From: Azoarcus sp. CIB
Lineage (GTDB): Bacteria; Pseudomonadota; Gammaproteobacteria; Burkholderiales; Rhodocyclaceae
Direction: 5' to 3'
Assembly: GCF_001190925.1 (NCBI RefSeq)
Contig: NZ_CP011072.1
Span: forward strand, 4,092,001 to 4,156,000
DNA length: 64,000 nucleotides
Shown here: one piece after another, positions 1-64,000 of the stretch
Layout of the letters: each line of letters opens with the position of its first letter
How positions within the stretch are numbered: the stretch's first letter is position 1
Translations under genes and position numbers: made by a program
The notes under the pieces: model-generated
The model's database searches: none
Told to the model about the DNA's origin: nothing
What the model saw: only the letters and a program-made list of their open reading frames with translations

Positions 1-73
1 ACGCCGGGGCCAGCAGAACATAGGAAGGCCAGTTGATGCATAGCGCTCTCGTCAGTACCCGATCGACCACACC
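1..73. other. window edge, possible end of an upstream gene
   Basis: Frame 1 stays open from the window edge to a TGA at 34-36, and frame 2 to a TAG at 41-43. Either could be the end of an upstream plus-strand gene, given how tightly the following genes overlap. Too little sequence is present to recognise a product, and no clear ribosome binding site precedes the ATG at 74. Confidence 0.25.
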
Positions 74-1924
74 ATGAACCGGCTAGACTTGTCCGAATTG
101 CCAGTGGGTGAGGTGCGAATTCTGGCGGCCTGCGGAGCACGGCGTCGCGTCGATGAACACAGTCTGCACAGCCTGAGCGACGCCTTCGATGGCGCTGACT
201 GCCTGTTCGTTCGGGCGACGACAACTGAGCGCGTCTGGCTTGGAGGCGACTTCCGCCTCCTGCGTTGTCCTGCGGGAGGCTGGTTACTTCAATCCCGTAC
301 TCCTGGAAGCGCGAGCTATTGGGCGCCAACACCCGTGAGACAACGGAAGCTCGACGACCAAGGCCATATCCTCGACGAACGGCCGGACGAATGGGCGGGC
401 TTCGAACTCGACGGGAGCGGGATCGGGATCAGCTTCCCGACCGTTGCGGACGGCTGGGTACTGGATGCCGTGCTGTGGAAGCTGGACGATCCGATGCTGG
501 TTGACGAGTTATCGGAGCTGGCAGCGGTCGAAACCCAGGGCTACTTCCTCCTCGGGTCGCATACGCGTTACGGACGACCGGGGGATCTGTACCGGCACCT
601 GATCCATGGTCAGGTGTATGAGGACCGTTACGCGTGGCCGCACAAGCGACGAATCTGTTCGGAAAACGACGCACATGCGCTACATCTGGTGTTCAGCGGA
701 TTGCAGCGGGCGACCGGCAAACGCATCTACGCCCTGCTGAAGGGGCAGTTGCTGCTGTCGCTGCTGTCGCGACAGTCTGAGGACGGCGGGTTTCGCCACG
801 GCGAATGGAGCGACGGGATGGAGTCGCACTTCCGACTCCACTGTTCGGCGATGCACCTGATGATGGATAGTCTGGACGAACGCAGCGATCCGGTGGTGCG
901 CGAGGCGCTCGGACGGGCGGCGGACTTCATCGCCGGCAAGCACGATGTGACCGCCGCCGGCGCCTGGTTTTATCACGACGAACTGGAGTGCAGCGCGGAC
1001 GGCATGGCGCAGGGACCGTTCCGGTGGTGGCCGAGTACGGCGCTCGGCAAGTCCCCGCAGAACATGCTGGTGCTGAACACCCATCTCGATGCGCTGGTGG
1101 CGCTGGACCGCTACCGTCGACTCACCGGCGACGAGCGTTTCGCCTCGCTCGTGGAGTCTGGCTTCGGGGCCGCGCAGGCAGTACTGGAGTTGCGCCCGAT
1201 GGAGTGGCTGTATCGCATTCTGTTCTCTGCGATCGAACTGGGCCTGATGCCGACAACGCAGGCGGCCGCCCTCCCTGCCTGGAAACGCACGTGGAAACGC
1301 ATCGGCTGGAAGGTGTTCGTACCCCGACTGCCGCGCATCAAGACGCGCTACCCGCGCCTGACCATGCCCGGCGGTTACATCGACCGCGAGCTAAGCCTGC
1401 AGGGCTGGGCCAACGATTACCTGGCGGTCAATCTGATGGACCTGGTCCGCAGCGCGTGCGACAGCCGGCGCTCGGTGTTCATGCCTTTTGTCGAAGGGAT
1501 CGTCGCGTTTTGCGCGCGCACGCAGATTGCCTTGCGCTGGCTGGAACAGGGCCACCGGGCCTATGCGGTCGGCTTTCTGGCCGAATCGTTGTATCTGCTT
1601 TGTCGCCGCGAATCCCGCCCCGCGTTCGACGCGATGCTGGCGGAGAGTCTGGTGCTATGCGTCCGTCACGGGCTCGGACTGCCGCCGTCGCTGCTCGGGG
1701 CGAATATGGAAGCGCAGCAGGCAGGGACCACCCGCGTGCCGCGGACCGCGACGGCGGACCTTGTCGTCGCAGATCTGTCGGGCGCGGGTCGGGCGGCCTG
1801 TCTCGTCGTGAATGCGGGCACGAGCTCCGTCTCGCTTGCCGCGGCGCTCGACCTCGTCCCGCCAGGCTGGCGTGTTCCGCCCGGCGATCTCGCGCCCGGC
1901 GCATGGCTGCGGGTGGAGCCATGA
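74..1924 (+). CDS. orphan protein, probable alpha/alpha-toroid enzyme of a polysaccharide cluster
   Basis: I do not recognise a characterised family. The 616-residue product has no signal peptide. It has a mixed N-terminal part (about 1-190), then a long helical region (about 190-540) rich in Trp, His and Arg. Short repeated helical blocks and a segment NTHLDAL recall six-hairpin toroid enzymes such as uronate epimerases, lyases and hydrolases. A short beta-type C-terminus follows (about 550-616). It is the first clear gene of an eight-gene plus-strand run, and its TGA overlaps the next ATG by 4 bp, so it is likely co-translated with glycosyltransferases. A role in trimming, epimerising or assembling a surface polysaccharide is inferred from context only. 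Confidence 0.6.
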   Translation: MNRLDLSELPVGEVRILAACGARRRVDEHSLHSLSDAFDGADCLFVRATTTERVWLGGDFRLLRCPAGGWLLQSRTPGSASYWAPTPVRQRKLDDQGHILDERPDEWAGFELDGSGIGISFPTVADGWVLDAVLWKLDDPMLVDELSELAAVETQGYFLLGSHTRYGRPGDLYRHLIHGQVYEDRYAWPHKRRICSENDAHALHLVFSGLQRATGKRIYALLKGQLLLSLLSRQSEDGGFRHGEWSDGMESHFRLHCSAMHLMMDSLDERSDPVVREALGRAADFIAGKHDVTAAGAWFYHDELECSADGMAQGPFRWWPSTALGKSPQNMLVLNTHLDALVALDRYRRLTGDERFASLVESGFGAAQAVLELRPMEWLYRILFSAIELGLMPTTQAAALPAWKRTWKRIGWKVFVPRLPRIKTRYPRLTMPGGYIDRELSLQGWANDYLAVNLMDLVRSACDSRRSVFMPFVEGIVAFCARTQIALRWLEQGHRAYAVGFLAESLYLLCRRESRPAFDAMLAESLVLCVRHGLGLPPSLLGANMEAQQAGTTRVPRTATADLVVADLSGAGRAACLVVNAGTSSVSLAAALDLVPPGWRVPPGDLAPGAWLRVEP

Positions 1925-3084
1925 CGCTCCGCGTGGGCTTGGTCACGTCCGAGTTCCCGCCGGATCTGGGCGGTGTCGAGACCTACTCATGGCAGCTCGC
2001 GCGCGAACTGGCGAGCCGCCGCGACGTCGAGGTGACGGTCTATGCGCCGCCGACGGCGCGAGGGCTTGCACCGCCGCCGGGGGTGACGATCCGTCCTGTG
2101 CTGACGAGCTGTATGGAACTGGACTGGGCGCGACTGGCCAGCGAGCCGATCGATGTGTGGCACGCCTTGTCGGCGGCACACTGCTGGCTCGCGCAGAAAG
2201 ACCGCCCGACGGTGGTCTCGGTGCATGGCAACGATTTTCTCGTGCCCTACCCCGCAACGATGCGGCCTGCGCTTGCGATACCCGCGCTATGGCGGCTGCG
2301 CGGGTTTGCATGGAAAGAGTTCGAACCGTTGTGGCGGCGCGCGACCGCGCAGATGCTCAGACGGGCGCTGCCGCGCTGCGGCGCCGTGATCGCGAACAGC
2401 CGGTATACCGCCGACGTGCTGCAGGCCCTGGTGCCGGGCTGCGGTGATCGTATCGAGGTGGCGGGGGTGGGGGTCGATGGCGCGTTTTTCGACGTGGCGC
2501 GCACGCCTGGACACGGGCGACCGCGGCTGCTGACAGTGTGCCGGCTTTCCGAGGCGCGCAAGAACGTCGAACTCGTGCTGCGCGCGCTGGGAGCCCTCAA
2601 GGAGCGTTTCGACTTCGAATACGTCGTGGCGGGCGACGGGGCGCTGCGCGAGGGACTCGAACGGCTCGCGGCAGAGCTGGGCCTGGGGGCGCGGGTTCGC
2701 TTCGCCGGACGCGTCAGCGATGCGGAGCTGAGACAGCTCTATGCGACGGCCGACCTGTTCCTGCTGACCGCGTCGGTGAGTCCGGCCAGCCACGAGGGAT
2801 TCGGCATTGTCTATCTGGAAGCGGCCGCCAGTGGCGTGCCGAGCCTTGCGGCGCGGCTGGCGGGTGCAGTCGAGGCGGTGGCCGACGGCGAGTCGGGCTA
2901 TTTCGTGGAGACGCCGAATGTCGAGGCGATCGAAGCGGCCCTCGCTTCGTTCCTGTCCGGCCGGATCCGCTTCGATGTCGACGACTGCCGCAGTTTCGCG
3001 CGCCGCTTCACTTGGGCAAGGGTGGCGGACGTCGCGATGAAGTCTTATCGTCAAACATTGTCGATGCCTGCCTCCATGCCATGA
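1921..3084 (+). CDS. glycosyltransferase family 4
   Basis: The product is a 387-residue retaining GT-B glycosyltransferase, expected to use a nucleotide sugar at the cytoplasmic face of the membrane. The N-terminal glycine-rich loop (FPPDLGGVETYSW, residues 13-25) and the C-terminal EX7E-type motif in EGFGIVYLE are characteristic of GT4. The ATG at 1921 overlaps the previous stop as ATGA and matches the usual family N-terminus. A longer in-frame extension upstream exists but only shadows the preceding gene. Its own stop overlaps the next gene in the same way. Sugar specificity cannot be read from the sequence. Confidence 0.88.
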   Translation: MTLRVGLVTSEFPPDLGGVETYSWQLARELASRRDVEVTVYAPPTARGLAPPPGVTIRPVLTSCMELDWARLASEPIDVWHALSAAHCWLAQKDRPTVVSVHGNDFLVPYPATMRPALAIPALWRLRGFAWKEFEPLWRRATAQMLRRALPRCGAVIANSRYTADVLQALVPGCGDRIEVAGVGVDGAFFDVARTPGHGRPRLLTVCRLSEARKNVELVLRALGALKERFDFEYVVAGDGALREGLERLAAELGLGARVRFAGRVSDAELRQLYATADLFLLTASVSPASHEGFGIVYLEAAASGVPSLAARLAGAVEAVADGESGYFVETPNVEAIEAALASFLSGRIRFDVDDCRSFARRFTWARVADVAMKSYRQTLSMPASMP

Positions 3085-4034
3085 GCGAAGCGATCATCCC
3101 CGGCCTCGTGTCCGTCATCATGCCTTGCTTCAATGCCGCCCCCTTCGTTGCCGAAGCGATGGCATCGGCGCTGCGGCAGACCTACGGCAAGCTCGAGATC
3201 GTCGTTGTCGATGATGGTTCGAGTGATGGCAGCGCCGAGATCGCGGAAAGACTGATGGCGGAGCATCCCGAGCGCGTTCGGCTCTACCGCCAAGAGCGCA
3301 AGGGCCCGTACCCGGCGCGAAACCTCGCCCTGCGACATGCACGCGGCGAATTCGTCGCCTTCCTCGACGCAGACGACTACTGGGACGCGGATTGCATCGA
3401 GAAGCTGCATCACGCGCTGATTTCCGCTGCGGCCGAGATTGCCTATTGCGGCTGGCAGAACGTCGGCGAGGGGATCCAGTCCCCGCCACATGTGCCGCCG
3501 GAATACGAACGCGAGGATCCGGTCGCGCATTTCCTGCGCACCTGCCCGTGGCCGATCCACGGGGCACTGGTCCGGCACGCTCTGGTGGATTCACTGCAGG
3601 GCTTTTCGGAGCAGCGCTTTTCGTCGATGGATTACGACTTCTGGCTGCGGGCGCTCGCCGCGACGCGCAAGATCGTGCGCGTGCCGGAGGTGCTCGCGTA
3701 CTACCGCTGGCATGGCCAGGGGCAGGTGTCGGCGGTGAAATGGCGACAAGTGCTCGACGCCCTTGCCGCACAGCAGGGCTTCATCCGCGCGAACCCGCAG
3801 CTCGTCGCCCATTTGCCGCAGGAACGACTGCGCGCGCTCACCGAAGGGCGCGTGCTTGAACAGGCCTACCGGGCATTCTGGAAGCGCGACCTGGTATCGG
3901 CGCAACACCTCTTCCGCCATGCCGCCGCATCGCGCGCGTTCGGCAGCGGCGATCTGCGCCATGTCATCAGCGCGCTGCTGCCGCTGCCGCTCTACCGCTG
4001 GGTCACCCGGCTTGCCGATCGGGGAGGCGCATGA
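3081..4034 (+). CDS. glycosyltransferase family 2
   Basis: The product is a 317-residue inverting GT-A glycosyltransferase. The N-terminal strand VSVIMPCFNAAPFV, the VVVDDGSSDGS nucleotide-binding segment and FLDADDYW, which carries the metal-binding DxD, are all present in the first 110 residues. No transmembrane segment is obvious, so it is probably a peripheral cytoplasmic enzyme. It starts with an ATGA overlap on the GT4 gene and ends with an ATGA overlap on the deacetylase gene, so it sits inside one transcription unit for polymer assembly. Confidence 0.88.
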   Translation: MSEAIIPGLVSVIMPCFNAAPFVAEAMASALRQTYGKLEIVVVDDGSSDGSAEIAERLMAEHPERVRLYRQERKGPYPARNLALRHARGEFVAFLDADDYWDADCIEKLHHALISAAAEIAYCGWQNVGEGIQSPPHVPPEYEREDPVAHFLRTCPWPIHGALVRHALVDSLQGFSEQRFSSMDYDFWLRALAATRKIVRVPEVLAYYRWHGQGQVSAVKWRQVLDALAAQQGFIRANPQLVAHLPQERLRALTEGRVLEQAYRAFWKRDLVSAQHLFRHAAASRAFGSGDLRHVISALLPLPLYRWVTRLADRGGA

Positions 4035-4828
4035 ACACCGCCGCGCGTGTACCGGTGCTGATGTACCACCGCGTCGGTGACATCCGCGATGCACGGGAGG
4101 CCCGTTATGCAATCTCGGCCGCCAATTTCACTGCCCACATGAGGGCGGTCGCGCGCGCGGGCTTCCGGGCGATCGGCATCGACGCATTCGTCGCGTGGCT
4201 TCAAGGGGGGCCGTCGCTTCCAGAGGGGGCGCTGCTGATCACGTTCGACGACGGTTTCCGGGGGGTGCGCGAAGACGCCCTGCCGGTGCTCGAACAATTG
4301 GCCTGGCCCTTCACCGTGTTTCTCGTCAGCGACCAGACCGGCGGGGAGAACGCATGGATGCGTGGATCGAATCCGGACGCCGGAACCTACCCGCTGCTCG
4401 ACGCCGACGAAATCCATGACATGCAGCAACGCGGCTGCAGTTTCCAGTCGCACACGCGCAGCCATCGCCGCCTGCCTGAATTGGACGACGAGGCACTGAG
4501 GGACGAGTTGCGGGGATCGCGCGAAACGCTGTCGGAACTGCTACGCGAGGAAGTGCGCTATCTCGCCTACCCCTTCGGACAAGTCGATGAACGTGTCGAA
4601 GTCGCCACCCGCAACGCCGGGTACATAGCGGCCTTCGCCACGCAACCGGGGTTCAACCGGCCGGATGTCGATCGCTTCCGTATCCGTCGCCTGGATGTGT
4701 CCGGCACGGACTCGGCTGCGATGCTGCTGCGCAAGATCCGCCTCGGCAGCAACGATGGCAGTCTCGGCAACATTCTCGGTTATCGCTTGCGGCGAGTGGC
4801 GAGCCGACTTCCGGGGATGGCGCGATGA
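4031..4828 (+). CDS. polysaccharide deacetylase family protein (NodB-like)
   Basis: The product is a 265-residue carbohydrate esterase 4-type protein expected to remove N- or O-acetyl groups from a glycan. It begins VPVLMYHRV, typical of the family. The catalytic TFDDG motif (about residue 74) and the metal-binding SHTRSH (about residue 140) are both intact, as is the later YPFG segment. No signal peptide is visible, so it may act on a lipid-linked intermediate in the cytoplasm. It overlaps both neighbours by 4 bp. Confidence 0.88.
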   Translation: MNTAARVPVLMYHRVGDIRDAREARYAISAANFTAHMRAVARAGFRAIGIDAFVAWLQGGPSLPEGALLITFDDGFRGVREDALPVLEQLAWPFTVFLVSDQTGGENAWMRGSNPDAGTYPLLDADEIHDMQQRGCSFQSHTRSHRRLPELDDEALRDELRGSRETLSELLREEVRYLAYPFGQVDERVEVATRNAGYIAAFATQPGFNRPDVDRFRIRRLDVSGTDSAAMLLRKIRLGSNDGSLGNILGYRLRRVASRLPGMAR

Positions 4829-5796
4829 GTCCCGCACCGGCGGCCCCGGAGCCGGACACCGACGCCCCGCACATGGATGCTTCGGTGATCGTCTGCACCT
4901 ACAATCGCGCCGCATCGCTGCGCGACACGTTGCGGGCCTTGCGCGCGCTGCAGGTGTCCGCAGGCCGGCGCTGGGAAGTAGTGGTCGTCGACAACAATTC
5001 CAGCGACGGCACCCGCGCGGAAGTCGAAGCCGCTCAGCGCGATTGGCCGCAGTTGCGCTACGAGTTCGAACCGCAGCAGGGGCTATCCCACGCGCGCAAT
5101 CGCGGTATCTCGGCCGCTCACGGCGATGTGCTGCTGTTTACCGACGATGACGTGCTGCCCGAAGCGGACTGGCTGGAGGCAACGCTGGACGGCCTGGGGC
5201 GGCATCGTGCCGACGCGTGCGGCGGATATGTCGCGCCGATCTGGGGCGCCCCGCCGCCGCCCTGGCTGACCGAGCGTTTTCACGGTTTTCTGGCGATCCG
5301 CGCCGCGCGCAACGACGAGTACCCGATTACGCAGGCGGCCGATGCGCCGTTCGGGGCCAACATGGCCGTCCACCGGAGCGTGTTCAATCGCATCGGCGGA
5401 TTCGACACCGGGCGCGGGCGCAAGGGCGCCGTGCTCGCGGCTGGAGAAGATGGCGAACTTTTCGCGCGGATACTGCAAGCCGGCTGCAAGGTCGTGTTTC
5501 TCGGTGGTTCGCGCGTGCATCACAAGGTCGAAGCCTTCCGCCTGACGAAGCGCTATTTCCGCCGCTGGCGGCTGCATAACAGCCGCAATCAGGCGATCCA
5601 CCTGGGCATGCCCGGCACCCGCAGGCTGTTCAATATTCCGCTCTACCTGTTTCCGCAATTGCTGCGCGCCGTCGGGCGCGCCGTCGCCGGCCACTTTACC
5701 GCCAGCGGCGACGAGGCCTTCAATCGGGAGATCGTCGTCTGCCACTTTCTCGGCGTGTTTCAGGGCCTTTGGCAGGCACGGCGTCACCGGAATTGA
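4825..5796 (+). CDS. glycosyltransferase family 2
   Basis: The product is a 323-residue GT-A enzyme. After a short Pro/Asp-rich leader come ASVIVCTYNRA, the VVVDNNSSDGT nucleotide-binding stretch and LLFTDDDVLPEADW, whose three consecutive Asp residues provide the metal ligands. A GEDGELFARI stretch near residue 210 matches the catalytic-base region of the fold. It starts by ATGA overlap with the deacetylase gene. A 28 bp gap follows before the sulfotransferase gene. Confidence 0.88.
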   Translation: MSPAPAAPEPDTDAPHMDASVIVCTYNRAASLRDTLRALRALQVSAGRRWEVVVVDNNSSDGTRAEVEAAQRDWPQLRYEFEPQQGLSHARNRGISAAHGDVLLFTDDDVLPEADWLEATLDGLGRHRADACGGYVAPIWGAPPPPWLTERFHGFLAIRAARNDEYPITQAADAPFGANMAVHRSVFNRIGGFDTGRGRKGAVLAAGEDGELFARILQAGCKVVFLGGSRVHHKVEAFRLTKRYFRRWRLHNSRNQAIHLGMPGTRRLFNIPLYLFPQLLRAVGRAVAGHFTASGDEAFNREIVVCHFLGVFQGLWQARRHRN

Positions 5797-5824
5797 GTTC
5801 GCAAGCGCAACGGACGATCACGCC

Positions 5825-6781
5825 ATGCCCCATCTGAGCAGCCTGCCCAAGCTCCTCGACCGCGAGATCCGCGACAAGAACCTGCGCCTGCTCGGCTGGC
5901 GGGCGAAGGAGTTCGCGTGGTCGGTGCTGCGGCCGGCGATGCCCGATCCGGTGTTCGTCATCGGCTGCTCGCGCTCGGGCACGACAGTCACTTTCCAAAC
6001 CATCGCCGCGTCGGGCCACTTCCTGCATTTCGACTACGAGATTCCGCAGTTCTGGAACAGCCTGTACGGTCCGCTGAACAACGGCTGGAAGTCCGAGGCG
6101 GCCGATGCGGAGGACGCCCGTCCCGAGCACCGCGACCGCGCGCTGGCCCATTTCTATGCTCGGCTCGGCGCCGGTCCGGTGCTCGACAAGACCTGCATCA
6201 ACACGTTGCGCGTGCCCTATCTGCATGCACTGTTCCCGCAGGCGAAGTTCGTCTTCATCCAGCGCGACGGGCGCGACAACGTGAGCTCGATGATCGACGG
6301 CTGGCGCCTCGGGCGCGTCGATGGGGGATTCGGTCTGGAGCGCAACTTCGGGCCGTCGCCGGTGCCGGTAGCGATCAACGGCGGCGAGTTCCATGAATGG
6401 CATTTCTTCATCCCGCCCGGCTGGCGCGACTACAACACCGCAAGCCTGGAGGAGGTGTGCGCTTGGCAATGGGTGACGGCGAATCGGCTGGCGCTCGACG
6501 CTTCGCGCGCGATCCCGCCTGCACAATGGATACGGCTGCGCTACGAGGATCTGTTCGAACGCCCCGTGGAGATGTTTCGCGAGGCCTTCGCGCGCCTCGA
6601 CATCCCTTTCGACGAACCGATGCAGGCGCGCTGCGCGAGTCTGGCAAGCCGTCCGACGAGCATCGTGAAGGGCGCGCCCTGCCCGCAGAAGTGGAAGGAA
6701 CACAACCCGGAGGCGATCGAGCGCATCCTCCCGCTGATCTCGCCGCTGATGCGGGAAATGGGCTATGACCCGAACGACTGA
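5825..6781 (+). CDS. PAPS-type sulfotransferase
   Basis: The 318-residue product shows both nucleotide-binding signatures of the sulfotransferase fold. The 5'-phosphosulfate loop is GCSRSGTT (about residues 46-53), and the 3'-phosphate segment is FIQRDGRDNVSSM (about 143-155). The enzyme should transfer sulfate from PAPS to a hydroxyl or amine of a sugar or other acceptor. Its position among glycosyltransferases implies sulfation of the exopolysaccharide, which is inferred. No PAPS synthesis genes are in the window. The last 17 bp overlap the next gene. Confidence 0.85.
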   Translation: MPHLSSLPKLLDREIRDKNLRLLGWRAKEFAWSVLRPAMPDPVFVIGCSRSGTTVTFQTIAASGHFLHFDYEIPQFWNSLYGPLNNGWKSEAADAEDARPEHRDRALAHFYARLGAGPVLDKTCINTLRVPYLHALFPQAKFVFIQRDGRDNVSSMIDGWRLGRVDGGFGLERNFGPSPVPVAINGGEFHEWHFFIPPGWRDYNTASLEEVCAWQWVTANRLALDASRAIPPAQWIRLRYEDLFERPVEMFREAFARLDIPFDEPMQARCASLASRPTSIVKGAPCPQKWKEHNPEAIERILPLISPLMREMGYDPND

Positions 6782-7670
6782 GACGCCGACCGTCAGCGTG
6801 GTCATCCCGGCCTGGAACGCCGCATGGTGCGTCGGCAGGGCTATCGACAGCGTTTTCGCGCAGGCGTATCGCGACTTCGAGCTGATCGTCGTGAATGACG
6901 GCAGCACGGACGATACGGCCGCAGTGCTGGCGACGTACGGGGACCGCCTGCAGGTCGTCACGAAGCCGAACGGCGGCATGAGCAGCGCGCGCAACGCAGG
7001 CATACGCGCAGCACGGGGACACTACCTCGCGTTTCTCGATGCCGACGATCGCTGGCTACCGTGCAAGCTTGCTCGCCAGGTCGCGATGCTCGGCAGTCAC
7101 CCGGAGCTGGCGTTTTGCGCCGCCGTCGCGACGATCGAGGACCTGCAGGGCAAGACACTCGGCGAGTGGCGCGGCGCGCAGGGGCGGACCGCCGATGTCG
7201 CGGAGGTGTTCGAGAATCATGCTGCGGTGGCGGGCGGGGCATCGGCCGTGCTGGCGCGGCGTGAGCTCGTGGTAAGGCTCGGGGGCTTCGACGAGACGCT
7301 CGCCGGCGCCGAGGATACCGATCTCTGGATCCGTCTGGCCGCGCACGGCGGCTTCGCCTGCATCGACGAGCCGATGGTCGTGGTGCTGCGCCGTCCCGAC
7401 AGCGTGAGCCGCAATTTCGAGGCGATGCGCCGCGGCGCCCTGACAATGATCGGCAAGAATCGCGATCTGCTGCCGGCGGAACTGCGCGACGCGCTCTGGC
7501 GCAAAGTCTATGCGGGAACGCTTTGCGACTATGCGAAATGGGCCTATCGCGACGGGCGACGGGGGGCTGCGCTGCGCGACGTCCTGACCGCCCTGTGGGT
7601 GTCGCCGCTCGAACGCGGCCGGCTGGCGATCAGTCTCGCGCTGGCGATGCTGACGGGGCAGCGGATATGA
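6765..7670 (+). CDS. glycosyltransferase family 2
   Basis: The product is a 301-residue GT-A glycosyltransferase with SVVIPAWNAA at the N-terminus, VVNDGSTDDTA, and the metal-binding FLDADDRW. AGAEDTDLWIRL (about residue 180) carries the ED pair expected near the catalytic base. It overlaps the sulfotransferase gene by 17 bp and the fusion gene downstream by 4 bp (ATGA), so the three are likely translated together. Confidence 0.88.
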   Translation: MTRTTETPTVSVVIPAWNAAWCVGRAIDSVFAQAYRDFELIVVNDGSTDDTAAVLATYGDRLQVVTKPNGGMSSARNAGIRAARGHYLAFLDADDRWLPCKLARQVAMLGSHPELAFCAAVATIEDLQGKTLGEWRGAQGRTADVAEVFENHAAVAGGASAVLARRELVVRLGGFDETLAGAEDTDLWIRLAAHGGFACIDEPMVVVLRRPDSVSRNFEAMRRGALTMIGKNRDLLPAELRDALWRKVYAGTLCDYAKWAYRDGRRGAALRDVLTALWVSPLERGRLAISLALAMLTGQRI

Positions 7671-10600
7671 CGAACACCGGGGCGGCAACAACGGCGGGAA
7701 TGAGCCTGACGGTGCTGATCTGCACGCACAACCGCGTCGAGTTGCTGGAGCGGGTCATCGCCTCCCTGAATGCGGCGCACCGGCCGCCGGATACCGAGGT
7801 GCGATTGCTGGTCGTCGCAAATGCGTGCACCGACGGCACGCACGACCTCATTTCCAACTACCGGATCGGTGACGATCGCCTGCCGCTGGACTGGATCGCG
7901 GAACCCACTCCGGGCAAGTCCCACGCCCTGAACCGGGCGCTGCCGCAGGTGAGCGGTCGCGTCGTGGCCTTCGTCGATGACGATCATCGGGTCGACAGCG
8001 ATTATCTGGTCGAGATCGCGAACGCGGTACGCACGTGGCCCGAGGCGGGCCTGATCTGCGGGCGCATCCTGCCGGACTGGGACGGCACCGAACCCGAGTG
8101 GGTGCACGACGACGGCCCCTATCGCATCTATCCGCTCCCGGTGCCGCGCTATGACCAGGGCGACACGCCGATGCAGGTCGACCTCGACGGTGCGATTCCC
8201 GGCGGCGGCAATCTCGTCGCGCATACGGACGTGATCCGCGCAACCGGGCCGTTCCTGACGGAACTGGGTCCGACCGGGCACGACCTCGGCGGGGCCGAGG
8301 ATCTCGAGTGGATCCGGCGGGCGCTGCGTGGCGGGGCCACCCTGCGCTACGCGCCGGCGATCGTCCAGTACCACTACGTCGACGGCGAGCGGCTGACGCT
8401 GTCCTACCTGATGCGCAAGGGCTTCCACCGCTCCAAGTCGGTGATGCGCTTTCGCCGCACGGAAAGCGGCGTGCCGCTGTACATGTGGCGCAAGGTCGCC
8501 GGCTATGCAAGTGGCTGCGCACTTGCGCTGAACGCGCAGGCGCGGCGCTTCTATCTCGTGCGGATTGCTTCGGCCTTCGGCGAGGTGAGCGGCATGCGCG
8601 AGGCCGCGCGGCATCGGCGCCGGCGCGCCCGTCTCCCGTGGCTGCCGGTGCAGACCAGCCTTGCGCTGGCAGGGCTGCTCGGCATCACGGGCTTCGTGCT
8701 TGCCGCAAGCCTTGCCTGGCACCGGGCGATGGACGCGCTGCTGCCCGCAGCGCTGGTCGCAGTCGCGCTGGCGCTGTCGCTGGTCGCAAAATCGGTCGTC
8801 GACTTCTCGCAGACCGGACCGCAGCTGCGCGAGGAAATCGTCAAGCGCTACCGCGCCTATTTCCCGTTCGCGATGGCCCGCCTGGGCCTATGGACCTTCG
8901 CCGTCGGTCTGTTCTGCGCACTGCCGGGGGCGGTCGTCGCGACGGCCTCGGCCGATGCGCAGGGGATGCCGTACGCCCCGTGGCGGGCGGGACTGGGCGC
9001 GCTGCTGACGCTCGCCCTCGCAAGCGGCTACCTCACCTGCCGCACCCTCGTGCAGAACCCGGGATTGATCGTTGCTTCATGGCAGTACCGAACCGATCGC
9101 CTGCATCGTCTGTGGCGCCTGTTGTCCGCCGACGGCCTCCGCCGGGCTGCATCGCTCGGCGCCATCGGCGTCGCCGGACTTGCCGCGGCGCTGGTGCTTG
9201 CGCTCGCCGTTACCGGCCACGGGGAATCCGCCGCGGCCTTGACCAGCCTGGCGATCGGCTACTGGGGCGTGTTCGTGTTCGCCCTGTGGGAGCCGGAGGG
9301 CAACACGCCGGTTAAGCACCAGCGCACTCGTCCGAACCTGCTCCTGATCGGCTCGGACACGCTTCGTGCCGATCGCGTCGGCGCGTTGCGGAACGGTCAG
9401 TCTCTGACACCGCACATCGACGCACTGGCCAAGCGCGGCACGCGCTTCGACACCTGTTACGTGCCATGCGCGAGGACCGCACCGAGTCTGATCTCCCTGC
9501 TTACGGGAACCTGGCCCCACACGCATGGCATACGCGACAACTTCGTGGCCGACGATGAGACGCAGCTCGAAATCCAGGCGTTGCCGATGATCCTGCGTGC
9601 GCTCGGATACCGGACGGCGGCCGTCTCCGACTGGTGCGGCGCGGATCTCGGAAAGTTCTCGCTCGGCTTCGACGTCCTCGACCTCCCCGAGGACCAATGG
9701 AACCTGAAATACCTGATCAGACAAGGCCCGAAGGACATCCGCCTGTTCCTGTCGGTATTCCTGCACAACCGGATCGGCCGCCTGCTTGTCCCGGAAATCC
9801 ATTACCTCGGCGGCACGCCGCAGACGACCCAATTGGGCCAACGCACCCGCCGGCTGATCTCGCGCCTCGCGAGCACCGCCGAACCGTTCATGCTCAACGT
9901 CTTCTACTCGACGACGCACCCTCCTTTCGCCTCGGAATACCCGTTCTACCTGCGCCATGCCGATCCCGACTATGCCGGCGCTTCGAAATTCGCCATGGCA
10001 CGACTGACGGACCCGTTCGAGATCATTCGGCGGCAAGGCGAACCGCGCGAGGAATTCGACCTCGACCAGATCCTCGCGCTGTACGACGGATGCGTATCAC
10101 AGTTCGACGACGAAGTCGGCAAGATCATGAGCCACCTTGAAAGCAGCGGACTCGCCGACAACACGATCGTCGTCCTGTACAGCGATCACGGCATGGAGTT
10201 TTTCGAACACGACACCTGGGGCCAGGGCAACTCGGCGGTGGGCGATTTCAGCGCGCGGGTGCCGCTCGTGATTGCCGACCCGCGCAAGAAGCGGCACCCG
10301 CGGGTCGATCAGGTGGTGCGCTCGATCGACCTGCTGCCAACCCTGCTCGACCTCCTGGAAGCTCCGTCGGTAAAATGCGACGGCGTCTCGCTGGCCGGCG
10401 CGATGGACGACCCGCAACTGGATCTGGGCCTGAAGGCCTTCAACGAAACCGGTATCTGGATCGCCCACGTTCCAGGATTGCCGCCGGATCATCTGAGCTA
10501 CCCGGACCTGCTGGAACTGCTGGATATTCCCAATGAAACGAGCGGATCGCTGTCGATCAGGCAGGAATACAAGGATCGCGTGATCATCGCCAAGGATCGC

Positions 10601-10849
10601 ATGATGCGCCACGGACGATGGAAACTCGTCTATCAGCCTCTCGAACGCGGCATGCGGCTGGCGCTGTTCGACGTGGAGACCGACCCGGGCTGCACACACG
10701 ACATCTCTGCGGTAAACCCCGAGCAGGTGGAACTGCTGTGGCACGAATTGCGCAACTGGATCGAGCGCGACCCGGTCGCACGCCGCCATTTGCGGACGTA
10801 CCACAGCACGCCCGCGGCTACTCCGGCTTCTTCTCCTGCGTTGACTTGA
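7667..10849 (+). CDS. glycosyltransferase 2 / membrane / alkaline-phosphatase-superfamily fusion
   Basis: The product is a 1060-residue three-part protein. Residues about 12-290 form a GT2 domain (LTVLICTHNRV, FVDDDHR). Residues about 325-543 hold roughly six hydrophobic segments. Residues about 553-1040 are a sulfatase/phosphotransferase-type domain with GSDTLRADR (metal-binding Asp about 564) and YSDHGMEFFEHDTWG (Asp840/His841). The nucleophile position reads R-T-A-P-S-L, with Thr604 where sulfatases have Cys/Ser-x-Pro-Ser-Arg. The formylglycine Cys and following Arg are absent, so a Thr-nucleophile phosphotransferase like LtaS or EptA is more likely than a sulfatase. The start at 7667 is set by ATGA overlap with the previous gene. 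The end converges over 32 bp with the TPR gene. I infer that it adds and then modifies a sugar at the membrane. Confidence 0.82.
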   Translation: MTNTGAATTAGMSLTVLICTHNRVELLERVIASLNAAHRPPDTEVRLLVVANACTDGTHDLISNYRIGDDRLPLDWIAEPTPGKSHALNRALPQVSGRVVAFVDDDHRVDSDYLVEIANAVRTWPEAGLICGRILPDWDGTEPEWVHDDGPYRIYPLPVPRYDQGDTPMQVDLDGAIPGGGNLVAHTDVIRATGPFLTELGPTGHDLGGAEDLEWIRRALRGGATLRYAPAIVQYHYVDGERLTLSYLMRKGFHRSKSVMRFRRTESGVPLYMWRKVAGYASGCALALNAQARRFYLVRIASAFGEVSGMREAARHRRRRARLPWLPVQTSLALAGLLGITGFVLAASLAWHRAMDALLPAALVAVALALSLVAKSVVDFSQTGPQLREEIVKRYRAYFPFAMARLGLWTFAVGLFCALPGAVVATASADAQGMPYAPWRAGLGALLTLALASGYLTCRTLVQNPGLIVASWQYRTDRLHRLWRLLSADGLRRAASLGAIGVAGLAAALVLALAVTGHGESAAALTSLAIGYWGVFVFALWEPEGNTPVKHQRTRPNLLLIGSDTLRADRVGALRNGQSLTPHIDALAKRGTRFDTCYVPCARTAPSLISLLTGTWPHTHGIRDNFVADDETQLEIQALPMILRALGYRTAAVSDWCGADLGKFSLGFDVLDLPEDQWNLKYLIRQGPKDIRLFLSVFLHNRIGRLLVPEIHYLGGTPQTTQLGQRTRRLISRLASTAEPFMLNVFYSTTHPPFASEYPFYLRHADPDYAGASKFAMARLTDPFEIIRRQGEPREEFDLDQILALYDGCVSQFDDEVGKIMSHLESSGLADNTIVVLYSDHGMEFFEHDTWGQGNSAVGDFSARVPLVIADPRKKRHPRVDQVVRSIDLLPTLLDLLEAPSVKCDGVSLAGAMDDPQLDLGLKAFNETGIWIAHVPGLPPDHLSYPDLLELLDIPNETSGSLSIRQEYKDRVIIAKDRMMRHGRWKLVYQPLERGMRLALFDVETDPGCTHDISAVNPEQVELLWHELRNWIERDPVARRHLRTYHSTPAATPASSPALT

Positions 10850-11657
10850 AGGACTCGACCCAGCGGCGATGGATCTCCTCCGGCGGGCAAAAACGACAGG
10901 AGCGACCTGCGCTCGCTGCATCCGGCGGCCCTGCCTGTTCTTCTTCGGACGACTTACCCTGCCGTTCTGGAGCTGCATCGACCTGAATGACCGGATCGAC
11001 GGGCGGCAACCCTTGAGGCTCCGGCACGTCCGGTTCCACGGCCTTCTTTTCCGGTGCAGGCTCAACGCGCGCAATCGGCTCGGGGAAGGGCTTCTTTCCA
11101 CCGAGTTCAAGATAACGCTTCTGCAACAGCGCGGCGTCGGGGTTGTGCTGCAGCCCGCGTGCAATGGTCTCGCGGGCCTCCGCCTTCTTGCCGCGGTCCT
11201 CCTGAAGCAGAGAAAGTTCGACGAAGGCGTTGACCTCCGTTGGATCGATCTCGATCGCGGTGGAGAACTCCTGCGCGGCCAATGTCCTGTCGCCCATGAG
11301 CTTCAACGCCCTGCCCTTGTCGACATGGACCTTCGGCCGCATGCTGAATGCTCTTGTCGTATGTTTCAGAACATAGTCGCAACCACCGATCGCGCTCTCG
11401 AGGTTGTACCTGAACTCCGCCTTGTCACCCATGGTGCGAATCGCGCGATAGCGGAATCGAATGCAGTCGCAGTAGTGGTGCATGTGCTGCCAATCGCGTC
11501 GATTACCCACGTCTTTGGCTCCGGCCCCATACACGTAGGTGGAACAGAGCGCTTCTTCCTGCGGAGTTCTGGCGAACGACTCTACAGCCCCTGCCGGAGC
11601 GCCATATGCCGAGACCGCGAGCGCCAGCAGTACCCCAAGCTTCCTTCCGTCCTGCAT
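10818..11657 (-). CDS. secreted tetratricopeptide-repeat protein
   Basis: The 279-residue product has an N-terminal signal peptide (MQDGRKLGVLLALAVSAYG, cleavage near 24). It then has a Cys-containing N-terminal domain (CSTYVYGAG, HHYCDCIRFRY), one or two TPR-like helical pairs around residues 110-190, and a Pro/Glu/Lys-rich disordered C-terminus. It is probably a periplasmic scaffold for polysaccharide assembly. The start at 11657 has GGAGGAG about 9 bp upstream and creates the signal peptide, whereas the longer frame upstream does not. Its 3' end overlaps the convergent fusion gene by 32 bp. Confidence 0.72.
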   Translation of the reverse strand: MQDGRKLGVLLALAVSAYGAPAGAVESFARTPQEEALCSTYVYGAGAKDVGNRRDWQHMHHYCDCIRFRYRAIRTMGDKAEFRYNLESAIGGCDYVLKHTTRAFSMRPKVHVDKGRALKLMGDRTLAAQEFSTAIEIDPTEVNAFVELSLLQEDRGKKAEARETIARGLQHNPDAALLQKRYLELGGKKPFPEPIARVEPAPEKKAVEPDVPEPQGLPPVDPVIQVDAAPERQGKSSEEEQAGPPDAASAGRSCRFCPPEEIHRRWVESFKSTQEKKPE

Positions 11658-11695
11658 CGTCGTCAGCTCCTCCAAAGTCCTGCACCCCGCCGGCC

Positions 11696-12847
11696 CTACA
11701 GGGCGGTCCGGGTCCGGATCGCCACCGCGTCCCAGCCAAACTCCCCGCGCGCGCGCTGCATCGCCTGGCGCGCCAGCGCGTCGAGTTGCGCCCCATCCTC
11801 GAGCAGGCGACGGATCGCCTCCGCGACGGCAGGCTGATCGTCTCCGTCGGCCCGGACTCCGGTTACGCCGTCGAGTACGGCGGATCCGGTACCACCGGCC
11901 TTGCCCGCGATCGAGGCCTTGCCGCAGGCAGCCGCCTCGAGAAAAACGAGCCCGAAGCCCTCCGTATCGCCAGCGATATCGCGATTGACGAGCAAGAACA
12001 GGTCGCACGCGTTGTACCAGCGCGGCAGATCGTCCATTGCCACGTGCCCCAGCAGGTGGACACGCTCCTGCACGCCGGCATCACGTGCCACGCTCTCAAG
12101 ATACGCGCGATCCTCACCGATGCCCACGATCGCGTAATGCACGTCATGCCCTGCTGCGCGCAGGGCCGGCAGGCAGCGGATCACCGTATCGAAACCCTTG
12201 CGCCGGCTTAGCCGTCCCACCGACAGGAGCAGGCGCGCGCCGCGCGGCAGCCCGATGCTGTCGCGGAGATCCTGGAACGGGAGGCCGGGGCGGAACCTCT
12301 GAATATCGACCCCGGGGTTGATGATGACGATCCGCTCGCGGGAGACCCCCATCCCGGCGAGCACCTCGCAGGTGAAGTCGCTGTTGGCGACAACGTGATC
12401 GGCGTGTCGCAGGACGAAGCACATCACCCTGAACTTGTTCCCGCGCCCCCAGCCGGTCAGTTCCTCACCATGTGCGTACACGACCACCGGCCGCCCCGCA
12501 AGGCGCGCGACGACCAAGGCGACGAGCCCTTCCGGCAGCGCGCGACCGGCGTGGACCGCATCGAAGCGCTGACGCAAGGCCAGCGCGAGAGACTTTGCGA
12601 AGAGCTTGAGGTACATGCCGAGCGATTCGGGTCGCAGCCAGCGCACGCGGCGCAGGCCGACGCGGTGGACGGCATTGGGGTGATCGGCATCATGAGCGGC
12701 ATCGCCTGGCACTGCGGCAGTGACGATGGCAATCTCCTTCCCCCCCAGACGCCGGTAGACTTCGTCGAACCACACAGCGGTTCCGCCCTTGGTCGGCAGG
12801 AACAGTTCGGTAATGACGAGATAGCCCTGCTTCATCGGTCGTCGCAT
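11696..12847 (-). CDS. glycosyltransferase family 4
   Basis: The product is a GT-B enzyme of about 383 residues with the N-terminal loop FLPTKGGTAVWF, VYAHGEELTGWGRG in the acceptor domain, and LLLSVGRLSRRKGFD plus DTEGFGLVFLEAAACG (EX7E) in the donor-binding domain. The start is uncertain: ATG at 12847 or 12835 both fit, and neither has a strong ribosome binding site. It follows the deacetylase-like gene by about 22 bp and is separated from the TPR gene by 38 bp. Confidence 0.85.
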   Translation of the reverse strand: MRRPMKQGYLVITELFLPTKGGTAVWFDEVYRRLGGKEIAIVTAAVPGDAAHDADHPNAVHRVGLRRVRWLRPESLGMYLKLFAKSLALALRQRFDAVHAGRALPEGLVALVVARLAGRPVVVYAHGEELTGWGRGNKFRVMCFVLRHADHVVANSDFTCEVLAGMGVSRERIVIINPGVDIQRFRPGLPFQDLRDSIGLPRGARLLLSVGRLSRRKGFDTVIRCLPALRAAGHDVHYAIVGIGEDRAYLESVARDAGVQERVHLLGHVAMDDLPRWYNACDLFLLVNRDIAGDTEGFGLVFLEAAACGKASIAGKAGGTGSAVLDGVTGVRADGDDQPAVAEAIRRLLEDGAQLDALARQAMQRARGEFGWDAVAIRTRTAL

Positions 12848-12869
12848 CCATCCAGAATCCCGAAGGAGT

Positions 12870-14141
12870 CTAGCAACCGGCAGCACCCGGCGAGCGTCGG
12901 AATGTCACGTCGCCGAACAAATATCGAGCGGCTCGCAGGACCGCCCCGAGACCGCTGAATTTGAGCAGCCGAGCGGCCTCGGGGTCGCGCTCCAGTCGCG
13001 CGCACCAAACGGCGAGACGCTGCCGCAACGCCAGCACGCGCAGGGAGGAACCGGGATCGCGCAGCGCCCCGGCGAGTTCCGCCGTGCTCATGAACCGCAG
13101 GTCGGGATGGCGCGCCAGCGCCCCGCGCAGGGCACGCTCCAGCTCCGCGATGGCCGCATCGCGCACCTGGACCGGTCCGACAAAATTCGAGCGGTGAGTC
13201 TCCAGCAGGACGGGCCGCCCTTGGGCGACCTTTTCCGCAAGAGCTTCCCACACGCGCTCCGCGCGATGGCCGCGCAGCGGCTCGAAATACACGTCGCGCA
13301 CGACGTAGCAGACGTCGCCGCAACCGCGCTCACCGTTACGCATGCGCCGTGTCGCCCCAACAAGCTGCCCAGCCGCATCCCGCCCTTCATAGCGGCGGCC
13401 CGGTGTCACGACACAGCGCACTCCGCTCGCCGCCCAGGCCTGCTCGACGCGGTCGTCCCAGACGAAGGTGTTGGGCACCGCTACGTCCGGCGCATCGCCG
13501 AACACCTGCCGCAAGAGGTCGGCCTCCTCGCGCACCGCGCACTCGACTTCTGCAGTGGCAAGGGGCGAACTCGGCAGTTGTGCGCAATCGGCCCAGCGGC
13601 TCTGCAGGTAAGCAGGAAGATCCTCGGTGCGCACATCGGAGGTATGCAGCCAGCGCCGCAACGCATCGGCTTCGGCAGGACTTCCGCTGGAGGAGCCTCC
13701 TCGAAGCCGGGCGAGCAGGGACGCAGGCCAGAAATGTTCCAGCCCGTGCCGCTGCAGCGCGAACACACCGCTACTGCAACCGGCGCGTATCGCCATGACG
13801 ATCGGCGCAAAGTCGGGTTCAGCGAGCGTACGACGGACATACCGCGCCCCCGCCGACGCATCGATCGCGGCACCGTGCGGGACGCCGCTCACGACGCCGA
13901 GGGTCATCACCGCAGGATGCCCGCCGGCGTCGCGAACCACCTCCAGAGTATCCAAAAGGACGCCCAAGGCCGTGGCATCCTCCGGTGGCCCCGGCCCCCA
14001 ATCGTCGCTTTCGATGATCAGCACCGGACACGCCAGCACCGGCTCACGCCATGCCGCAGCAAGCGCCCGCCCGTGCAATGCGATCAGCAAGCCCACCGCG
14101 GCGCCGAACCAGCCAATGATCAGGGTGAACAGTGTTTCCAT
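12870..14141 (-). CDS. membrane-anchored protein, polysaccharide-deacetylase-like fold
   Basis: The product has 423 residues. An N-terminal hydrophobic segment (about 4-25) is followed by VLIIESDDWGPGPPED, in which the DD pair sits on the first strand of a TIM-barrel-like domain, as in NodB-type deacetylases. The C-terminal PVLLETHRSNF and FMSTAEL segments also resemble the last strands of that fold. The classical TFDDG and HxxxH motifs are not present as such, so substrate and activity are unknown. It lies between a GtrII-like gene and a GT4 gene on the same strand, so a role in surface glycan modification is inferred. Confidence 0.6.
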   Translation of the reverse strand: METLFTLIIGWFGAAVGLLIALHGRALAAAWREPVLACPVLIIESDDWGPGPPEDATALGVLLDTLEVVRDAGGHPAVMTLGVVSGVPHGAAIDASAGARYVRRTLAEPDFAPIVMAIRAGCSSGVFALQRHGLEHFWPASLLARLRGGSSSGSPAEADALRRWLHTSDVRTEDLPAYLQSRWADCAQLPSSPLATAEVECAVREEADLLRQVFGDAPDVAVPNTFVWDDRVEQAWAASGVRCVVTPGRRYEGRDAAGQLVGATRRMRNGERGCGDVCYVVRDVYFEPLRGHRAERVWEALAEKVAQGRPVLLETHRSNFVGPVQVRDAAIAELERALRGALARHPDLRFMSTAELAGALRDPGSSLRVLALRQRLAVWCARLERDPEAARLLKFSGLGAVLRAARYLFGDVTFRRSPGAAGC

Positions 14142-14157
14142 TCAGGGTGACATTTCT

Positions 14158-15678
14158 TCATTTTCCAGGCGGCGCCTTCGCAAGGACGACGATCCCGACA
14201 CCGTCCACCACTCCTATGCTTTCCGAATGAGGCCATGCCGGACGAGTTGCCGCGAACGCTAGGGCTTGCGCACTCCCGTCCGCCTCGTGGATCACATCGA
14301 CTTCGGTTCGCAGGAGTTTCGCCACGGCCCAGAAATGCTCGGCATCGATGAAATCCGTGGCCACACCGGTGGCACGCTTGAACGGATAGTAACCGGGCAT
14401 CGAATAGTTTCCGATCACCAGAATGCGCCGTCCGTCCCATCCGCTACTCGGCAGAGACCCGAGACGTGACAGGATCTGGGAGGTAGTCGAGAAGTGCGCG
14501 ACCATGTTCAGATAATTGATACTTGATATCCAGTTGGCCTGGGCAATGAAACCCAGGAGCAGCAGCACCGCAATACAGGTGGTGATATTGCTCAGAGCCG
14601 CTTTCCGGAAGCGATAAATCACGGCCAATGCGCCCGCGGCAAGAACCGCATACGCGGTGAGAGTGAGGTTGTGGTAATGCCCGGACGGATGGATGACTTG
14701 AAGCACGCGTGGCGCGAGAAAGGCCATCACGATCATCGCCGTTGCCAGCAGCTTATTGGCGATGCCCTTGGGTAACCAGACACCGAGCAGCACGCCGACA
14801 ATCAGCAAACCGAGCTGAAGATCCTTCAAGTTGGCGGGAAAATAGTTCTCGGGCCAGACAAGGGAGGCCCGCGTTCCGTCCAGAACCGCCCTCAGCGTCA
14901 GAAGCCGGTCCGTACCCAGTTGCAGATCAAACGCCTTATCCGCCCCCTGATAGGTGGACAAGGGCAGTCCCAGCGCCTTGACTGCAAGATAGTAGAGGGC
15001 TCCGCCGATGCCGATCGCCGCGAGCGTCGCAACCACAGGCAGGATCACAGATCGGCGACCGGAGGCATCCCCTGCCGCAGGGAAGGCGAGTTGCAGGACG
15101 ATCCAGACCCCGAGGATCGTCAGGGCGTTCGCGATCACGCTCTGATAGATCGAAAAGGCCGCAAAAAGTAGCAGGCTCGCGAGCAGTACCCGCAGAAGCG
15201 ATGGCCTGATCGCGATCAGCATGGCCAGGGCGCTCAGCGCATGTGCGAGCGGATACAGAGCCATCGAGCTGTTGTACTGATAGGTCTGCCCGACGTAGGG
15301 ATAAACGCAGACGATGGCCCCTGCCAGCGCAATCTCCAGTGTCCGCTGCAGACCCCAAATGTGGCACACGATCATGCCGTAGACGGCCATCAGCACGATC
15401 CCCTGCACCATCTGGACGAGCGGGATGATGCGGGCACCTTGCATGTAGTAGTTCAGCCACCCGAACCCGAAGCGGCCGACGTTGTGCTGCAGGTTGTCGC
15501 GCTGAACAAAGATCTGCAACACGTCGTCGTGGTGCAGGATGAGATTGGACATCTCGAATCCGAATGCGAGCACGCTGACCAGGATGCAGAACTGGAACGC
15601 CTTCCTGAATGGAGCGGGAAGGGATTCCCATCTCTCCACGACAATGCGGTCGATGGGCTCGGTCAGAAGACTTTTCAA
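14158..15678 (-). CDS. GtrII-like polytopic membrane glucosyltransferase
   Basis: The product is a 506-residue protein with about ten hydrophobic segments. LILHHDDVLQ after the first membrane segment matches the acidic loop expected in GtrII/O-antigen glucosyltransferases, which use a polyprenyl-phosphate sugar at the periplasmic face. No ATG is near the start. The reading frame opens with TTG at 15678, about 9 bp after a GAGGA ribosome binding site, and I take that as the start. No gtrA or gtrB flippase/primer genes accompany it here. The 69 bp between it and the MBOAT gene shows nothing recognisable. Confidence 0.72.
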   Translation of the reverse strand: MKSLLTEPIDRIVVERWESLPAPFRKAFQFCILVSVLAFGFEMSNLILHHDDVLQIFVQRDNLQHNVGRFGFGWLNYYMQGARIIPLVQMVQGIVLMAVYGMIVCHIWGLQRTLEIALAGAIVCVYPYVGQTYQYNSSMALYPLAHALSALAMLIAIRPSLLRVLLASLLLFAAFSIYQSVIANALTILGVWIVLQLAFPAAGDASGRRSVILPVVATLAAIGIGGALYYLAVKALGLPLSTYQGADKAFDLQLGTDRLLTLRAVLDGTRASLVWPENYFPANLKDLQLGLLIVGVLLGVWLPKGIANKLLATAMIVMAFLAPRVLQVIHPSGHYHNLTLTAYAVLAAGALAVIYRFRKAALSNITTCIAVLLLLGFIAQANWISSINYLNMVAHFSTTSQILSRLGSLPSSGWDGRRILVIGNYSMPGYYPFKRATGVATDFIDAEHFWAVAKLLRTEVDVIHEADGSAQALAFAATRPAWPHSESIGVVDGVGIVVLAKAPPGK

Positions 15679-15747
15679 ATGCAGGGTCCTCGGGAGAATG
15701 GCCCGGCAGACAGCGGAAACAGCAAGCTTCTGCCAGCCGAGAATCCG

Positions 15748-17184
15748 TCAAAAATCAAAGTAGATGAACTTCTGGGTCGGACCGCCGAAGACGACGATCG
15801 CGAGTACCAGAGACGCATAGGCAACGCCACGCAGCGGGAACGGCACCCGCCACCACCAATCCACCCCACGACGTTCGAAAACCGCAACGATGCGCGGCTC
15901 GATCAGGACGAGCACGACCGTCACGAGCACGCCGACAATTTCATACAGGCGCACGGACAGGAGGGCGGACGGCTCGGCAAGCCCCAGCATCGCAGCGCAC
16001 ACGGTCCACGCGTCGGAGAAATTCGGCGCGCGGAAGAATACCCAGGTGAAATGGATCGCCACGAAGGTCAGCGGCCAGCCCAGCCACGACAGGGCGCGAT
16101 CGACCGATGCCCCTTCCGCGATACCCGCCACACGCAGCGCCGCATTGAGCAAACGGTGCCCGATCAGCAGGGTGCCGTGCAGGAATCCCCAGAACACGAA
16201 GGTCCAGTTCGCACCGTGCCACAAGCCGCCCAGCAGCATCGTGATCATCAGGTTGCGGTAGCTGGCAAAGCGCCCGCCGCGATTGCCGCCGATCGAAATG
16301 TAGAGGTAGTCGCGCAACCAGCGCGACAGCGACATGTGCCAGCGGTGCCAGAACTCGGTCGCGCTGCGTGCCATATAGGGAAAGCGGAAATTCAGCGGCA
16401 AGGTAACGCCGAACATGCAGGCGAGGCCGAGAGCCATTTCGCTGTAGCCGGAAAAGTCGAGGTAGATCTCCATGCCGAACCCCAGCGTGGCCAGCCAGGC
16501 CAGCAGGAAATCGAGTTTCGCCGGTTGTGCGAACAAGGCATCGACCAGCGGGGCCAGATTGTCGGCCAGAAGCGCCTTCTTGATCAGACCACCGGCAAAG
16601 ATGAAAGCGCCGATCTTGAGATTGCGCCAGCTCACCGGCTGCAGGTCTTCGAGCTGTGCCACGAGCTCATGGACACGCACGATGGGGCCGGCGATCAGCT
16701 GCGGGAAGAAGCTGACGAACAGGCACCAATGGCGGAAGCTGATGCGGCGCGTGCAGTCGCCCCGATAGACGTCGATCATCGCGCTCAGCATGTGGAAGGT
16801 GTAGAAGCTGATGCCGAGCGGCAGCACCCAGTCGATCCACGCCGGGCGCGCCACGGCCACCTCCGCCCCCGCAACACGCGCAAGCCACAATGCGGACTCG
16901 ATCAACAGCGCAAGGTATTTGAAGCAACCGAGCACCGTCAGATTGGCTGCGATCGCGGTGATCATCAGCGCACGCGAGCGCGTCGCCAGCATGCCCCGAT
17001 ACACGAACCAGTTTGCCGTCACCGACGCGCCGAGCAGGATCAGGTAGGCCGGCTTCCACGACGCGTAGAAGATCAGGCTCGCCATGAGCAGCACCGTGGC
17101 ACGCTGCGTCGGCGAGCGGGCGAGCAGGTACGTCGCCAAAACCGCTGCGAAGAACACGGCGAAGGACACACTGCTGAAGATCAT
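15748..17184 (-). CDS. MBOAT family O-acyltransferase (AlgI-like)
   Basis: The product is a 478-residue polytopic membrane protein with about eleven hydrophobic helices, starting MIFSSVSFAVFFAAVL as AlgI/DltB relatives do. GGLWHGANWTFVFWGFLHG contains the invariant MBOAT histidine. Members move acetyl groups across the membrane to decorate extracellular polysaccharides with the help of periplasmic partners. Its ATG overlaps the stop of the SGNH-like gene (17181-17184), a typical pairing, so acetylation of the exopolysaccharide is likely. Confidence 0.88.
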   Translation of the reverse strand: MIFSSVSFAVFFAAVLATYLLARSPTQRATVLLMASLIFYASWKPAYLILLGASVTANWFVYRGMLATRSRALMITAIAANLTVLGCFKYLALLIESALWLARVAGAEVAVARPAWIDWVLPLGISFYTFHMLSAMIDVYRGDCTRRISFRHWCLFVSFFPQLIAGPIVRVHELVAQLEDLQPVSWRNLKIGAFIFAGGLIKKALLADNLAPLVDALFAQPAKLDFLLAWLATLGFGMEIYLDFSGYSEMALGLACMFGVTLPLNFRFPYMARSATEFWHRWHMSLSRWLRDYLYISIGGNRGGRFASYRNLMITMLLGGLWHGANWTFVFWGFLHGTLLIGHRLLNAALRVAGIAEGASVDRALSWLGWPLTFVAIHFTWVFFRAPNFSDAWTVCAAMLGLAEPSALLSVRLYEIVGVLVTVVLVLIEPRIVAVFERRGVDWWWRVPFPLRGVAYASLVLAIVVFGGPTQKFIYFDF

Positions 17185-18200
17185 CGCGCACCCACCCTCA
17201 CGGGGCGAGCCCCGTCATCGGCCAGCGCCCGTCCGAGCATGGCGCTGAAGCGCTGGGCGCCTCGGTCGTTAAGGTGGCCGGCGTTTACGAATTCGGCGGG
17301 ATCACGGCGCTCGCCGGCGGCCAGTGCCAGCATGGGCACCTCGCGCGCGGCCAACTCGGAACGGATTTTCAGGTAGGGTGCTGCCGCCGGGTGCGCCTCG
17401 TCGAGGTAGAGCACCTGACGCGTCAGCAGCGGGGGAAACACCACGCTCGCCCTCACCCCGCGCTGACGGAGCAGATCCAGCATTGCCAGCAGGTCGGCCT
17501 CGGCGATGCGGTCGGGCGGCGCGGTGGAGCCCGCCTCCTGACGCATGACCTGTTCGGCATCCTGCGCCGCGGCGCCGAAACCCGGCCGATAGCCCTGTCG
17601 CCGCGCGGCCCCGCCGCCGACCGGCTCAACCGGCCCGAGCACGGCGCGAACCAGTTGCTCCAGTTTCGCAGGTTCGCGCAGTTGCTTGAGATTCCCCGCA
17701 TAGCCCCAGCCACGCAGGATGCTTCGCGCGAGATTCGCGTAGTCACCGTGCGCAAGCATGCGCTCGCGGTCGCCGAAGAACACGAGATAGCCCAGAGAGT
17801 CATCGGCCTGCACGAGCCCCTCGTCGAGTCCGATAACGACCTGCTCGATCGCGCCCGGCCTTAACAGGCGCGCGGAGTCCAGCCGGCGGACGATGCCGTA
17901 GAGAACGCTCGCATTGGCGCCGGGCAGGCCGAGATTGAAGCCCGACGGGCCGGACCGGCCACCGGCGTGCTCGACGACCGTCACGGGATCGAAGCCGTTG
18001 TCGACGCGGCTGTTTCCCAGCAGCAGCAGGCGTGGCGGATTGCCCTCGACATGCAGGAGTTTGTCCATCGCCCGCCCCGCCGCGAACACCGCGCGAAACC
18101 GATGCAGGACCGTGTCCGAATGCAGCAGGGCCTCGGCCCCCAGCAACAGCACAATCGCCACGGCAATCCCCGCGCCCGGACGCAGCCATGCCCACTTCAT
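17181..18200 (-). CDS. SGNH/AlgX-like periplasmic acetyltransferase partner of MBOAT protein
   Basis: The 339-residue product is anchored by an N-terminal hydrophobic helix (about 8-25). LLLLGNSRVDNGFDP is a block I of SGNH type, with Asn in place of Asp and Ser as the likely nucleophile. NAGHLNDRGAQRF near the C-terminus supplies the His of block V. The protein probably receives acetyl groups from the adjacent MBOAT protein and places them on the glycan in the periplasm. The start at 18200 is chosen because GAGGG precedes it and it yields the anchor. Upstream in-frame codons extend into unlikely sequence. Confidence 0.75.
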   Translation of the reverse strand: MKWAWLRPGAGIAVAIVLLLGAEALLHSDTVLHRFRAVFAAGRAMDKLLHVEGNPPRLLLLGNSRVDNGFDPVTVVEHAGGRSGPSGFNLGLPGANASVLYGIVRRLDSARLLRPGAIEQVVIGLDEGLVQADDSLGYLVFFGDRERMLAHGDYANLARSILRGWGYAGNLKQLREPAKLEQLVRAVLGPVEPVGGGAARRQGYRPGFGAAAQDAEQVMRQEAGSTAPPDRIAEADLLAMLDLLRQRGVRASVVFPPLLTRQVLYLDEAHPAAAPYLKIRSELAAREVPMLALAAGERRDPAEFVNAGHLNDRGAQRFSAMLGRALADDGARPVRVGAR

Positions 18201-18304
18201 CGCGCTGCCCTCGGACGTTTGCATGTGCAAGCGTGACCTCTGCGGCATTCCCGCCACACTGCATCGGCTACCATTGCCGCAGCCCCGATCAACCGGATGA
18301 CGGC

Positions 18305-20170
18305 ATGCTCATGAACACTCGACGGATCCTGTGCGGCTGGGTAAATCTCGCGGAGGCTGATGCTGCCCCGCCGGGGGCGCTGCAGGCAATGTTCGCTGCC
18401 GATGCGGCCGGCGAACCCGGAGCCCTGCTCGAAATGCACGGCGCGGGCTGCATCGCGACGGGGTCGGCGACAAGCTGGCTGGCCCAGCACGCCGGCGCAC
18501 GCCATACGGCAGCGTTGCTCGGACGGCCGCGCTGGACGGACGCGGCGACCGCGGCCCACGCGGCTGAGCACGGCCACGCTGCGGCCGCAATCCGGCGTTA
18601 CGGTGAGGTCGGCGATCGACTCCTGGATGATCTCCAGGGGAACTTCGCGTTGGTCCTGGTCGACCTGGCGAAGGGCCGAGCGTTGCTGGCCGTCGACCGC
18701 ACCGGCATCGAGCGCCTGTGTTTCGCACGGGTGGGCTCCCTGTTGGTGTTTTCCACCAGCGCGCGCGCCGTCGCCGCACATCCGGCGGTCAATGCCGCAC
18801 TCGACCGCCAGGCACTGTACGAATACCTGTATTGCCACATGGTGCCCAGTCCCGACACCGCGTTTCGCGCGGTCGAGAAGCTGCTGCCGGCGCAATGTCT
18901 GGTAGCGACCGGGGGAGACACGACGCGGCACTTCTACTGGGCGATGCCCTTTGCACCGGACAACGGGGCAGACGAGGCGCACCAGGAACGAACGTTCAGC
19001 CAGCTCCTGCGTCAGTCGGTGCAGCGCCACGTGGATGAGCTGCCGGTCGGAGCCTTCCTGTCCGGAGGAACCGACAGCTCGACGGTTACCGGCCTGCTCG
19101 GCGAGGTCAGCGGCAAGCCGGCACGCACCTTCTCGATCGGCTTCGACGCCGAGGGCTTTGACGAGCTCGATTACGCGCGCATCACGGCCCGGCATTTCGG
19201 TGCCGACGCGACCGAGTTCTACGTCACCCCTGAGCATGTCGCCGAGGCGTTGCCGCTCATTGCCGCCGCCTATGACGAACCCTTCGGCAACGCGTCGGCC
19301 GTGCCGACGTACTTCTGCGCCCGCATCGCGCGCGAACACGGCATCGAGGCGATGCTCGCGGGTGACGGCGGCGACGAATTCTTCGGCGGCAACGCGCGCT
19401 ATGCCAAGCAGGGAGTGTTCGAGCATTACCACTCGCTCGCGCCGGGGCTGCGGCGCATGCTCGAGCCGCTCGTGCTGAATTTTCCGCTCGGATCGGCGTT
19501 GATGCCGGTGCGCAAGGCACAGAGCTACATCCGACAGGCGCGCATCCCGCTGCCCGACCGTCTGGAAACCTACAACTTCCTGCATCGCGATCCGCTCACG
19601 GAAATCTTCGAGAAGGAGTTCCTCGCCGCGGTCGACACCGAACGTCCGCTGGCGCTGATGCGCGAGGCGTACTTTCGCGCCGCATCGCCGGAACCGGTCG
19701 ACCGCATGATGCATCTCGATCACAAGATCACGCTGGCCGACAACGATCTGCGCAAGGTGTCGCGGATGTGCGAGGCCGCGGGGGTCGAGGTGCGCTTTCC
19801 CTTCCTCGACGAGGATCTGATCGCCTTCTCCGGAACGCTGGCCGTGCGCCAGAAAGTGAGCGGCACCCGCCTGCGTGTATTTTTCAAACAGGCGCTGCGC
19901 GACTTCCTGCCGGGCGAGACGATCACCAAATCCAAGCATGGTTTCGGCCTGCCGTTCGGCCTGTGGCTGGCCGCCGACGGCCCGCTGCGTTCGCAGGCGG
20001 TCGCCGCACTGGACAGCCTCGCCCGTCGCGGGATCGTTCGTCCGGACTATCTGCAGAAGCTGTGGCGGGAACATTCGTCGGGCCATGCGAGCTATTACGG
20101 CGTCATGATCTGGGTACTGACCCAACTGGAACTCTGGCTGCAGCGGAATGGCGGTCCGGCCGAACCTTGA
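18305..20170 (+). CDS. asparagine synthase-like protein lacking the glutaminase cysteine
   Basis: The product is 621 residues. The synthase half is intact: GAFLSGGTDSS is the pyrophosphate loop (about residues 250-259) and AGDGGDEFFGG is a typical later motif. The N-terminal half resembles the class II amidotransferase fold but starts MLMNTRRILCGW, so the catalytic Cys2 is missing (the first Cys is about residue 10). It may use free ammonia or another amine, or have lost glutamine hydrolysis. The start could be 18305 or 18311. The 3' end overlaps the convergent O-ligase gene by 68 bp. It is the only plus-strand gene between two minus-strand blocks. Confidence 0.82.
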   Translation: MLMNTRRILCGWVNLAEADAAPPGALQAMFAADAAGEPGALLEMHGAGCIATGSATSWLAQHAGARHTAALLGRPRWTDAATAAHAAEHGHAAAAIRRYGEVGDRLLDDLQGNFALVLVDLAKGRALLAVDRTGIERLCFARVGSLLVFSTSARAVAAHPAVNAALDRQALYEYLYCHMVPSPDTAFRAVEKLLPAQCLVATGGDTTRHFYWAMPFAPDNGADEAHQERTFSQLLRQSVQRHVDELPVGAFLSGGTDSSTVTGLLGEVSGKPARTFSIGFDAEGFDELDYARITARHFGADATEFYVTPEHVAEALPLIAAAYDEPFGNASAVPTYFCARIAREHGIEAMLAGDGGDEFFGGNARYAKQGVFEHYHSLAPGLRRMLEPLVLNFPLGSALMPVRKAQSYIRQARIPLPDRLETYNFLHRDPLTEIFEKEFLAAVDTERPLALMREAYFRAASPEPVDRMMHLDHKITLADNDLRKVSRMCEAAGVEVRFPFLDEDLIAFSGTLAVRQKVSGTRLRVFFKQALRDFLPGETITKSKHGFGLPFGLWLAADGPLRSQAVAALDSLARRGIVRPDYLQKLWREHSSGHASYYGVMIWVLTQLELWLQRNGGPAEP

Positions 20171-21458
20171 CCGGCACTGCCGCAGGCGCCGCCCGTGCAG
20201 CGAGACCAACCGTACGCCTCCCGGCGGCTTCGGCTTCACGCACCAGTACTCTCGCGACCACCACGATCAGCACGAGGTTGTAGTAGTAGTCAAAGTACGC
20301 CATGCCAAGGAAGGCTCCCGCCGCGAGATAGGCGACGATGCTGACCTGCACCATCGCGGCAAGATCGCCCAGCCAAGCATGCTCGGAATCCGGTTTGACA
20401 GCCCTCGCGACGGCGCCCGCCGACCGCCAGGTGAATACCGCCAGCAGCAGGAACAGGAACAGGCCGACGAAGCCGTGTTCGCCCAGCACTTCGAAATAGA
20501 TCGAGTGCACGTCACGAACGTTGGATGGATCGGGCGCGTACAGATAGAACATTTCGCGCTGGAAGGTTTCGAAACCGCCGCCCAGCGGCCGGTCCATCGC
20601 AAGATGAAACGCCATCCACCACGCGTTGATGCGCCCCAGCGCGGACTGGTCCTCCTGGTAGGTATTGATCGTCGCCATGCGTTCGTACCACGCCTCCGGC
20701 ATGATCAGCCAGATCATCAGAATCGACAGTCCGCCAAGTACGATGACGAGAAACTTGTGTCGCGCCTTGAGCCAGAACACCAAACCCATCGCTGCCATGC
20801 CCAGCAACGCGCCGCGCGACTGCGTGCCGATCGCCGCGGTCGCCGTGAGCAGGGTTGCGACGTACACCGCGGGCCGCAGCCAGCCATGCACGGTGCTGCG
20901 CGCAAGGAAGTACAGGAGCGGCACGGTCATCGCAAGGGCGAGACCAAGCTCGTTGTTGCCCTCGATGAAGGTGCCCGACGGCCCTTGCACACGGTACACC
21001 CCGCCATTGACGATCGTGAAGATGCCGCCCTTGACCCCGTAGAACGCCAAGGACAAGGCGATCGTCCATACGAGGGCTTTGAGCCTCTCGGGTGTGTTGA
21101 TGAGGATCATCGCGACGAAGATCATCAGTTGGATCTTGATGACCTTCTCGAATTGTGGCCAGGCAAAGATCGGGTAAGCCGCAAATATCGTCGTGACCAG
21201 CATCCACACGACAAAAAGCAGCAACACAACGGACTCCCGCTCCCACGGGATGCGCTTCGGCTCCTTCGACAGCAACATCGCGATCAGCGTCGTCAGCGCC
21301 ACGATGTAGGCGAAGGGCATCGTCGTGCTGAACCCCCACGCGAGGCGATGCGGATTCATGAAACCGAGCCACGTCCACACGAGGATTCCGATCCACGGCC
21401 GCCGGAGGATGAACGGCAGGGTTGCGAAGACCGCAAACGTTACTGCGATGTCGCGCAT
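20103..21458 (-). CDS. O-antigen ligase/polymerase-like protein, exosortase A-associated
   Basis: The product is a 451-residue polytopic membrane protein of the Wzy/WaaL type. It has about ten helices, a GTFIEGNNELGLALAM segment and a large periplasmic loop (DPSNVRDVHSIYFEVLGEHG), as in the probable O-glycosylation ligase found in exosortase A loci. It would polymerise or transfer the lipid-linked glycan at the outer face of the inner membrane. It is the last gene of the long minus-strand locus. Its 5' end overlaps the formyltransferase gene by 19 bp, and its 3' end runs 68 bp into the convergent asparagine-synthase-like gene. Confidence 0.85.
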   Translation of the reverse strand: MRDIAVTFAVFATLPFILRRPWIGILVWTWLGFMNPHRLAWGFSTTMPFAYIVALTTLIAMLLSKEPKRIPWERESVVLLLFVVWMLVTTIFAAYPIFAWPQFEKVIKIQLMIFVAMILINTPERLKALVWTIALSLAFYGVKGGIFTIVNGGVYRVQGPSGTFIEGNNELGLALAMTVPLLYFLARSTVHGWLRPAVYVATLLTATAAIGTQSRGALLGMAAMGLVFWLKARHKFLVIVLGGLSILMIWLIMPEAWYERMATINTYQEDQSALGRINAWWMAFHLAMDRPLGGGFETFQREMFYLYAPDPSNVRDVHSIYFEVLGEHGFVGLFLFLLLAVFTWRSAGAVARAVKPDSEHAWLGDLAAMVQVSIVAYLAAGAFLGMAYFDYYYNLVLIVVVARVLVREAEAAGRRTVGLAARAAPAAVPVKVRPDRHSAAARVPVGSVPRS

Positions 21459-22297
21459 GCGGTGTCGACCTCACGAATATCCCGCGTCTCATCCGCAGGA
21501 AACCAGCGGGTACGCGCCGGTAGACGGATGCCGGCCGGAATGCCGTGTGGCATCCGCCGGGCAAGCGCACGCTCGTGCCGCAGCAGGCGGTCCTTCACCT
21601 GATAGAGCCGCCCCCGTCCCGGCTGCCGCTGACCAAAGCGCTCGCCCGCGGCGAAACGATCGAGGAGTTCCGCGAAGACATCGGTGCTGTGCGCGACCGC
21701 GCGCCAGAACAGCGTCAGCTCGTCGTCGCCGGGCCTGACTTCGGGGCTGGCATGGGCGATGAGGCTGCCGGTGTCGATGCCGGGATCGATGTAGTGGATG
21801 GTGCAGCCCACCTGTTCCGGCTCGCCGTTGTGCAGCGCCCAGAACGTGCAGTCGGCGCCACGATACTGCGGCGAAAGGCCCCCATGCAGATTGACGAGCC
21901 GCGGACGGCCTGCCTCCAGCAACGCTCCCTTGATCAGCGACGTACCGAACACGGCGATGAGATCGGGCGACAACGCGGCGACGAGATCGGCCACGCCGGG
22001 ATGATTCACGGTCGGAAAGCTGCGGACGAGGTCAGCGCGATCGAGCGTGGCCGGCACGTCGCCGAAGAAGAACTTCGCCTCGCGGTCGCCCGTGTAGCGC
22101 CTCCGGTCGCGCAGCCAGCGCCAGGCTTTGCTGGACAAAGTCTTCGGTCGCAGCACCCGCAGGATCTTCTCGCGGTTCCACTCCCCTCCGCTTTCCTGAA
22201 CGATCGCGAGGACGTCGGCGCGCCGGCACAAGGCATTCGCGAAATGCAGGTGACGCGGCGCCCCGCCGCAAAGGATCAGCAGGCGCAGCCGGCTCAT
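21440..22297 (-). CDS. formyltransferase family protein
   Basis: The product has 285 residues. NLHGGLSPQYRGADCTFWAL followed by GCTIHYIDPGIDTG gives the Asn-His-Asp triad and loop of formyl-tetrahydrofolate-dependent transferases such as Fmt, ArnA and sugar N-formyltransferases. The N-terminal region is not the purine or tRNA enzyme type, so an amino-sugar N-formyltransferase of the polysaccharide pathway is the best guess. The ATG at 22297 overlaps the upstream stop by 4 bp. It probably acts in the cytoplasm on a nucleotide amino sugar. Confidence 0.8.
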   Translation of the reverse strand: MSRLRLLILCGGAPRHLHFANALCRRADVLAIVQESGGEWNREKILRVLRPKTLSSKAWRWLRDRRRYTGDREAKFFFGDVPATLDRADLVRSFPTVNHPGVADLVAALSPDLIAVFGTSLIKGALLEAGRPRLVNLHGGLSPQYRGADCTFWALHNGEPEQVGCTIHYIDPGIDTGSLIAHASPEVRPGDDELTLFWRAVAHSTDVFAELLDRFAAGERFGQRQPGRGRLYQVKDRLLRHERALARRMPHGIPAGIRLPARTRWFPADETRDIREVDTACATSQ

Positions 22298-23511
22298 GCG
22301 GGAACCCCGCACTCGCGCCGCGCCACAAGCGGCGGCAGCGCGCGACCGGTCTCGTCCATGATCAGCGCATCGGCAAAGAACTTGGCCGCCCAGTTCGGAA
22401 ACTCGAACCGCGAATAGTCGCCCCAGATCGGCGCCGAGCCCGGGATTGCGCCGCGCACGATGTCATCCTCGTCGGCGAGGCGCTGCGTCCTCTTCACGTA
22501 GCCGATCGCCCGGCGGGCAGCAGCGGTGAAGTCGCACGAACCGGTGATCTGCCCCAGACGCAGCCAATTCAAGGCCATCTGCGCCACACCGGTCACGCAG
22601 GCGTAGGAGCAGGTCGTGACCCAGCCGTCTCCATAGCGTCCGGCGAGCCCGCCATTGTCACGCAGCACCCCCATCATTCCGCGCGCTGCGCGCTCCGCGG
22701 CCTGCAGGTAGCGCTCGTCGTCGAGCAATGCACCGCATTCGACGAATCCCCGGATCGCGTAAGCGATCGTGTGCGTGAACGGGTCCTGGCCAGCGGTGAA
22801 GGCATTGGTCCGGAACCAGCCGCATTCGGTCTGCTGGGTAAGCGCCCAATCGAGATTGCGCCGCGCGCCATCGACGAGGCCCTTTTCACCCGACAGCAGG
22901 CCGGTCGCGACGAGCGCCCAGATCGCCCGCGTGTTGTAGACGTGCGGCACACCGTTATGCTCCGAGCGCCGGAAACAACCGTCCGAGTCCTGCTGGCGAA
23001 TGAGCCACCAGCCGGCGTGCACCGCCGCGTCGAGACACTCGGTGCGCTGCAGGCTAACCGCCCCGGCGATCATGCCGTGCATGATCTGGCCGGTATTGAA
23101 GATCACCGGTTGGCTGCCGGGCTCGCCGAAATGCCCGGGGAAGGCGCCGTCCTCATGCTGCAGCGACATCTCCCAGTCGATCATGCGTCGCGCCCGTTCA
23201 AGGAGTTCGGGCCGTTCGAGGACCTCGGCGGCAGCAATGAAGGTTTCGATGATGTAGCCGGTGGTCTCGGGGTAACCGGGCAACCAGCCGTCCTCGAAGC
23301 TCCACCCGGCCGAAACGCCTCCCGCGTCGGACTCGCGCATGCGCACATCCTGGGCGCGGCACAGCCAGTCGATTGCCGCCTGCAGGTGCATGCGGTGCTC
23401 GCGCTCCGGCTGACGTGCGGCGCCGCCAAGGTCGTTGAGGATCAGGCGCGCGTGGCGCGGCGACCACGGCTTGTAGCGCAGGGGCAGGCGCAGGACCGCG
23501 AGCGAATTCAT
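22294..23511 (-). CDS. alpha/alpha-toroid protein of unknown function
   Basis: The 405-residue, mostly helical product has repeated Trp/Gly-rich turns (DGWLPGYPETTGYIIETF, QHEDGAFPGHFG, GWFRTNAF), typical of six-hairpin or terpene-cyclase-like toroids. No signal peptide or membrane segment is visible. I do not recognise a characterised family. It sits between the CapK-like and formyltransferase genes with 4 bp overlaps on both sides, and the ATG at 23511 is chosen for that reason. It may act on the same glycan substrate. A hydrolase, epimerase or lyase activity is possible but not shown. Confidence 0.65.
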   Translation of the reverse strand: MNSLAVLRLPLRYKPWSPRHARLILNDLGGAARQPEREHRMHLQAAIDWLCRAQDVRMRESDAGGVSAGWSFEDGWLPGYPETTGYIIETFIAAAEVLERPELLERARRMIDWEMSLQHEDGAFPGHFGEPGSQPVIFNTGQIMHGMIAGAVSLQRTECLDAAVHAGWWLIRQQDSDGCFRRSEHNGVPHVYNTRAIWALVATGLLSGEKGLVDGARRNLDWALTQQTECGWFRTNAFTAGQDPFTHTIAYAIRGFVECGALLDDERYLQAAERAARGMMGVLRDNGGLAGRYGDGWVTTCSYACVTGVAQMALNWLRLGQITGSCDFTAAARRAIGYVKRTQRLADEDDIVRGAIPGSAPIWGDYSRFEFPNWAAKFFADALIMDETGRALPPLVARRECGVPA

Positions 23512-24899
23512 GCCGTGACCCCGGTGGCTGACTGGAGGCGGGGCGCCAGCGCGACATGACTGACCACATAGCGGTGTTTGCCTGATGCCTCGGGCGGGAT
23601 CTCGTCGAGCAGCCGGCATTCGACGCGCAAGTCGGCGCCCAACCGAGCCCTCAGCCCCGTCGCAATCTGCGCCTCACGCTCCGGCGACCAGCCGCGATCC
23701 GGGACCACCTGGACTTCGATCACGTCCGGCGCATGCTGGATGCACTTGAACTGCTTGATGCCGTCTACCGCCCGCAGCACATAGATCACCGCCAGCGCGT
23801 GCATGACCGTGCCGTCCGAGCGCACGACGAAGTCGGTCTGCCTCCCGGCGACCTGGTCGATGACGTGCAGACCGCGCCCGGCCCGGCAGGCCTCTGCCGA
23901 CAGGCGCAGCATGTCGCCGGTCCGGTAGCGGATGAAGGGCTGCCCCTCCGAACACAGGCCGGTCATGACAGCCTCCCCCGTCTCGCCGCTGGCAACGGGC
24001 TGACCCTGCGCATCCAGCACCTCCAGCACAACGCTCTCGCTGATCAGCAGCATCTGCCCTTCCGGCGTCTCATGCGCGGTGAATCCGATGTCGCGGCTGC
24101 CGAATTCGTTGGCGACCGGCACCCCGAATACCGAACCGATCAGCTCCCGCTGGTGCTCGAACAGCGGCTCCCCGGTCGTGCAGACGACCTTCAGCGTTGG
24201 CAGGCGCATGTCCGCACCACGATCCTGAGCGTGCGCCGCCAGCAGCGCGATCGAACTGGCGTAGCCATACACGCACGCAGGCCGGTAGGCGCGGATGGCA
24301 TCGAGATAGCCGTCCATCGTCGCCTCGGACATATTGAACGCATTCAGCACGAGCTGATTGAGCAGTCGATCACGGACGACTTTGACTACATCGGTCTTGT
24401 TCAGCTCGACCGGAGCGCCCCACAGATAGACCTCGCGCTCGCCGACCTCCACGCCCCACCAGCGACGCGCGCGCATGCGCCCCGCTGCGTCCGACGCCTG
24501 GCGTGCGCGGCCGAAATAGAAGGACAGCGGCACGCCGCTGGATCCGCCGGTGTTGTAGGGAAATACGCCCCCGGGCGCGTCGCGCCAGACGATCTCGTCG
24601 CGATGGGCGCGGGCGTCCGCCTTGTCCATCGTCGGCAGCTTGCGCAGATCGGCAAGCGCGAGCTCACGGCCATGAGGGTCGAGCCCGGCCTCGTCGATCC
24701 GTTGGGCGAACCACGGGCTGCGCGCGTGTGCCGTGCGTAACAATGCGCTGAGCTTGCGCGCCTGCAGCAATTCGATCTCGTCGCGCGACAACCACTGGCT
24801 ACGTTCGAGCTCATCGAGATACGTGAAGGTGGGGCGCCCCATCAAGCGCTCGTGGAGCGGAAACAGCGCATCACTGACCAGTCGGGCAGGCAGGCTCAT
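23508..24899 (-). CDS. CapK/PaaK-like adenylate-forming protein
   Basis: The product is 463 residues. The N-terminal FTYLDELERSQWLSRDE and the phosphate-binding loop NTGGSSGVPLSF (about residue 115) match the phenylacetate-CoA ligase relatives found in capsule clusters (CapK). GSRDIGFTAHE and the YRTGDML segment are also conserved. Such proteins are thought to adenylate a carboxylate, but their role in polysaccharide loci is not settled. It lies 13 bp after the GT4 gene and overlaps the toroid gene by 4 bp, so it may activate an acid that decorates the polymer. Confidence 0.82.
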   Translation of the reverse strand: MSLPARLVSDALFPLHERLMGRPTFTYLDELERSQWLSRDEIELLQARKLSALLRTAHARSPWFAQRIDEAGLDPHGRELALADLRKLPTMDKADARAHRDEIVWRDAPGGVFPYNTGGSSGVPLSFYFGRARQASDAAGRMRARRWWGVEVGEREVYLWGAPVELNKTDVVKVVRDRLLNQLVLNAFNMSEATMDGYLDAIRAYRPACVYGYASSIALLAAHAQDRGADMRLPTLKVVCTTGEPLFEHQRELIGSVFGVPVANEFGSRDIGFTAHETPEGQMLLISESVVLEVLDAQGQPVASGETGEAVMTGLCSEGQPFIRYRTGDMLRLSAEACRAGRGLHVIDQVAGRQTDFVVRSDGTVMHALAVIYVLRAVDGIKQFKCIQHAPDVIEVQVVPDRGWSPEREAQIATGLRARLGADLRVECRLLDEIPPEASGKHRYVVSHVALAPRLQSATGVTA

Positions 24900-24912
24900 C
24901 GATATCTCCAGG

Positions 24913-26022
24913 TCACCGCGCCGCCATCGGTGCCACTCCGTTCTGCACGGCGGCCGTGTAGCCGGCGAACAGCGTGTCGCGCACGGCCGTCCAGGTATAA
25001 CGCCGCACTTCGCGACGCCCGCACTCGACCAATTGCTGGCGGAGCTCCGGCGAGCGCAGCAGACGCGTCACGGCGGACGCCATTGCCGCCGCGTCATCAC
25101 GCGGCACAAGCAGCGCACTGCGACCGTCTTCGACGATATACGGCACGCCGCCGACCGCGGTGCTCACCACCGGCACACCACTCGCAAGCGCCTCCAGTAC
25201 GGAATTCGGCGTGTTGTCGACACGCGATGGATTCAGCATCACATCGGCGTCACGATAGAGCCTGGCCATTTCGTCGCGATCGAGCCGGCCGGTGAAGCAC
25301 ACATGTCCCTCCAGGCCCAGCTGGGCAGCCAGACGCTCGAGTTCGCCAGCCTGGGGGCCCGAGCCGGCCACGGAAAGCCGCGCCTGCGGGTAATCCGCAA
25401 GAATCCGCGCAAACGCCTGCAGGGCCACCGAAATTCCGTAGATCGGCTCAAGGTTGCGCGCGACCACAATATGGGGCGCCCCTCCCCCCCCTTGCCGTGA
25501 CGAAGCGGGTTTGAAGCGCGCAAGATCGACGACGTTGGGCACGATATGGGTTTCGACCCCATGACGCGAAAAGATCTCGCGCAGAAAACCCGACGGCACC
25601 AGTACGCCACCGGCCCGCAGGAGCGTCGGCCTGACCCAACGCGCCGAGCGCGAGAGAAAATCGTCCGCCTCGCCGCCACGGTAGTTCACGACCACCGGCA
25701 CGCCACGCAGTACGGCAACCCACACCGCCGGCGCGGCAAAAAGGTGCCACGACCAGCCCGAATTGGCCATCACATGCATCAGGTCGGCCCGTCCTGCGGC
25801 CGCCCACAGACGCATCAGGTAAGGGACCAGCCGGAATCCCGCGCGCAGGCCCTTCACGCTGCGAACCCAAGCCGGCTTATAGGGCGCATTCACCCGGACG
25901 AGCTCCACATCAAGCCCCTCGGCGCGCAACAGCTCCCCCAGCTGGCGCGTCTGGTTCGCGATACCCCCCGCCGGCGGCGGCAGCGGGCCGATCAGTGCGA
26001 TGCGCTTGCCTGCCCAGTTCAC
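24913..26022 (-). CDS. glycosyltransferase family 4
   Basis: The product is a GT-B enzyme of about 369 residues: IALIGPLPPPAGGIANQTRQL at the N-terminus, NYRGGEADDFL, then GSGPQAGELERLA and SRVDNTPNSVLEALASGVPVV in the donor domain. The usual EX7E glutamate pair is reduced (N-SVLEALA), as in several exosortase-linked GT4 enzymes. No ATG is available. GTG at 26022, one base after the exosortase stop and preceded by a GGGG-containing stretch, fits best. Another GTG at 26055 would overlap the exosortase gene by 32 bp. Confidence 0.82.
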   Translation of the reverse strand: MNWAGKRIALIGPLPPPAGGIANQTRQLGELLRAEGLDVELVRVNAPYKPAWVRSVKGLRAGFRLVPYLMRLWAAAGRADLMHVMANSGWSWHLFAAPAVWVAVLRGVPVVVNYRGGEADDFLSRSARWVRPTLLRAGGVLVPSGFLREIFSRHGVETHIVPNVVDLARFKPASSRQGGGGAPHIVVARNLEPIYGISVALQAFARILADYPQARLSVAGSGPQAGELERLAAQLGLEGHVCFTGRLDRDEMARLYRDADVMLNPSRVDNTPNSVLEALASGVPVVSTAVGGVPYIVEDGRSALLVPRDDAAAMASAVTRLLRSPELRQQLVECGRREVRRYTWTAVRDTLFAGYTAAVQNGVAPMAAR

Positions 26023-26023
26023 G

Positions 26024-27622
26024 CTAACGCCCCATCGCCAGAGCGAGGGAGTCACCCAACTCGCTCCCCTTGTCCCGCAGGAATGACGCGAGTGCGGTCT
26101 CGGCCGCGCTTCGCTCCCCTTCGCCCAGCGACGTATAGATCATGACGGCGGCCGAATCGTCGCCGCGCCCGCGCAAGCGTGCCAGCGTCTGGTAAAGCTT
26201 TGCGGCGTATTCACTGGTCGTCCAATGTCCGTCGATCCAGTACCAGTGCCAGATCAGCAGCCGATCGGTGGCGCCATTGACGATTTCGGTGCTGAGCACA
26301 TTCACCTCACGCCCGCCGACCTGCACCGGCAGATCCCGATGTGCCGCCACGCTCCATTGCCTGTCTTTGTACTTCAGCACCCGGTTTTCGGAATTGACGA
26401 GTTCCTCGCCGGGCCCCTGATTGCGGTAGTAGGCAACGTACAGCCCGATCGGCACATTGCCATTCGCCCATGATTCGCGCAGTTCACCGCGCATACCCGA
26501 GTAATGCGGCTTCCAGTCGGGAATGCGGTCGCTCGCAACACGCTGCCAGCCCCCGCCGGACTGCGGCCCGGCAAGGCTCACCGGCCCGTGCGCACCTTGC
26601 GCGTTGAGCACGCCGAGCAACGGCGGCCACAACAGCACCAGAGCAACCGCGACGACCGGCATCGGCGCCACGAACCACGACGACCTGGTGGCGGAGCCGC
26701 CCGCAGTGACCACTGCACGCGGCGCCGACGCATCGTAAAGCGCATCCTCGCGCCAGCGTGCCCCGACCCAGAACAAGAGCATCATGACCAGCCCGAAGAA
26801 TACCCAGCCATAGATGAGGTGATCGACACCAGCGGCAATGCGGTTGTCGCTCATGTGCGCGAGCAGCACGATGCCGTAAGCCCTGAGCCAGTTCGCAATG
26901 ATGGGCAGCACCACAGACAGCGCGACGAAGATCAGGCGCCGGAGCAGCGAACGGTAGGTGAGGTACGCATACAGGCTGCCAACCACCACGGACGCGATCA
27001 GATAGCGCACCCCGCTGCAGCCCTCGACGACCTCCCAATGCCCCGACGGAATCACCAGACTGCGCCCCTCCGCGTAAACCGGCACGCCCGAGGCGCGCAA
27101 TCCCCAGATGATGAAGTCGGTAGTCCGATCCATCATCGCCGGGAACAGGAATTCACCGAAGGGCACGAGGAAGAACAGGAACCCCAGCGGAAAAGCCAGC
27201 GCACGCGCGACCCGCGTCCCCATGACAGCCCAAACCAACGCCACAGCCATGCCGACGAAGGCAAACTGCGACACGCTAGCGACGCTCGCGAGTTCGCCGA
27301 GCAGCCATGCGAAACCTGCCGCGGCTGCGGCCGCCATGCCGAGCAGAGAATGGGTCAGCGGCAGCCCGCGCAGCCGCTCACGTTCGCGCCAAATCAGCCA
27401 GCACGCGATCGGCACGATGAGGTAGCCGTGCGCGAAGGTGTCGGAGCGGCCCCAGATCTCAATCATGGATCCGACCGTGTCGCGGTAGGTCGCGACGAGT
27501 GCGACAAGCGCCGCCGCAAGCACCGCGAGACGGATTACCGTCTCGCGCGAAACACCGGCCGCGGGCACCGCAAGTGCAACGCCGCCGGCCTGCTGCCGCA
27601 CTTGGTCTTCCGGCGCGCTCAT
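26024..27622 (-). CDS. xrtA: exosortase A fused to an EpsI domain
   Basis: The product is 532 residues. Residues 28-290 form the polytopic exosortase with the catalytic Cys202 (VVEGCSGVRY), Arg247 (NWLRAYG) and His268 (GVDHLIYG). It would cleave PEP-CTERM proteins at the cytoplasmic membrane and link them to a surface polymer. Residues about 315-532 start with another membrane helix and continue as an EpsI/DUF3485 domain outside the membrane. The start at 27622 overlaps the TGA of the downstream glycosyltransferase gene (27619) as ATGA. No PEP-CTERM substrate gene is in the window. Confidence 0.92.
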   Translation of the reverse strand: MSAPEDQVRQQAGGVALAVPAAGVSRETVIRLAVLAAALVALVATYRDTVGSMIEIWGRSDTFAHGYLIVPIACWLIWRERERLRGLPLTHSLLGMAAAAAAGFAWLLGELASVASVSQFAFVGMAVALVWAVMGTRVARALAFPLGFLFFLVPFGEFLFPAMMDRTTDFIIWGLRASGVPVYAEGRSLVIPSGHWEVVEGCSGVRYLIASVVVGSLYAYLTYRSLLRRLIFVALSVVLPIIANWLRAYGIVLLAHMSDNRIAAGVDHLIYGWVFFGLVMMLLFWVGARWREDALYDASAPRAVVTAGGSATRSSWFVAPMPVVAVALVLLWPPLLGVLNAQGAHGPVSLAGPQSGGGWQRVASDRIPDWKPHYSGMRGELRESWANGNVPIGLYVAYYRNQGPGEELVNSENRVLKYKDRQWSVAAHRDLPVQVGGREVNVLSTEIVNGATDRLLIWHWYWIDGHWTTSEYAAKLYQTLARLRGRGDDSAAVMIYTSLGEGERSAAETALASFLRDKGSELGDSLALAMGR

Positions 27623-28818
27623 GTCGCCCCCGCCAGCCGCGCATAGGGCACACGATACGCCCCGACGCTCTTGCGCCAATTGCGCTCGGACTCGACGAAG
27701 CGCCGCCCCGCGACCCGGTAGTCGCCCCACTGGCCCCGCTTGGCCAGCATGTCGACGACCGCCTCGGCGAGCGCCTGCGGATTCCCCGCACGGAACAGTC
27801 GCCCGGTCACGCCATCACGCACGAGTTCCTTGTGGCCACCGACATCGGAGGCGACGAAGACCCGCCCCTGCGCCATCGCCTCGAGGGGCTTCAGCGGTGT
27901 CACCAGTTCCGTCAGGCGCATCGAGTGCCGCGGGTAGGCCAGCAGGTCGATGAGATCGTAGTAGCGACTCACCTCGTCATGCGGCACGCGGCCGGTGAAG
28001 ATTACACGGTCGGCGATCCCCAGCCGCTCGGCCCGGGCCTTCAGGCTCGCCTCCTGCGGGCCGCCGCCGACCAGCAGAACGCGCAGGTCGGGCAGACGTT
28101 GCAGCAACGCGGGCACCGCTTCGAGCAGCAGGTCCAGGCCCTCATAGGCGTAGAACGAACCGACGAAGCCGACGACCGTCTTGCCCTCCAGCCCGAGACG
28201 GGATTTCAGCGCCGCGTCGGGCTCGCCCGAGAGCTGGAAGGATTCGATATCGACCGCGTTGGGAATCACGGTGACGCGCTCGGCGGAGATCCCCCGTCCG
28301 ACGATGTCGGAGCGCAATCCCTCGCAGATCGTGAAAACGTGATCGACCCGCTTCAATGCCCAGGTTTCCAGCGCATGCGTCATGCGATAACGCAGCCCCT
28401 GCTCGCGTGCCGTGCCATGGTCGACCGCGGCGTCCTCCCAGAACGCCCGGATCTCATAGACGACGGGGATGCCCAGCCGACGGCCGGCGCTCAGGGCTGG
28501 CAGCACGTTCAGCACCGGCGAATGCGCATGAATCACGTCCGGCCGCAGCGTCGTGGCCACCTCGACGATTCGCTTTCGCAACGCCCGCATCAGTGCCGTC
28601 TCGCGGAGCACGGGCGTCGCCGCCGAGACGGGCGGCGTGCGGAAAAATCGGAGACCGTCGACGTCTTCTTCCAAGGCGGCGGTCACGCCCTGCTTCGGCG
28701 AAGTCACGTGGAAGGTTTCCCAACCCAGCGCACGCTGTTCGCGCAGGATCGCCGCGGAGCGGAAGGTGTAGCCGCTATGCAAGGGGATCGAATGATCGAA
28801 GACGTGCAGGATTTTCAT
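27619..28818 (-). CDS. glycosyltransferase family 4, exosortase A system-associated
   Basis: The product is 399 residues. The opening KILHVFDHSIPLHSGYTFRS is characteristic of a glycosyltransferase subfamily that travels with exosortase A. Later come VIHAHSPVLN, VGFVGSFYAYEGLDLLL and a donor-site region PLKPLEAMAQGRVFVASDVGG. It should be a cytoplasmic GT-B sugar transferase building the repeat unit. It lies 15 bp after the amidotransferase gene and overlaps xrtA by 4 bp. Confidence 0.9.
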   Translation of the reverse strand: MKILHVFDHSIPLHSGYTFRSAAILREQRALGWETFHVTSPKQGVTAALEEDVDGLRFFRTPPVSAATPVLRETALMRALRKRIVEVATTLRPDVIHAHSPVLNVLPALSAGRRLGIPVVYEIRAFWEDAAVDHGTAREQGLRYRMTHALETWALKRVDHVFTICEGLRSDIVGRGISAERVTVIPNAVDIESFQLSGEPDAALKSRLGLEGKTVVGFVGSFYAYEGLDLLLEAVPALLQRLPDLRVLLVGGGPQEASLKARAERLGIADRVIFTGRVPHDEVSRYYDLIDLLAYPRHSMRLTELVTPLKPLEAMAQGRVFVASDVGGHKELVRDGVTGRLFRAGNPQALAEAVVDMLAKRGQWGDYRVAGRRFVESERNWRKSVGAYRVPYARLAGAT

Positions 28819-28833
28819 CGCTCAGGTCGCCAC

Positions 28834-30762
28834 TCAGACCGCCACTCTCGACGCTTCGACCGGCCCCGCGAGGGCACCGCTCTGGCGGACGAAGGACTCG
28901 AACATCAGCAGCGTCCAGAGCGGCGCGCTGTAATCGCGGGCACCGGATTGATGGGCGTCGACGAGATGGCGCAGGGTATCGGCGTTGAACAGCCCGGTGG
29001 ACGCAAGCGTCCCGCCCAGCATCGCCTCCCTCACCCGCTCCTTCAGTGGCCCGCGGAACCAGCGCACGAGCGGCACGGCGAAACCCATCTTCGGCCGATA
29101 CAGCACCTCGTGCGGCAGCAGCGGTTCCATCGCCTTCTTGAACAGATACTTGCCCTCGTTGCCCTTCACCTTGAGGCCGGAAGGCAGCGTCGCCAGCCAT
29201 TCAACCAGCGGGTGGTCCATCAGCGGCTCACGCACCTCCAGCGAATGCGCCATGCTCGCGCGATCGACCTTGGTGTTGATGTCGCCGACGAGGTAGGTCT
29301 TGAGGTCGAGGTACTGAACGAGCGCCAGCGGATCGTCCGTCCCTGCGTTGGCCGCGTGCCGGCGAAACACGTCGACGGCGTTGTAGCCGCCAAGCTGCGC
29401 CTTGAAGGTGCTCGAATAGAGCTGCCGGCGCAGGTCGTCGCGCAGGATCGACACGGAATGGAAATAGGCCTGCACCGAATCGCGCGCCAGCGCCTGGAAG
29501 GTCGTCTTCGCGCGGAACACGCGCGGCGCCCAGTCGGCCTTGGGATACAGCCGCCCGAGCATGCCGAACATCGGCCGGCGCACACCCAGCGGCAGGCTCG
29601 CGCGCAGCTTTTCCTCCATCATGTGCAGGCGGTAGCGGCGATAGCCGCCGAAGCTCTCGTCGCCGCCGTCGCCCGACAGGGCCACGGTCACTTTCTTGCG
29701 CGCGAGCTGGCACACGCGCCAGGTGGGGATCGCGGAGCTGTCGGCGTAGGGCTCGTCATACAACGCCGCGAGCTTGTCGATCAGCTCGAAATCGTCGGAC
29801 TGCACCGTCTCGACGTAGTGGTTCGTGCGATAGCGCCCGGCCACCTGCTGTGCGAAGGCGGCCTCGTCGAAGGCTGGGTCGTCGAAAGCGATGGAGCAGG
29901 TATTGACCGGATCGTCGCTCAGACCTGCCATCGTCGCCACCACGGCACTCGAATCCACGCCGCCGGAGAGGAAGGCGCCGAGCGGCACTTCCGCAATCAT
30001 GCGCAGGCGGACGGACTCGCGCAGGCGTTCGGTCAGCTCCGCGGTCGCGTCGGCCAGCCCGATCGGGTTGTCGAGCGTGAATCGCACGTCCCAGTAACTC
30101 TTCGGCGCCGGCACCGGTTCGCCGCGGCGGACTGTCAGCGTTTCGGCGGACCCGAGCTTTCTTGCACCGACAAAGATCGTGCGCGGCTCGGCGACATAGC
30201 CGAGCGCGAAATACTCCTCGACCGCGCACGGATCGATGCGCCGGTCCAGCGCCGGATGCTGCATCAGCACCTTCAGCTCGGATCCGAAGGCCAGCGTTCC
30301 ATCCGGTAGCAGCGCGTAATGCAGCGGTTTGACGCCCAGACGGTCACGCGCGAGAAACAGCGTCTCGCGCTTGCGATCCCACAGCGCGAACGCAAACATC
30401 CCGCGGAAGCGGCGCACGCAGTCCTCGCCCCACTCCTCCCACGCGTGCACGATGACCTCGGTATCGCTGCGGGTGTGGAAACGGTGGCCGCAACGCTCCA
30501 GTTCGGGCACCAGTTCCTGGTAGTTGTAGATCTCGCCATTGAAAACGACGGCGACCGAACCATCCTCGTTGAAGAGCGGCTGCTGGCCCGTGGAGAGGTC
30601 GATGATCGACAGGCGCCGATGGGCAAGCGCAACACCCGGCTCGAAATGCACGCCCCCCTCGTCCGGCCCGCGATGAAACTGGACGTCGTTCATACGCTGC
30701 ACGAGATCGCGCGGAAATTCCCGCTTGTCACGCGTGTGGAACAGCCCGGCGATTCCGCACAT
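28834..30762 (-). CDS. XrtA-associated glutamine amidotransferase (asparagine synthase family)
   Basis: The product is 642 residues. It begins MCGIAGLF, so Cys2 is available as glutaminase nucleophile, followed by FNGEIYNYQEL and RDRLGVKPLHY. The synthase half has GAFLSGGVDSSAV (about residues 263-275) and SGDGGDESFGGYRRY. It likely amidates a carboxylate, such as a uronic acid of the polymer, as proposed for this exosortase-linked subfamily. The start at 30762 is fixed by Cys2 and by GGGAG about 10 bp upstream. Its intact glutaminase contrasts with the asparagine-synthase homologue at 18305. Confidence 0.92.
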   Translation of the reverse strand: MCGIAGLFHTRDKREFPRDLVQRMNDVQFHRGPDEGGVHFEPGVALAHRRLSIIDLSTGQQPLFNEDGSVAVVFNGEIYNYQELVPELERCGHRFHTRSDTEVIVHAWEEWGEDCVRRFRGMFAFALWDRKRETLFLARDRLGVKPLHYALLPDGTLAFGSELKVLMQHPALDRRIDPCAVEEYFALGYVAEPRTIFVGARKLGSAETLTVRRGEPVPAPKSYWDVRFTLDNPIGLADATAELTERLRESVRLRMIAEVPLGAFLSGGVDSSAVVATMAGLSDDPVNTCSIAFDDPAFDEAAFAQQVAGRYRTNHYVETVQSDDFELIDKLAALYDEPYADSSAIPTWRVCQLARKKVTVALSGDGGDESFGGYRRYRLHMMEEKLRASLPLGVRRPMFGMLGRLYPKADWAPRVFRAKTTFQALARDSVQAYFHSVSILRDDLRRQLYSSTFKAQLGGYNAVDVFRRHAANAGTDDPLALVQYLDLKTYLVGDINTKVDRASMAHSLEVREPLMDHPLVEWLATLPSGLKVKGNEGKYLFKKAMEPLLPHEVLYRPKMGFAVPLVRWFRGPLKERVREAMLGGTLASTGLFNADTLRHLVDAHQSGARDYSAPLWTLLMFESFVRQSGALAGPVEASRVAV

Positions 30763-30778
30763 CCACGTTTCTCCCGCT

Positions 30779-31924
30779 TCAGGTCGCCGGCACCGGACGC
30801 CCCGCCGCACTCAACAAGGACTCGTACAGCTGCGCATAGCGCGCCACCATGCCGTCGATGCTGAACTCCGCCTCGGCGCGCTTCCGCGCCGCCTGCCCAT
30901 GCTGCTGCAGCATCCGGCCGTCCTCGACGTAGCGCGCCAGCGCATCGGCCAGCGCAGCACTCTCTCCGGCCGGAACCAGCATTCCCGTTTCGCCCTCGAC
31001 CACCAGTTCGGCATTCCCGCCCACCCGCGTCGCGATCACCGGCAAACCACAGGCCATCGCTTCCAGGATGGTGTTGGAGATGCCCTCCGCCCGCGAAGGC
31101 AACACGAACACATCCATCGCCCGCATCGCCTCCGGCACGTCGCGCCGCTCTCCGGCCAGCCACACGCAAGCGCCAACGCCCGCCCGGGCGATCTCCGCCT
31201 CGAGCTCGGCTCGCAGGGATCCGTCGCCAACGATCATCAGGCGCAAGCGCCGCGCGAGTTCCGGTGCCTGACGGAGCAGTTGCACGAACGCGCCAAGCAG
31301 GTTCAGCGGATCCTTGATCGGCTCGAGCCTGCCGACCGTGCCGATCACGCACAGATCGTCGCCCTCGAACGGCGACCCCGCCAGCACCTCGCGTGCCCGC
31401 ACGCCCGGCCTGAAACGCTGCGTATCGACCCCGTTGCAGATGCGGGTCATGCACGCTGCGCCCACCCCGACCGACGCGTTCAAATATCGCAGGAGATGAT
31501 CGGACAGCGGTATGTAATGGGTCACGAACGGCCGATACAGCCGACGCATCCATTGAAAGCGCCGCCGCGTTCCGTCGGGATCGGACACGTCCCATCCGTG
31601 CTCGCCATGCACGCGCACCGGCACCCCGGCGGCCCACGCGGGCACGACGGCTTCCAGCGCGGCGAGGTTGCGCGTATGCACCACCGCGGGCCGCAACTCG
31701 CTGAACAGCCGGAACAGGGCCGGGTACAACTTCACGCCGTGCCCCGGCGGCTTGTGCAGCGAAACGAAACGGACGTCGTCGTGCACGACGCGCTTGCAGA
31801 ATGCCGGATCACACTCGGTCAGGGCGACGACGGCGTGGCGGAAGCGGCTGACCGGCAGCCGGTTGATCAGGTTGACGACCCCGTTTTCCAGCCCGCCGAC
31901 CTGAAAGCGATACACGACATGCAC
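30779..31924 (-). CDS. glycosyltransferase family 4, PEP-CTERM/EpsH1 system-associated (stp2-like)
   Basis: The GT-B enzyme has HVVYRFQVGGLENGVVNLIN at the N-terminus, VRVHGEHGWD, a GTVGRLEPIKD donor region and SRAEGISNTILEAMACG (EX7E). The start is unresolved. The only conventional start codon next to the conserved first strand is GTG at 31924, which gives MHVVYRF and trims that strand. TTG at 32035 or GTG at 32068 would add residues that read like out-of-frame sequence of the preceding gene. It overlaps that gene by 58 bp or more. Confidence 0.8.
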   Translation of the reverse strand: MHVVYRFQVGGLENGVVNLINRLPVSRFRHAVVALTECDPAFCKRVVHDDVRFVSLHKPPGHGVKLYPALFRLFSELRPAVVHTRNLAALEAVVPAWAAGVPVRVHGEHGWDVSDPDGTRRRFQWMRRLYRPFVTHYIPLSDHLLRYLNASVGVGAACMTRICNGVDTQRFRPGVRAREVLAGSPFEGDDLCVIGTVGRLEPIKDPLNLLGAFVQLLRQAPELARRLRLMIVGDGSLRAELEAEIARAGVGACVWLAGERRDVPEAMRAMDVFVLPSRAEGISNTILEAMACGLPVIATRVGGNAELVVEGETGMLVPAGESAALADALARYVEDGRMLQQHGQAARKRAEAEFSIDGMVARYAQLYESLLSAAGRPVPAT

Positions 31925-33192
31925 GACCAGCGGCCGCGGGTCGTGGTCGGCGGCGTCCGCGCTCGCGGTCGCGCGACGGCTGGCTCGCGCGCCGCGTCGA
32001 GCAGCGCATCCAGGCGTCCTAGGTGAGCATCCCAACTGTACTCGGCCAGCACGCGGGCGCGGGCGCACGCGCCCATCCGCTGCGCCCGCTCCGGGTCAGC
32101 GAGCAGCCCGAAAATCCGCGCTGCAAACTCATCGGACGTCGCAGCAACCTCGAAGTCATGCCCCGGCTCGCCCGCCAGACCGGTCGCCGACGACGCCGAC
32201 ACCACCACCGGACGCGCCATCGCCATCGCCTCCAGCACCTTGTTCTGGATACCCCGTGCGATCCGCAGCGGCGCCGCGACGACCTGCGCATGCTGGATCC
32301 ATGGCCGCACGTCGGGCACGCTGCCGGTCACCACCACCGACGGACCGGCCAGCGCCAGCACCGCCGGCGCAGGATTCATCCCGACGATGTAGAAGCGCAA
32401 ATCCGCACGCGACCGCCGCAGCAGCGGCAGGATGTCCTGCACGAACCACACGACCGCATCGACGTTGGGCCAATAGTCCATCGCCCCGGTGAACGCGACG
32501 ACCGGCCCGCCGGCAGGATAGGGGTTCGCATGGCCCGCGCCGGGCGAGAAGAACTCCGCATCGACCCCGTTCGGCATCGCCACGACCCGACCGGACACCT
32601 CAGGTGCTACCCGCCGGAACAGATCCGCCTCGGCATCGGTCACGAAGATGCTCGCATCCGTCGCGGCAGCCACGTCCCGCTCGAACGCCAGCAGCCTTGC
32701 CCCCTCCCGCCGATACAACCAAGACATCGGCCATGCGCGAGCGCCCGCATAGTCGGTCCACTTCGCTGAATCGACATCGCAGAAGTCCACCACCCGACGC
32801 TCGAGCCCAGCGTGATCGAGGTACTGCGCCATCGGCCCGGAGAACGCCACCGCACGACGGACCCCCTGGGCCCGGACGGTTGCTTCGACCCAGTCCTGCA
32901 GACCCCGACTGCGATAGTAGGGCAGGCTCAGCGCCTCCCCGCTCAACAGCCCGCGCAGACTTGCGAGTCGCGCACGTGCTGGCGACAGCGGAATCGCACA
33001 AACCTCTGCGCACCACTCGTGGAGGGTTTCGACATGAGGCGCATCCTCGGCGCGATCGACAAAGGTACCCAGATAGACACGATACGATCGCGCCAGATGA
33101 CGCAGGATATGGAACGACCGTACCTTGTCGCCCTTGTTCGGCGGATACGGAATCCGATGCACCAGATACAACAGCGGCGGGCGGACGTCCAT
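31867..33192 (-). CDS. glycosyltransferase, PEP-CTERM system-associated (stp1-like)
   Basis: The product is 441 residues. PLLYLVHRIPYPPNKGDKVRSF is the hallmark N-terminus of the exosortase-linked stp1 subfamily. CDVDSAKWTDYA, MPNGVDAEFF, and PLRIARGIQNKVLEAMAMARPVV (donor site) follow. The last 35 or so residues after LDALLDAAREPAV are Arg/Thr/Ser-rich and overlie the start of the next gene, so they look like read-through into another frame rather than family sequence. The start at 33192 lies 2 bp after the stop of the FemAB-like gene. Confidence 0.86.
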   Translation of the reverse strand: MDVRPPLLYLVHRIPYPPNKGDKVRSFHILRHLARSYRVYLGTFVDRAEDAPHVETLHEWCAEVCAIPLSPARARLASLRGLLSGEALSLPYYRSRGLQDWVEATVRAQGVRRAVAFSGPMAQYLDHAGLERRVVDFCDVDSAKWTDYAGARAWPMSWLYRREGARLLAFERDVAAATDASIFVTDAEADLFRRVAPEVSGRVVAMPNGVDAEFFSPGAGHANPYPAGGPVVAFTGAMDYWPNVDAVVWFVQDILPLLRRSRADLRFYIVGMNPAPAVLALAGPSVVVTGSVPDVRPWIQHAQVVAAPLRIARGIQNKVLEAMAMARPVVVSASSATGLAGEPGHDFEVAATSDEFAARIFGLLADPERAQRMGACARARVLAEYSWDAHLGRLDALLDAAREPAVARPRARTPPTTTRGRWSCMSCIAFRSAGWKTGSST

Positions 33193-33194
33193 GC

Positions 33195-34232
33195 TCACCC
33201 CAGGTTGCGCACGATATGCGGCCCCAACGCGTTCGCAATCGGGAGAGGCAGCCGTCGCCACAGTGCGATCAGGGCCCGGTACTTCGGATTCATCGGGTTG
33301 TTCTGCGGCACCGCGTCGCGCTTGTACAGGCGATACTCGTACGCCAGAGGCTGCGGCTCGAAGCCCCAGTTCTTCTTGAAACTGTAGGGACCGGTGCCGA
33401 GCTTGCTGCGGCCGAAGTCGAACAGGGTCGCCCCGCGGCCGGCAGCCCGCCGCATCAACTCCCAGTACTTGAAATCGTTCGCGGCCAGCTCGCGCGCGGC
33501 CGGCGCATCGCCGGCGTAGTAGGGCAGGACTTCATTGCGGAAGTAGAAGCTCAGCACACTGGACATCGGCGTACCCGCCGCATCCGTGACCGTCAGCACC
33601 TCGCAGTTCGCGCCGAATTCGCGCAACAGTCGCGCGAAAAAGGCCTTCGGCAGCGCGGGCGTGCCATGCCGCAGCACGTTCCCGGCATACAGCGGGAAGA
33701 AGCGCTCCACGCCGTCATCGATCCGCGCGACCAGTCCGTTGCGCATCCCCTTGCGCACCATCGCGCGCTGCTTGCGGGGGATTGCCGACAGGTTGGCCTC
33801 GTCGTCGGGAGCGATCTCCTTGCGGAAAGTCACGTACAAGTCCTGGCGCGGCCAATCTGTATGGCGCGCATTCAGGTTGCGGTATTCCAGATGCTGCACG
33901 CCAAGCCGCTGCGCCAGCTTTTCGGCTTCCGCCTCCAGCGCGGCGACCGCATCGGACGCACCCGCCACGCCACCGTAGGCGCAGAAAGGCAGCGATGCGA
34001 GCGCATGCCCGAAGAGGCGGCTCCTCACCTCCGCCAGCGGCAGGATCGCCACGATCTCGCCGGCCCGCTCGGCGTACAGGAAGTGCGTCCGGTGGCGGAA
34101 CACGTCCCGGATGATGTCCTGCCACGCCGCCAGGTGAAAGAAAGTCGCCTCAGGGCAGGCGTAAACGAACGCATCCCAGCGTCGACGGTCGGTATCGTCG
34201 AGGTGCTTGACCAGCAAGGGCGGACGGTCCAT
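33195..34232 (-). CDS. FemAB-like GNAT protein, XrtA/PEP-CTERM system-associated
   Basis: The product is 345 residues, with the paired acetyltransferase fold of FemAB proteins. ATFFHLAAWQDIIRDVF near the N-terminus, IPRKQRAMVRKGMRNGL in the middle, and FDFGRSKLGTGPYSFKKNWGFEP near the C-terminus match the exosortase-linked subfamily. It may add an amino acid from aminoacyl-tRNA or acyl donors to a glycan or lipid carrier. Substrate is unknown. The start at 34232 is chosen because upstream codons extend into the deacetylase gene. Confidence 0.88.
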   Translation of the reverse strand: MDRPPLLVKHLDDTDRRRWDAFVYACPEATFFHLAAWQDIIRDVFRHRTHFLYAERAGEIVAILPLAEVRSRLFGHALASLPFCAYGGVAGASDAVAALEAEAEKLAQRLGVQHLEYRNLNARHTDWPRQDLYVTFRKEIAPDDEANLSAIPRKQRAMVRKGMRNGLVARIDDGVERFFPLYAGNVLRHGTPALPKAFFARLLREFGANCEVLTVTDAAGTPMSSVLSFYFRNEVLPYYAGDAPAARELAANDFKYWELMRRAAGRGATLFDFGRSKLGTGPYSFKKNWGFEPQPLAYEYRLYKRDAVPQNNPMNPKYRALIALWRRLPLPIANALGPHIVRNLG

Positions 34233-34255
34233 CGCGGTTGCCCTCCCCGGCCGCG

Positions 34256-35092
34256 TCACAAATCCACAAAAACCCGGTCGGCGCGTCCCCAGGCGAAGTC
34301 GCGCAGAAGGCAGCGCAGGCGCCCTTCCGTCCGCTCGAGATTCACGTAGTGGCGAAATTTCGTCTTCATCGACGCCCTGCTCACCCGCGGCTGTTCCGGA
34401 TCGATCTCCCACGGATGAAAATAGAAGATCGCCGCGCGGGCATCGTCACGATTCACCTTGGTAATCTGCCAGCGCGAAACGGCATAGGGCAGCAGCCGGA
34501 AATAGCCCCCGCCGCCGGCCGGCCAGTTGCGCCCCATCCAGCGCATCGTGGTGACCGGCACCTCCAGCAATCCGCTCTCCAGCCGGTACGGAAAGCGGGG
34601 CGCGTCAGGCATGCCGTAATGGTCGTGCTGCACCGGGTACACGCTGGAACTGTAGGCATAACCGGCCTCGGCGATGCAATCGTGCGCCCACAGGTTGGCC
34701 TTGCCGATGGAAAAACTCGGCGCACGATACCCGGCCACCGATTCGCCACCGATATCCTCCAGTACCGCCTTCGCCAGCACGATGTCGGCCAGGAAGCGAT
34801 CGCGCGGCTGCGCGCTTGCGCGCTCGTGCTCGTAGCCGTGGCTGGCGATCTCGTGGCCCTGCGCGACAATCATTCGAACCAGTTGCGGGTAACGCTCCGC
34901 AACCCAGCCCAGCACGAAGAACGTCGCGCGTGCGTCATGGTCGTCGAGCAACTGGAGGATCAGATTCACGTTCCGCTCCACTCGACACGGCACCTGTTCC
35001 CACTCAGCGCGCGGAAAATGGGGCGCGAGCGCGGAGACCTGGAAATAATCCTCCACGTCTATGGTCAGCGCGTTGACAATCCGCTCGCCCAT
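34256..35092 (-). CDS. polysaccharide deacetylase, PEP-CTERM locus subfamily
   Basis: The product is 278 residues. It begins VNALTIDVEDYFQVSALA, with the catalytic DxxD region at the very N-terminus, as in the exosortase-locus deacetylases. ATFFVLGW, HEIASHGYEH (metal His residues) and FYFHPWEIDPEQP are present. It lacks a signal peptide and likely deacetylates an N-acetyl sugar on a cytoplasmic lipid-linked intermediate. It lies 1 bp after the WecB stop and 23 bp before the FemAB-like gene. Confidence 0.9.
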   Translation of the reverse strand: MGERIVNALTIDVEDYFQVSALAPHFPRAEWEQVPCRVERNVNLILQLLDDHDARATFFVLGWVAERYPQLVRMIVAQGHEIASHGYEHERASAQPRDRFLADIVLAKAVLEDIGGESVAGYRAPSFSIGKANLWAHDCIAEAGYAYSSSVYPVQHDHYGMPDAPRFPYRLESGLLEVPVTTMRWMGRNWPAGGGGYFRLLPYAVSRWQITKVNRDDARAAIFYFHPWEIDPEQPRVSRASMKTKFRHYVNLERTEGRLRCLLRDFAWGRADRVFVDL

Positions 35093-35093
35093 G

Positions 35094-36248
35094 TCACACG
35101 GTCCCCGAAGACACGCGCTCGCTCAACCACTCGACGAGGTGAGCTGCGATGCGCTCGGCAGCATGGCCATCCCAGTACTCCGGCACGCGACCGCGCTTGC
35201 CGCCGCCCTCGAGCACCGCGTCGGCAGCGTCACGCAATGCGGCGGGATCGACGCCCACCAGCGTGTTCGTTCCTTGCTCCACCGTGATCGGCCGCTCGGT
35301 ATTCTCGCGAATCGTCAGGCAAGGCACGCCCAGCGCGGTGGTCTCCTCCTGGATTCCGCCCGAATCGGTCAGCACCATCGTCGCCCCGGCCATCAGGCCG
35401 AGCATTTCCAGATACCCCTGCGGCGGCAACACCAGGAAGCCCGGCGCATCGAGCTTGTCCAGCATCCCGAACCGCTCGAGATTCGCACGGGTACGCGGAT
35501 GCAGCGCAAAAACCAGCGGCAGGCGCCCGCTGATCGTCCGCAGCGCATCGACGATCGGTCCGAGCGTGTCCGCATGATCCACGTTCGACGGCCGGTGCAG
35601 CGTCACGACCCCGTATCCCCGTCGCAGACGCTCCAACCCGAATCCCGCCGCCGTCATCAGATCGGACGCCGAAGGCGCCTTCGACAGGTTCGCAAGCAGG
35701 CTGTCGATCATCACGTTGCCGACAAACACGACCCGCTCAGGCGCAATCCCCTCGCGCACCAGATTGGCGTGGGCGCTGCGCTCAGTCGTGTAGAGAACGT
35801 CCGCAATCTGGTCGGTCAGGACGCGATTGATCTCCTCCGGCATCGTCCGGTCATAGCTGCGCAGGCCCGACTCCACGTGCACGACGGGAATTCCCCGCTT
35901 CGACGCGACCAATGCGCAGGCCAGCGTCGAGTTCACATCCCCCACCACGAGGACGGCCCGTGCGCCATGCTCGTCGATCACCGGCTCGAAGCGTTTCATC
36001 ACCTCGGCCGTCTGCACCGCATGGCTAGCCGACCCGACACCAAGATTCACGTCCGGCTGCGGCAGTTCGAGATCCGCAAACAGACGATCGCTCATCGCCA
36101 CATCGTAATGCTGCCCCGTGTGAACCAGCAGGACGGGCACCGCGGGCGCATGCGCCTTCAAAGCCCGGATGATCGGCGCCATTTTCATGTAGTTCGGTCG
36201 TGCGCCGACCACGCAGATCACGGGGCAAGGGGAAGTCTCAGCGTCCAT
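35094..36248 (-). CDS. wecB: UDP-N-acetylglucosamine 2-epimerase (non-hydrolysing)
   Basis: The 384-residue cytoplasmic enzyme interconverts UDP-GlcNAc and UDP-ManNAc, supplying an amino-sugar donor. GARPNYMKMAPI at the N-terminus, HVESGLRSYDRTMPEEINR, TLHRPSNVD, TDSGGIQEE and RENTERPITVEQGTN are the family signatures, with the catalytic acidic and His residues in place. It overlaps the upstream ATPase gene by 11 bp, inside the long XrtA locus. A ManNAc dehydrogenase gene is not present in the window. Confidence 0.93.
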   Translation of the reverse strand: MDAETSPCPVICVVGARPNYMKMAPIIRALKAHAPAVPVLLVHTGQHYDVAMSDRLFADLELPQPDVNLGVGSASHAVQTAEVMKRFEPVIDEHGARAVLVVGDVNSTLACALVASKRGIPVVHVESGLRSYDRTMPEEINRVLTDQIADVLYTTERSAHANLVREGIAPERVVFVGNVMIDSLLANLSKAPSASDLMTAAGFGLERLRRGYGVVTLHRPSNVDHADTLGPIVDALRTISGRLPLVFALHPRTRANLERFGMLDKLDAPGFLVLPPQGYLEMLGLMAGATMVLTDSGGIQEETTALGVPCLTIRENTERPITVEQGTNTLVGVDPAALRDAADAVLEGGGKRGRVPEYWDGHAAERIAAHLVEWLSERVSSGTV

Positions 36249-37320
36249 CCGGCGCCCCGCCTTCGTCGTCGCGGCGGACGGCCTGAAGAAGCTGGTTCAG
36301 CACATCCAGCGTCGCCGCCATCGACTGCTCCAGACCGGCGATGCGCGCCTCGATGCGCTGCACGTCGAAGCTCGCCGCCATCCCGGTCACACGGTCGGCA
36401 AGCGCCCCCGGAACCTGCAAGCGCCGCGGATCGATCGCGCCCGCGGCATGGGACGCATGCCCGCTACCGTTGAGCCCTCGGGGCGCCGTTGCGTGGAGTC
36501 GCGGCGCGGCGAATTCGTCCTTCAATTCACCCACCACCTCCTGCACGTCTGTTTGGACGATCGTGTGCCGGTCCGCGATGAAGGCTGCAAGCATCAGGCG
36601 ATCGCACAGCGAATTGATGCGGCGCGGAATTCCGTCGGTATTGGCGTAGATGAGCGCGAATGCGGCATCGTCGAAGCTCGGGTTGCTCTGCCAGCCGACA
36701 TGGTGAAGCCGGTGCTCGATATAGGCACGTGTTTCGGCTGCATCCATCGGCCCCAGGTGATACGACGCAATCACCCGCTGGCGCAGCTGCTGCATCTGCG
36801 GCCCCTGCATGATGTCGCGGAATTCCGGCTGCCCGACCAGGAAGCTCTGCAGAAGAGCATGGTCTTCGAGCTGGAAGTTCGACAACATCCGCAGCTCCTC
36901 CACCGCCAGCGGGCTCAGGTTCTGCGCCTCGTCGACAATCAGCAACGCACGCTTGCCCTTCGCAGCGAGCGACACGAAGAAGGTTTCGAGGGCCAGCAGC
37001 AACCCCGCCTTATCGAGACCACGACTCGGGACGCCGAAAGCCGCCGCAACCATGCGCAGGATGTCATTCTCATCGACCTGCGTGCTCACCAGATTTGCTG
37101 CGACCACCTTGTCGGGGTCCAGATGCTCGAGAAGACTGCGCACCAGCGTCGTCTTGCCCGCCCCGATCTCGCCCGTCACGACGATGAAGCCTTCGTTCTG
37201 GTGCAGGCCGTACTCCAGGTAGGCCATCGCCCGCTTATGTCCACGGCTGCCGAAGAAGAACGCCGGATCGGGATTCAGCTGAAAGGGCTTGGCGCGCAGC
37301 CGGAAATAGGATTCGTACAT
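36238..37320 (-). CDS. XrtA-associated AAA ATPase
   Basis: The product is 360 residues. YESYFRLRAKPFQLNPDPAF opens the protein, then Walker A GEIGAGKTT (50-58) and Walker B ALLIVDEAQN (125-134), as in ExeA-like ATPases of exosortase loci. Sensor-like residues are in GIPRRINSLCDRLML. The C-terminal third is probably a disordered linker plus a short coiled coil (about 318-352, IEARIAGLEQSMAATLDVLNQL). It likely energises or times export together with the tyrosine kinase and chain-length protein upstream. It lies 11 bp after the beta-barrel gene. Confidence 0.9.
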   Translation of the reverse strand: MYESYFRLRAKPFQLNPDPAFFFGSRGHKRAMAYLEYGLHQNEGFIVVTGEIGAGKTTLVRSLLEHLDPDKVVAANLVSTQVDENDILRMVAAAFGVPSRGLDKAGLLLALETFFVSLAAKGKRALLIVDEAQNLSPLAVEELRMLSNFQLEDHALLQSFLVGQPEFRDIMQGPQMQQLRQRVIASYHLGPMDAAETRAYIEHRLHHVGWQSNPSFDDAAFALIYANTDGIPRRINSLCDRLMLAAFIADRHTIVQTDVQEVVGELKDEFAAPRLHATAPRGLNGSGHASHAAGAIDPRRLQVPGALADRVTGMAASFDVQRIEARIAGLEQSMAATLDVLNQLLQAVRRDDEGGAPDGR

Positions 37321-37331
37321 TCCAATTCTGC

Positions 37332-38876
37332 TCAGAAGTTCATCGAAATCGTGGCCGTAATCACGTTCTCGATGAAATCGCTCAAGCCTTCCGAGCGCTG
37401 GTAGCGGTAGGTCAATCCACCCGAGGTGTTCGGCCCGAGCTGCTTCGACAGCGCAAGGCTGAACGCTGTCCGTTCGGTCTCGGAACCATCTGTTCCGCTT
37501 CCGGTCGAGCGCGAGCGTGTCAGACTCGCGCTCAGCGACGTTTGCGGCGCGAGCCGGTGATTCAGCGCAACCGTCGCAGAGCGCGTCTTCACGTTGTCCA
37601 GCCGCGCAAAATCGTCCAGCGGGTTCCCCGTCACCGCTGCTCCGAGGCGACTGCGCTCGGACTGCTGTAGCGACAAGGTCAGCACGTTGCGCACCCCGAT
37701 CAGGGACACGCTCCCGGTCAGGTTGCGCGTCACGAAGCGGGCGTTCGACAGGAACATGTCGCGCGGACCGAGATCCGGGTAACCCAGGAGCCGGCGGACC
37801 ACGGCTTCACGCAGCAAAGGATCGGGAATCGCGCGCTCGAGGGCATCGTAAAGCAGACGAAACTCCGGATCCCGGAATACATCGACTCCCAGCAGTTCGA
37901 GCGAGGAGGAGATGTCCCGCGAATACGAAAGGTTCCAGTTCGACAGTGCATGGCGGTGATTGAACTGGAAGTCATAGCCACGACCGAAGAAGCGCTTCTC
38001 CGTCGTACCCGAAATCGTCGTCCGCTCGGTCGGATTCCAGTCGAAACCACCGCCCACGATAGAGCTGCTGTCGCCGGACGCGGTATCGTAATCATTCCGC
38101 TCGTGGCCGACGATTCCGCGCAACCTGAATTGCGGCGTCACCGTCACGAACAGGGTTCCTCGCGCGGTTTCTTCCGACGAACTCCCGGTAGTCCCCGCAC
38201 GCCCCGAGTCGCTTTCCGAACGACTGTACGACACGCCCCAGCCGACACGCCCGAACTGCACCGGATTGGAGACCTGCGCATTCAGATCGGAATCCCGCCG
38301 GTTACCCAGCCCCCCGCCTCCACTCATCCAGCGCGTCATGTAACTGGCCGTGCCGCTCGTTTCCGGCCCCAGCCTGAAGTTCAGCCGAGGTCCGATACCG
38401 AACATCTGCGTTTCGTTGTCGCTCGAGATATCCTGGGAATCGCCCGCGGCGCGCCCGAAAAACGCCGAGCGGTTATGCCGGCTCATCGAAGCGTCCATAT
38501 CGATGAACAGGGTCTTTTCGACCGCTTCGAATTGCCCGTGCCCGTTGAGCACCAGGAAGGTGTCGTTGCGGTCGGATTCGCGCATGTACACGATATTGCG
38601 CAGCATGGCGTTCAGGTTGCCCCGCAAGCGTCCGCTATCGCGCAGCACGGATACCCCGGGCGCCGCCTCGAGGCTCAGGTCGCCGTCCCCGCCTTGCCCA
38701 TCGGCTCCGACGTTGTCCGAGTACGTCATCGTCGCGCTGACGTAGGGCCGAACCAGCAGACTCTGGGCATTCGCAATATCCGGCGCGGATATCGTCGCCA
38801 ACGCCAGTCCGGCGCAAATGGCCTTGAGGAGCGGATTGAGCTCAGGCAACTGCATCCGGGTGCGCGTCGGAGCCAT
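37332..38876 (-). CDS. outer-membrane beta-barrel protein, PEP-CTERM system-associated
   Basis: The product is about 514 residues. A signal peptide (about residues 1-38, ending ISAPDIANAQ) is followed by repeated amphipathic strands with Gly/Ser/Thr turns. The C-terminus ends in ITATISMNF, the terminal-Phe beta-signal of BAM substrates. The family is uncharacterised and found in exosortase polysaccharide loci. A role as outer-membrane export partner is inferred. The start may be 38876 or 38855. Both overlap the tail of the tyrosine kinase gene. Confidence 0.8.
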   Translation of the reverse strand: MAPTRTRMQLPELNPLLKAICAGLALATISAPDIANAQSLLVRPYVSATMTYSDNVGADGQGGDGDLSLEAAPGVSVLRDSGRLRGNLNAMLRNIVYMRESDRNDTFLVLNGHGQFEAVEKTLFIDMDASMSRHNRSAFFGRAAGDSQDISSDNETQMFGIGPRLNFRLGPETSGTASYMTRWMSGGGGLGNRRDSDLNAQVSNPVQFGRVGWGVSYSRSESDSGRAGTTGSSSEETARGTLFVTVTPQFRLRGIVGHERNDYDTASGDSSSIVGGGFDWNPTERTTISGTTEKRFFGRGYDFQFNHRHALSNWNLSYSRDISSSLELLGVDVFRDPEFRLLYDALERAIPDPLLREAVVRRLLGYPDLGPRDMFLSNARFVTRNLTGSVSLIGVRNVLTLSLQQSERSRLGAAVTGNPLDDFARLDNVKTRSATVALNHRLAPQTSLSASLTRSRSTGSGTDGSETERTAFSLALSKQLGPNTSGGLTYRYQRSEGLSDFIENVITATISMNF

Positions 38877-39837
38877 GAGTCCGTCCGTATCCGTAGCCGT
38901 AGCCATATCCATAGCCGTAAATGCCACTTCTTCCCCCCTCCGTCGCCTTGTTCAGGACGAGGAGTTTCACCGGGCAATTCTCGATGGTGGCCAAGGCCTG
39001 CTTCACGGCACCGTGCGTCGTCCGCCCCGATTCGACCACCATCACCACCTGCCCCATGTGCGACGCGAGGACGCGCGCCTCGGTGGTGGACAGCAATGGG
39101 GGTGAATCGAACACGATGATGCGTTCCGCGTATCGGGTCGCAATTTCCTCCAGCATGTGGGTCATCGCATCCGACGCGATCAGTTCCGTCGAACGCTGAT
39201 GCGTCATGCCGGCAGGCAGGATCGACAACTTCTCCACATTCGTGCGCAGCATGACTTCCGCAAGATCGGAAACATCTCCGACGAGCACATCCATGAGTCC
39301 CTTGCGCGGGGGAAGCCCGAAACGCTGCAGGATCGACGGACGGGCGAAATCGGCATCCACGAGCAGCACCGTATTGTCGAGTTCCATCGCGATGCTCATC
39401 GCGAGGTTCATGGCCGTGAACGACTTGCCCTCACCCGGCAATGCGCTCGTCACCATGATCAGGTTGCCGTTCTCGACCGGCGCGGCGCCCCGCCCCTGGG
39501 CATTGCGTATCAGCGGGCGCTTCACGACGCGGTACTCTTCCGCAATCGCGGATTGCGGAAAATCGGGAGTGACCATGCCCATCTGCTTCAGCCGAGCAAG
39601 GTCGAGGACTACCGCATTCGCCGCCCCTGCACCGGCCCCACCGTCGGAATGCGCGCGCGCGGCCTGATGCGCGCTCGCGGCAATCGGCTCCTGCATTACC
39701 GCAGCGCCGGCAGGCTGCACACCAACATCGGACTCCTGCGCCGAACGCTCCTCCGCAAACGCATCCGTTCCGGCAAGATCCTGCTCTGCCCGCTTCAGTT
39801 GGTCCAGCCGCTCGACTGCCTTCTCGATCAGACTCAT
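38842..39837 (-). CDS. exopolysaccharide/PEP-CTERM locus tyrosine autokinase
   Basis: The product is a 331-residue bacterial tyrosine kinase of the Wzc/CpsD type without its own membrane segments. Walker A is SALPGEGKSF (about 131-140), Walker A' VLLVDADFARP (about 157-167) and Walker B IIVFDSPPLL. The C-terminus carries a tyrosine cluster of six YG units, the expected autophosphorylation tail. It works with the chain-length protein encoded just upstream (22 bp gap) to control polymer length and export. Its 3' end overlaps the beta-barrel gene. Confidence 0.92.
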   Translation of the reverse strand: MSLIEKAVERLDQLKRAEQDLAGTDAFAEERSAQESDVGVQPAGAAVMQEPIAASAHQAARAHSDGGAGAGAANAVVLDLARLKQMGMVTPDFPQSAIAEEYRVVKRPLIRNAQGRGAAPVENGNLIMVTSALPGEGKSFTAMNLAMSIAMELDNTVLLVDADFARPSILQRFGLPPRKGLMDVLVGDVSDLAEVMLRTNVEKLSILPAGMTHQRSTELIASDAMTHMLEEIATRYAERIIVFDSPPLLSTTEARVLASHMGQVVMVVESGRTTHGAVKQALATIENCPVKLLVLNKATEGGRSGIYGYGYGYGYGYGRTHGSDAHPDAVA

Positions 39838-39859
39838 GAAACGATCTCCCTGGTGCAGC

Positions 39860-41395
39860 TCACGTCTGCAGCCACTTGAGCAGCACGGTCATCGCCCCGA
39901 CCGCAACAGCGAAACTCGCGACCCCTCCGCCGAACAACATCAACCGGCGCCGATCCGCCCTTTCCTTCGCAGGATCGGGCAAGAGGGAGATCACCCCAAG
40001 CACGGGCAGCCCCGTCACTTCACGCAAGTCACGAGGTTCGGCGAAAGCGGGGCGCAACTGCGCGATCAGGAAGGTGACTGCAACGCCTGCAGCCAAGGCC
40101 AGGAAACCGGCGAGCGGCATCAACAAGAGTCGGTTCGGCGCAGCCGGCGTGCGCGGCAGGGTGGGCGGATCGATCACGCGGAACTCGGTAATCCCGCCCT
40201 GGGCACTCATCTCGACGGACATAGAGGCCGATTCACGCCGCTGCACAAGCGTCTCGTAATTTTGCCGATGAACGTTATAGTCCCGATTCAGCTGGGTCTG
40301 CTCCGCCTCGATCTTCGGCAACAGTTCCTGCTGCGAGCGCAAGTGCGTCAACCTCGAACTCAACTCGGCGAGGCGGGCGCGAAGTGATGCCACCCTGGCG
40401 TCGGCCTCCGAAAGGGCCATCTTCAGTTGCTGAAACACGGGATTGGAACCAGGTGCCGCCCCCTGGCCGCCCCCAGCCTTGAGCATCGATTCGATTTCCT
40501 GCTGCTTTTCGGTTTCAAGCTGCGCGATGACCCGTCGCACGCCGACCACATCCGGATGCTCGTTCGTGTAACGCAGCATCATCTCGTCCAGATTCTTCTT
40601 CAAGAGCGCCAGGCGCGCGTCCACTTCCGGAACCGACACCATCGACGGATCCGACCGCAGCATCGGATCTTCGACCGCGAGTTGACGCTCGAGCGAACTG
40701 CGCGAATTCTCCGCCTCCTTCAGCTCGAGTTCGGCCTCGTTCATGCGATTCGTCAACTCTGCGATCTGCGCTACGTAATCCCTTCCCCCATCTCCAAGCA
40801 GGGCCATGTTCCGCAAGCGGAACTCCTTGAGCCGATTCTCGGCCTCGGTCAGCTTTACCTCATAATTCGCGATCTGCTCGTCGATGAAGCGACGGGCCGA
40901 GCTCGAGTCCTGCTGCTTCCCGACGAGCCCGGACTCGACGAACAGCGACACAAGCGCCTGTACGACCCGGTGTGCGCGCTCCGGCACCTGATCGCGATAG
41001 GCCAGCGTGAAAAGGTTGTCCCGCCCCGTACTGCGAATCTCCAGATCGCTCATCAAGGACGTGATTAACGATTCACGCTCGGTTGGCGTACGCGTCGTGA
41101 TGTCCAGATCGGCCATCGAGATCAGCTTCTCGACATTCGGGCGCGTGATCAGCGTACGGCTAAGGATTGCAACTTGCTGATCGACGTTCGGCTGCACGGC
41201 AAGGCCGGACATCAATGGCCGCAGAACGGACTGCGTATCGACGAAGATCCGGGCCGAAGACTCGAAGCGGTCGGGGATCGAATACACGACAACGCCACCC
41301 ACGACGCCCACCACCCACGTCACGGCGAGCCCCCACCAGCGGAAGCGCCACATTCCGCGCAGGTAGCCGTACAACCGGGTCAGGAGCTCTTCCAT
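39860..41395 (-). CDS. Wzz-type chain-length determinant, XrtA/PEP-CTERM-associated
   Basis: The product is a 511-residue polysaccharide co-polymerase. The first membrane helix (about 19-40, RWWGLAVTWVVGVVGGVVVY) is followed by a large coiled-coil periplasmic domain and a second membrane helix (about 430-455) after the PxxP-type segment VIDPPTLPRTPAAPNR. A C-terminal hydrophobic stretch (about 487-507) may form another helix. The kinase domain is encoded separately by the next gene. A 62 bp gap separates it from the export lipoprotein gene. Confidence 0.92.
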   Translation of the reverse strand: MEELLTRLYGYLRGMWRFRWWGLAVTWVVGVVGGVVVYSIPDRFESSARIFVDTQSVLRPLMSGLAVQPNVDQQVAILSRTLITRPNVEKLISMADLDITTRTPTERESLITSLMSDLEIRSTGRDNLFTLAYRDQVPERAHRVVQALVSLFVESGLVGKQQDSSSARRFIDEQIANYEVKLTEAENRLKEFRLRNMALLGDGGRDYVAQIAELTNRMNEAELELKEAENSRSSLERQLAVEDPMLRSDPSMVSVPEVDARLALLKKNLDEMMLRYTNEHPDVVGVRRVIAQLETEKQQEIESMLKAGGGQGAAPGSNPVFQQLKMALSEADARVASLRARLAELSSRLTHLRSQQELLPKIEAEQTQLNRDYNVHRQNYETLVQRRESASMSVEMSAQGGITEFRVIDPPTLPRTPAAPNRLLLMPLAGFLALAAGVAVTFLIAQLRPAFAEPRDLREVTGLPVLGVISLLPDPAKERADRRRLMLFGGGVASFAVAVGAMTVLLKWLQT

Positions 41396-41457
41396 GAATC
41401 TACCTGTAAGTTCGCGCGACCGGAATCACGTGGATACCGCGGGGAATCGGCAGCAGA

Positions 41458-42090
41458 TCAGAACCAGCTCTGCGGGATGATCAGGACGTCCCCCGGCCGC
41501 ATCTCGACATTGGCGGAAACATCTCCACGTTTCACGAGATCCTTCAGGCGGACGCTGTACTGTTTGTTCCCCTCGGCCGTGCGCAGGATCGTCGCTGCGT
41601 TGCCGTCAGCGAACTCGGTCACTCCCCCGACCTTGATCATCACGTCAAGCAGGGTCATTTTCTGCTGATAGGCGAGCGTCTGCGGCTGTGCAGCTTCACC
41701 CACGACGCGGATCTGCTCGCTGTACGGCCCGATGAAGGACGTCACGATCACGGTGACGACCGGCTCGCGAATGAACTTCGAGAGCGCTTTCTCGATATCG
41801 CGGGCCAGGGTTGACGCATCCTTGCCCAGAGCCGGCAGATCTTCGACCAGCGGCGTCGTGATCTTCCCGTCCGGACGCACCGGAACGGACATCGAAAGCT
41901 CCGGATTCCGCCACACCACGATGTTTATCGCATCGCCCGGCCCGATCACGTAGTTGTATTCGGCTTCCGCGGCACCGGCCGGTGCGGGCGGATAGCTCCA
42001 TGTGGCACAACCGGCCAGCACCCCGACGAGCAGCGACAGCAAGCACAGCTTGCTGATCCGCGCCCCCAACTTCGATGCACCGAAACTCAT
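41458..42090 (-). CDS. polysaccharide export lipoprotein (Wza-like), PEP-CTERM system-associated
   Basis: The 210-residue product has a lipoprotein signal peptide with lipobox LAGC, Cys28 being the lipidated residue. It then has the Poly_export domain (YNYVIGPGDAINIVVWRNPEL) and SLBB-type repeats (IRVVGEAAQPQTLAYQQ). It would form the outer-membrane export channel. The start at 42090 has GGGAGACTT about 8 bp upstream. It is the promoter-proximal gene of the locus running to 20103. Confidence 0.92.
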   Translation of the reverse strand: MSFGASKLGARISKLCLLSLLVGVLAGCATWSYPPAPAGAAEAEYNYVIGPGDAINIVVWRNPELSMSVPVRPDGKITTPLVEDLPALGKDASTLARDIEKALSKFIREPVVTVIVTSFIGPYSEQIRVVGEAAQPQTLAYQQKMTLLDVMIKVGGVTEFADGNAATILRTAEGNKQYSVRLKDLVKRGDVSANVEMRPGDVLIIPQSWF

Positions 42091-42286
42091 GACTGAAGTC
42101 TCCCACGTTCGTCGGCGTCGAATAAGCATAGCGAGCCTTTGCACATGCTAGGTGACTTCGGGTGCGTTTCGACAGGAACAATTACACAACCGCTTACAGC
42201 ACCTCAACTGCCTCGCCGTTAAAGTCCGCACACCTTGGGACAGATAGTTTCCCGCCGCGTATTGACACATCGGAACTTTCACGAAA
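42091..42286. promoter_or_regulatory. divergent intergenic region of the XrtA locus
   Basis: This 196 bp should hold the promoter of the long minus-strand polysaccharide locus and that of the divergent acyltransferase gene. On the plus strand a TTGACA lies at 42262-42267, too close to the ATG at 42287 for that start unless translation begins further down. I found no convincing sigma-54 -12/-24 element on either strand and no terminator. Confidence 0.4.
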
Positions 42287-43051
42287 ATGATGAATAGAGC
42301 CGCCAGCATTCATGAAACGCGCCCGCAAAGCGCACGCATTCCGAGCGGGCCAATGCACGCCCGTCGCGGCCTGCGCGGAGACGTTCTCCACCCGGAGTTC
42401 GCCCTGCGGCGCAATGGCTACCATCTGCGCGTCGTCCCCCCTCACGGCCCCCTCCGCGCGGACGTCGACCGCCTGATTCACCGGATGTACTCGTGGCGAG
42501 GATTGACGCCGTACCAGGGACACGACTCCACGGGGCAACCAATCCAGACCACCTTGGTGGCCTGCAAGGGAGATCGACCGTTCGGAACGCTTACGGTAGG
42601 CATGGACGTCGGCAAGGGACTTCTCGCCGACACCCTCTACCGTTCGGAGATCGACTCAATGCGCCATCGCGGCGGGCAGGTGTGCGAAGTGACGCGGCTC
42701 GCGATGGATCCCGAGCACAGCACCCCGGAAGCGATGGCGGCGATCTTCCACCTCGGCTTCATCATCGCCCGCCTCGTGCATGGCATGACCGACAGCTTCA
42801 TCGAGGTACACCCGCGCCATACGTCCTACTACCGCCGCACACTGGGTTACCGTGTCGCAGGCCCGCACCTCACCTGTCCCCGCGTCGGCGCGCCCGCTAT
42901 CCTCATGCATCTGCCGCTTTCGCATGCAGAGCAGCAAGCCCTGCGCTACGGCGGCAGCGCTCAAGCGCACAGCCGAAACCTGTATCAGCTGTTCCTCTCA
43001 CCGTCGGAACAGCGCACCGTCCTGAACTCGCTGCACCGCCCGCACGCATAA
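42287..43051 (+). CDS. N-acyl amino acid synthase FeeM-like acyltransferase
   Basis: The product is 254 residues and GNAT-like. NGYHLRVVPPHGPLRADVDRL, IHRMYSWRGL, LTVGMDVGKGLLADTLY and EVTRLAMDPEH, with SFIEVHPRHTSYYRRTLGYR near the C-terminus, resemble acyl-ACP-dependent N-acyl amino acid synthases and the related exosortase-linked acyltransferases. It may make an acylated amino acid signal or lipid. The start is uncertain: ATG at 42287, 42290 or 42353. It is divergent from the XrtA locus. A hairpin at 43109-43130 lies between it and the convergent porin gene. Confidence 0.68.
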   Translation: MMNRAASIHETRPQSARIPSGPMHARRGLRGDVLHPEFALRRNGYHLRVVPPHGPLRADVDRLIHRMYSWRGLTPYQGHDSTGQPIQTTLVACKGDRPFGTLTVGMDVGKGLLADTLYRSEIDSMRHRGGQVCEVTRLAMDPEHSTPEAMAAIFHLGFIIARLVHGMTDSFIEVHPRHTSYYRRTLGYRVAGPHLTCPRVGAPAILMHLPLSHAEQQALRYGGSAQAHSRNLYQLFLSPSEQRTVLNSLHRPHA

Positions 43052-43108
43052 CGGCAGCTTGGCCCGGGCTGCGGCATAGCTGCGCCGCGAACGGCACGCG
43101 GAAAATGA

Positions 43109-43130
43109 AACGGGCGCCGAAGCGCCCGTT
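43109..43130 (-). terminator. rho-independent terminator of porin gene 1
   Basis: The hairpin AACGGGCGC-CGAA-GCGCCCGTT has a 9 bp perfect stem and a tetraloop. Read on the minus strand it is followed by a T-rich stretch (TTTCATTTTCC), so it serves the porin gene ending at 43154. No T-run follows on the plus strand. Confidence 0.75.
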
Positions 43131-43153
43131 GCGGTCACACGATCCGGGAAGGA

Positions 43154-44260
43154 TCAGAAGTTGTGACGCAGGCCGACACCGAAGGAGGTGTTGTCCAGGC
43201 CCAGATCCGAGCCCAGGAAGCTGTACGCGCCACCGCCGTCATACGCGCCGCCGTTGTCGATCGACACCTTCTGCTTGTCGTTGTCGATCTTGGTCCATTG
43301 TGCGTAGACCTTGGTGCGCTTCGACAGGTTGTAGTTGTAACCCAGCGTGAGCTGCTTGGCACCCGTGTCGTCCGTGCTGCTCCAGTCGCGCGCGACGCCG
43401 TAGTTCACATGGAACTCATTGGCACCGACCGGCACCATCGCGGCAACACGATAGTGGTTGCGATGGTGGTCGCCGGTCAGACCCGTGATGTCCTGAAGAC
43501 CACCATTCTCCGACTTGTTACGCTCGAACAGGCCGCCGATAACAACAGCCTTGAAGTCATACACGGCAGCCAGCGCCAGCGCACTGTCCTTGCTCTTCCC
43601 TTCGGCGAAGTTGAAGAACTTGTTGGTGCGGGCGTAGCCGAAACCGACGTGCAGCGGGCCATTGTCGTAATTCAAGGTCGCAGAATAGTGCGTCGGGCGG
43701 GCGCTGCGATTGAGAGCGACGGAGTCGGTCGCCCGTTCGTTCAGAGCCGAATACTGAGCCTCGAACACGAACCCGCCGCCAAACGTCGGGCTGGCGTAGG
43801 CAACCGAATTGCGCAGGTAGAAGTCTTCCGGATCGTAGGCCGGCACCCACAGGAACGCATCCGACGACGTACCGGTGTCGTGGTTCGACATGCCCAGATA
43901 GTCGTGCGTCGCGTAGTACAGCGGGCTGGTGATGCGGCCCAGTTTGACCGTACCCAGAGTGTTGCTCTTCAGGCCGACGAAAGTATCGCGACTGGCGAGA
44001 TTGCCGCCGCCGGCATCGGAGTTGAAGCCGCTTTCGATCTGGAACAGGGCCGACATGCCGCCGCCCAGGTCCTCGTTTCCACGGAACCCGATACGGGAAC
44101 TGTTGTTGATCATCTTGGTGACGCTATCCTCACCCTGGACCTTGGTCTGTTCCAGCGAGGTATTCAAACGACCGTAGATGGTCACGTTGGATTGCGCCTG
44201 GGCGGCGCCCGCGACACCGATGGCGGCCAGCGCGATGGCCAGCTTCTTGACGTTCAGCAT
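43154..44260 (-). CDS. general porin, betaproteobacterial type
   Basis: The 368-residue product has a signal peptide (MLNVKKLAIALAAIGVAGAAQA) and a 16-strand-type porin body. It opens with SNVTIYGRLNTSLEQ, carries NNSSRIGFRGNEDLGGGMSALFQIE and closes with FGVGLRHNF, a terminal-Phe beta-signal. It forms an outer-membrane diffusion channel, probably trimeric. The start at 44260 has GGGGAG upstream. A neighbouring porin gene at 44583 is a clear paralogue, with the same strand and similar terminator but only moderate protein similarity. Confidence 0.93.
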   Translation of the reverse strand: MLNVKKLAIALAAIGVAGAAQAQSNVTIYGRLNTSLEQTKVQGEDSVTKMINNSSRIGFRGNEDLGGGMSALFQIESGFNSDAGGGNLASRDTFVGLKSNTLGTVKLGRITSPLYYATHDYLGMSNHDTGTSSDAFLWVPAYDPEDFYLRNSVAYASPTFGGGFVFEAQYSALNERATDSVALNRSARPTHYSATLNYDNGPLHVGFGYARTNKFFNFAEGKSKDSALALAAVYDFKAVVIGGLFERNKSENGGLQDITGLTGDHHRNHYRVAAMVPVGANEFHVNYGVARDWSSTDDTGAKQLTLGYNYNLSKRTKVYAQWTKIDNDKQKVSIDNGGAYDGGGAYSFLGSDLGLDNTSFGVGLRHNF

Positions 44261-44363
44261 TGATTCGACTCCCCACTTGTAATGGATTGATTGTCGGCTT
44301 TCCGCATCAAGGCCGGTCCGGAACCCGGGTAGGGACCCGCAGCCACGGCGGAGGCACCGGGCG

Positions 44364-44369
44364 ATTATA
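44364..44369 (-). promoter_or_regulatory. -10 element of porin gene 1
   Basis: TATAAT on the minus strand, about 104 bp before the start codon. No TTGACA-like -35 sits 16-18 bp away (CTTCCT at the expected place), which suggests activation by a bound regulator. Confidence 0.5.
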
Positions 44370-44419
44370 GGTGTGCGCACAATGGAAGGAAGTGAAAGCA
44401 CATCGGTTCGTCACGCAAC

Positions 44420-44437
44420 TGTCGCATCGTTGCAACA
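44420..44437 (-). promoter_or_regulatory. porin 1 operator-like element
   Basis: Read on the minus strand this is TGTTGCA-ACGA-TGCGACA, a near-perfect inverted repeat with 7 bp arms. A closely related element precedes porin gene 2 (45862-45879). Its centre lies about 62 bp upstream of the -10, a position typical of activator sites. The regulator is unknown. Confidence 0.5.
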
Positions 44438-44533
44438 ACACGAACGCAGCGGACATCGGGCATGCCGGAACACGGCGAAACAGCCCGTTGGCACGAACCG
44501 GCTGCCCGCGCGACCATCGGGCACGTAGACGAA

Positions 44534-44559
44534 AAAACGGGCGCCGAAGCGCCCGTTTT
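44534..44559 (-). terminator. rho-independent terminator of porin gene 2
   Basis: A perfect 11 bp stem (AAAACGGGCGC with GCGCCCGTTTT) closes a CGAA tetraloop. On the minus strand it continues into a T-run, just after the stop of the porin gene at 44583. The stem-loop core is identical to the hairpin after porin gene 1. Confidence 0.85.
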
Positions 44560-44582
44560 GATCAATTCCGAAAGACTCGGAA

Positions 44583-45716
44583 TTAGAAGGTGTGACGCAG
44601 GCCGAGGCCGAAACCCTGCGGATCCTGGCCGGCCGACGAAACGCCGACTTTGCTCAGGTAGAAGTCCGCAGCCGAGCCGCTGTCGTTGTTCAGGCGGGTG
44701 TAGTACGCCTTGACCATCGTGCGCTTGCTCAGAGCGTAGGTGTAGCCCAGGGTCCACTGCGAGAACTCGGTGTTGTCGCAAGCGTCGAAGTCGCATGCGT
44801 CGCCGTCCAGTTCCTGCGAACGAGCGTACTGCAGATACACAGCCTGGTTGCCGCCGAACTTCTGCTCAGCACCGACCATCCACGCGTTGCGCTTGACTTC
44901 GGTGTCGCCAAGGGAGCTCGAAGCTTCATACTTCGCACGATCGTACAGAGCCGACACCGACGTGTTCGACGGGAAGGTGTACTTCGCGGCGATACGGGCG
45001 TCCTTCAGCTTGTCGCTGATGCCAGCCACCGGAACGCCCAGAACCGAGGCCGCAGCCTGGGGATCCTGCGCCACGGCATAACCGGCCGAAACGTACAGCG
45101 GGCCGTTCTCGTAGGCGGCAGCCAGCTGGTACGACTGCGAGTTGATGCCCTCGCCGTCGTTGATATCGGGCGACTTGCGGTTTTCGCCAGCCGAGTAGGC
45201 CAGCTGAGCCGTCAGGCCGCTGAAGTTCGGGGTCGTGTACATCACGGCGTTGTTGATGCGCTCGTCGATACCGGTCTGAGCAACACCACCGATCGTGCCG
45301 TAGGTAGCGGCCTGGAAGCCGATACCGGTAGCGGCCGGGTTGAAGTCAACCTTGGCGCCAGCGGCACGCATGATGGTGGTCAGCTTGCCGAGTTGCACCT
45401 TACCGAAGCCACCTTCGAGCCCGACGAAGGTGTCGCGGCCAGCCAGGGTGCCGCCACCCGCGTCAGCGGAGAAGGAGCTTTCAACCTGGAACAGCGCCTT
45501 CAGGCCATTGCCCAGGTCTTCGGTGCCACGGAAGCCGATCAGCGAGCTGTTCGACGTGACGCGGGTGCGACGATCGACTTCGAACGCATCGCCGCCGCTC
45601 GCCTTAACCGACTCGACGGTCACGTCGACGACGCCGTACACGGTGACGTTGGTCTGCGCGAAAACCGGAGCGGACGCCAGGCCAGCGATGGCCAGGGCGA
45701 TCAGTTTCTTTTGCAT
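44583..45716 (-). CDS. general porin, betaproteobacterial type
   Basis: The 377-residue product has a signal peptide (MQKKLIALAIAGLASAPVFA). The barrel opens with QTNVTVYGVVDVTVE, contains SSLIGFRGTEDLGNGLKALFQVE, and ends FGLGLRHTF. It is an outer-membrane diffusion channel of the same family as the gene at 43154. AGAGGAG lies about 8 bp before the ATG. A conserved Cys pair region (DACDFDACDN) forms part of a predicted loop. An upstream element at 45862-45879 and its own terminator suggest a single-gene transcript. Confidence 0.94.
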   Translation of the reverse strand: MQKKLIALAIAGLASAPVFAQTNVTVYGVVDVTVESVKASGGDAFEVDRRTRVTSNSSLIGFRGTEDLGNGLKALFQVESSFSADAGGGTLAGRDTFVGLEGGFGKVQLGKLTTIMRAAGAKVDFNPAATGIGFQAATYGTIGGVAQTGIDERINNAVMYTTPNFSGLTAQLAYSAGENRKSPDINDGEGINSQSYQLAAAYENGPLYVSAGYAVAQDPQAAASVLGVPVAGISDKLKDARIAAKYTFPSNTSVSALYDRAKYEASSSLGDTEVKRNAWMVGAEQKFGGNQAVYLQYARSQELDGDACDFDACDNTEFSQWTLGYTYALSKRTMVKAYYTRLNNDSGSAADFYLSKVGVSSAGQDPQGFGLGLRHTF

Positions 45717-45861
45717 GTATTTCTCCTCTAATTGAAGCTGAAGCCGCGGTCGTGACCCCGGCCCGACTTACCTCTCAAGCGAGAAGTTGTCACGATTGTG
45801 CGCAACGGGCCGGCTGCGGTGCAAGAATCGTTCGCCCGGAACACCGCAAATGGATAAAAGT

Positions 45862-45879
45862 TGTTGCATGGGTGCAACA
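45862..45879 (-). promoter_or_regulatory. porin 2 operator-like inverted repeat
   Basis: This is a perfect inverted repeat, TGTTGCA-N4-TGCAACA, centred about 155 bp upstream of the porin 2 start codon. It matches the element before porin gene 1 at 15 of 18 positions on the same strand. The bound protein is unknown. Confidence 0.55.
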
Positions 45880-46050
45880 GACGCCAGGCCGTTCAGCCAC
45901 CTGTACTTGCCGGGCCAAGCCCTGCACCGACCTGAAAGCCACGCCTGGCACGGTTTTCGGACGAGAGACCATCCGGCCCGGATGGCTTGCAGCGGGAATT
46001 TCACGTGGACGGCATAGTCGGTCGCGCCGCGCGGGAACTCTTCTCCTCCC

Positions 46051-46077
46051 TTAGCACTCCGAGTCGCTGAGTGCTAA
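46051..46077 (+). promoter_or_regulatory. CIRCE element (HrcA operator) upstream of rpoH
   Basis: TTAGCACTC-N9-GAGTGCTAA is an exact match to the CIRCE consensus with 9 bp arms and 9 bp spacer. It lies 27 bp before the rpoH start codon, overlaps a TAATAT -10-like hexamer (46075-46080) and should let the heat-labile repressor HrcA control rpoH. HrcA itself is not encoded in the window. Confidence 0.92.
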
Positions 46078-46104
46078 TATCACGCGCATGGAGGATTACC
46101 GTAC

Positions 46105-46953
<849 letters not shown>

Positions 46954-46977
46954 GCAGCTTTCTCCCCCCGTACGCGG

Positions 46978-47002
46978 ACGGCAGCTTCAGGCTGCCGTTT
47001 TC
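46978..47002 (+). terminator. rho-independent terminator of rpoH
   Basis: ACGGCAGC-TTCAG-GCTGCCGT is an 8 bp perfect stem followed by TTTCATTTC on the plus strand, 24 bp after the rpoH stop. It also abuts the stop codon of the convergent SCO1 gene at 47001, but no T-run follows in that direction. Confidence 0.85.
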
Positions 47003-47594
47003 ATTTCTTGGCCAGCAGGCTGCGGATGTCCGCGACGATGTTGTCGGCGGTCTCGCCATGCTTCACGTACAAGCGAACCCGTCCCGCGGGATCGAAGACG
47101 TAGGTTCCCGTCGAGTGGTCCACAGTGTAGTTGTTGCCGGACGTGTCGCCGCTCTTCTGGAAGAAGACGCGGAATTCCTTGGCGACCGCGGTGGTCTGGG
47201 CGGCGTCGCCACGCAGTGCGATGAAGCGCGGATCGAACACGGGGACGTATTGCGCGAGGAGTTGCTGCGTGTCGCGCTCGGGGTCGACGGTGACGAACAG
47301 GACCTGCAGGCGCTCCGCGTCGGGGCCGAGCTGGCGCATGACCTCGGCCATGGTCGCGAGGTTCGTGGGACACACGTCCGGGCACTGCGTATAGCCGAAG
47401 AACAGCATGACGACCTTGCCGCGAAAATCGGCCAGCGTGCGCGGCGTGCCGTTGTGGTCGGACAGCGCGAGTCCCTTGCCGTAGTCGGCGCCGGTGATGT
47501 CGGTGGCGCGGAAGGTGGTCGTGGCGGAGGGGTTGGAGCAGGCGGCGAGGGTGGCGACTGCGAGCGTTGCGGCGACGATCAGGGCGCGGAGCAT
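47001..47594 (-). CDS. SCO1/SenC copper chaperone for cytochrome oxidase
   Basis: The product is a 197-residue lipoprotein (lipobox LAAC, Cys19) with a thioredoxin-like fold. Copper ligands Cys71 and Cys75 (TQCPDVCPT) and His160 (TVDHS) are all present. It loads copper into the CuA centre of subunit II in the periplasm. It is the last gene of the oxidase cluster, 28 bp after ctaB, and converges on rpoH. Confidence 0.93.
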   Translation of the reverse strand: MLRALIVAATLAVATLAACSNPSATTTFRATDITGADYGKGLALSDHNGTPRTLADFRGKVVMLFFGYTQCPDVCPTNLATMAEVMRQLGPDAERLQVLFVTVDPERDTQQLLAQYVPVFDPRFIALRGDAAQTTAVAKEFRVFFQKSGDTSGNNYTVDHSTGTYVFDPAGRVRLYVKHGETADNIVADIRSLLAKK

Positions 47595-47622
47595 CTTTCC
47601 TGGGACCGGGACATGGAGGGGA

Positions 47623-48546
47623 TCAGAAACGCAGGTAATGATCCGCCAGCAGGGCCGCGAAGAGCAAGAACAGATACAGAATGGAGAAGCGGAAGGCGCG
47701 TCGTGCGCGGGCGTCGCTGTAGTCGACGTACAGGCGCCATGCGTGCCCGAGGTAGCAGCCGCCGAGCGCGATCGCGGCGATGAGATAGGGGATGCCGCTC
47801 ATGCGCGTCGCGAACGGCAGCAGCGTGACGCCGAAGAGGATGCATGTATACAGCAGCACCGACAGCCGCGTGAATTCGGGGCCGTGGGTGACCGGCAGCA
47901 TCGGCAGCCCGGCGCGCGCGTAGTCGGCGCTGCGGTAGAGCGCGAGGGACCAGAAGTGCGGCGGGGTCCACGCGAAGATGATAAGGAAGAGGAGCAGCGC
48001 GTCGGCGCTTACGTCGCCGGTGACGGCAGCCCAGCCGAGCACCGGGGGCATGGCGCCGGAGGCGCCGCCGATGACGATGTTTTGCGGCGTGCGCGGCTTG
48101 AGGAAGATGGTGTAGACCACCGCGTAGCCGACGAAGGTGGCGAGCGTGAGCCACATCGTCAGCGGATTGACGAGCTGATGCAGGATCAGGAGGCCGCTGC
48201 CGCCGAGCGCGCTGGCGAAGGCGAGCGTCTCGCGCGGGGTGAGCTCGCCGCGCGGCAGTGGGCGCCCGCGGGTACGGGTCATGCGCGCGTCGATCTGCGC
48301 TTCGATGAGGCAGTTCATCGCCGCGGCGGCACCGGCGACGCACGCGATGCCGACGGTGGCGGCGAGCACGATGGCGGGCGACGGCAGGCCGTCGGGGACG
48401 GCGAGGAACATGCCGATGATGGCGCAGAACACGATCAGGGAATTCACCCGCGGCTTCGTCAGCACGTAGAAGGCGTGCAGACGGGCCGTTGCGACGTGGG
48501 AATCCTCGACGTGAGAATCAGGCGTAAGAATTTTCGCGGCCCGCAT
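47623..48546 (-). CDS. ctaB: protoheme IX farnesyltransferase (heme O synthase)
   Basis: The 307-residue product has about nine membrane helices. The prenyl-diphosphate binding motif is [19 protein letters not shown] (N-x3-D-x3-D type), followed by a second conserved loop [14 protein letters not shown]. It converts heme B to heme O as the first step to heme A for the oxidase. It overlaps ctaA by 29 bp, so the two heme-modifying enzymes are likely coupled. Confidence 0.95.
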
Positions 48547-49555
48547 GACCTGCCCTCCTCTGCGCAGCCGTTGCGGGACTGCGGGCCCCGCGCAGGCTGT
48601 GGTTGATCCAGACCATCACGATGACGAGTGCCGCAGCGCCGGCGTTGTGCGCAACCGCGAGCGGCAGCGGCAGACTGAGCACGACGTTGGCGATGCCGAG
48701 GGCGAGCTGGGCGGCGAGTGCAAGCAGCAGGACGGCAGCGAGACGGCGCGTGACGGAGCGGCGCAGCAGTGCGCCACCGAGCGCGATCAGCGCCATGCCG
48801 GCAATGACTGCTCCGACACGATGCGACCAGTGGATGGCGGTGAGTGCCGCCAGCGGGAGCACTTCGCCGTCGGCGGTCATGCCGAGTTCGCGCACGACGT
48901 GGAAGGCATTCGCGTAGTCGGCCGGTGGCCACAAACTGCCCTGGCAGGCCGGAAAGTCGGTGCAGGCGAGCGCGGCGTAGTTGGTGCTCGTCCAGCCTCC
49001 GAGCGCAATCTGCACCGCGAGCAGTGCGAAGGCCGCACGGGCGAGGACGAGGAGGCGGCGCGGGACCTCGATCCGCGCCGGCGCTTGGGCATGCAAGGCA
49101 AGCCAGGCGAGCAGCGCGAGGGTCGTGAGGCCACCGAGGAGGTGGGCCGTGACGATGGCCGGCTTGAGCAGCAGCGTGACGGTCCATTTTCCGAGCAGGC
49201 CCTGGAAAATCACGATACCGACTAGGGCTGCGGCGAGCCGCGGGGCGACGCCCGGGGTGCCGCGGCGGCGCCAGGCGAGGAACGCGATGACGAGGATGAG
49301 CAGGCCGAGGGCGGCGGCGAGGTAGCGGTGGATCATCTCCTTCCACGCCTTCGGGAGGCTGACCGGTCCGCGCGGGTCGGCGGCGTGGGTTTCGCGGATC
49401 GCGTCGGCGGCGTGGTGCGGGCTGAGCTGGCCGTAGCAGCCCGGCCAGTCGGGGCAGCCGAGGCCGGCGTCGGACAGGCGGACGTAGGCGCCGAAGACGA
49501 CGACAAGGGTCGTGAGCGCGAGTGCGAGGAGAATCAGGCGGCGGTAGGTGGTCAT
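48518..49555 (-). CDS. ctaA: heme A synthase (CtaA/Cox15)
   Basis: The product is a 345-residue polytopic protein. [21 protein letters not shown] near the N-terminus and [36 protein letters not shown] supply the paired heme-ligand histidines of the CtaA/Cox15 family, and [10 protein letters not shown] is the second Cys-bearing loop. It oxidises heme O to heme A. Its ATG overlaps the stop of the upstream gene by 4 bp. Confidence 0.95.
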
Positions 49556-50235
49556 CGTGCGGTGCGATCGTCGGTGACGGGGGTCGAACGCGCCGGGGGA
49601 GTCGTCTGCGCCCGCCCGAGCGCGGAATACTTGAGCAGGCGCTGCAGGTCCTTGATGACGCGGCGCGGCTCGGCGTTCTCGGGGAAGCGCATGATCACGC
49701 TGCCACGCGGATCGACCAGATAGACGTGACGCCCCCGCTCGGCGGCAGGCAAACGTGCGAGCCATGCGGGTTCGGCGCGGGCAAGGCGCAGCCCGTCGTG
49801 GGCCGCGAGCAGTTCGGCAGCCGGCATCGCGGCGTCGGAGACCAGCCACAGGCGCGCGACGCGCTCCATCTCTTCGCCCTGCGCGAGACGGGACTGGCGC
49901 ATCAGGTACAGGGCATCCGCACAGGCGCGCTCGCAGGTGGCGGATGCAGCGAGCAGCAGGGTCCAACGGCCCTCGAGTTCCTTGCGCGCGAGATCCGGCT
50001 GGCCAGCGACGCCCGGCAGCACCGCGTCGGGCAGGGACGCGGGCACGAGCAGTTCGCCGTAGTTGGCCCGCCCTTCCGGCTGCCAGACGTAATAGGCGAA
50101 ATAGGAGGCGAGGACGGGCAGCACGCAGACGAAGGCGAGCAGCGCGAGCGTGCGGCGTCCGGTGCGGGTGCGCGCGACGGCGTTCGGCGCGGGTGCGGGT
50201 GCAGGCGAGGGCTCAGAGAGGCTGGCGCTGGTCAT
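49552..50235 (-). CDS. membrane-anchored thioredoxin-fold protein of the oxidase cluster
   Basis: The 227-residue product has an Ala/Pro-rich N-terminus, one membrane helix (about 27-52) and a periplasmic SCO-like thioredoxin domain. WTLLLAASATCERACADALYLMR keeps a Cys-x3-Cys pair, as in copper chaperones, and RHVYLVDPRGSVIMRFP matches the later strands. The metal His of SCO1 is not obvious. It is probably an assembly factor for cytochrome oxidase. Overlaps with SURF1 (23 bp) and ctaA (4 bp) support that. Exact role unknown. Confidence 0.72.
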   Translation of the reverse strand: MTSASLSEPSPAPAPAPNAVARTRTGRRTLALLAFVCVLPVLASYFAYYVWQPEGRANYGELLVPASLPDAVLPGVAGQPDLARKELEGRWTLLLAASATCERACADALYLMRQSRLAQGEEMERVARLWLVSDAAMPAAELLAAHDGLRLARAEPAWLARLPAAERGRHVYLVDPRGSVIMRFPENAEPRRVIKDLQRLLKYSALGRAQTTPPARSTPVTDDRTAR

Positions 50236-50953
50236 GCCGGGGACTCCGAAAAGCGTTCCACAGGTAGCACAGGGTGAGCGCCGTCGCGAGGGCTGCGAGG
50301 GCGTACCACTGGAGGGCGTAGCCGCGGTGGCGCTCGATGCCGGCATCGGGGTCGGGCCAGCTGCGGATCAGGCCGTCGTCGGCGGGGCTGGTCTGCTGCA
50401 CGTAGAAGTCGGCCACCGGCAGTCGCGTTTCGCTGCGGTAGCGGGCGAGATCGAGCACCTGCCAGACGCTGCCCGAGGGGGCGTCGGCGGCGAGCATGAA
50501 GGGTTTTTCTTCGGGATGGCGCACGCGGCCGGTGACGACGGTCGCGCCGGGCGGGTTGGCGATCCGGGGGGGCGGTTGCGAGCGGTCGGCACCGGCCCCG
50601 ATCCAGCCGCGGTTGACCAGCACGACGGCCCCCTGCCCTGTGAGTTGCAGCGGCGTGAAGACGTGGTAGCCCGCGCGCCCCGCGTGAACGCGGTTGTCGA
50701 TCAGGATGCTGCGCCCGGGGAGCCATTCGCCATGGAGTTCGACGCTTTGCCACTCGGCAGGGGGCGTCGAGTCGAGGGGCAGCGCGAGGGGCTGCGCGGG
50801 GCGCTCGGCCGCGGCACGGTATTCGGCCTGCAGTTCGGCCTTTTCCGCGGCGCGGCGCGTCTGCCAGTTGCCCAGTTGCAGCGTGAGCAGCGCAAGCGCC
50901 ACGCCCGCGAGCAGCGGCACGGGATGGAGGCGGACGTGACGACGCAGGCTCAT
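50213..50953 (-). CDS. SURF1 family cytochrome oxidase assembly protein
   Basis: The product is 246 residues with membrane helices near both ends (about 10-28 and 215-235) and a periplasmic domain between. LGNWQTRRAAEK after the first helix, VLVNRGWIG, and the GVRHPEEKPFM-type and LDLARY segments match SURF1. It assists heme A insertion into subunit I. The ATG at 50953 lies 13 bp after the ctaE stop. The longer frame upstream only shadows ctaE. Confidence 0.92.
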   Translation of the reverse strand: MSLRRHVRLHPVPLLAGVALALLTLQLGNWQTRRAAEKAELQAEYRAAAERPAQPLALPLDSTPPAEWQSVELHGEWLPGRSILIDNRVHAGRAGYHVFTPLQLTGQGAVVLVNRGWIGAGADRSQPPPRIANPPGATVVTGRVRHPEEKPFMLAADAPSGSVWQVLDLARYRSETRLPVADFYVQQTSPADDGLIRSWPDPDAGIERHRGYALQWYALAALATALTLCYLWNAFRSPRHDQRQPL

Positions 50954-50966
50954 TCGCAGCGGGCGC

Positions 50967-51818
50967 TTACAGCAGGTAGACGACGACGAAGAGCAGCAGC
51001 CATACGACATCGACGAAGTGCCAGTACCACGCGGCGGCCTCGAAGCCGAAGTGGCTGTCGGGGGTGAAATGTCCGGCCAGCGCGCGGCCGAGCATGACCG
51101 TGAGCATGATTGCGCCGACCGTGACGTGCAGGCCGTGGAAGCCGGTGAGGAGATAGAAGGTGGAGCCGTAGATGCCGGTATCGAGGCGCAGGTTGAGTTC
51201 GGCATAGGCGTGGCGGTATTCGTAGATCTGCAGGCTGAGGAAGAGCACGCCGAGCAGGATGGTGACGAGCAGGCCAAGCTTGAGCTGGTTTCGCTTGTCG
51301 TGGCGCAGGCCGTGGTGCGCCCAGGTGAGGGTCGCGCCGGAGCTGAGCAGGATGAGGGTGTTGAGCGCGGGGATGCCCCAGGCGCCCATCGGCGTGAAGG
51401 GGTCGGGCTTGTCGGGGCCGGCCGTGGGCCAGCCGCCGGCGAAGCCCTGCCACAGCAGTTCCATGGTGTCGCCGGTGGCGAGCCAGGGGACGGAGAGGAC
51501 ACGGGCGTAGAAGAGCGCGCCGAAGAAGGCGGCGAAGAACATGACTTCGGAGAAGATGAACCAGCCCATCGACCAGCGGAAGGAGCGGTCGACCTTGCGG
51601 CCGTACTTGCCGCCTTCGGATTCGTGCACGACCTGGCCGAACCAGCCGAACAGCATGAAGACGAGGATCGCGATGCCGAGGAAGAACGCCCAGGGTCCGG
51701 CCTTGAAGCCGTTGAGCCACATCGCGGCACCGCTGCCGAAGAGCAGCAGCGCGATCGAGCCGAAGATGGGGTACTTCGAGGGTTCGGGGACGAAGTATTT
51801 TTCGAAGGTTTGCGTCAT
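50967..51818 (-). CDS. ctaE: cytochrome c oxidase subunit III
   Basis: The product is a 283-residue, seven-helix membrane subunit. WSMGWFIFSEVMFFAAFFGALFYAR, TLILLSSGATLTWAHH, FYLLTGFHGLHVTVG and the C-terminal WYWHFVDVVWLLLF are hallmark sequences, including the conserved Glu of the second segment. It binds subunit I and structural lipids. AGGAGGG lies about 5 bp before the ATG. Confidence 0.97.
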   Translation of the reverse strand: MTQTFEKYFVPEPSKYPIFGSIALLLFGSGAAMWLNGFKAGPWAFFLGIAILVFMLFGWFGQVVHESEGGKYGRKVDRSFRWSMGWFIFSEVMFFAAFFGALFYARVLSVPWLATGDTMELLWQGFAGGWPTAGPDKPDPFTPMGAWGIPALNTLILLSSGATLTWAHHGLRHDKRNQLKLGLLVTILLGVLFLSLQIYEYRHAYAELNLRLDTGIYGSTFYLLTGFHGLHVTVGAIMLTVMLGRALAGHFTPDSHFGFEAAAWYWHFVDVVWLLLFVVVYLL

Positions 51819-51863
51819 GTCTACCCTCCTGACTCCCCGGCGTTTTCGCGCGCCGGAACGTAG

Positions 51864-51889
51864 GGCGGAAAAGCGAAGCGCCTTCCGCC
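51864..51889. repeat. inverted repeat in the ctaE upstream gap (possible REP-like element)
   Basis: GGCGGAA and TTCCGCC arms (7 bp) flank a 12 bp centre in the 110 bp between the DUF2970 gene and ctaE. The sequence style resembles short extragenic repeats of high-GC proteobacteria. Only one copy is in this window, so repetition cannot be shown here. Confidence 0.35.
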
Positions 51890-51928
51890 GAATGGCTTGC
51901 GGTCATGCCGTGTTGGCCTCGCCATGTC

Positions 51929-52180
51929 TCAGCCTCCGACGATCAGGCGCACGACGGCGACGAGGGTGAGCACAAACGCGAGCCCTGCGAGCAGGCCGGC
52001 GACGACGACTGCGCGCGGGTCGAGCGAACGGGTGTCGTGTTCGTAGTCGTGGCGGCGCCGTATGCCGATGAAGGACCACAGCACGGCGCGCAGCGTGGCG
52101 AGGAAGCCGGCGCGGGGCGGCGTGGCGGGATCGTTGTGGGGCGGCGCGTGGCGCGGGTCGTGGTTCTGCATGGCGATCAC
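51929..52180 (-). CDS. DUF2970 small membrane protein of the oxidase cluster
   Basis: The product is an 83-residue protein with one C-terminal membrane helix (about 60-80) preceded by FLATLRAVLWSFIGIRRR, typical of DUF2970. It is regularly found between ctaG and ctaE in betaproteobacteria. Function is unknown, perhaps a small subunit or assembly factor. The GTG at 52180 overlaps the ctaG stop as GTGA and has GGGAGG about 6 bp upstream. The ATG at 52171 has no well-placed ribosome binding site. Confidence 0.82.
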   Translation of the reverse strand: MIAMQNHDPRHAPPHNDPATPPRAGFLATLRAVLWSFIGIRRRHDYEHDTRSLDPRAVVVAGLLAGLAFVLTLVAVVRLIVGG

Positions 52181-52740
52181 GAACGGCCTCCCGTGCCGTC
52201 ACCGGCGACGCGGCGCCCGGCGATTTCGAAGAAGGTGTAGGAGAGGGTGATGACCGTGACGTCCGCGGGCAGGCCGGGGTCGACGACGAAGGCGACGGGC
52301 ATGGTGCGTTTTTCGCCGGCGGCGAGCGTCTGTTTGGCGAAGCAGAAGCATTCGAGCTTGTGGAAGTACTGGCCGGCGAGTTGCGGGCCGTAGCTGGGGA
52401 CGGCCTGGCCGGTGACGGGTTCGCTGCGGGTGTTGGAGACTTCGTAGGCGACGGTGGCGAGTTCGCCGGGGTGGACGCTGATCTGGGTCTGCAGGGGGCG
52501 GAATTGCCACGGCAGGTCGTGGATGTTGGCGTCGAACTGGACGGTGACGGTGCGCGTGAGGTCGATCTGGGTGTTGGCGGCGGTGTCGGGTTTGAGCAGG
52601 TTGTTGATGCCGGTGACTTCGCAGATCTTTTCGTAGAAGGGCACGAGCAGGAAGCCGAAGCCGAACATGACGACGGCGGCGACGGCGAGGCGCACGAGCA
52701 AGCGGCGGTTTTCGGCGGCGATGCGGGCTCGCGCACTCAT
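52177..52740 (-). CDS. ctaG: cytochrome oxidase copper chaperone CtaG/Cox11
   Basis: The 187-residue product has one N-terminal membrane helix (about 15-35) and a periplasmic immunoglobulin-like domain. The copper-binding CFCF motif is at 131-134, with VPFYEKICEVTG just after the helix. It delivers copper to the CuB site of subunit I. Its ATG overlaps the stop of the 40-residue gene (52737-52740), and its stop overlaps the GTG of the DUF2970 gene. Confidence 0.95.
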   Translation of the reverse strand: MSARARIAAENRRLLVRLAVAAVVMFGFGFLLVPFYEKICEVTGINNLLKPDTAANTQIDLTRTVTVQFDANIHDLPWQFRPLQTQISVHPGELATVAYEVSNTRSEPVTGQAVPSYGPQLAGQYFHKLECFCFAKQTLAAGEKRTMPVAFVVDPGLPADVTVITLSYTFFEIAGRRVAGDGTGGRS

Positions 52741-52859
52741 GGAGCGAGCCCCTTGAACTTGAAGAGCGCCGCAAAGAAGAACAGCAGCGCGACGACCGCC
52801 AGCAGGAGGGCGGTGCGGCGGTTCGCGGCGCGGCGGGCGGGGTCGTCGCTGTGGGTCAT
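52737..52859 (-). CDS. small cytochrome oxidase assembly protein (40 aa)
   Basis: This short gene of 41 codons encodes [15 protein letters not shown] followed by one membrane helix (TALLLAVVALLFFFAALF) and a KFKGLAP tail. The positive-inside N-terminus and position between ctaD and ctaG match the small oxidase assembly proteins of betaproteobacteria. Its stop overlaps the ctaG start by 4 bp, and its own ATG overlaps the stop of the frame 52856-53017 by 4 bp. Both support real translation. Confidence 0.8.
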   Translation of the reverse strand: MTHSDDPARRAANRRTALLLAVVALLFFFAALFKFKGLAP

Positions 52860-53017
52860 GCTGTTGTTGCCTGCGATCCGCGCCGCGCCGGGTATTCGCG
52901 CCGCCGGCTGCGGAACTCGCCCTGCGGGCTCAGACAGTCCTCGCCGGCTCTGCGAACACCCGACACGCCGCTCGCATCGGTACCGGCTCGACGGCTGATT
53001 TTGGCTGGGCTGTTCAT
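52856..53017 (-). CDS. possible 53-aa gene between ctaD and the small assembly gene
   Basis: The frame starts with an ATG that overlaps the ctaD stop by 4 bp (53014-53017). It ends in a TGA that overlaps the ATG of the 40-residue gene by 4 bp. The product ([17 protein letters not shown]..., then [15 protein letters not shown]) is Arg/Ser-rich, with no membrane segment or known motif. It could be a real small protein, a coupling frame that only passes ribosomes along, or an intergenic repeat that happens to be open. I cannot decide. Confidence 0.35.
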
Positions 53018-54594
53018 TTCACCACCGGCGCTTCTTCGAAGGTGTGGTGCGGCGCGGGTGACGGGACCGTCCATTCCAGTCCTTCGGCGCCTTCCCAGGC
53101 ACGTGCGGCGGCCTTTTCGCCGCCGCGCACGCATTTCACGACCGCAGCAAGGAAGATGAGCTGGGAGAGGCCGAAGCCGAAGGCGCCGATCGAGGCCATC
53201 ATGTTGAAGTCGGCGAACTGCAGCGCGTAGTCGGGGATGCGGCGCGGCATGCCGGCCAGCCCGAGGAAGTGCATGGGAAAGAAGGTGATGTTGAAGAAGA
53301 CGATCGAGCACCAGAAGTGCAGCTTGCCGATGCGCTCGTCGGGCATGTGGCCGGTCCACTTCGGCAGCCAGTAGTAGGCGCCGGCGAAGAGCGCGAAGAG
53401 GCTGCCGGCGACGAGCACGTAGTGGAAGTGGGCGACGACGTAGTAGGTGTCCTGCACCTGGATGTCGATCGGGGCGATGGCGCAGATGAGGCCGGTGAAG
53501 CCGCCCATGGTGAACACGAAGATGAAGCCGACGGCCCACAGCATCGGCGTCTCGAAGGTCATCGAGCCGCGCCACATCGTGGCGATCCAGTTGAACACTT
53601 TGACGCCGGTGGGCACGGCGATGAGCATCGTCGCGTACATGAAGAAGAGCTGACCGGCCGCGGGCATGCCGGTGGTGAACATGTGGTGGGCCCACACGCT
53701 GAAGGAGAGGATCGCAATCGACGCGGTGGCGTACACCATCGATGCGTAGCCGAACAGCGGCTTGCGCGCGAAGGTGGGGATGATCTGGCTGATGATGCCG
53801 AAGGCCGGGAGGATCATGATGTAGACCTCCGGGTGGCCGAAGAACCAGAAGATGTGCTGGTACATCACCGGGTCGCCGCCGCCGGCGGCGCTGAAGAAGC
53901 TGGTGCCGAAGTGGCGGTCGGTGAGGACCATGGTCACGGCGCCGGCGAGCACCGGCATCACGGCGATCAGCAGGTAGGCGGTGATGAGCCAGGTCCAGCA
54001 GAAGAGCGGCATCTTCATCATCGTCATGCCGGGCGCGCGCATGTTGAGGATGGTGACGACGATGTTGATCGCGCCCATGATGGAGCTCACGCCCATGATG
54101 TGGATCGCGAAGATCGCGAGATCCATGCCCATGCCCATCTGCACGGAGAGCGGCGCGTAGAGCGTCCAGCCGGCAGCGGTGGCGCCGCCGGGGACGAAGA
54201 AGGAGCCGATCAGCAGGGTCGCGGCCGGCGGCAGGAGCCAGAAGCTCCAGTTGTTCATGCGCGCGAAGGCCATGTCGCACGCGCCGATCATCAGCGGGAT
54301 CTGCCAGTTCGCGAAGCCGACGAAGGCGGGCATGATGGCGCCGAACACCATCACGAGGCCGTGCATGGTCGTGAGCTGGTTGAAGAACTCGGGCTGCACG
54401 ACCTGCAGGCCGGGCTGGAACAGCTCCGCGCGGATCGTCAGCGCCATCACGCCCCCCGAGAGGAACATGATGAAGCTGAAGACCAGGTACATCGTGCCGA
54501 TGTCCTTGTGGTTGGTCGTCGTGATCCAGCGCATCAGGCCGGTGGGGCCGTGATGGTGGTCGCCGTGCAGGTGATCGGGCATTACCGCCGCCAT
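53014..54594 (-). CDS. ctaD: cytochrome c oxidase subunit I
   Basis: The product is a 526-residue, twelve-helix catalytic subunit. Heme a and a3-CuB ligands lie in [24 protein letters not shown] (CuB His and cross-linked Tyr), WAHHMFTTG and VVAHFHYVL. The K- and D-channel residues sit in conserved contexts, so it is an A-type proton-pumping oxidase. AAGGAGG lies 6 bp before the ATG at 54594. The longer frame upstream shadows ctaC. Confidence 0.97.
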
Positions 54595-54635
54595 GCTGCC
54601 TCCTTGACGATTCAAGCGTTCAGGCGTTCGTGGCT

Positions 54636-55763
54636 TCACTTGCCCCGCGCCGCCGCGATCTGCGAGGGCTGGATGGCTTCGCCGGTCTTGTTGCTCCAGG
54701 TGTTGCGCGTGTAGGTGATGACGGCCGCGATGTCGGCGTCGGACAGCAGCGCGCCGAAGGCGGCCATCGGCGTGCCGGGACGTCCCTTCAGCACGACCTC
54801 GATCTGCGCGGGCGCTTCGCCGAGCACGATGGCGGCTCCGTCGAGCGGCGGGAAGGCGGGCGGCAGGCCCTTGCCGTCGGCCTGATGGCAGGCGACGCAG
54901 TTCGCTGCGAAGACCTTGGCGCCGTGCTCGACAAGCTCGGCGAGCGCCCATTCGCGCGCCCCGGCGCTGGCGGCGGCGGCCATTGCGGCCTGCCGGTCAG
55001 CGACCCACTTGGCGTAGGCCTGCTGCGACACGACATGCACTTCGATGGGCATGAAGCCGTGGTCCTTGCCGCACAGCTCGGCGCAGTTGCCGCGGTAGAC
55101 GCCTTCCTGGTCGGCACGGAACCATGCGTCGCGGATGAAGCCGGGGATGGCGTCCTGCTTGACGCCGAAGGCCGGCAGCCACCACGAATGGATCACGTCG
55201 GCGGCGGTCATCAGCACGCGGATCTTCTTGCCGACCGGGACGACGACGGGGTTGTCGACCTCGACCAGATAATGCTCGCCCTTGGTGGCCTTGCCGTCGA
55301 CCTGCTCGCGCGGGGTCGACAGGTTGGATACGAAGCGGATGCCCTGCCCTTCGCCCTGCAGGTAGTCGTAGCCCCATTTCCACTGGTAGCCGGTGGCCTT
55401 GATGGTGATGTCGGGGTCGCGCGTGTCCTTCATCTCCAGCACCGTCCGGGTCGCCGGCCAGGCCATGCCGAGGAGGATGAGGATGGGGATAACGGTCCAG
55501 GCGATCTCGACCGCAGTGTTCTCGTGGAAGTGGGCAGCGACCGCGCCCTTCGACTTGCGGTGGTGGATCACCGCCCAGAACATCACGCCGAACACGATCA
55601 CGAAGATGAGCAGGCAGATCAGCAACATGAGCGTGTGCATGTCGTAGATCTGCGCGGCGATGCCGGTGGCAGGGGGCTGGAGGTTGTAGCGGCTTTGGGC
55701 CTGGAGGGCCGGCGCGGCGATCACGAGGGATACGGCGACTGCATGACGACCGGCAAGACTCAT
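54636..55763 (-). CDS. ctaC: cytochrome c oxidase subunit II with C-terminal cytochrome c domain
   Basis: The 375-residue product has a signal peptide (about 1-22) and two membrane helices (about 42-65, 85-103). A cupredoxin domain follows with the CuA ligands in [13 protein letters not shown] (Cys227, Cys231, His235). A fused heme c domain has CVACH at 289-293 and a distal Met in GTPMAAFG. Electrons would pass from heme c to CuA to subunit I. It is the first gene of the oxidase operon. The ATG at 55763 gives the signal peptide. Confidence 0.95.
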
Positions 55764-55862
55764 GTCCCAACCCCCATCGAATGCGGCGGCTCCCGCGAGC
55801 CGTATTTCAGCGAATGCGAATTGATCATGCCATAGCGGGTTCTCCGGTCGCAATACGAGTTT

Positions 55863-55876
55863 TTGAGCTTTATCAA
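55863..55876 (-). promoter_or_regulatory. FNR/ANR-type box upstream of the oxidase operon
   Basis: Read on the minus strand, TTGAT-AAAG-CTCAA matches the FNR consensus TTGAT-N4-ATCAA at 9 of 10 positions. Its centre is about 106 bp before the ctaC start codon. It would let an oxygen-sensing Crp/Fnr regulator adjust the aa3 oxidase, plausible in a facultative denitrifier. No regulator of that family is encoded in the window. Confidence 0.6.
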
Positions 55877-55896
55877 CATATTGCAGCGCAATATGT
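55876..55896. promoter_or_regulatory. perfect palindrome upstream of the oxidase operon
   Basis: ACATATTGC-AGC-GCAATATGT has 9 bp perfect arms and a 3 bp centre, and abuts the FNR-type box. It is AT-rich in a GC-rich genome and lies in an intergenic region, so it is probably a binding site for a dimeric regulator. No T-run follows, so it is not a typical terminator. Confidence 0.5.
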
Positions 55897-55921
55897 GATA
55901 TTCGCCCGGTCGCAGCAGCGA

Positions 55922-56344
55922 TCAAGGTGCGGCGAGACGGTGCCGCAAGGTGCGCAGGATGCAGCCGATCAGGGGAATGTGCTCGTAGAGCTGGCGCGCG
56001 GGATCCCAGTGGTCGATGTGCTCGACGACCCGCCCGTCGGCATCGAAACGCAGGTGCGTGACGCCGCGGATCTCGCGGCACGCGCGCCCGGCGCCGAAGC
56101 GGAAGGTCCACGCCAGCATGGCCTGCTGCTCGCCCGCGAGACAGCTCGTCACCTCGAAGCGCGGCGTCTCGACGGTCGCGAACATGTGGCGGAAGATGCG
56201 CGCGATGGGGTCGAGGCCGGTGACGTCGTTGAAGGGATCGACAAAACGTGCGTCCGGTGCGTAGAAGTCCGCGAGGGACGCGAGCGACTGCGGCGTGAGC
56301 GTCGCATAGAAATCGGCGAGCCTTTCGGCGGCTGCGCGCGTCAT
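55922..56344 (-). CDS. NTF2/SnoaL-like protein
   Basis: The 140-residue cytoplasmic protein has the NTF2-like cone fold. It opens RLADFYATLTPQSLASLADFYAPDARFVDPFNDVTG and carries later strands THLRFDADGRVVEHIDHWDP, typical of small ketosteroid-isomerase-like proteins. It could be an isomerase or a lipid/quinone-binding partner. The catalytic residues are not clear. It is the last gene of the nine-gene operon and overlaps the SDR gene by 4 bp. Confidence 0.8.
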   Translation of the reverse strand: MTRAAAERLADFYATLTPQSLASLADFYAPDARFVDPFNDVTGLDPIARIFRHMFATVETPRFEVTSCLAGEQQAMLAWTFRFGAGRACREIRGVTHLRFDADGRVVEHIDHWDPARQLYEHIPLIGCILRTLRHRLAAP

Positions 56345-57129
56345 GAGCCGGTTACCCGCCGCACGAGCGGAAAGTACAGCCGGTACGGCAGGACGCGCAG
56401 CAGCTTCATCAGTCGCGTGAAGCGGCGCGGGAAGTGGGTCTCGAAGTCGCCGCGGGCGAATCCGGCGACGATCTCCGCCGCAGCGTCCTCGGGCTGCATC
56501 AGGGCGGGCATCGTGAAGGGGTTCTGCGCCGTGAGGCGGGTTGCGACGAAGCCCGGACTGATGAGGTGGACCGCGACCCCGCGCGGCGCGAGGTCGAGAT
56601 ACAGGGACTCGGCGAAGTTGACGAGCGCGGCCTTCGACGCGCCGTAGGCCGCCGCCTGCGGCAGTCCGCGGTAGGCCGCAACGCTGCCGACGATCGCGAT
56701 TGCGCCGCGCTCCTGCGCGAGAAGGGTCGGGAGGACGCTCGCGACACCGTCAATCACCCCGAGCAGATTCACGTCGAGGGTCGCGCGCACCGCCTCCGGC
56801 TCGAGCTCCCACGCGCGCATCGGCCGATAGGTGCCGGCGTTGAGGACGACGAGGTCGATGCCACCCCAGGCGGCGAGCAGATCGTCGCGCACGCACGCGT
56901 ATTCCGGCGCCCCCCGCGTGACGTCCATCGTCAGCGCAAGACTGCCGGGGCACTCGGCGGCGACCGCGGCGAGGCGGTCGGCATCGCGCGCCGAGAGCGC
57001 GAGCCGCGCACCGCGAGCGGCAAGATCGCGCGCCAGCGCCGCGCCGATCCCGGCCGAGCCACCGACCAGCCAGACGCGCAGGCCGCGCCAGTCCCGGATC
57101 GGCGGATTGAGCGGCTCAAGGAAGCGCAT
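56341..57129 (-). CDS. short-chain dehydrogenase/reductase
   Basis: The product is a 262-residue Rossmann enzyme. The nucleotide-binding loop is GGSAGIG (23-29), NAG is at 97-99, and the catalytic Ser149, Tyr162 and Lys166 (YGASK) are intact. It should reduce or oxidise a carbonyl/alcohol with NAD(P)H. Basic and hydrophobic C-terminal helices may touch the membrane. Overlaps of 14 bp with the DUF3833 gene and 4 bp with the NTF2-like gene place it in the lipid-modifying operon. Confidence 0.9.
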   Translation of the reverse strand: MRFLEPLNPPIRDWRGLRVWLVGGSAGIGAALARDLAARGARLALSARDADRLAAVAAECPGSLALTMDVTRGAPEYACVRDDLLAAWGGIDLVVLNAGTYRPMRAWELEPEAVRATLDVNLLGVIDGVASVLPTLLAQERGAIAIVGSVAAYRGLPQAAAYGASKAALVNFAESLYLDLAPRGVAVHLISPGFVATRLTAQNPFTMPALMQPEDAAAEIVAGFARGDFETHFPRRFTRLMKLLRVLPYRLYFPLVRRVTGS

Positions 57130-57658
57130 GCGCCTTTCTCTTCACGAAGGACAGGCTGACCTCGCCGAGACGGACGCCGAACTTGCTCATCACCGATCGG
57201 TTCAGCATCACGCGCTCGTCCATCAGGAACATCCAGTCGTCGAAATCGACGTGCCAGATCCGGTCGCCGACCGGCAGCGCGAGCACGTAGCGCCAGCGCA
57301 GCGCGTTGCCGCGCGCCTCGCCCTGCGCCTCGCCGACCACATCGGCCGCGACGCCACCGTAGCGGTGCGCGCCGTGCCGCGTAATCGTCCATACGCGCTG
57401 CTGGGTGGTGCCGTCCGAGTAGGTGAAGCGCTCGTCGAGCGTGCCCACATCCCCGCGCCAGCTCGCCTCGATGACGACATGGAAGCGCTTGACGACCTTG
57501 CCCGAGCGATCCTGGAACATGCCGTAGGCGTCGAGCGTGCCATCGAAGTAGGTGCGCAGGTCGAGGACCGGCGTTTCGGCGGCGTACTCCTGCACATCGA
57601 TGCCGGCGCAACCGGCCATCCCCGCGACCATCGCAAGGGTCATCAGCATTCGGCGCAT
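57116..57658 (-). CDS. DUF3833 lipoprotein
   Basis: The 180-residue product has an N-terminal signal peptide ending in a lipobox-like AGCAG (Cys17), then a beta-rich domain with DVQEYAAETPVLDLRTYFDGTLDAYG, as in DUF3833 proteins. These accompany CFA-type methyltransferase genes in light-regulated operons. It probably faces the periplasm and may bind or move a lipid, which is inferred. It overlaps the MFS gene by 16 bp. Confidence 0.85.
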   Translation of the reverse strand: MRRMLMTLAMVAGMAGCAGIDVQEYAAETPVLDLRTYFDGTLDAYGMFQDRSGKVVKRFHVVIEASWRGDVGTLDERFTYSDGTTQQRVWTITRHGAHRYGGVAADVVGEAQGEARGNALRWRYVLALPVGDRIWHVDFDDWMFLMDERVMLNRSVMSKFGVRLGEVSLSFVKRKAHALP

Positions 57659-58911
57659 CGCCGCTCCTCCTCCATCAGATCACTCCGGTAACGCCACAGC
57701 AGAAACACCGCCAGCGCCTTGAGCGCCACCGGCAACAGTGCGTACACCCCCGCGAGGACGGCCAGCGCGTCGGGGTCGCGGGTGCCGGGTGCGTAGCCCA
57801 GCCGGTCGAGGAGCGGCAACGCGAGCCCGGCGGCAATCGCGAGATTGGCCTTGGAGACAAGGTTCCACCACCCGAACCAGGCGCCCGCGCGCGGCCCCGC
57901 CGAACGCTCCCGGGCGAGCAGATCCGCGAGCATGGCCGCCGGCAGGGCCAGGTCCGCCCCCAGGGCCGCACCCGAGAGCACGCAGATCAGCGCGAAGCTG
58001 CGCAGGTCGCCCGCGCCGAGCGTCGCCGCCCAGGCAAACACCGCCATCGCGAGCAGCATGGCGATCAGCCAGGCACGGTGCTTTCCGAAGACCGACGCGC
58101 AACGCACCCACAGGGGCATGCTCGCGGCCCCGGCGAGGAAATACAGGATGAGGAACAGGCCCGATGCGGATTCGGCCTGCAGCACGTCGGAGACGAAGAA
58201 CAGCACCGTCGCGGCGGGGATCGCGGCGGCGATGCCGTTCGCGGCGAACACCACGAGCAATCGCGCGAAGGGACGACAGGCGAGCGCGTCGCGCATGGCC
58301 GAGCGCAGGGACACCGCGCCGCCTTCCACCTTCACCACCGCCGGCGCGAAGCGCAAGGTGAGCCCCGCGCCGAGCAGGAGAATGAAGGGGAAGGTCCAGC
58401 CGAGCCACGCCAGGCCGCTGGCGGGGTCGTTCCCAAGCACGGAGGGCAATCCGGCCGCGAGCACGACGCCCGCCAGCGCGAAGCCCTCGCGGCTTGCGAC
58501 CACGCGCGTGCGCCCATCGGGCGTATCGGCCAGTTCCGCGCCCCACGCGGCGTAGTTGATGGTGGCGAGCGAGTAGCCGAGCGTGACGAGCAGCAGCGAC
58601 GCCGCCAGCCACAGGAGCCCGGCACCGGCCGGCGGACCGAGCAGCGCGATGAATCCTGCGGCCAGCAGCGGCAGCGCCGCGACGATCCACGCACGTCGCG
58701 CCACGAAACGATCGCTCGCCCAGCCGATGATCGGATCGGTGACGGCATCGACGATGCGCACGCCGAGCAGGACGGCGCCGATCGCCGCGAGCGGAAGGCC
58801 CAGGCCATCCGCGTAGAGCTTGGGTGCGTGCACATAGATCGGCAGCGCGGCGAAGGCCAGCGGCAACCCCAGCACGCCGTACGCCAGGGCGGGTCCGCGC
58901 TCAACCTTCAT
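57643..58911 (-). CDS. MFS transporter (GPH/MelB-like)
   Basis: The product is a 422-residue, twelve-helix transporter. YGVLGLPLAFAALPIYVHAPKLY at the N-terminus and DPIIGWASDRF between helices 2 and 3 (the MFS loop, D-x3-GxxSDR type) match the glycoside-pentoside-hexuronide branch. In this context it could export a lipid or lipid precursor rather than a sugar. The start at 58911 overlaps the chalcone-isomerase-like gene by 11 bp. Confidence 0.85.
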   Translation of the reverse strand: MKVERGPALAYGVLGLPLAFAALPIYVHAPKLYADGLGLPLAAIGAVLLGVRIVDAVTDPIIGWASDRFVARRAWIVAALPLLAAGFIALLGPPAGAGLLWLAASLLLVTLGYSLATINYAAWGAELADTPDGRTRVVASREGFALAGVVLAAGLPSVLGNDPASGLAWLGWTFPFILLLGAGLTLRFAPAVVKVEGGAVSLRSAMRDALACRPFARLLVVFAANGIAAAIPAATVLFFVSDVLQAESASGLFLILYFLAGAASMPLWVRCASVFGKHRAWLIAMLLAMAVFAWAATLGAGDLRSFALICVLSGAALGADLALPAAMLADLLARERSAGPRAGAWFGWWNLVSKANLAIAAGLALPLLDRLGYAPGTRDPDALAVLAGVYALLPVALKALAVFLLWRYRSDLMEEERRCAEC

Positions 58912-59488
58912 CGCCGATCCCCAGCAGGCTTGAACGCAGGGCCGGCTCGCGCGTGCGCGGGTCGAGCCAGATCGCGAAGAAGGCGCGCGCGAAGTCCGCG
59001 TCACGCAACTCGGCGGTCAGCGCCCCGCGATGGTAGAAAGCCACCCGACCGTCGGGTTCCGCCAGCCCGACGATCGTGTCGCCGGGTTCGACGGACGGGA
59101 ATGCCCGCGCCAGCAGCGGTCGCCAGGTCTCGCGCCGCTCCGCGTCCGCGAACCCGAGACGCGCCATCTCGTCGAGACTGGCCGCGACGAGGCGCTCGCC
59201 GCGGATCGGTCGCGCGTAGCGGATCTCCAGCGCGAAGGGCCGCTCGGGGCGCCAGGGCGAGGCACCGCGCGTCCACAGGCTGGCGTCGTAGAGCGCGAGA
59301 CCGAACCAGCGCATCGTGCCCTGCCCCACGACGCCCCAACCCGCGCCGACGCCCGGCGCCCGCGCCTCGAGTCCGGACGCGGCCGCGCGCCCGCCCCCGA
59401 GCACGCACGCGATCGCGATGCAGCCCGCAAGCAGCAGCGGCCGCAACCCCGCCCGCTCAGCGGTGGGCAAGTTCGAAGTGATGGACAT
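58901..59488 (-). CDS. chalcone isomerase-like exported protein
   Basis: The product is about 195 residues. A signal peptide region (LLLAGCIAIACVLGGGRAAA) is followed by the chalcone isomerase-like fold: WGVVGQGTMRWFGLALYDASLW and ETWRPLLARAFPSVEPGDTIVG are typical. These relatives are usually non-enzymatic lipid binders or lack the plant-enzyme active site. It is likely periplasmic. The start is ATG at 59488, and a TTG at 59500 is possible. Its beginning overlaps the CFA-family gene by 32 bp. Confidence 0.8.
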   Translation of the reverse strand: MSITSNLPTAERAGLRPLLLAGCIAIACVLGGGRAAASGLEARAPGVGAGWGVVGQGTMRWFGLALYDASLWTRGASPWRPERPFALEIRYARPIRGERLVAASLDEMARLGFADAERRETWRPLLARAFPSVEPGDTIVGLAEPDGRVAFYHRGALTAELRDADFARAFFAIWLDPRTREPALRSSLLGIGDEG

Positions 59489-60677
59489 CGATGTCGCCAA
59501 CGAGGAAACCGGCCTCGCAGTACGCCAGATAGAAGCGCCACAGCCGCATGAAGCGCGCGTCGAAGCCCTGCGCCGCGACCTCGGCGCGCTTCTCGTCGAA
59601 TTGCACGCGCCAGCGTTCCAGCGTGCGTGCGTAATCGCGTCCGAAGGCGAAGTCCCCGACCAGTGCGAGTCCGGCCGTCTCGGCCTGACGGCGCACGATG
59701 GCCGGCGTCGGCAGCATCCCGCCGGGGAAGATGTAGCGCTGGATGAAGTCCGTTCCCCGCCGGTAGCGCGGGAACAGGGCTTCGTCGATCGTGATCGCCT
59801 GCACCACGCAGCGACCGCCGCGCCGCAGGCGGCGCGAGAGCGTCGCGAAATAGGTCGGCCAGAAGCGCTCCCCGACCGCCTCGATCATCTCGATGGACAC
59901 GACGTGGTCGTACTCGCCGAGCACGTCGCGGTAGTCGCACAGCGCGAAGGTCGCGCGATCGGCGAAACCTTCGCGCTCGGCGCGGGCGCGCGCATGGGCA
60001 AGCTGCGCGGGCGAGAGCGTGATGCCGAACACGAGACAGCCGAACTCTTTTGCCGCGATCTCGGCGAAGCCGCCCCAGCCGCAGCCGACCTCGAGGATCG
60101 TCTGACCCGGCTGCGCATCGAGGCGCTCGAGGATGCGCCGATACTTGCGCCGCTGGGCCGCCTCGAGCGGCTCCGCGGCATCGCCGAAGAGGGCCGCCGA
60201 ATAGCTCATCGTGGGATCGAGCCACAGCGCGTAGAAGTCGTTGCCGAGGTCGTAGTGCGCCTCGATGTTGCGCCGCGCCCCGCTGCGCGTGTTCGCGCGC
60301 AACGCGTTCCACAGGCGGTAGCCCACCAACGGCAGCAGGCGCCCGTAAACGGCGCGCGCCAGGCGTGTGCGGTTCTCCGCCAGCAGCGTCAGCAGTGCGG
60401 TCAGGTCGTCGGTGTCCCAGAGCCCGGCCAGGTAGGTCTCGCCGAGACCGATGTCGCCACGTGCCAGCGCCGCCGCGAAGGTCTCGTGGTCGCGCACGCG
60501 CCAGTGCGCACGCAGCGGGCCATGACCGAGGCGCAGGGTCTCGCCCCCGGGCAACTCGAGCGCCAGCGCCCCACCCTCGAGCGATTCGAGCAACCCCAGC
60601 GCCAGCCGGGTCGCGCGCGGCGCACTGGACGCCGACCACGCCACCGGTTTCGCGAGCGTATTTTCGAGGGAATTCAT
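59457..60677 (-). CDS. cyclopropane-fatty-acyl-phospholipid synthase family methyltransferase
   Basis: The 406-residue product has an N-terminal lipid-binding half and a SAM methyltransferase half. LEVGCGWGGFAE is the SAM loop (195-206), EAHYDLGNDFYALWLDPTMSYS the conserved substrate region, and YRRGTDFIQRYIFPGG the late family motif. Members add a methylene or methyl group to the double bond of membrane phospholipid acyl chains. Next to an FAD oxidoreductase it may make methylated or furan-type acyl chains instead of simple cyclopropanes, which is inferred. It overlaps DUF1365 by 4 bp. Confidence 0.92.
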   Translation of the reverse strand: MNSLENTLAKPVAWSASSAPRATRLALGLLESLEGGALALELPGGETLRLGHGPLRAHWRVRDHETFAAALARGDIGLGETYLAGLWDTDDLTALLTLLAENRTRLARAVYGRLLPLVGYRLWNALRANTRSGARRNIEAHYDLGNDFYALWLDPTMSYSAALFGDAAEPLEAAQRRKYRRILERLDAQPGQTILEVGCGWGGFAEIAAKEFGCLVFGITLSPAQLAHARARAEREGFADRATFALCDYRDVLGEYDHVVSIEMIEAVGERFWPTYFATLSRRLRRGGRCVVQAITIDEALFPRYRRGTDFIQRYIFPGGMLPTPAIVRRQAETAGLALVGDFAFGRDYARTLERWRVQFDEKRAEVAAQGFDARFMRLWRFYLAYCEAGFLVGDIDVHHFELAHR

Positions 60678-61456
60678 CGCGTGGTTTCCTCCAGCGGGGG
60701 CAACGGTTTGTGAAAGAAGCGGACCCTTTTCAGCCACAGGCGCAGCGCCTGCCAGTGGATTCGCGCGACGACACCTAGGGTCATGAGCGGATAGCGCAGC
60801 AGCCAGGCGAGCATCGCCGAGCCATCGAGGGGTCGGGCGCGCCCGCCGACCGCCGTACTGAGGCGGAGCTCGCCGCCCTCCCAGTAATCGATCGCGACGG
60901 CCGGAACGACGCCTGCGGCGCGGAAACGGAAGCGGTATTCGCCTGCCACGGGCAGGAAGGGGGACACATGGAAAACCTTGATCGCGCGCATCTCGTCGCC
61001 GGGGCGGATCGGCCCCAGGTCGCGGTGATGGATGAGGTAGTTGTGATGTTCGCCGAAGGTGTTGCTCACCTCGGCGAGCACCACCCGGAGGGCGCCGGCA
61101 CGGTCGTGACAGAACCAGAAACTCACGGGATTGAACAGGAAGCCCAGCATGCGCGGCATCGTCTGCAGCACCACCTCGCCGTCGGCGACCCCGACCAGCC
61201 CGTGGCGCGCGAGCAAGCCACTCAGCCACGGCAGCAGCGGCGTGCCGTCGCGCGGACCGTGGTCGCGGCTGCGAAACGAGAAGACGTTCGCGCGCTCGAC
61301 CCCGAGCAGCGGCACGGACAGGTCGTCCAACCGCGACAAGGGCAGGCGCAGGAAGGCGGTCGGATACATGAAGCGGTTGTGCACCGGCGCGTGGCGCTCG
61401 TGAAACACCGCGCCGAAACACACGGCCGGCATCAGCGGGTCGTGCGCCGCGCTCAT
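60674..61456 (-). CDS. DUF1365 protein
   Basis: The 260-residue product has FGAVFHERHAPVHNRFMYPTAFLRLPL at the N-terminus and FLFNPVSFWFCHDRAGAL, AEVSNTFGEHHNYL, KVFHVSPFLP and YPLMTLGVVARIHWQALRLW, which are the hallmarks of DUF1365. It nearly always sits between an FAD-dependent amine-oxidase-like gene and a CFA-family gene, as here. Function is unknown. It is probably a membrane-associated lipid-modifying partner. Both ends overlap neighbours by 4 bp. Confidence 0.9.
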   Translation of the reverse strand: MSAAHDPLMPAVCFGAVFHERHAPVHNRFMYPTAFLRLPLSRLDDLSVPLLGVERANVFSFRSRDHGPRDGTPLLPWLSGLLARHGLVGVADGEVVLQTMPRMLGFLFNPVSFWFCHDRAGALRVVLAEVSNTFGEHHNYLIHHRDLGPIRPGDEMRAIKVFHVSPFLPVAGEYRFRFRAAGVVPAVAIDYWEGGELRLSTAVGGRARPLDGSAMLAWLLRYPLMTLGVVARIHWQALRLWLKRVRFFHKPLPPLEETTR

Positions 61457-62814
61457 GCGCCGCACGCCTCCACGACGCTCTCACTCCCGCGCGCACTCCC
61501 GCGCCAGGGCACGCGACCGCCCAGCGCCTCGACAATCGGCAAGGCAGACTTCAGGCCGTCCTCGTGAAATCCGTAGCCGGTCCACGCGCCCGCGAACCAC
61601 GTGCGGCGCACGCCCTGGATGCCGCCGAGCGCACGCTGCGCCGCCACCGCCGCGGCGTCGAACACCGGATGGGCATAGTCGAAACTCGCCAGCACGCGCG
61701 CCGGGTCCGGTTCGCGCACGGGATTCAGCGTCACCACCACCGGCGTGTCGAACGGCACGGGCTGCAGCCGGTTGATCAGGTAGCTGACCGAGACGGCGCC
61801 CGGGACGGGCTCCGCACTCTCCCCGCCCGGGGCCGCGGCGTAGTTCCACGCCGCCCAGACGCCCTGCCGCCGCGGCAGCAGGCTGGCATCGGTATGCAGC
61901 ACGGCGCGGTTGGGCTGATAGCGCACCGCCGCCAGGATCTCCCGCTCGCCTGCCGTCGCATCGCCGCCGAGGATCGCCAGCGCCTGGTCGCTGTGGCACG
62001 CGAACACGACCTCGTCGAAACGGTCGACCCGCTCCGGGGTATGCACCCACACCGCGTTGGCGTCGCGAAACACCCCCAGCACCGGCGTGTCGAGACGCAG
62101 GTCGTCGAGCTGACTGCACATGCGCCGCACGTACTCGCGCCCTCCCCCGCGCACCGTCATCCACTGCGGCCGATCGGCGATCTGCAGCAGGCCGTGGTTG
62201 TCGCAGAAGCGCACGAAGGTCTCGAGGGGATAGTCGAGCATGGCCCGCGTCGGGCAAGACCAGATCGCCGCAGCCATCGGCAACAGGTACCAGTCGCGAA
62301 ACTCGCGGCTGTAGCGGTTCGCCGCCAGGTATTCACCCAGCCGCAGCCCCGCCGCCCCGTCGCCGCCAAGCGCGAACCGGGGGGCCTCGCGGTTGAAGCG
62401 CAGGATGTCGCGCAGCATGCGCCAGAACCCCGGCCGCGCCGCATTGCCCGGCTGGGCGAAGAGGCTGCGCAGACTGGTTCCCGACCACTCCAGGTCCGGC
62501 TGCGCGAGGCTCACGGAAAACGACATCTCCGTCTCGACGGCCTCGACGCCGAGCAGGCCGAAGAGCGCGATCAGGTTCGGGTAGGTGCGGCGATTGAACA
62601 CCAGGAAGCCGGTGTCGACGGGGTGAGTCACCCCGTCCAGCGTCACGTCGACCGTGTTCGTGTGCCCGCCCGCCTGCTTGCCGGCCTCGAAGACGGTCAC
62701 GTCATGCTCGCGCGACAGCATCCACGCACAGGCCAGGCCGGAGATCCCCGCGCCGACGACCGCAATCCGCCGCGCCGGACGCGGCTCCCACGGGAAGGCT
62801 TCGCGCATGTTCAT
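61453..62814 (-). CDS. FAD-dependent amine-oxidase-like oxidoreductase
   Basis: The 453-residue product has RIAVVGAGISGLACAWML, the dinucleotide-binding loop (about 16-33), then VFEAGKQAGGHTNTV, and a C-terminal FAD motif (WFAGAWTGYGFHEDGLKSALP). Relatives act on fatty acyl chains or are partners of CFA-family enzymes in light-induced operons. The ATG at 62814 overlaps the stop of the small upstream gene by 4 bp, so it is preferred over a GTG 9 bp earlier. Confidence 0.9.
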   Translation of the reverse strand: MNMREAFPWEPRPARRIAVVGAGISGLACAWMLSREHDVTVFEAGKQAGGHTNTVDVTLDGVTHPVDTGFLVFNRRTYPNLIALFGLLGVEAVETEMSFSVSLAQPDLEWSGTSLRSLFAQPGNAARPGFWRMLRDILRFNREAPRFALGGDGAAGLRLGEYLAANRYSREFRDWYLLPMAAAIWSCPTRAMLDYPLETFVRFCDNHGLLQIADRPQWMTVRGGGREYVRRMCSQLDDLRLDTPVLGVFRDANAVWVHTPERVDRFDEVVFACHSDQALAILGGDATAGEREILAAVRYQPNRAVLHTDASLLPRRQGVWAAWNYAAAPGGESAEPVPGAVSVSYLINRLQPVPFDTPVVVTLNPVREPDPARVLASFDYAHPVFDAAAVAAQRALGGIQGVRRTWFAGAWTGYGFHEDGLKSALPIVEALGGRVPWRGSARGSESVVEACGA

Positions 62815-63056
62815 GATGAGCACCCCTGCACCGTCGCCGGCGCGTAGTCGCCGCGATGAAGGAAGAGTTTCAGTGCCAACCCCTCGTCCACGGCATAATT
62901 GTCCTGGACAGAAACCACTGCCGACGGATCGACCGGCGTGGCCGCAGCGGCCCGCGGAGCTGTCACGTAGATGAACAGCGCAGCACCTGCGACGACCGTC
63001 GCCGCAAGCAGCAGGGTGCGTTGCACGAGAGAGAACCTAAGGGTCTTGGCTTTCAT
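62811..63056 (-). CDS. small exported or membrane-anchored protein
   Basis: The product is an 81-residue protein with a basic N-terminus (MKAKTLRFSLVQR), one hydrophobic helix (about 14-37) and a periplasmic tail ending in QGCSS. I do not recognise a family. It is the promoter-proximal gene of the operon divergent from the MerR-type regulator gene, with CCAGGACAAA as ribosome binding site, which overlaps the operator at 63055-63073. Its stop overlaps the oxidoreductase start by 4 bp. Confidence 0.75.
   Translation of the reverse strand: MKAKTLRFSLVQRTLLLAATVVAGAALFIYVTAPRAAAATPVDPSAVVSVQDNYAVDEGLALKLFLHRGDYAPATVQGCSS
62899..62911. promoter_or_regulatory. third operator-like site inside the small gene
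   Basis: TTGTCC-T-GGACAG lies within the coding sequence of the 81-residue protein and shares a 12 bp core with the intergenic site at 63055-63073. It may be an auxiliary operator or coincidence. Confidence 0.35.
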
Positions 63057-63073
63057 TTTGTCCTGGACAAAAT
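63055..63073. promoter_or_regulatory. operator 1 of the MerR-type regulator region
   Basis: ATTTTGTCC-T-GGACAAAAT is a perfect palindrome with 9 bp arms. It covers the start codon and leader of the small gene and lies just downstream of the predicted transcription start of that operon, a natural place for repression. Confidence 0.6.
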
Positions 63074-63081
63074 TTGTACAC

Positions 63082-63098
63082 GGCTCTAACTTAGAGCC
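63082..63098. promoter_or_regulatory. central palindrome between the two operators
   Basis: GGCTCTAA-C-TTAGAGCC is a perfect palindrome with 8 bp arms, lying between the two TTGTC-type sites. It overlaps the predicted -10 of the minus-strand promoter. It may be a separate binding site or a symmetrical promoter core. Confidence 0.45.
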
Positions 63099-63116
63099 AT
63101 TCGCACACCGCGTCAA
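63088..63116 (-). promoter_or_regulatory. predicted promoter of the lipid-modifying operon
   Basis: On the minus strand TTGACG (63116-63111) and TAAGTT (63093-63088) are separated by 17 bp. The -35 is close to consensus and the -10 is weak. It lies between operator 2 just upstream and operator 1 just downstream. Confidence 0.45.
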
Positions 63117-63119
63117 GGA

Positions 63120-63134
63120 TTTGTCCACGACAAA
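63120..63134. promoter_or_regulatory. operator 2 of the MerR-type regulator region
   Basis: TTTGTC-CAC-GACAAA shares the arms of operator 1 and sits directly before the regulator's ATG at 63135. Its centre is 63 bp from that of operator 1, six helical turns, so both face the same side of the DNA. Confidence 0.6.
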
Positions 63135-64000
63135 ATGAAAAATCTCGCCAACCACCCCGACGGCTTCGGCATTGCCGCGGTCGAACGCGACACCGGGCTG
63201 CCCAAGGACACGCTGCGCGTGTGGGAGCGCCGCTACGGCTTTCCGCAGCCCCTGCGCGACGCCAACGGCGAGCGCGTGTACCCCGCCGCACAGGTGGACA
63301 AACTGCGCCTCATCCGCCGCCTTCTCGACCAGGGCCTGCGCCCGTCGCGCATCGTCGCGGCCAGCACGGAAGAACTCGCGCAGCTGCTCGAGGCGTCGCC
63401 CGAGGCCGCTCCGCCCGCTGCCCCCGCCGGCTGGAACACCCTGCTCGCCTTCATGCAGCGGCAGGACGGCGCAGCCCTCCAGCGCGCACTGCAACAAAGC
63501 CTGCTTAAACAGGGCCTGCAGCGCTTCCTCACCGACACGCTCACCCCCCTCACCGATGCGGTCGGGCAGGCGTGGCTGCGCGGCGAACTGAGCGTGGCCG
63601 GCGAACACCTGTACACCGAGCAGGTGCACAACGTGTTGCGCGGCGCCATCGCGAACCACGGCGGGCATGGCGGGGCGCCGTCCATCCTGCTCACGACCTT
63701 CCCGAACGAACTGCATTCGCTCGGCCTGCTGATGGCCGAGGCCATGTTTGCGCCCGAGGGCGCGCACTGCACCTCGCTCGGCACCCAGACGCCGCTCGCC
63801 GACATCGAGCACGCCGCCACGCAGGCCGGCATCGACGTCGTCGCGCTGTCCTTCAGCGCGGCCTATCCGCCGCGCCAGGCGGTCGAGGGCCTCAACACGC
63901 TACGCGCCCGCCTGCCCGCCAGCATTGCACTCTGGGCCGGCGGTCTGGCCGTGCGCGAGCAGCAGCGCAAGCTGCCGGGCATCCGCGTCATCGCAGACCT
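63135..64000 (+). CDS. MerR-family regulator with B12-binding domain (CarH/LitR-like), partial
   Basis: At least 288 residues are visible, and the frame is open at the window edge. The MerR winged helix is at about 10-75 (GIAAVERDTGLPKDTLRVWERRYGF), then the cobalamin-binding helical bundle with the W-x9-EH signature (Trp147, Glu157-His158). The Rossmann-type B12 fold has E-x-HxxG (ELHSLG, His194). Relatives bind adenosylcobalamin in the dark as repressors and release DNA in light. It is divergent from the lipid-modifying operon and flanked by matching operators, so it likely represses both. No clear ribosome binding site precedes the ATG. Confidence 0.9.
   Translation, partial: MKNLANHPDGFGIAAVERDTGLPKDTLRVWERRYGFPQPLRDANGERVYPAAQVDKLRLIRRLLDQGLRPSRIVAASTEELAQLLEASPEAAPPAAPAGWNTLLAFMQRQDGAALQRALQQSLLKQGLQRFLTDTLTPLTDAVGQAWLRGELSVAGEHLYTEQVHNVLRGAIANHGGHGGAPSILLTTFPNELHSLGLLMAEAMFAPEGAHCTSLGTQTPLADIEHAATQAGIDVVALSFSAAYPPRQAVEGLNTLRARLPASIALWAGGLAVREQQRKLPGIRVIAD

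Follow-up and report, generated by a model that had tools for sequence, protein, structure and literature searches.

A predicted two-headed membrane protein near an XrtA/PEP-CTERM exopolysaccharide system: a GT2 glycosyltransferase fused to a threonine-type S1 sulfatase-fold domain

EptA, LtaS and LapC carry a threonine nucleophile, a metal-binding set of D/E, D and H, and helices ahead of an alkaline-phosphatase-superfamily domain. In EptA and LtaS the helices number five and the catalytic domain acts in the periplasm.

Exopolysaccharide (EPS) clusters of the XrtA/PEP-CTERM flocculation kind govern flocculation, according to the parts of PMC4784049 drawn on here. The legend to Fig. 5 of that paper gives the order of the MZ1T flocculation cluster as GT2, deacetylase, GT2, hypothetical, GT2 and sulfatase, and in the corresponding part of PMC3684757 Tmz1t_3253 is listed as the counterpart of Rubrivivax gelatinosus RGS1_10427, "sulfatase (wbbL)". 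These parts of the two papers hold no analysis of fusion, nucleophile or topology for the Tmz1t_3253/RGS1_10427 protein, and the passages considered name no enzyme for the non-sugar groups that such polymers carry. Searches of the open-licence literature, judged by title and start of abstract, turned up no paper on EPS synthesis that describes a sulfatase-like domain joined to a glycosyltransferase (GT).

In the window, the 64,000-nucleotide stretch of the Azoarcus sp. CIB genome analysed here, a gene at 7667..10849 encodes a protein of 1060 amino acids in which a GT2 domain is joined through a six-helix membrane domain to an S1-fold domain with threonine at the nucleophile position (coordinates are on the forward strand unless the reverse strand is indicated). 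In this single-contig genome the reading frame is intact, with no internal stop, and its ATG at 7667 shares the sequence ATGA with the stop codon of the GT2 gene that precedes it. Pfam searches identified Glycos_transf_2 (PF00535) at residues 15-149 (58.4 bits against a cut-off of 23.3) and Sulfatase (PF00884) at residues 556-897 (151.7 bits against 25); none of the NCBIfam models, of any kind, scored above its own cut-off. An AlphaFold2 model (mean pLDDT 86.9, pTM 0.82) placed helices at residues 327-349, 351-378, 398-432, 438-463, 488-515 and 519-540, between the two enzyme domains. The first-pass annotation had described one 1060-residue chain made of a GT2 domain, about six membrane segments and a sulfatase-type domain; the intact frame, the Pfam matches and the AlphaFold2 helices confirm this, and the fusion is a genuine, conserved bacterial membrane protein. 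Its GT2 domain (7703..8626, residues about 13-320) was assigned from the PF00535 score, above the curated cut-off, and the Asp-rich donor motif. Conservation analysis of the alignment found D104-D106, E211 and D212 kept in at least 90%, and the DDD-type motif of this part is present in 72 of 73 type A/C fusions.

The C-terminal half (9326..10801, residues about 554-1045) has the alkaline-phosphatase core and C-terminal subdomain of the S1 sulfatase/phosphonate monoester hydrolase fold. The fold comparison gave 6hr5 with a Z of 34.3 (355 residues, rmsd 2.8), the choline sulfatase 7ptj with 31.1 and the phosphonate monoester hydrolase 4uph with 30.4, and all 50 matches listed were sulfatases or phosphonate monoester hydrolases. 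The metal ligand positions D564 (9356..9358) and D840-H841 (10184..10189) are identical in 100/100 rows and map to a single-metal site of the type found in choline sulfatase. H751 (9917..9919; 100/100 rows) is a retained active-site His which by position would correspond to His201 of choline sulfatase. T604 (9476..9478; 100/100 rows) was aligned with the formylglycine Cys, or its Ser/Ala mutant, in the sequence alignments and lies in the motif R603-T604-A-P-S-L608, where position 608 is L, M or I in 100/100 rows; the S1 formylglycine sulfatase signature C/S-x-P-x-R is thus replaced by T604-A-P-S-L608. The Lys and His with which sulfatases bind sulfate, and their general-acid Lys, are likewise all missing: D655 (9629..9631; 100/100 rows) stands opposite the GKW(H) Lys in the alignments, position 657 is C, A or S, and the general-acid Lys aligns, depending on the alignment, to 853 or 855 in Q853-G854-N855 (10223..10231), of which Q853 and N855 are found in 100/100 rows. 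The earlier placement of Thr604 at the nucleophile position, of D564 and D840-H841 as retained ligands, and the noted loss of the Cys/Ser and Arg of formylglycine sulfatases hold across the whole alignment. The invariance of T604, D564, D840, H841, H751, D655, Q853 and N855 indicates that the domain is no formylglycine sulfatase, and that it is probably not dead either; its active site is predicted to be probably functional. A formylglycine sulfatase is ruled out by these residues (T604, the missing CxPSR Arg, the replaced Lys and His) and not by the lack of a maturase, since the genome holds four FGE-sulfatase-family matches (PF03781).

We read the fusion protein, at a probability of roughly 0.4, as a two-headed inner-membrane enzyme of XrtA/PEP-CTERM-type EPS assembly which combines sugar addition with Thr-dependent phosphoester chemistry. 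Both heads would be cytoplasmic, given six helices and a GT that uses nucleotide sugars in the cytoplasm. The GT head would extend the repeat unit, still undecaprenyl-linked and unflipped, by one sugar, while the S1-fold head, by means of T604 and a metal ion, would pass through a phospho-Thr intermediate in transferring or cleaving off a phosphoryl group carried by the same lipid-linked glycan on that side of the membrane; a phospholipid or CDP-alcohol donor on that side might be its substrate instead. The sugar would depend on the lineage, by exchange of the GT, and the phosphoester step would stay constant. The eight residues invariant in 100/100 rows argue for a working active site. The EPS of Thauera is described in PMC4784049 as rhamnose, galacturonic acid, GlcNAc and FucNAc with possible ester-linked non-sugars; phosphate is not reported in the parts of that paper considered, which speaks against phosphoester chemistry.

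The cytoplasmic position of the S1-fold head depends on the membrane domain (8645..9286, residues 327-540). Hydropathy, with one threshold for all proteins, gave six peaks for the protein of the window and for 73 of 76 fused proteins (two show five and one four; two more were not scorable). Two further membrane proteins encoded in this genome and related to PF00884 gave five peaks each, in contrast to the fusion. As the helix number of the fusion is even, the S1-fold head is predicted to share the cytoplasmic side with the GT head. Loop Lys/Arg averaged 10.5 on the S1 side and 0.7 elsewhere, in the same sense in 63/63 rows, a count skewed by loop length (66 vs 11 residues), so that the topology rests chiefly on helix parity. 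In eight unfused forms the Lys/Arg densities were too close to fix an orientation, the N-flank holding 8 in 96 residues and the part beyond the first core helix 27 in 240. Taken by itself, the membrane domain matched no solved structure clearly (Z at most 7.2, over 78 residues), and in that comparison, which lacked any clear match, EptA and LtaS were absent.

It is on this point that the foremost alternative, unlikely in our estimate yet to be taken seriously, differs: a periplasmic phosphoethanolamine/phosphoglycerol transferase of the EptA/LtaS/GacH type, attached to a cytoplasmic GT, whose Thr would take a group from phospholipid and pass it to the glycan after flipping. The Thr nucleophile and the D, D-H metal set, present in 100/100 rows, agree with that class. 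The unfused module is about as common class-wide as the fused one, no helix precedes the shared five-helix core by hydropathy in 13 of 16 unfused forms, and the LtaS model matches one of 14 rows at 1e-10. Most unfused relatives have the five-helix core alone, which resembles the EptA/LtaS plan and is an observation against a cytoplasmic S1-fold head. The fused form, however, departs from five helices and a periplasmic domain in having six predicted helices, with the side taken from their parity, which would put the catalytic domain on the GT side; its fold is nearest to the S1 sulfatases, including their C-terminal subdomain, and its scores with the LtaS model (cut-off 970) and the LapC model (cut-off 825) are about 22 bits. 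The first-pass suggestion of a phosphoethanolamine- or phosphoglycerol-type transferase accordingly survives in part: phosphorus would be likelier than sulfate chemistry, but the S1 fold, the scores of about 22 bits and the even helix number speak against that transferase class.

Judged from the sequences, the GT half can be exchanged: one membrane-plus-enzyme module occurs with three GT2 types, and this is new. On a tree of the S1 domain (93 rows; a "quick" tree with long-branch warnings) the GT type switches at least 12 times. The rows of loci L001, L007-L015 (several being the same records as other loci), L024 and L061 (incomplete) and L129 were omitted, and an unreadable letter was removed from rows containing one. 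Each part was compared separately in control pairs chosen from the tree, nine of them across types and one within a type. In the pair of like type (L025/L028), identity is 95% for the N-terminal part, 95% for the membrane part and 98% for the S1 part. The cross-type pairs are 79-93% identical in the S1 part, and their GT parts are at most 48% identical or match only within a linker of 55-57 residues; L086 and L085, for example, are 89% identical in the S1 part and 92% in the membrane part, and past a linker of 57 residues their GT parts are dissimilar. Retention of the S1 part does not always extend to the membrane part, since L078 and L056 are 87% identical in the former yet 48% in the latter.

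An S1 half kept while the GT half swaps, together with the loss of the sulfate-binding residues, would also suit a dead S1-fold domain which anchors or regulates exchangeable GTs as a scaffold for an EPS assembly complex. This is rather improbable in view of the metal ligands, Thr, His and about a dozen further S1-domain residues, all identical in 100/100 rows among S1 parts down to 44% identity with that of the fusion protein described here. Returning to the two-headed enzyme, the swaps allow it to be drawn, as a tentative extension, as a platform on which lineage-specific GT2 domains are grafted onto a constant cytoplasmic Thr-type S1-fold phosphotransferase, so that adding a lineage-specific sugar to the lipid-linked repeat unit of floc-forming EPS would be tied to a phosphoryl decoration of that unit which is itself conserved.

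The fusion gene is preceded by a GT2 gene (2538..4034; PF00535, 123.3 bits), a polysaccharide deacetylase gene (4031..4828; PF01522, 83.1 bits), a second GT2 gene (4825..5796; PF00535, 104.4 bits), a sulfotransferase-family gene (5825..6781; PF13469, 77.4 bits) and the overlapping GT2 gene (6765..7670; PF00535, 108.6 bits). Convergent with it, on the reverse strand, is a GT4 gene (11696..12886) with a homologue in the stretch at 62 of 79 loci. The deacetylase gene is the positional counterpart of tmz1t_3249, the order being the same in Thauera aminoaromatica S2 (L049) and in the map in the part of PMC4784049 considered. T. aminoaromatica S2 encodes the fusion in the MZ1T gene order, with a sulfotransferase-family gene in the "hypothetical" slot. 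An XrtA/PEP-CTERM EPS system was identified nearby from the models for XrtA (347.1 bits, cut-off 208), EpsI (125.9, cut-off 42.8), the amidotransferase (1104.2, cut-off 816.9), the Stp1/2/3 GTs, FemAB, the ATPase and TyrK, each of which exceeded its threshold. XrtA and the fusion gene are about 15 kb apart and on opposite strands.

The adjoining sulfotransferase-family gene keeps sulfate chemistry in view as an observation against phosphoester chemistry. A Thr-type sulfatase or sulfuryl-transfer enzyme, editing the sulfate added by that neighbour, would account for the sulfatase fold and for sulfotransferase relatives in the stretch at 55 of 79 loci. Many of these relatives show no more than 34-38% identity and lie on the opposite strand. 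We give this reading little chance, as other residues stand in for the CxPSR Arg, for the Lys and His that bind sulfate and for the general-acid Lys, and the replacements are themselves invariant (D655, Q853, N855) or confined to L/M/I at 608 and C/A/S at 657.

The locus scan of species genomes, run with the full-length protein as query and limited to the best 80 of 128 loci, favours fusions; many of the 80 are metagenome-assembled and some are near-copies. GT, membrane and S1 parts were found in one frame at 71 of these best 80 of 128, and a near full-length match was present in 10 of 61 related genomes, the own genome included. The halves are separate genes in 12 of 15 regions examined class-wide (L118-L129 of L118-L132), as well as at L073, L095 and L096, and across the class separate genes appear about as common as the fusion. 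That two genes were joined by an assembly or frameshift artefact, an idea to which those separate halves in other lineages might lend colour, can be dismissed almost entirely in view of the in-frame fusion at 71 of the best 80 of 128 loci and in a single-contig genome without a stop. Chance or assembly error is ruled out by the conservation of the fusion. The first-pass annotation had named separately encoded halves as the finding that would overturn its proposal; such halves do occur, and commonly, but as natural arrangements beside many intact fusions and not through assembly error.

At L087 the fusion runs on into a CDP-glycerol glycerophosphotransferase-like domain (PF04464), a homologue of which is encoded next door at L089. 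Homologues of this domain were found by blastp (1e-5; frames of at least 60 or at least 100 residues) at 2 of 80 named-genome loci and at none of L118-L132, many stretches stopping at contig ends, and PF04464 had no match in the own genome. The finds at L087 and L089 speak for phosphoester chemistry and their scarcity speaks against it, and we keep the CDP-glycerol link as a lead at most; the phosphoryl decoration of the platform could possibly be a phosphopolyol.

The fusion protein would be a cluster-linked candidate enzyme for a non-sugar modification of floc EPS, with an S1-fold active site refitted to work without formylglycine; going by that active site, the label "sulfatase" in such EPS clusters is wrong. 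The natural GT swaps and the split and fused pairs offer material for asking why the two activities are tied.

Among known systems, the gene is syntenic with the T. aminoaromatica MZ1T flocculation cluster, whose counterpart tmz1t_3253 is labelled "sulfatase [wbbL]" in the part of PMC4784049 considered; the likeness to tmz1t_3253 and RGS1_10427 is one of gene position. The GT head recalls the GT2 EPS glycosyltransferases (HpsE, EpsD and MftF models), the HpsE model giving 89.7 bits over residues 13-250, under its cut-off of 300, but the GT of the fusion is tied to an enzyme domain. EptA, LtaS, LapC and their relatives differ from the fusion, which has six helices, an S1-type C-terminal subdomain, a GT head and a predicted cytoplasmic site. 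The choline sulfatase/phosphonate monoester hydrolase group (7ptj, 7pth, 4uph and 2vqr) has the fold in common with the S1-fold domain (Z 30-31), and choline sulfatase also shares its metal ligands (D, D-H) and the His of the active site. The positions of Lys102/His104 and Lys309 of choline sulfatase hold other residues in the fusion, with Thr instead of formylglycine, and unlike that group the fusion protein is membrane-bound and joined to a glycosyltransferase.

The fusion gene (7667-10849, + strand) closes a tightly packed run of plus-strand genes, its frame being open and its ATG overlapping the stop codon of an upstream GT2 gene (ATGA). No internal stop is present in the frame, and the genome is a single contig of 5.26 Mb. 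Based on Pfam, Glycos_transf_2 (residues 15-149) and Sulfatase (residues 556-897) domains were identified, both well above cut-off; the two enzyme domains are thus members of families already known. None of the NCBIfam models matched the protein at its cut-off; the top scores were those of arylsulfatase PRK13759 (120 bits, cut-off 481), choline-sulfatase (116, cut-off 433) and HpsE (89.7, cut-off 300). The closest named relative in the scan of species-representative genomes was from Aromatoleum tolulyticum (97%).

A full-length model built from a 63-row alignment (mean pLDDT 86.9, pTM 0.82) showed the GT and S1 domains separated by six long helices. The S1 part of the model matched the S1 sulfatase 6hr5 (Z 34.3, rmsd 2.8, 355 aligned residues), choline sulfatase 7ptj (Z 31.1) and phosphonate monoester hydrolase 4uph (Z 30.4), while the membrane part alone (pLDDT 87.8) gave no clear structural match, the best being Z 7.2 over 78 residues. 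Since such GT2 enzymes draw on cytoplasmic nucleotide sugars, six crossings are predicted to return the S1 domain to the cytoplasmic side. Lys and Arg were more numerous in the S1-side loops than in those of the other side in all 63 rows (means 10.5 vs 0.7), the S1-side loops also being six times longer. By hydropathy (threshold 1.25), six peaks were observed in 73 of 76 fused proteins, five in two and four in one; two further fused proteins could not be scored. Among 16 unfused forms five peaks were found in nine, six in five and four in two, and in 13 (all but L075, L076 and L121) the common core was not preceded by a helix. The same method gave five peaks for two other PF00884-related membrane proteins of this genome. 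The additional first helix may answer a need of the fused cytoplasmic GT, provided that the other five helices keep their orientation; Lys/Arg charges in the unfused proteins speak neither for nor against this reading. The first-pass annotation proposed a phosphoethanolamine- or phosphoglycerol-type transferase. This label may hold, but both the fold and the membrane side predicted for the domain favour another type of phosphoester enzyme, one that works in the cytoplasm. The putative function, substrate and topology of the fusion are directly testable.

The pocket of this putative phosphoester enzyme was aligned to those of solved sulfatases. T604 took the place of the formylglycine Cys, L608 that of the Arg of CxPSR, and D655 and C657 those of the Lys and His of GKWH, while H751 corresponded to a retained His and D840-H841 to the metal pair. 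Depending on the alignment, Q853 or N855 occupied the place of the general-acid Lys; in an alignment of 100 rows, Lys occurred at neither. In that alignment, from which six repeat copies were omitted and in which the identical L052 and L131 were both retained, D564, R603, T604, D655, W656, K663, H751, D798, D814, D840, H841, W851, Q853 and N855 were identical in every row. Position 657 was C in 86, A in 12 and S in two; position 608 was L in 94, M in three and I in three. A formylglycine sulfatase is ruled out by this active site of the S1-fold domain. Four matches to the FGE-sulfatase family (PF03781) are present elsewhere in the genome (G000:C1:368407-369147, 369292-369909, 2140188-2140994 and 3054284-3054961; L133-L136). 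To our knowledge, a Thr-type domain is not a known substrate for formylglycine formation. In choline sulfatase, according to PMC5870055, the metal is bound by Asp14, Asp296 and His297, with Lys102, His104 and a His201-Lys309 pair also described. Thr at the nucleophile position is already known in the wider family, since it occurs in 30 of 59 PF00884 seed members, and such proteins are not to be considered functional sulfatases without evidence (PMC5066984). The distinctive feature of the present protein is that a full S1 fold with such a refitted pocket is tied to a GT.

Near full-length matches were found in 10 of 61 genomes around this one: nine of the 17 of the genus (own included) and one from another family of the same order. 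The species-representative scan matched 133 stretches, 128 of which encode a relative; the best 80 of these were kept, a set that favours fusions because the query was the full-length protein. The first-pass annotation was correct as to the fusion, its named residues lying where it placed them: the fusion is genuine and conserved, with GT2, membrane and S1 parts in one frame in 71 of these 80 loci (L024 and L061 being shortened by a contig end and L072 having one unreadable residue). Five of the 80 had the membrane-plus-S1 part but lacked a fused GT (L073, L075, L076, L095 and L096), and in four the contig ended before the GT would come (L084, L093, L094 and L097), L084, with a short linker match to GT type B at the contig edge, being left out of the fusion count. 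Many of the 80 are metagenome-assembled and some are near-copies; their titles name Beta- or Gammaproteobacteria or unspecified Proteobacteria, except for one metagenome bin titled Rhizobium. The membrane-plus-S1 module was found in one of 398 genomes of a phylum-wide sample (own genome only) and, at E <= 1e-60, in 21 of 369 of a less biased class-wide sample. Eight of the 21, this genome among them, had an open frame of 1048-1194 residues, 12 had other frames and one (G516) was cut by a contig end. Fifteen of these regions were inspected, three of those with long frames and all 12 with other frames: the three were fused and the 12 unfused. Across the class, fused and separate forms are thus about equally common. 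A GT gene of one of the types seen in the fusions lay within the fetched stretch in eight of the 12 unfused cases (L118, L119, L120, L121, L123, L125, L128 and L129), L124 and L126 had weaker GT matches only, and L122 and L127 had no match to those types within it. That GT and module tend to remain close together suggests a link in function.

Judged from sequence comparison, the GT half of the fusion is swappable. Among the 71 fusions from the best 80 of 128 loci, the GT ahead of the module was of type A (that of the window) in 54, C in 12 and B in five. Type C is 37-41% identical to A, and type B was unmatched to A at 1e-5; single examples of B and C were tested and both were also PF00535. 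On a quick tree of 93 S1 domains, which carried long-branch warnings, at least 12 changes of GT type among fused rows and at least six of the fused/unfused state are needed. L086 (B) and L085 (A) share 89% identity in the S1 and 92% in the membrane part, their GTs being unmatched except for a 57-residue linker. The corresponding S1, membrane and GT values were 90%, 93% and 48% for L057 (C) and L032 (A), and 93%, 66% and 42% for L064 (C) and L046 (A), compared with 98%, 95% and 95% for a same-type pair. The break can also lie away from the GT/membrane border: L078 and L056 differ in the membrane part as well.

In Candidatus Nitrotoga sp. 1052 the GT-membrane-S1 protein (L087:8913-13280, + strand) carries an added C-terminal domain matching CDP-glycerol glycerophosphotransferase (PF04464, 48.7 bits, cut-off 22.1) and, weakly, NCBIfam teichoic-acid models. 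In another locus, a 55% homologue of this domain is encoded on its own downstream of the fusion gene (L089:7793-9148, + strand). These are two of the best 80 of 128 loci, and PF04464 had no match in the genome studied here. The CDP-glycerol association may hint at the reaction catalysed.

A large XrtA/PEP-CTERM exopolysaccharide cluster (20103-41395) lies on the opposite strand to the fusion gene, at about 20 to 41 kb. It encodes an exosortase A-system O-glycosylation ligase, exosortase A with EpsI, an XrtA amidotransferase, Stp1-3 glycosyltransferases, FemAB, a deacetylase with DUF3473, UDP-GlcNAc 2-epimerase, an XrtA ATPase, outer-membrane protein TIGR03016, a tyrosine autokinase and a chain-length determinant. 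Within it, a second asparagine-synthase-family gene (PF00733; 18032-20170, +) is on the strand opposite to its neighbours. A 423-residue protein (12870-14141, -) has homologues in 52 of 79 loci and matched no Pfam or NCBIfam model; by eye only, it looks deacetylase-like (IESDDWGP, LETHRSNF). A GtrII-type glucosyltransferase gene (14158-15678, -; PF14264, 74.8 bits) adjoins an MBOAT-type gene (15748-17184) scoring 151.1 bits with the DltB model, under its cut-off of 375.

The run up to the fusion reads GT2, deacetylase, GT2, sulfotransferase-family gene, GT2, fusion. The same order is that of tmz1t_3248 to 3253 in EPS cluster 1 of Thauera aminoaromatica MZ1T, which ends in 'sulfatase [wbbL]' (PMC4784049). 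The same six genes in the same order were found in T. aminoaromatica S2 (L049), with identities of 56%, 58%, 33%, 76% and 68% for the five genes before the fusion and 64% for the fusion itself. Gene order and this sister strain are the basis for regarding the fusion as a probable orthologue of tmz1t_3253. For MZ1T, PMC4784049 reports that a mutant regains flocculation with the deacetylase gene tmz1t_3249, and that the EPS contains rhamnose, galacturonic acid, GlcNAc and FucNAc, and possibly non-sugar groups in ester linkage.
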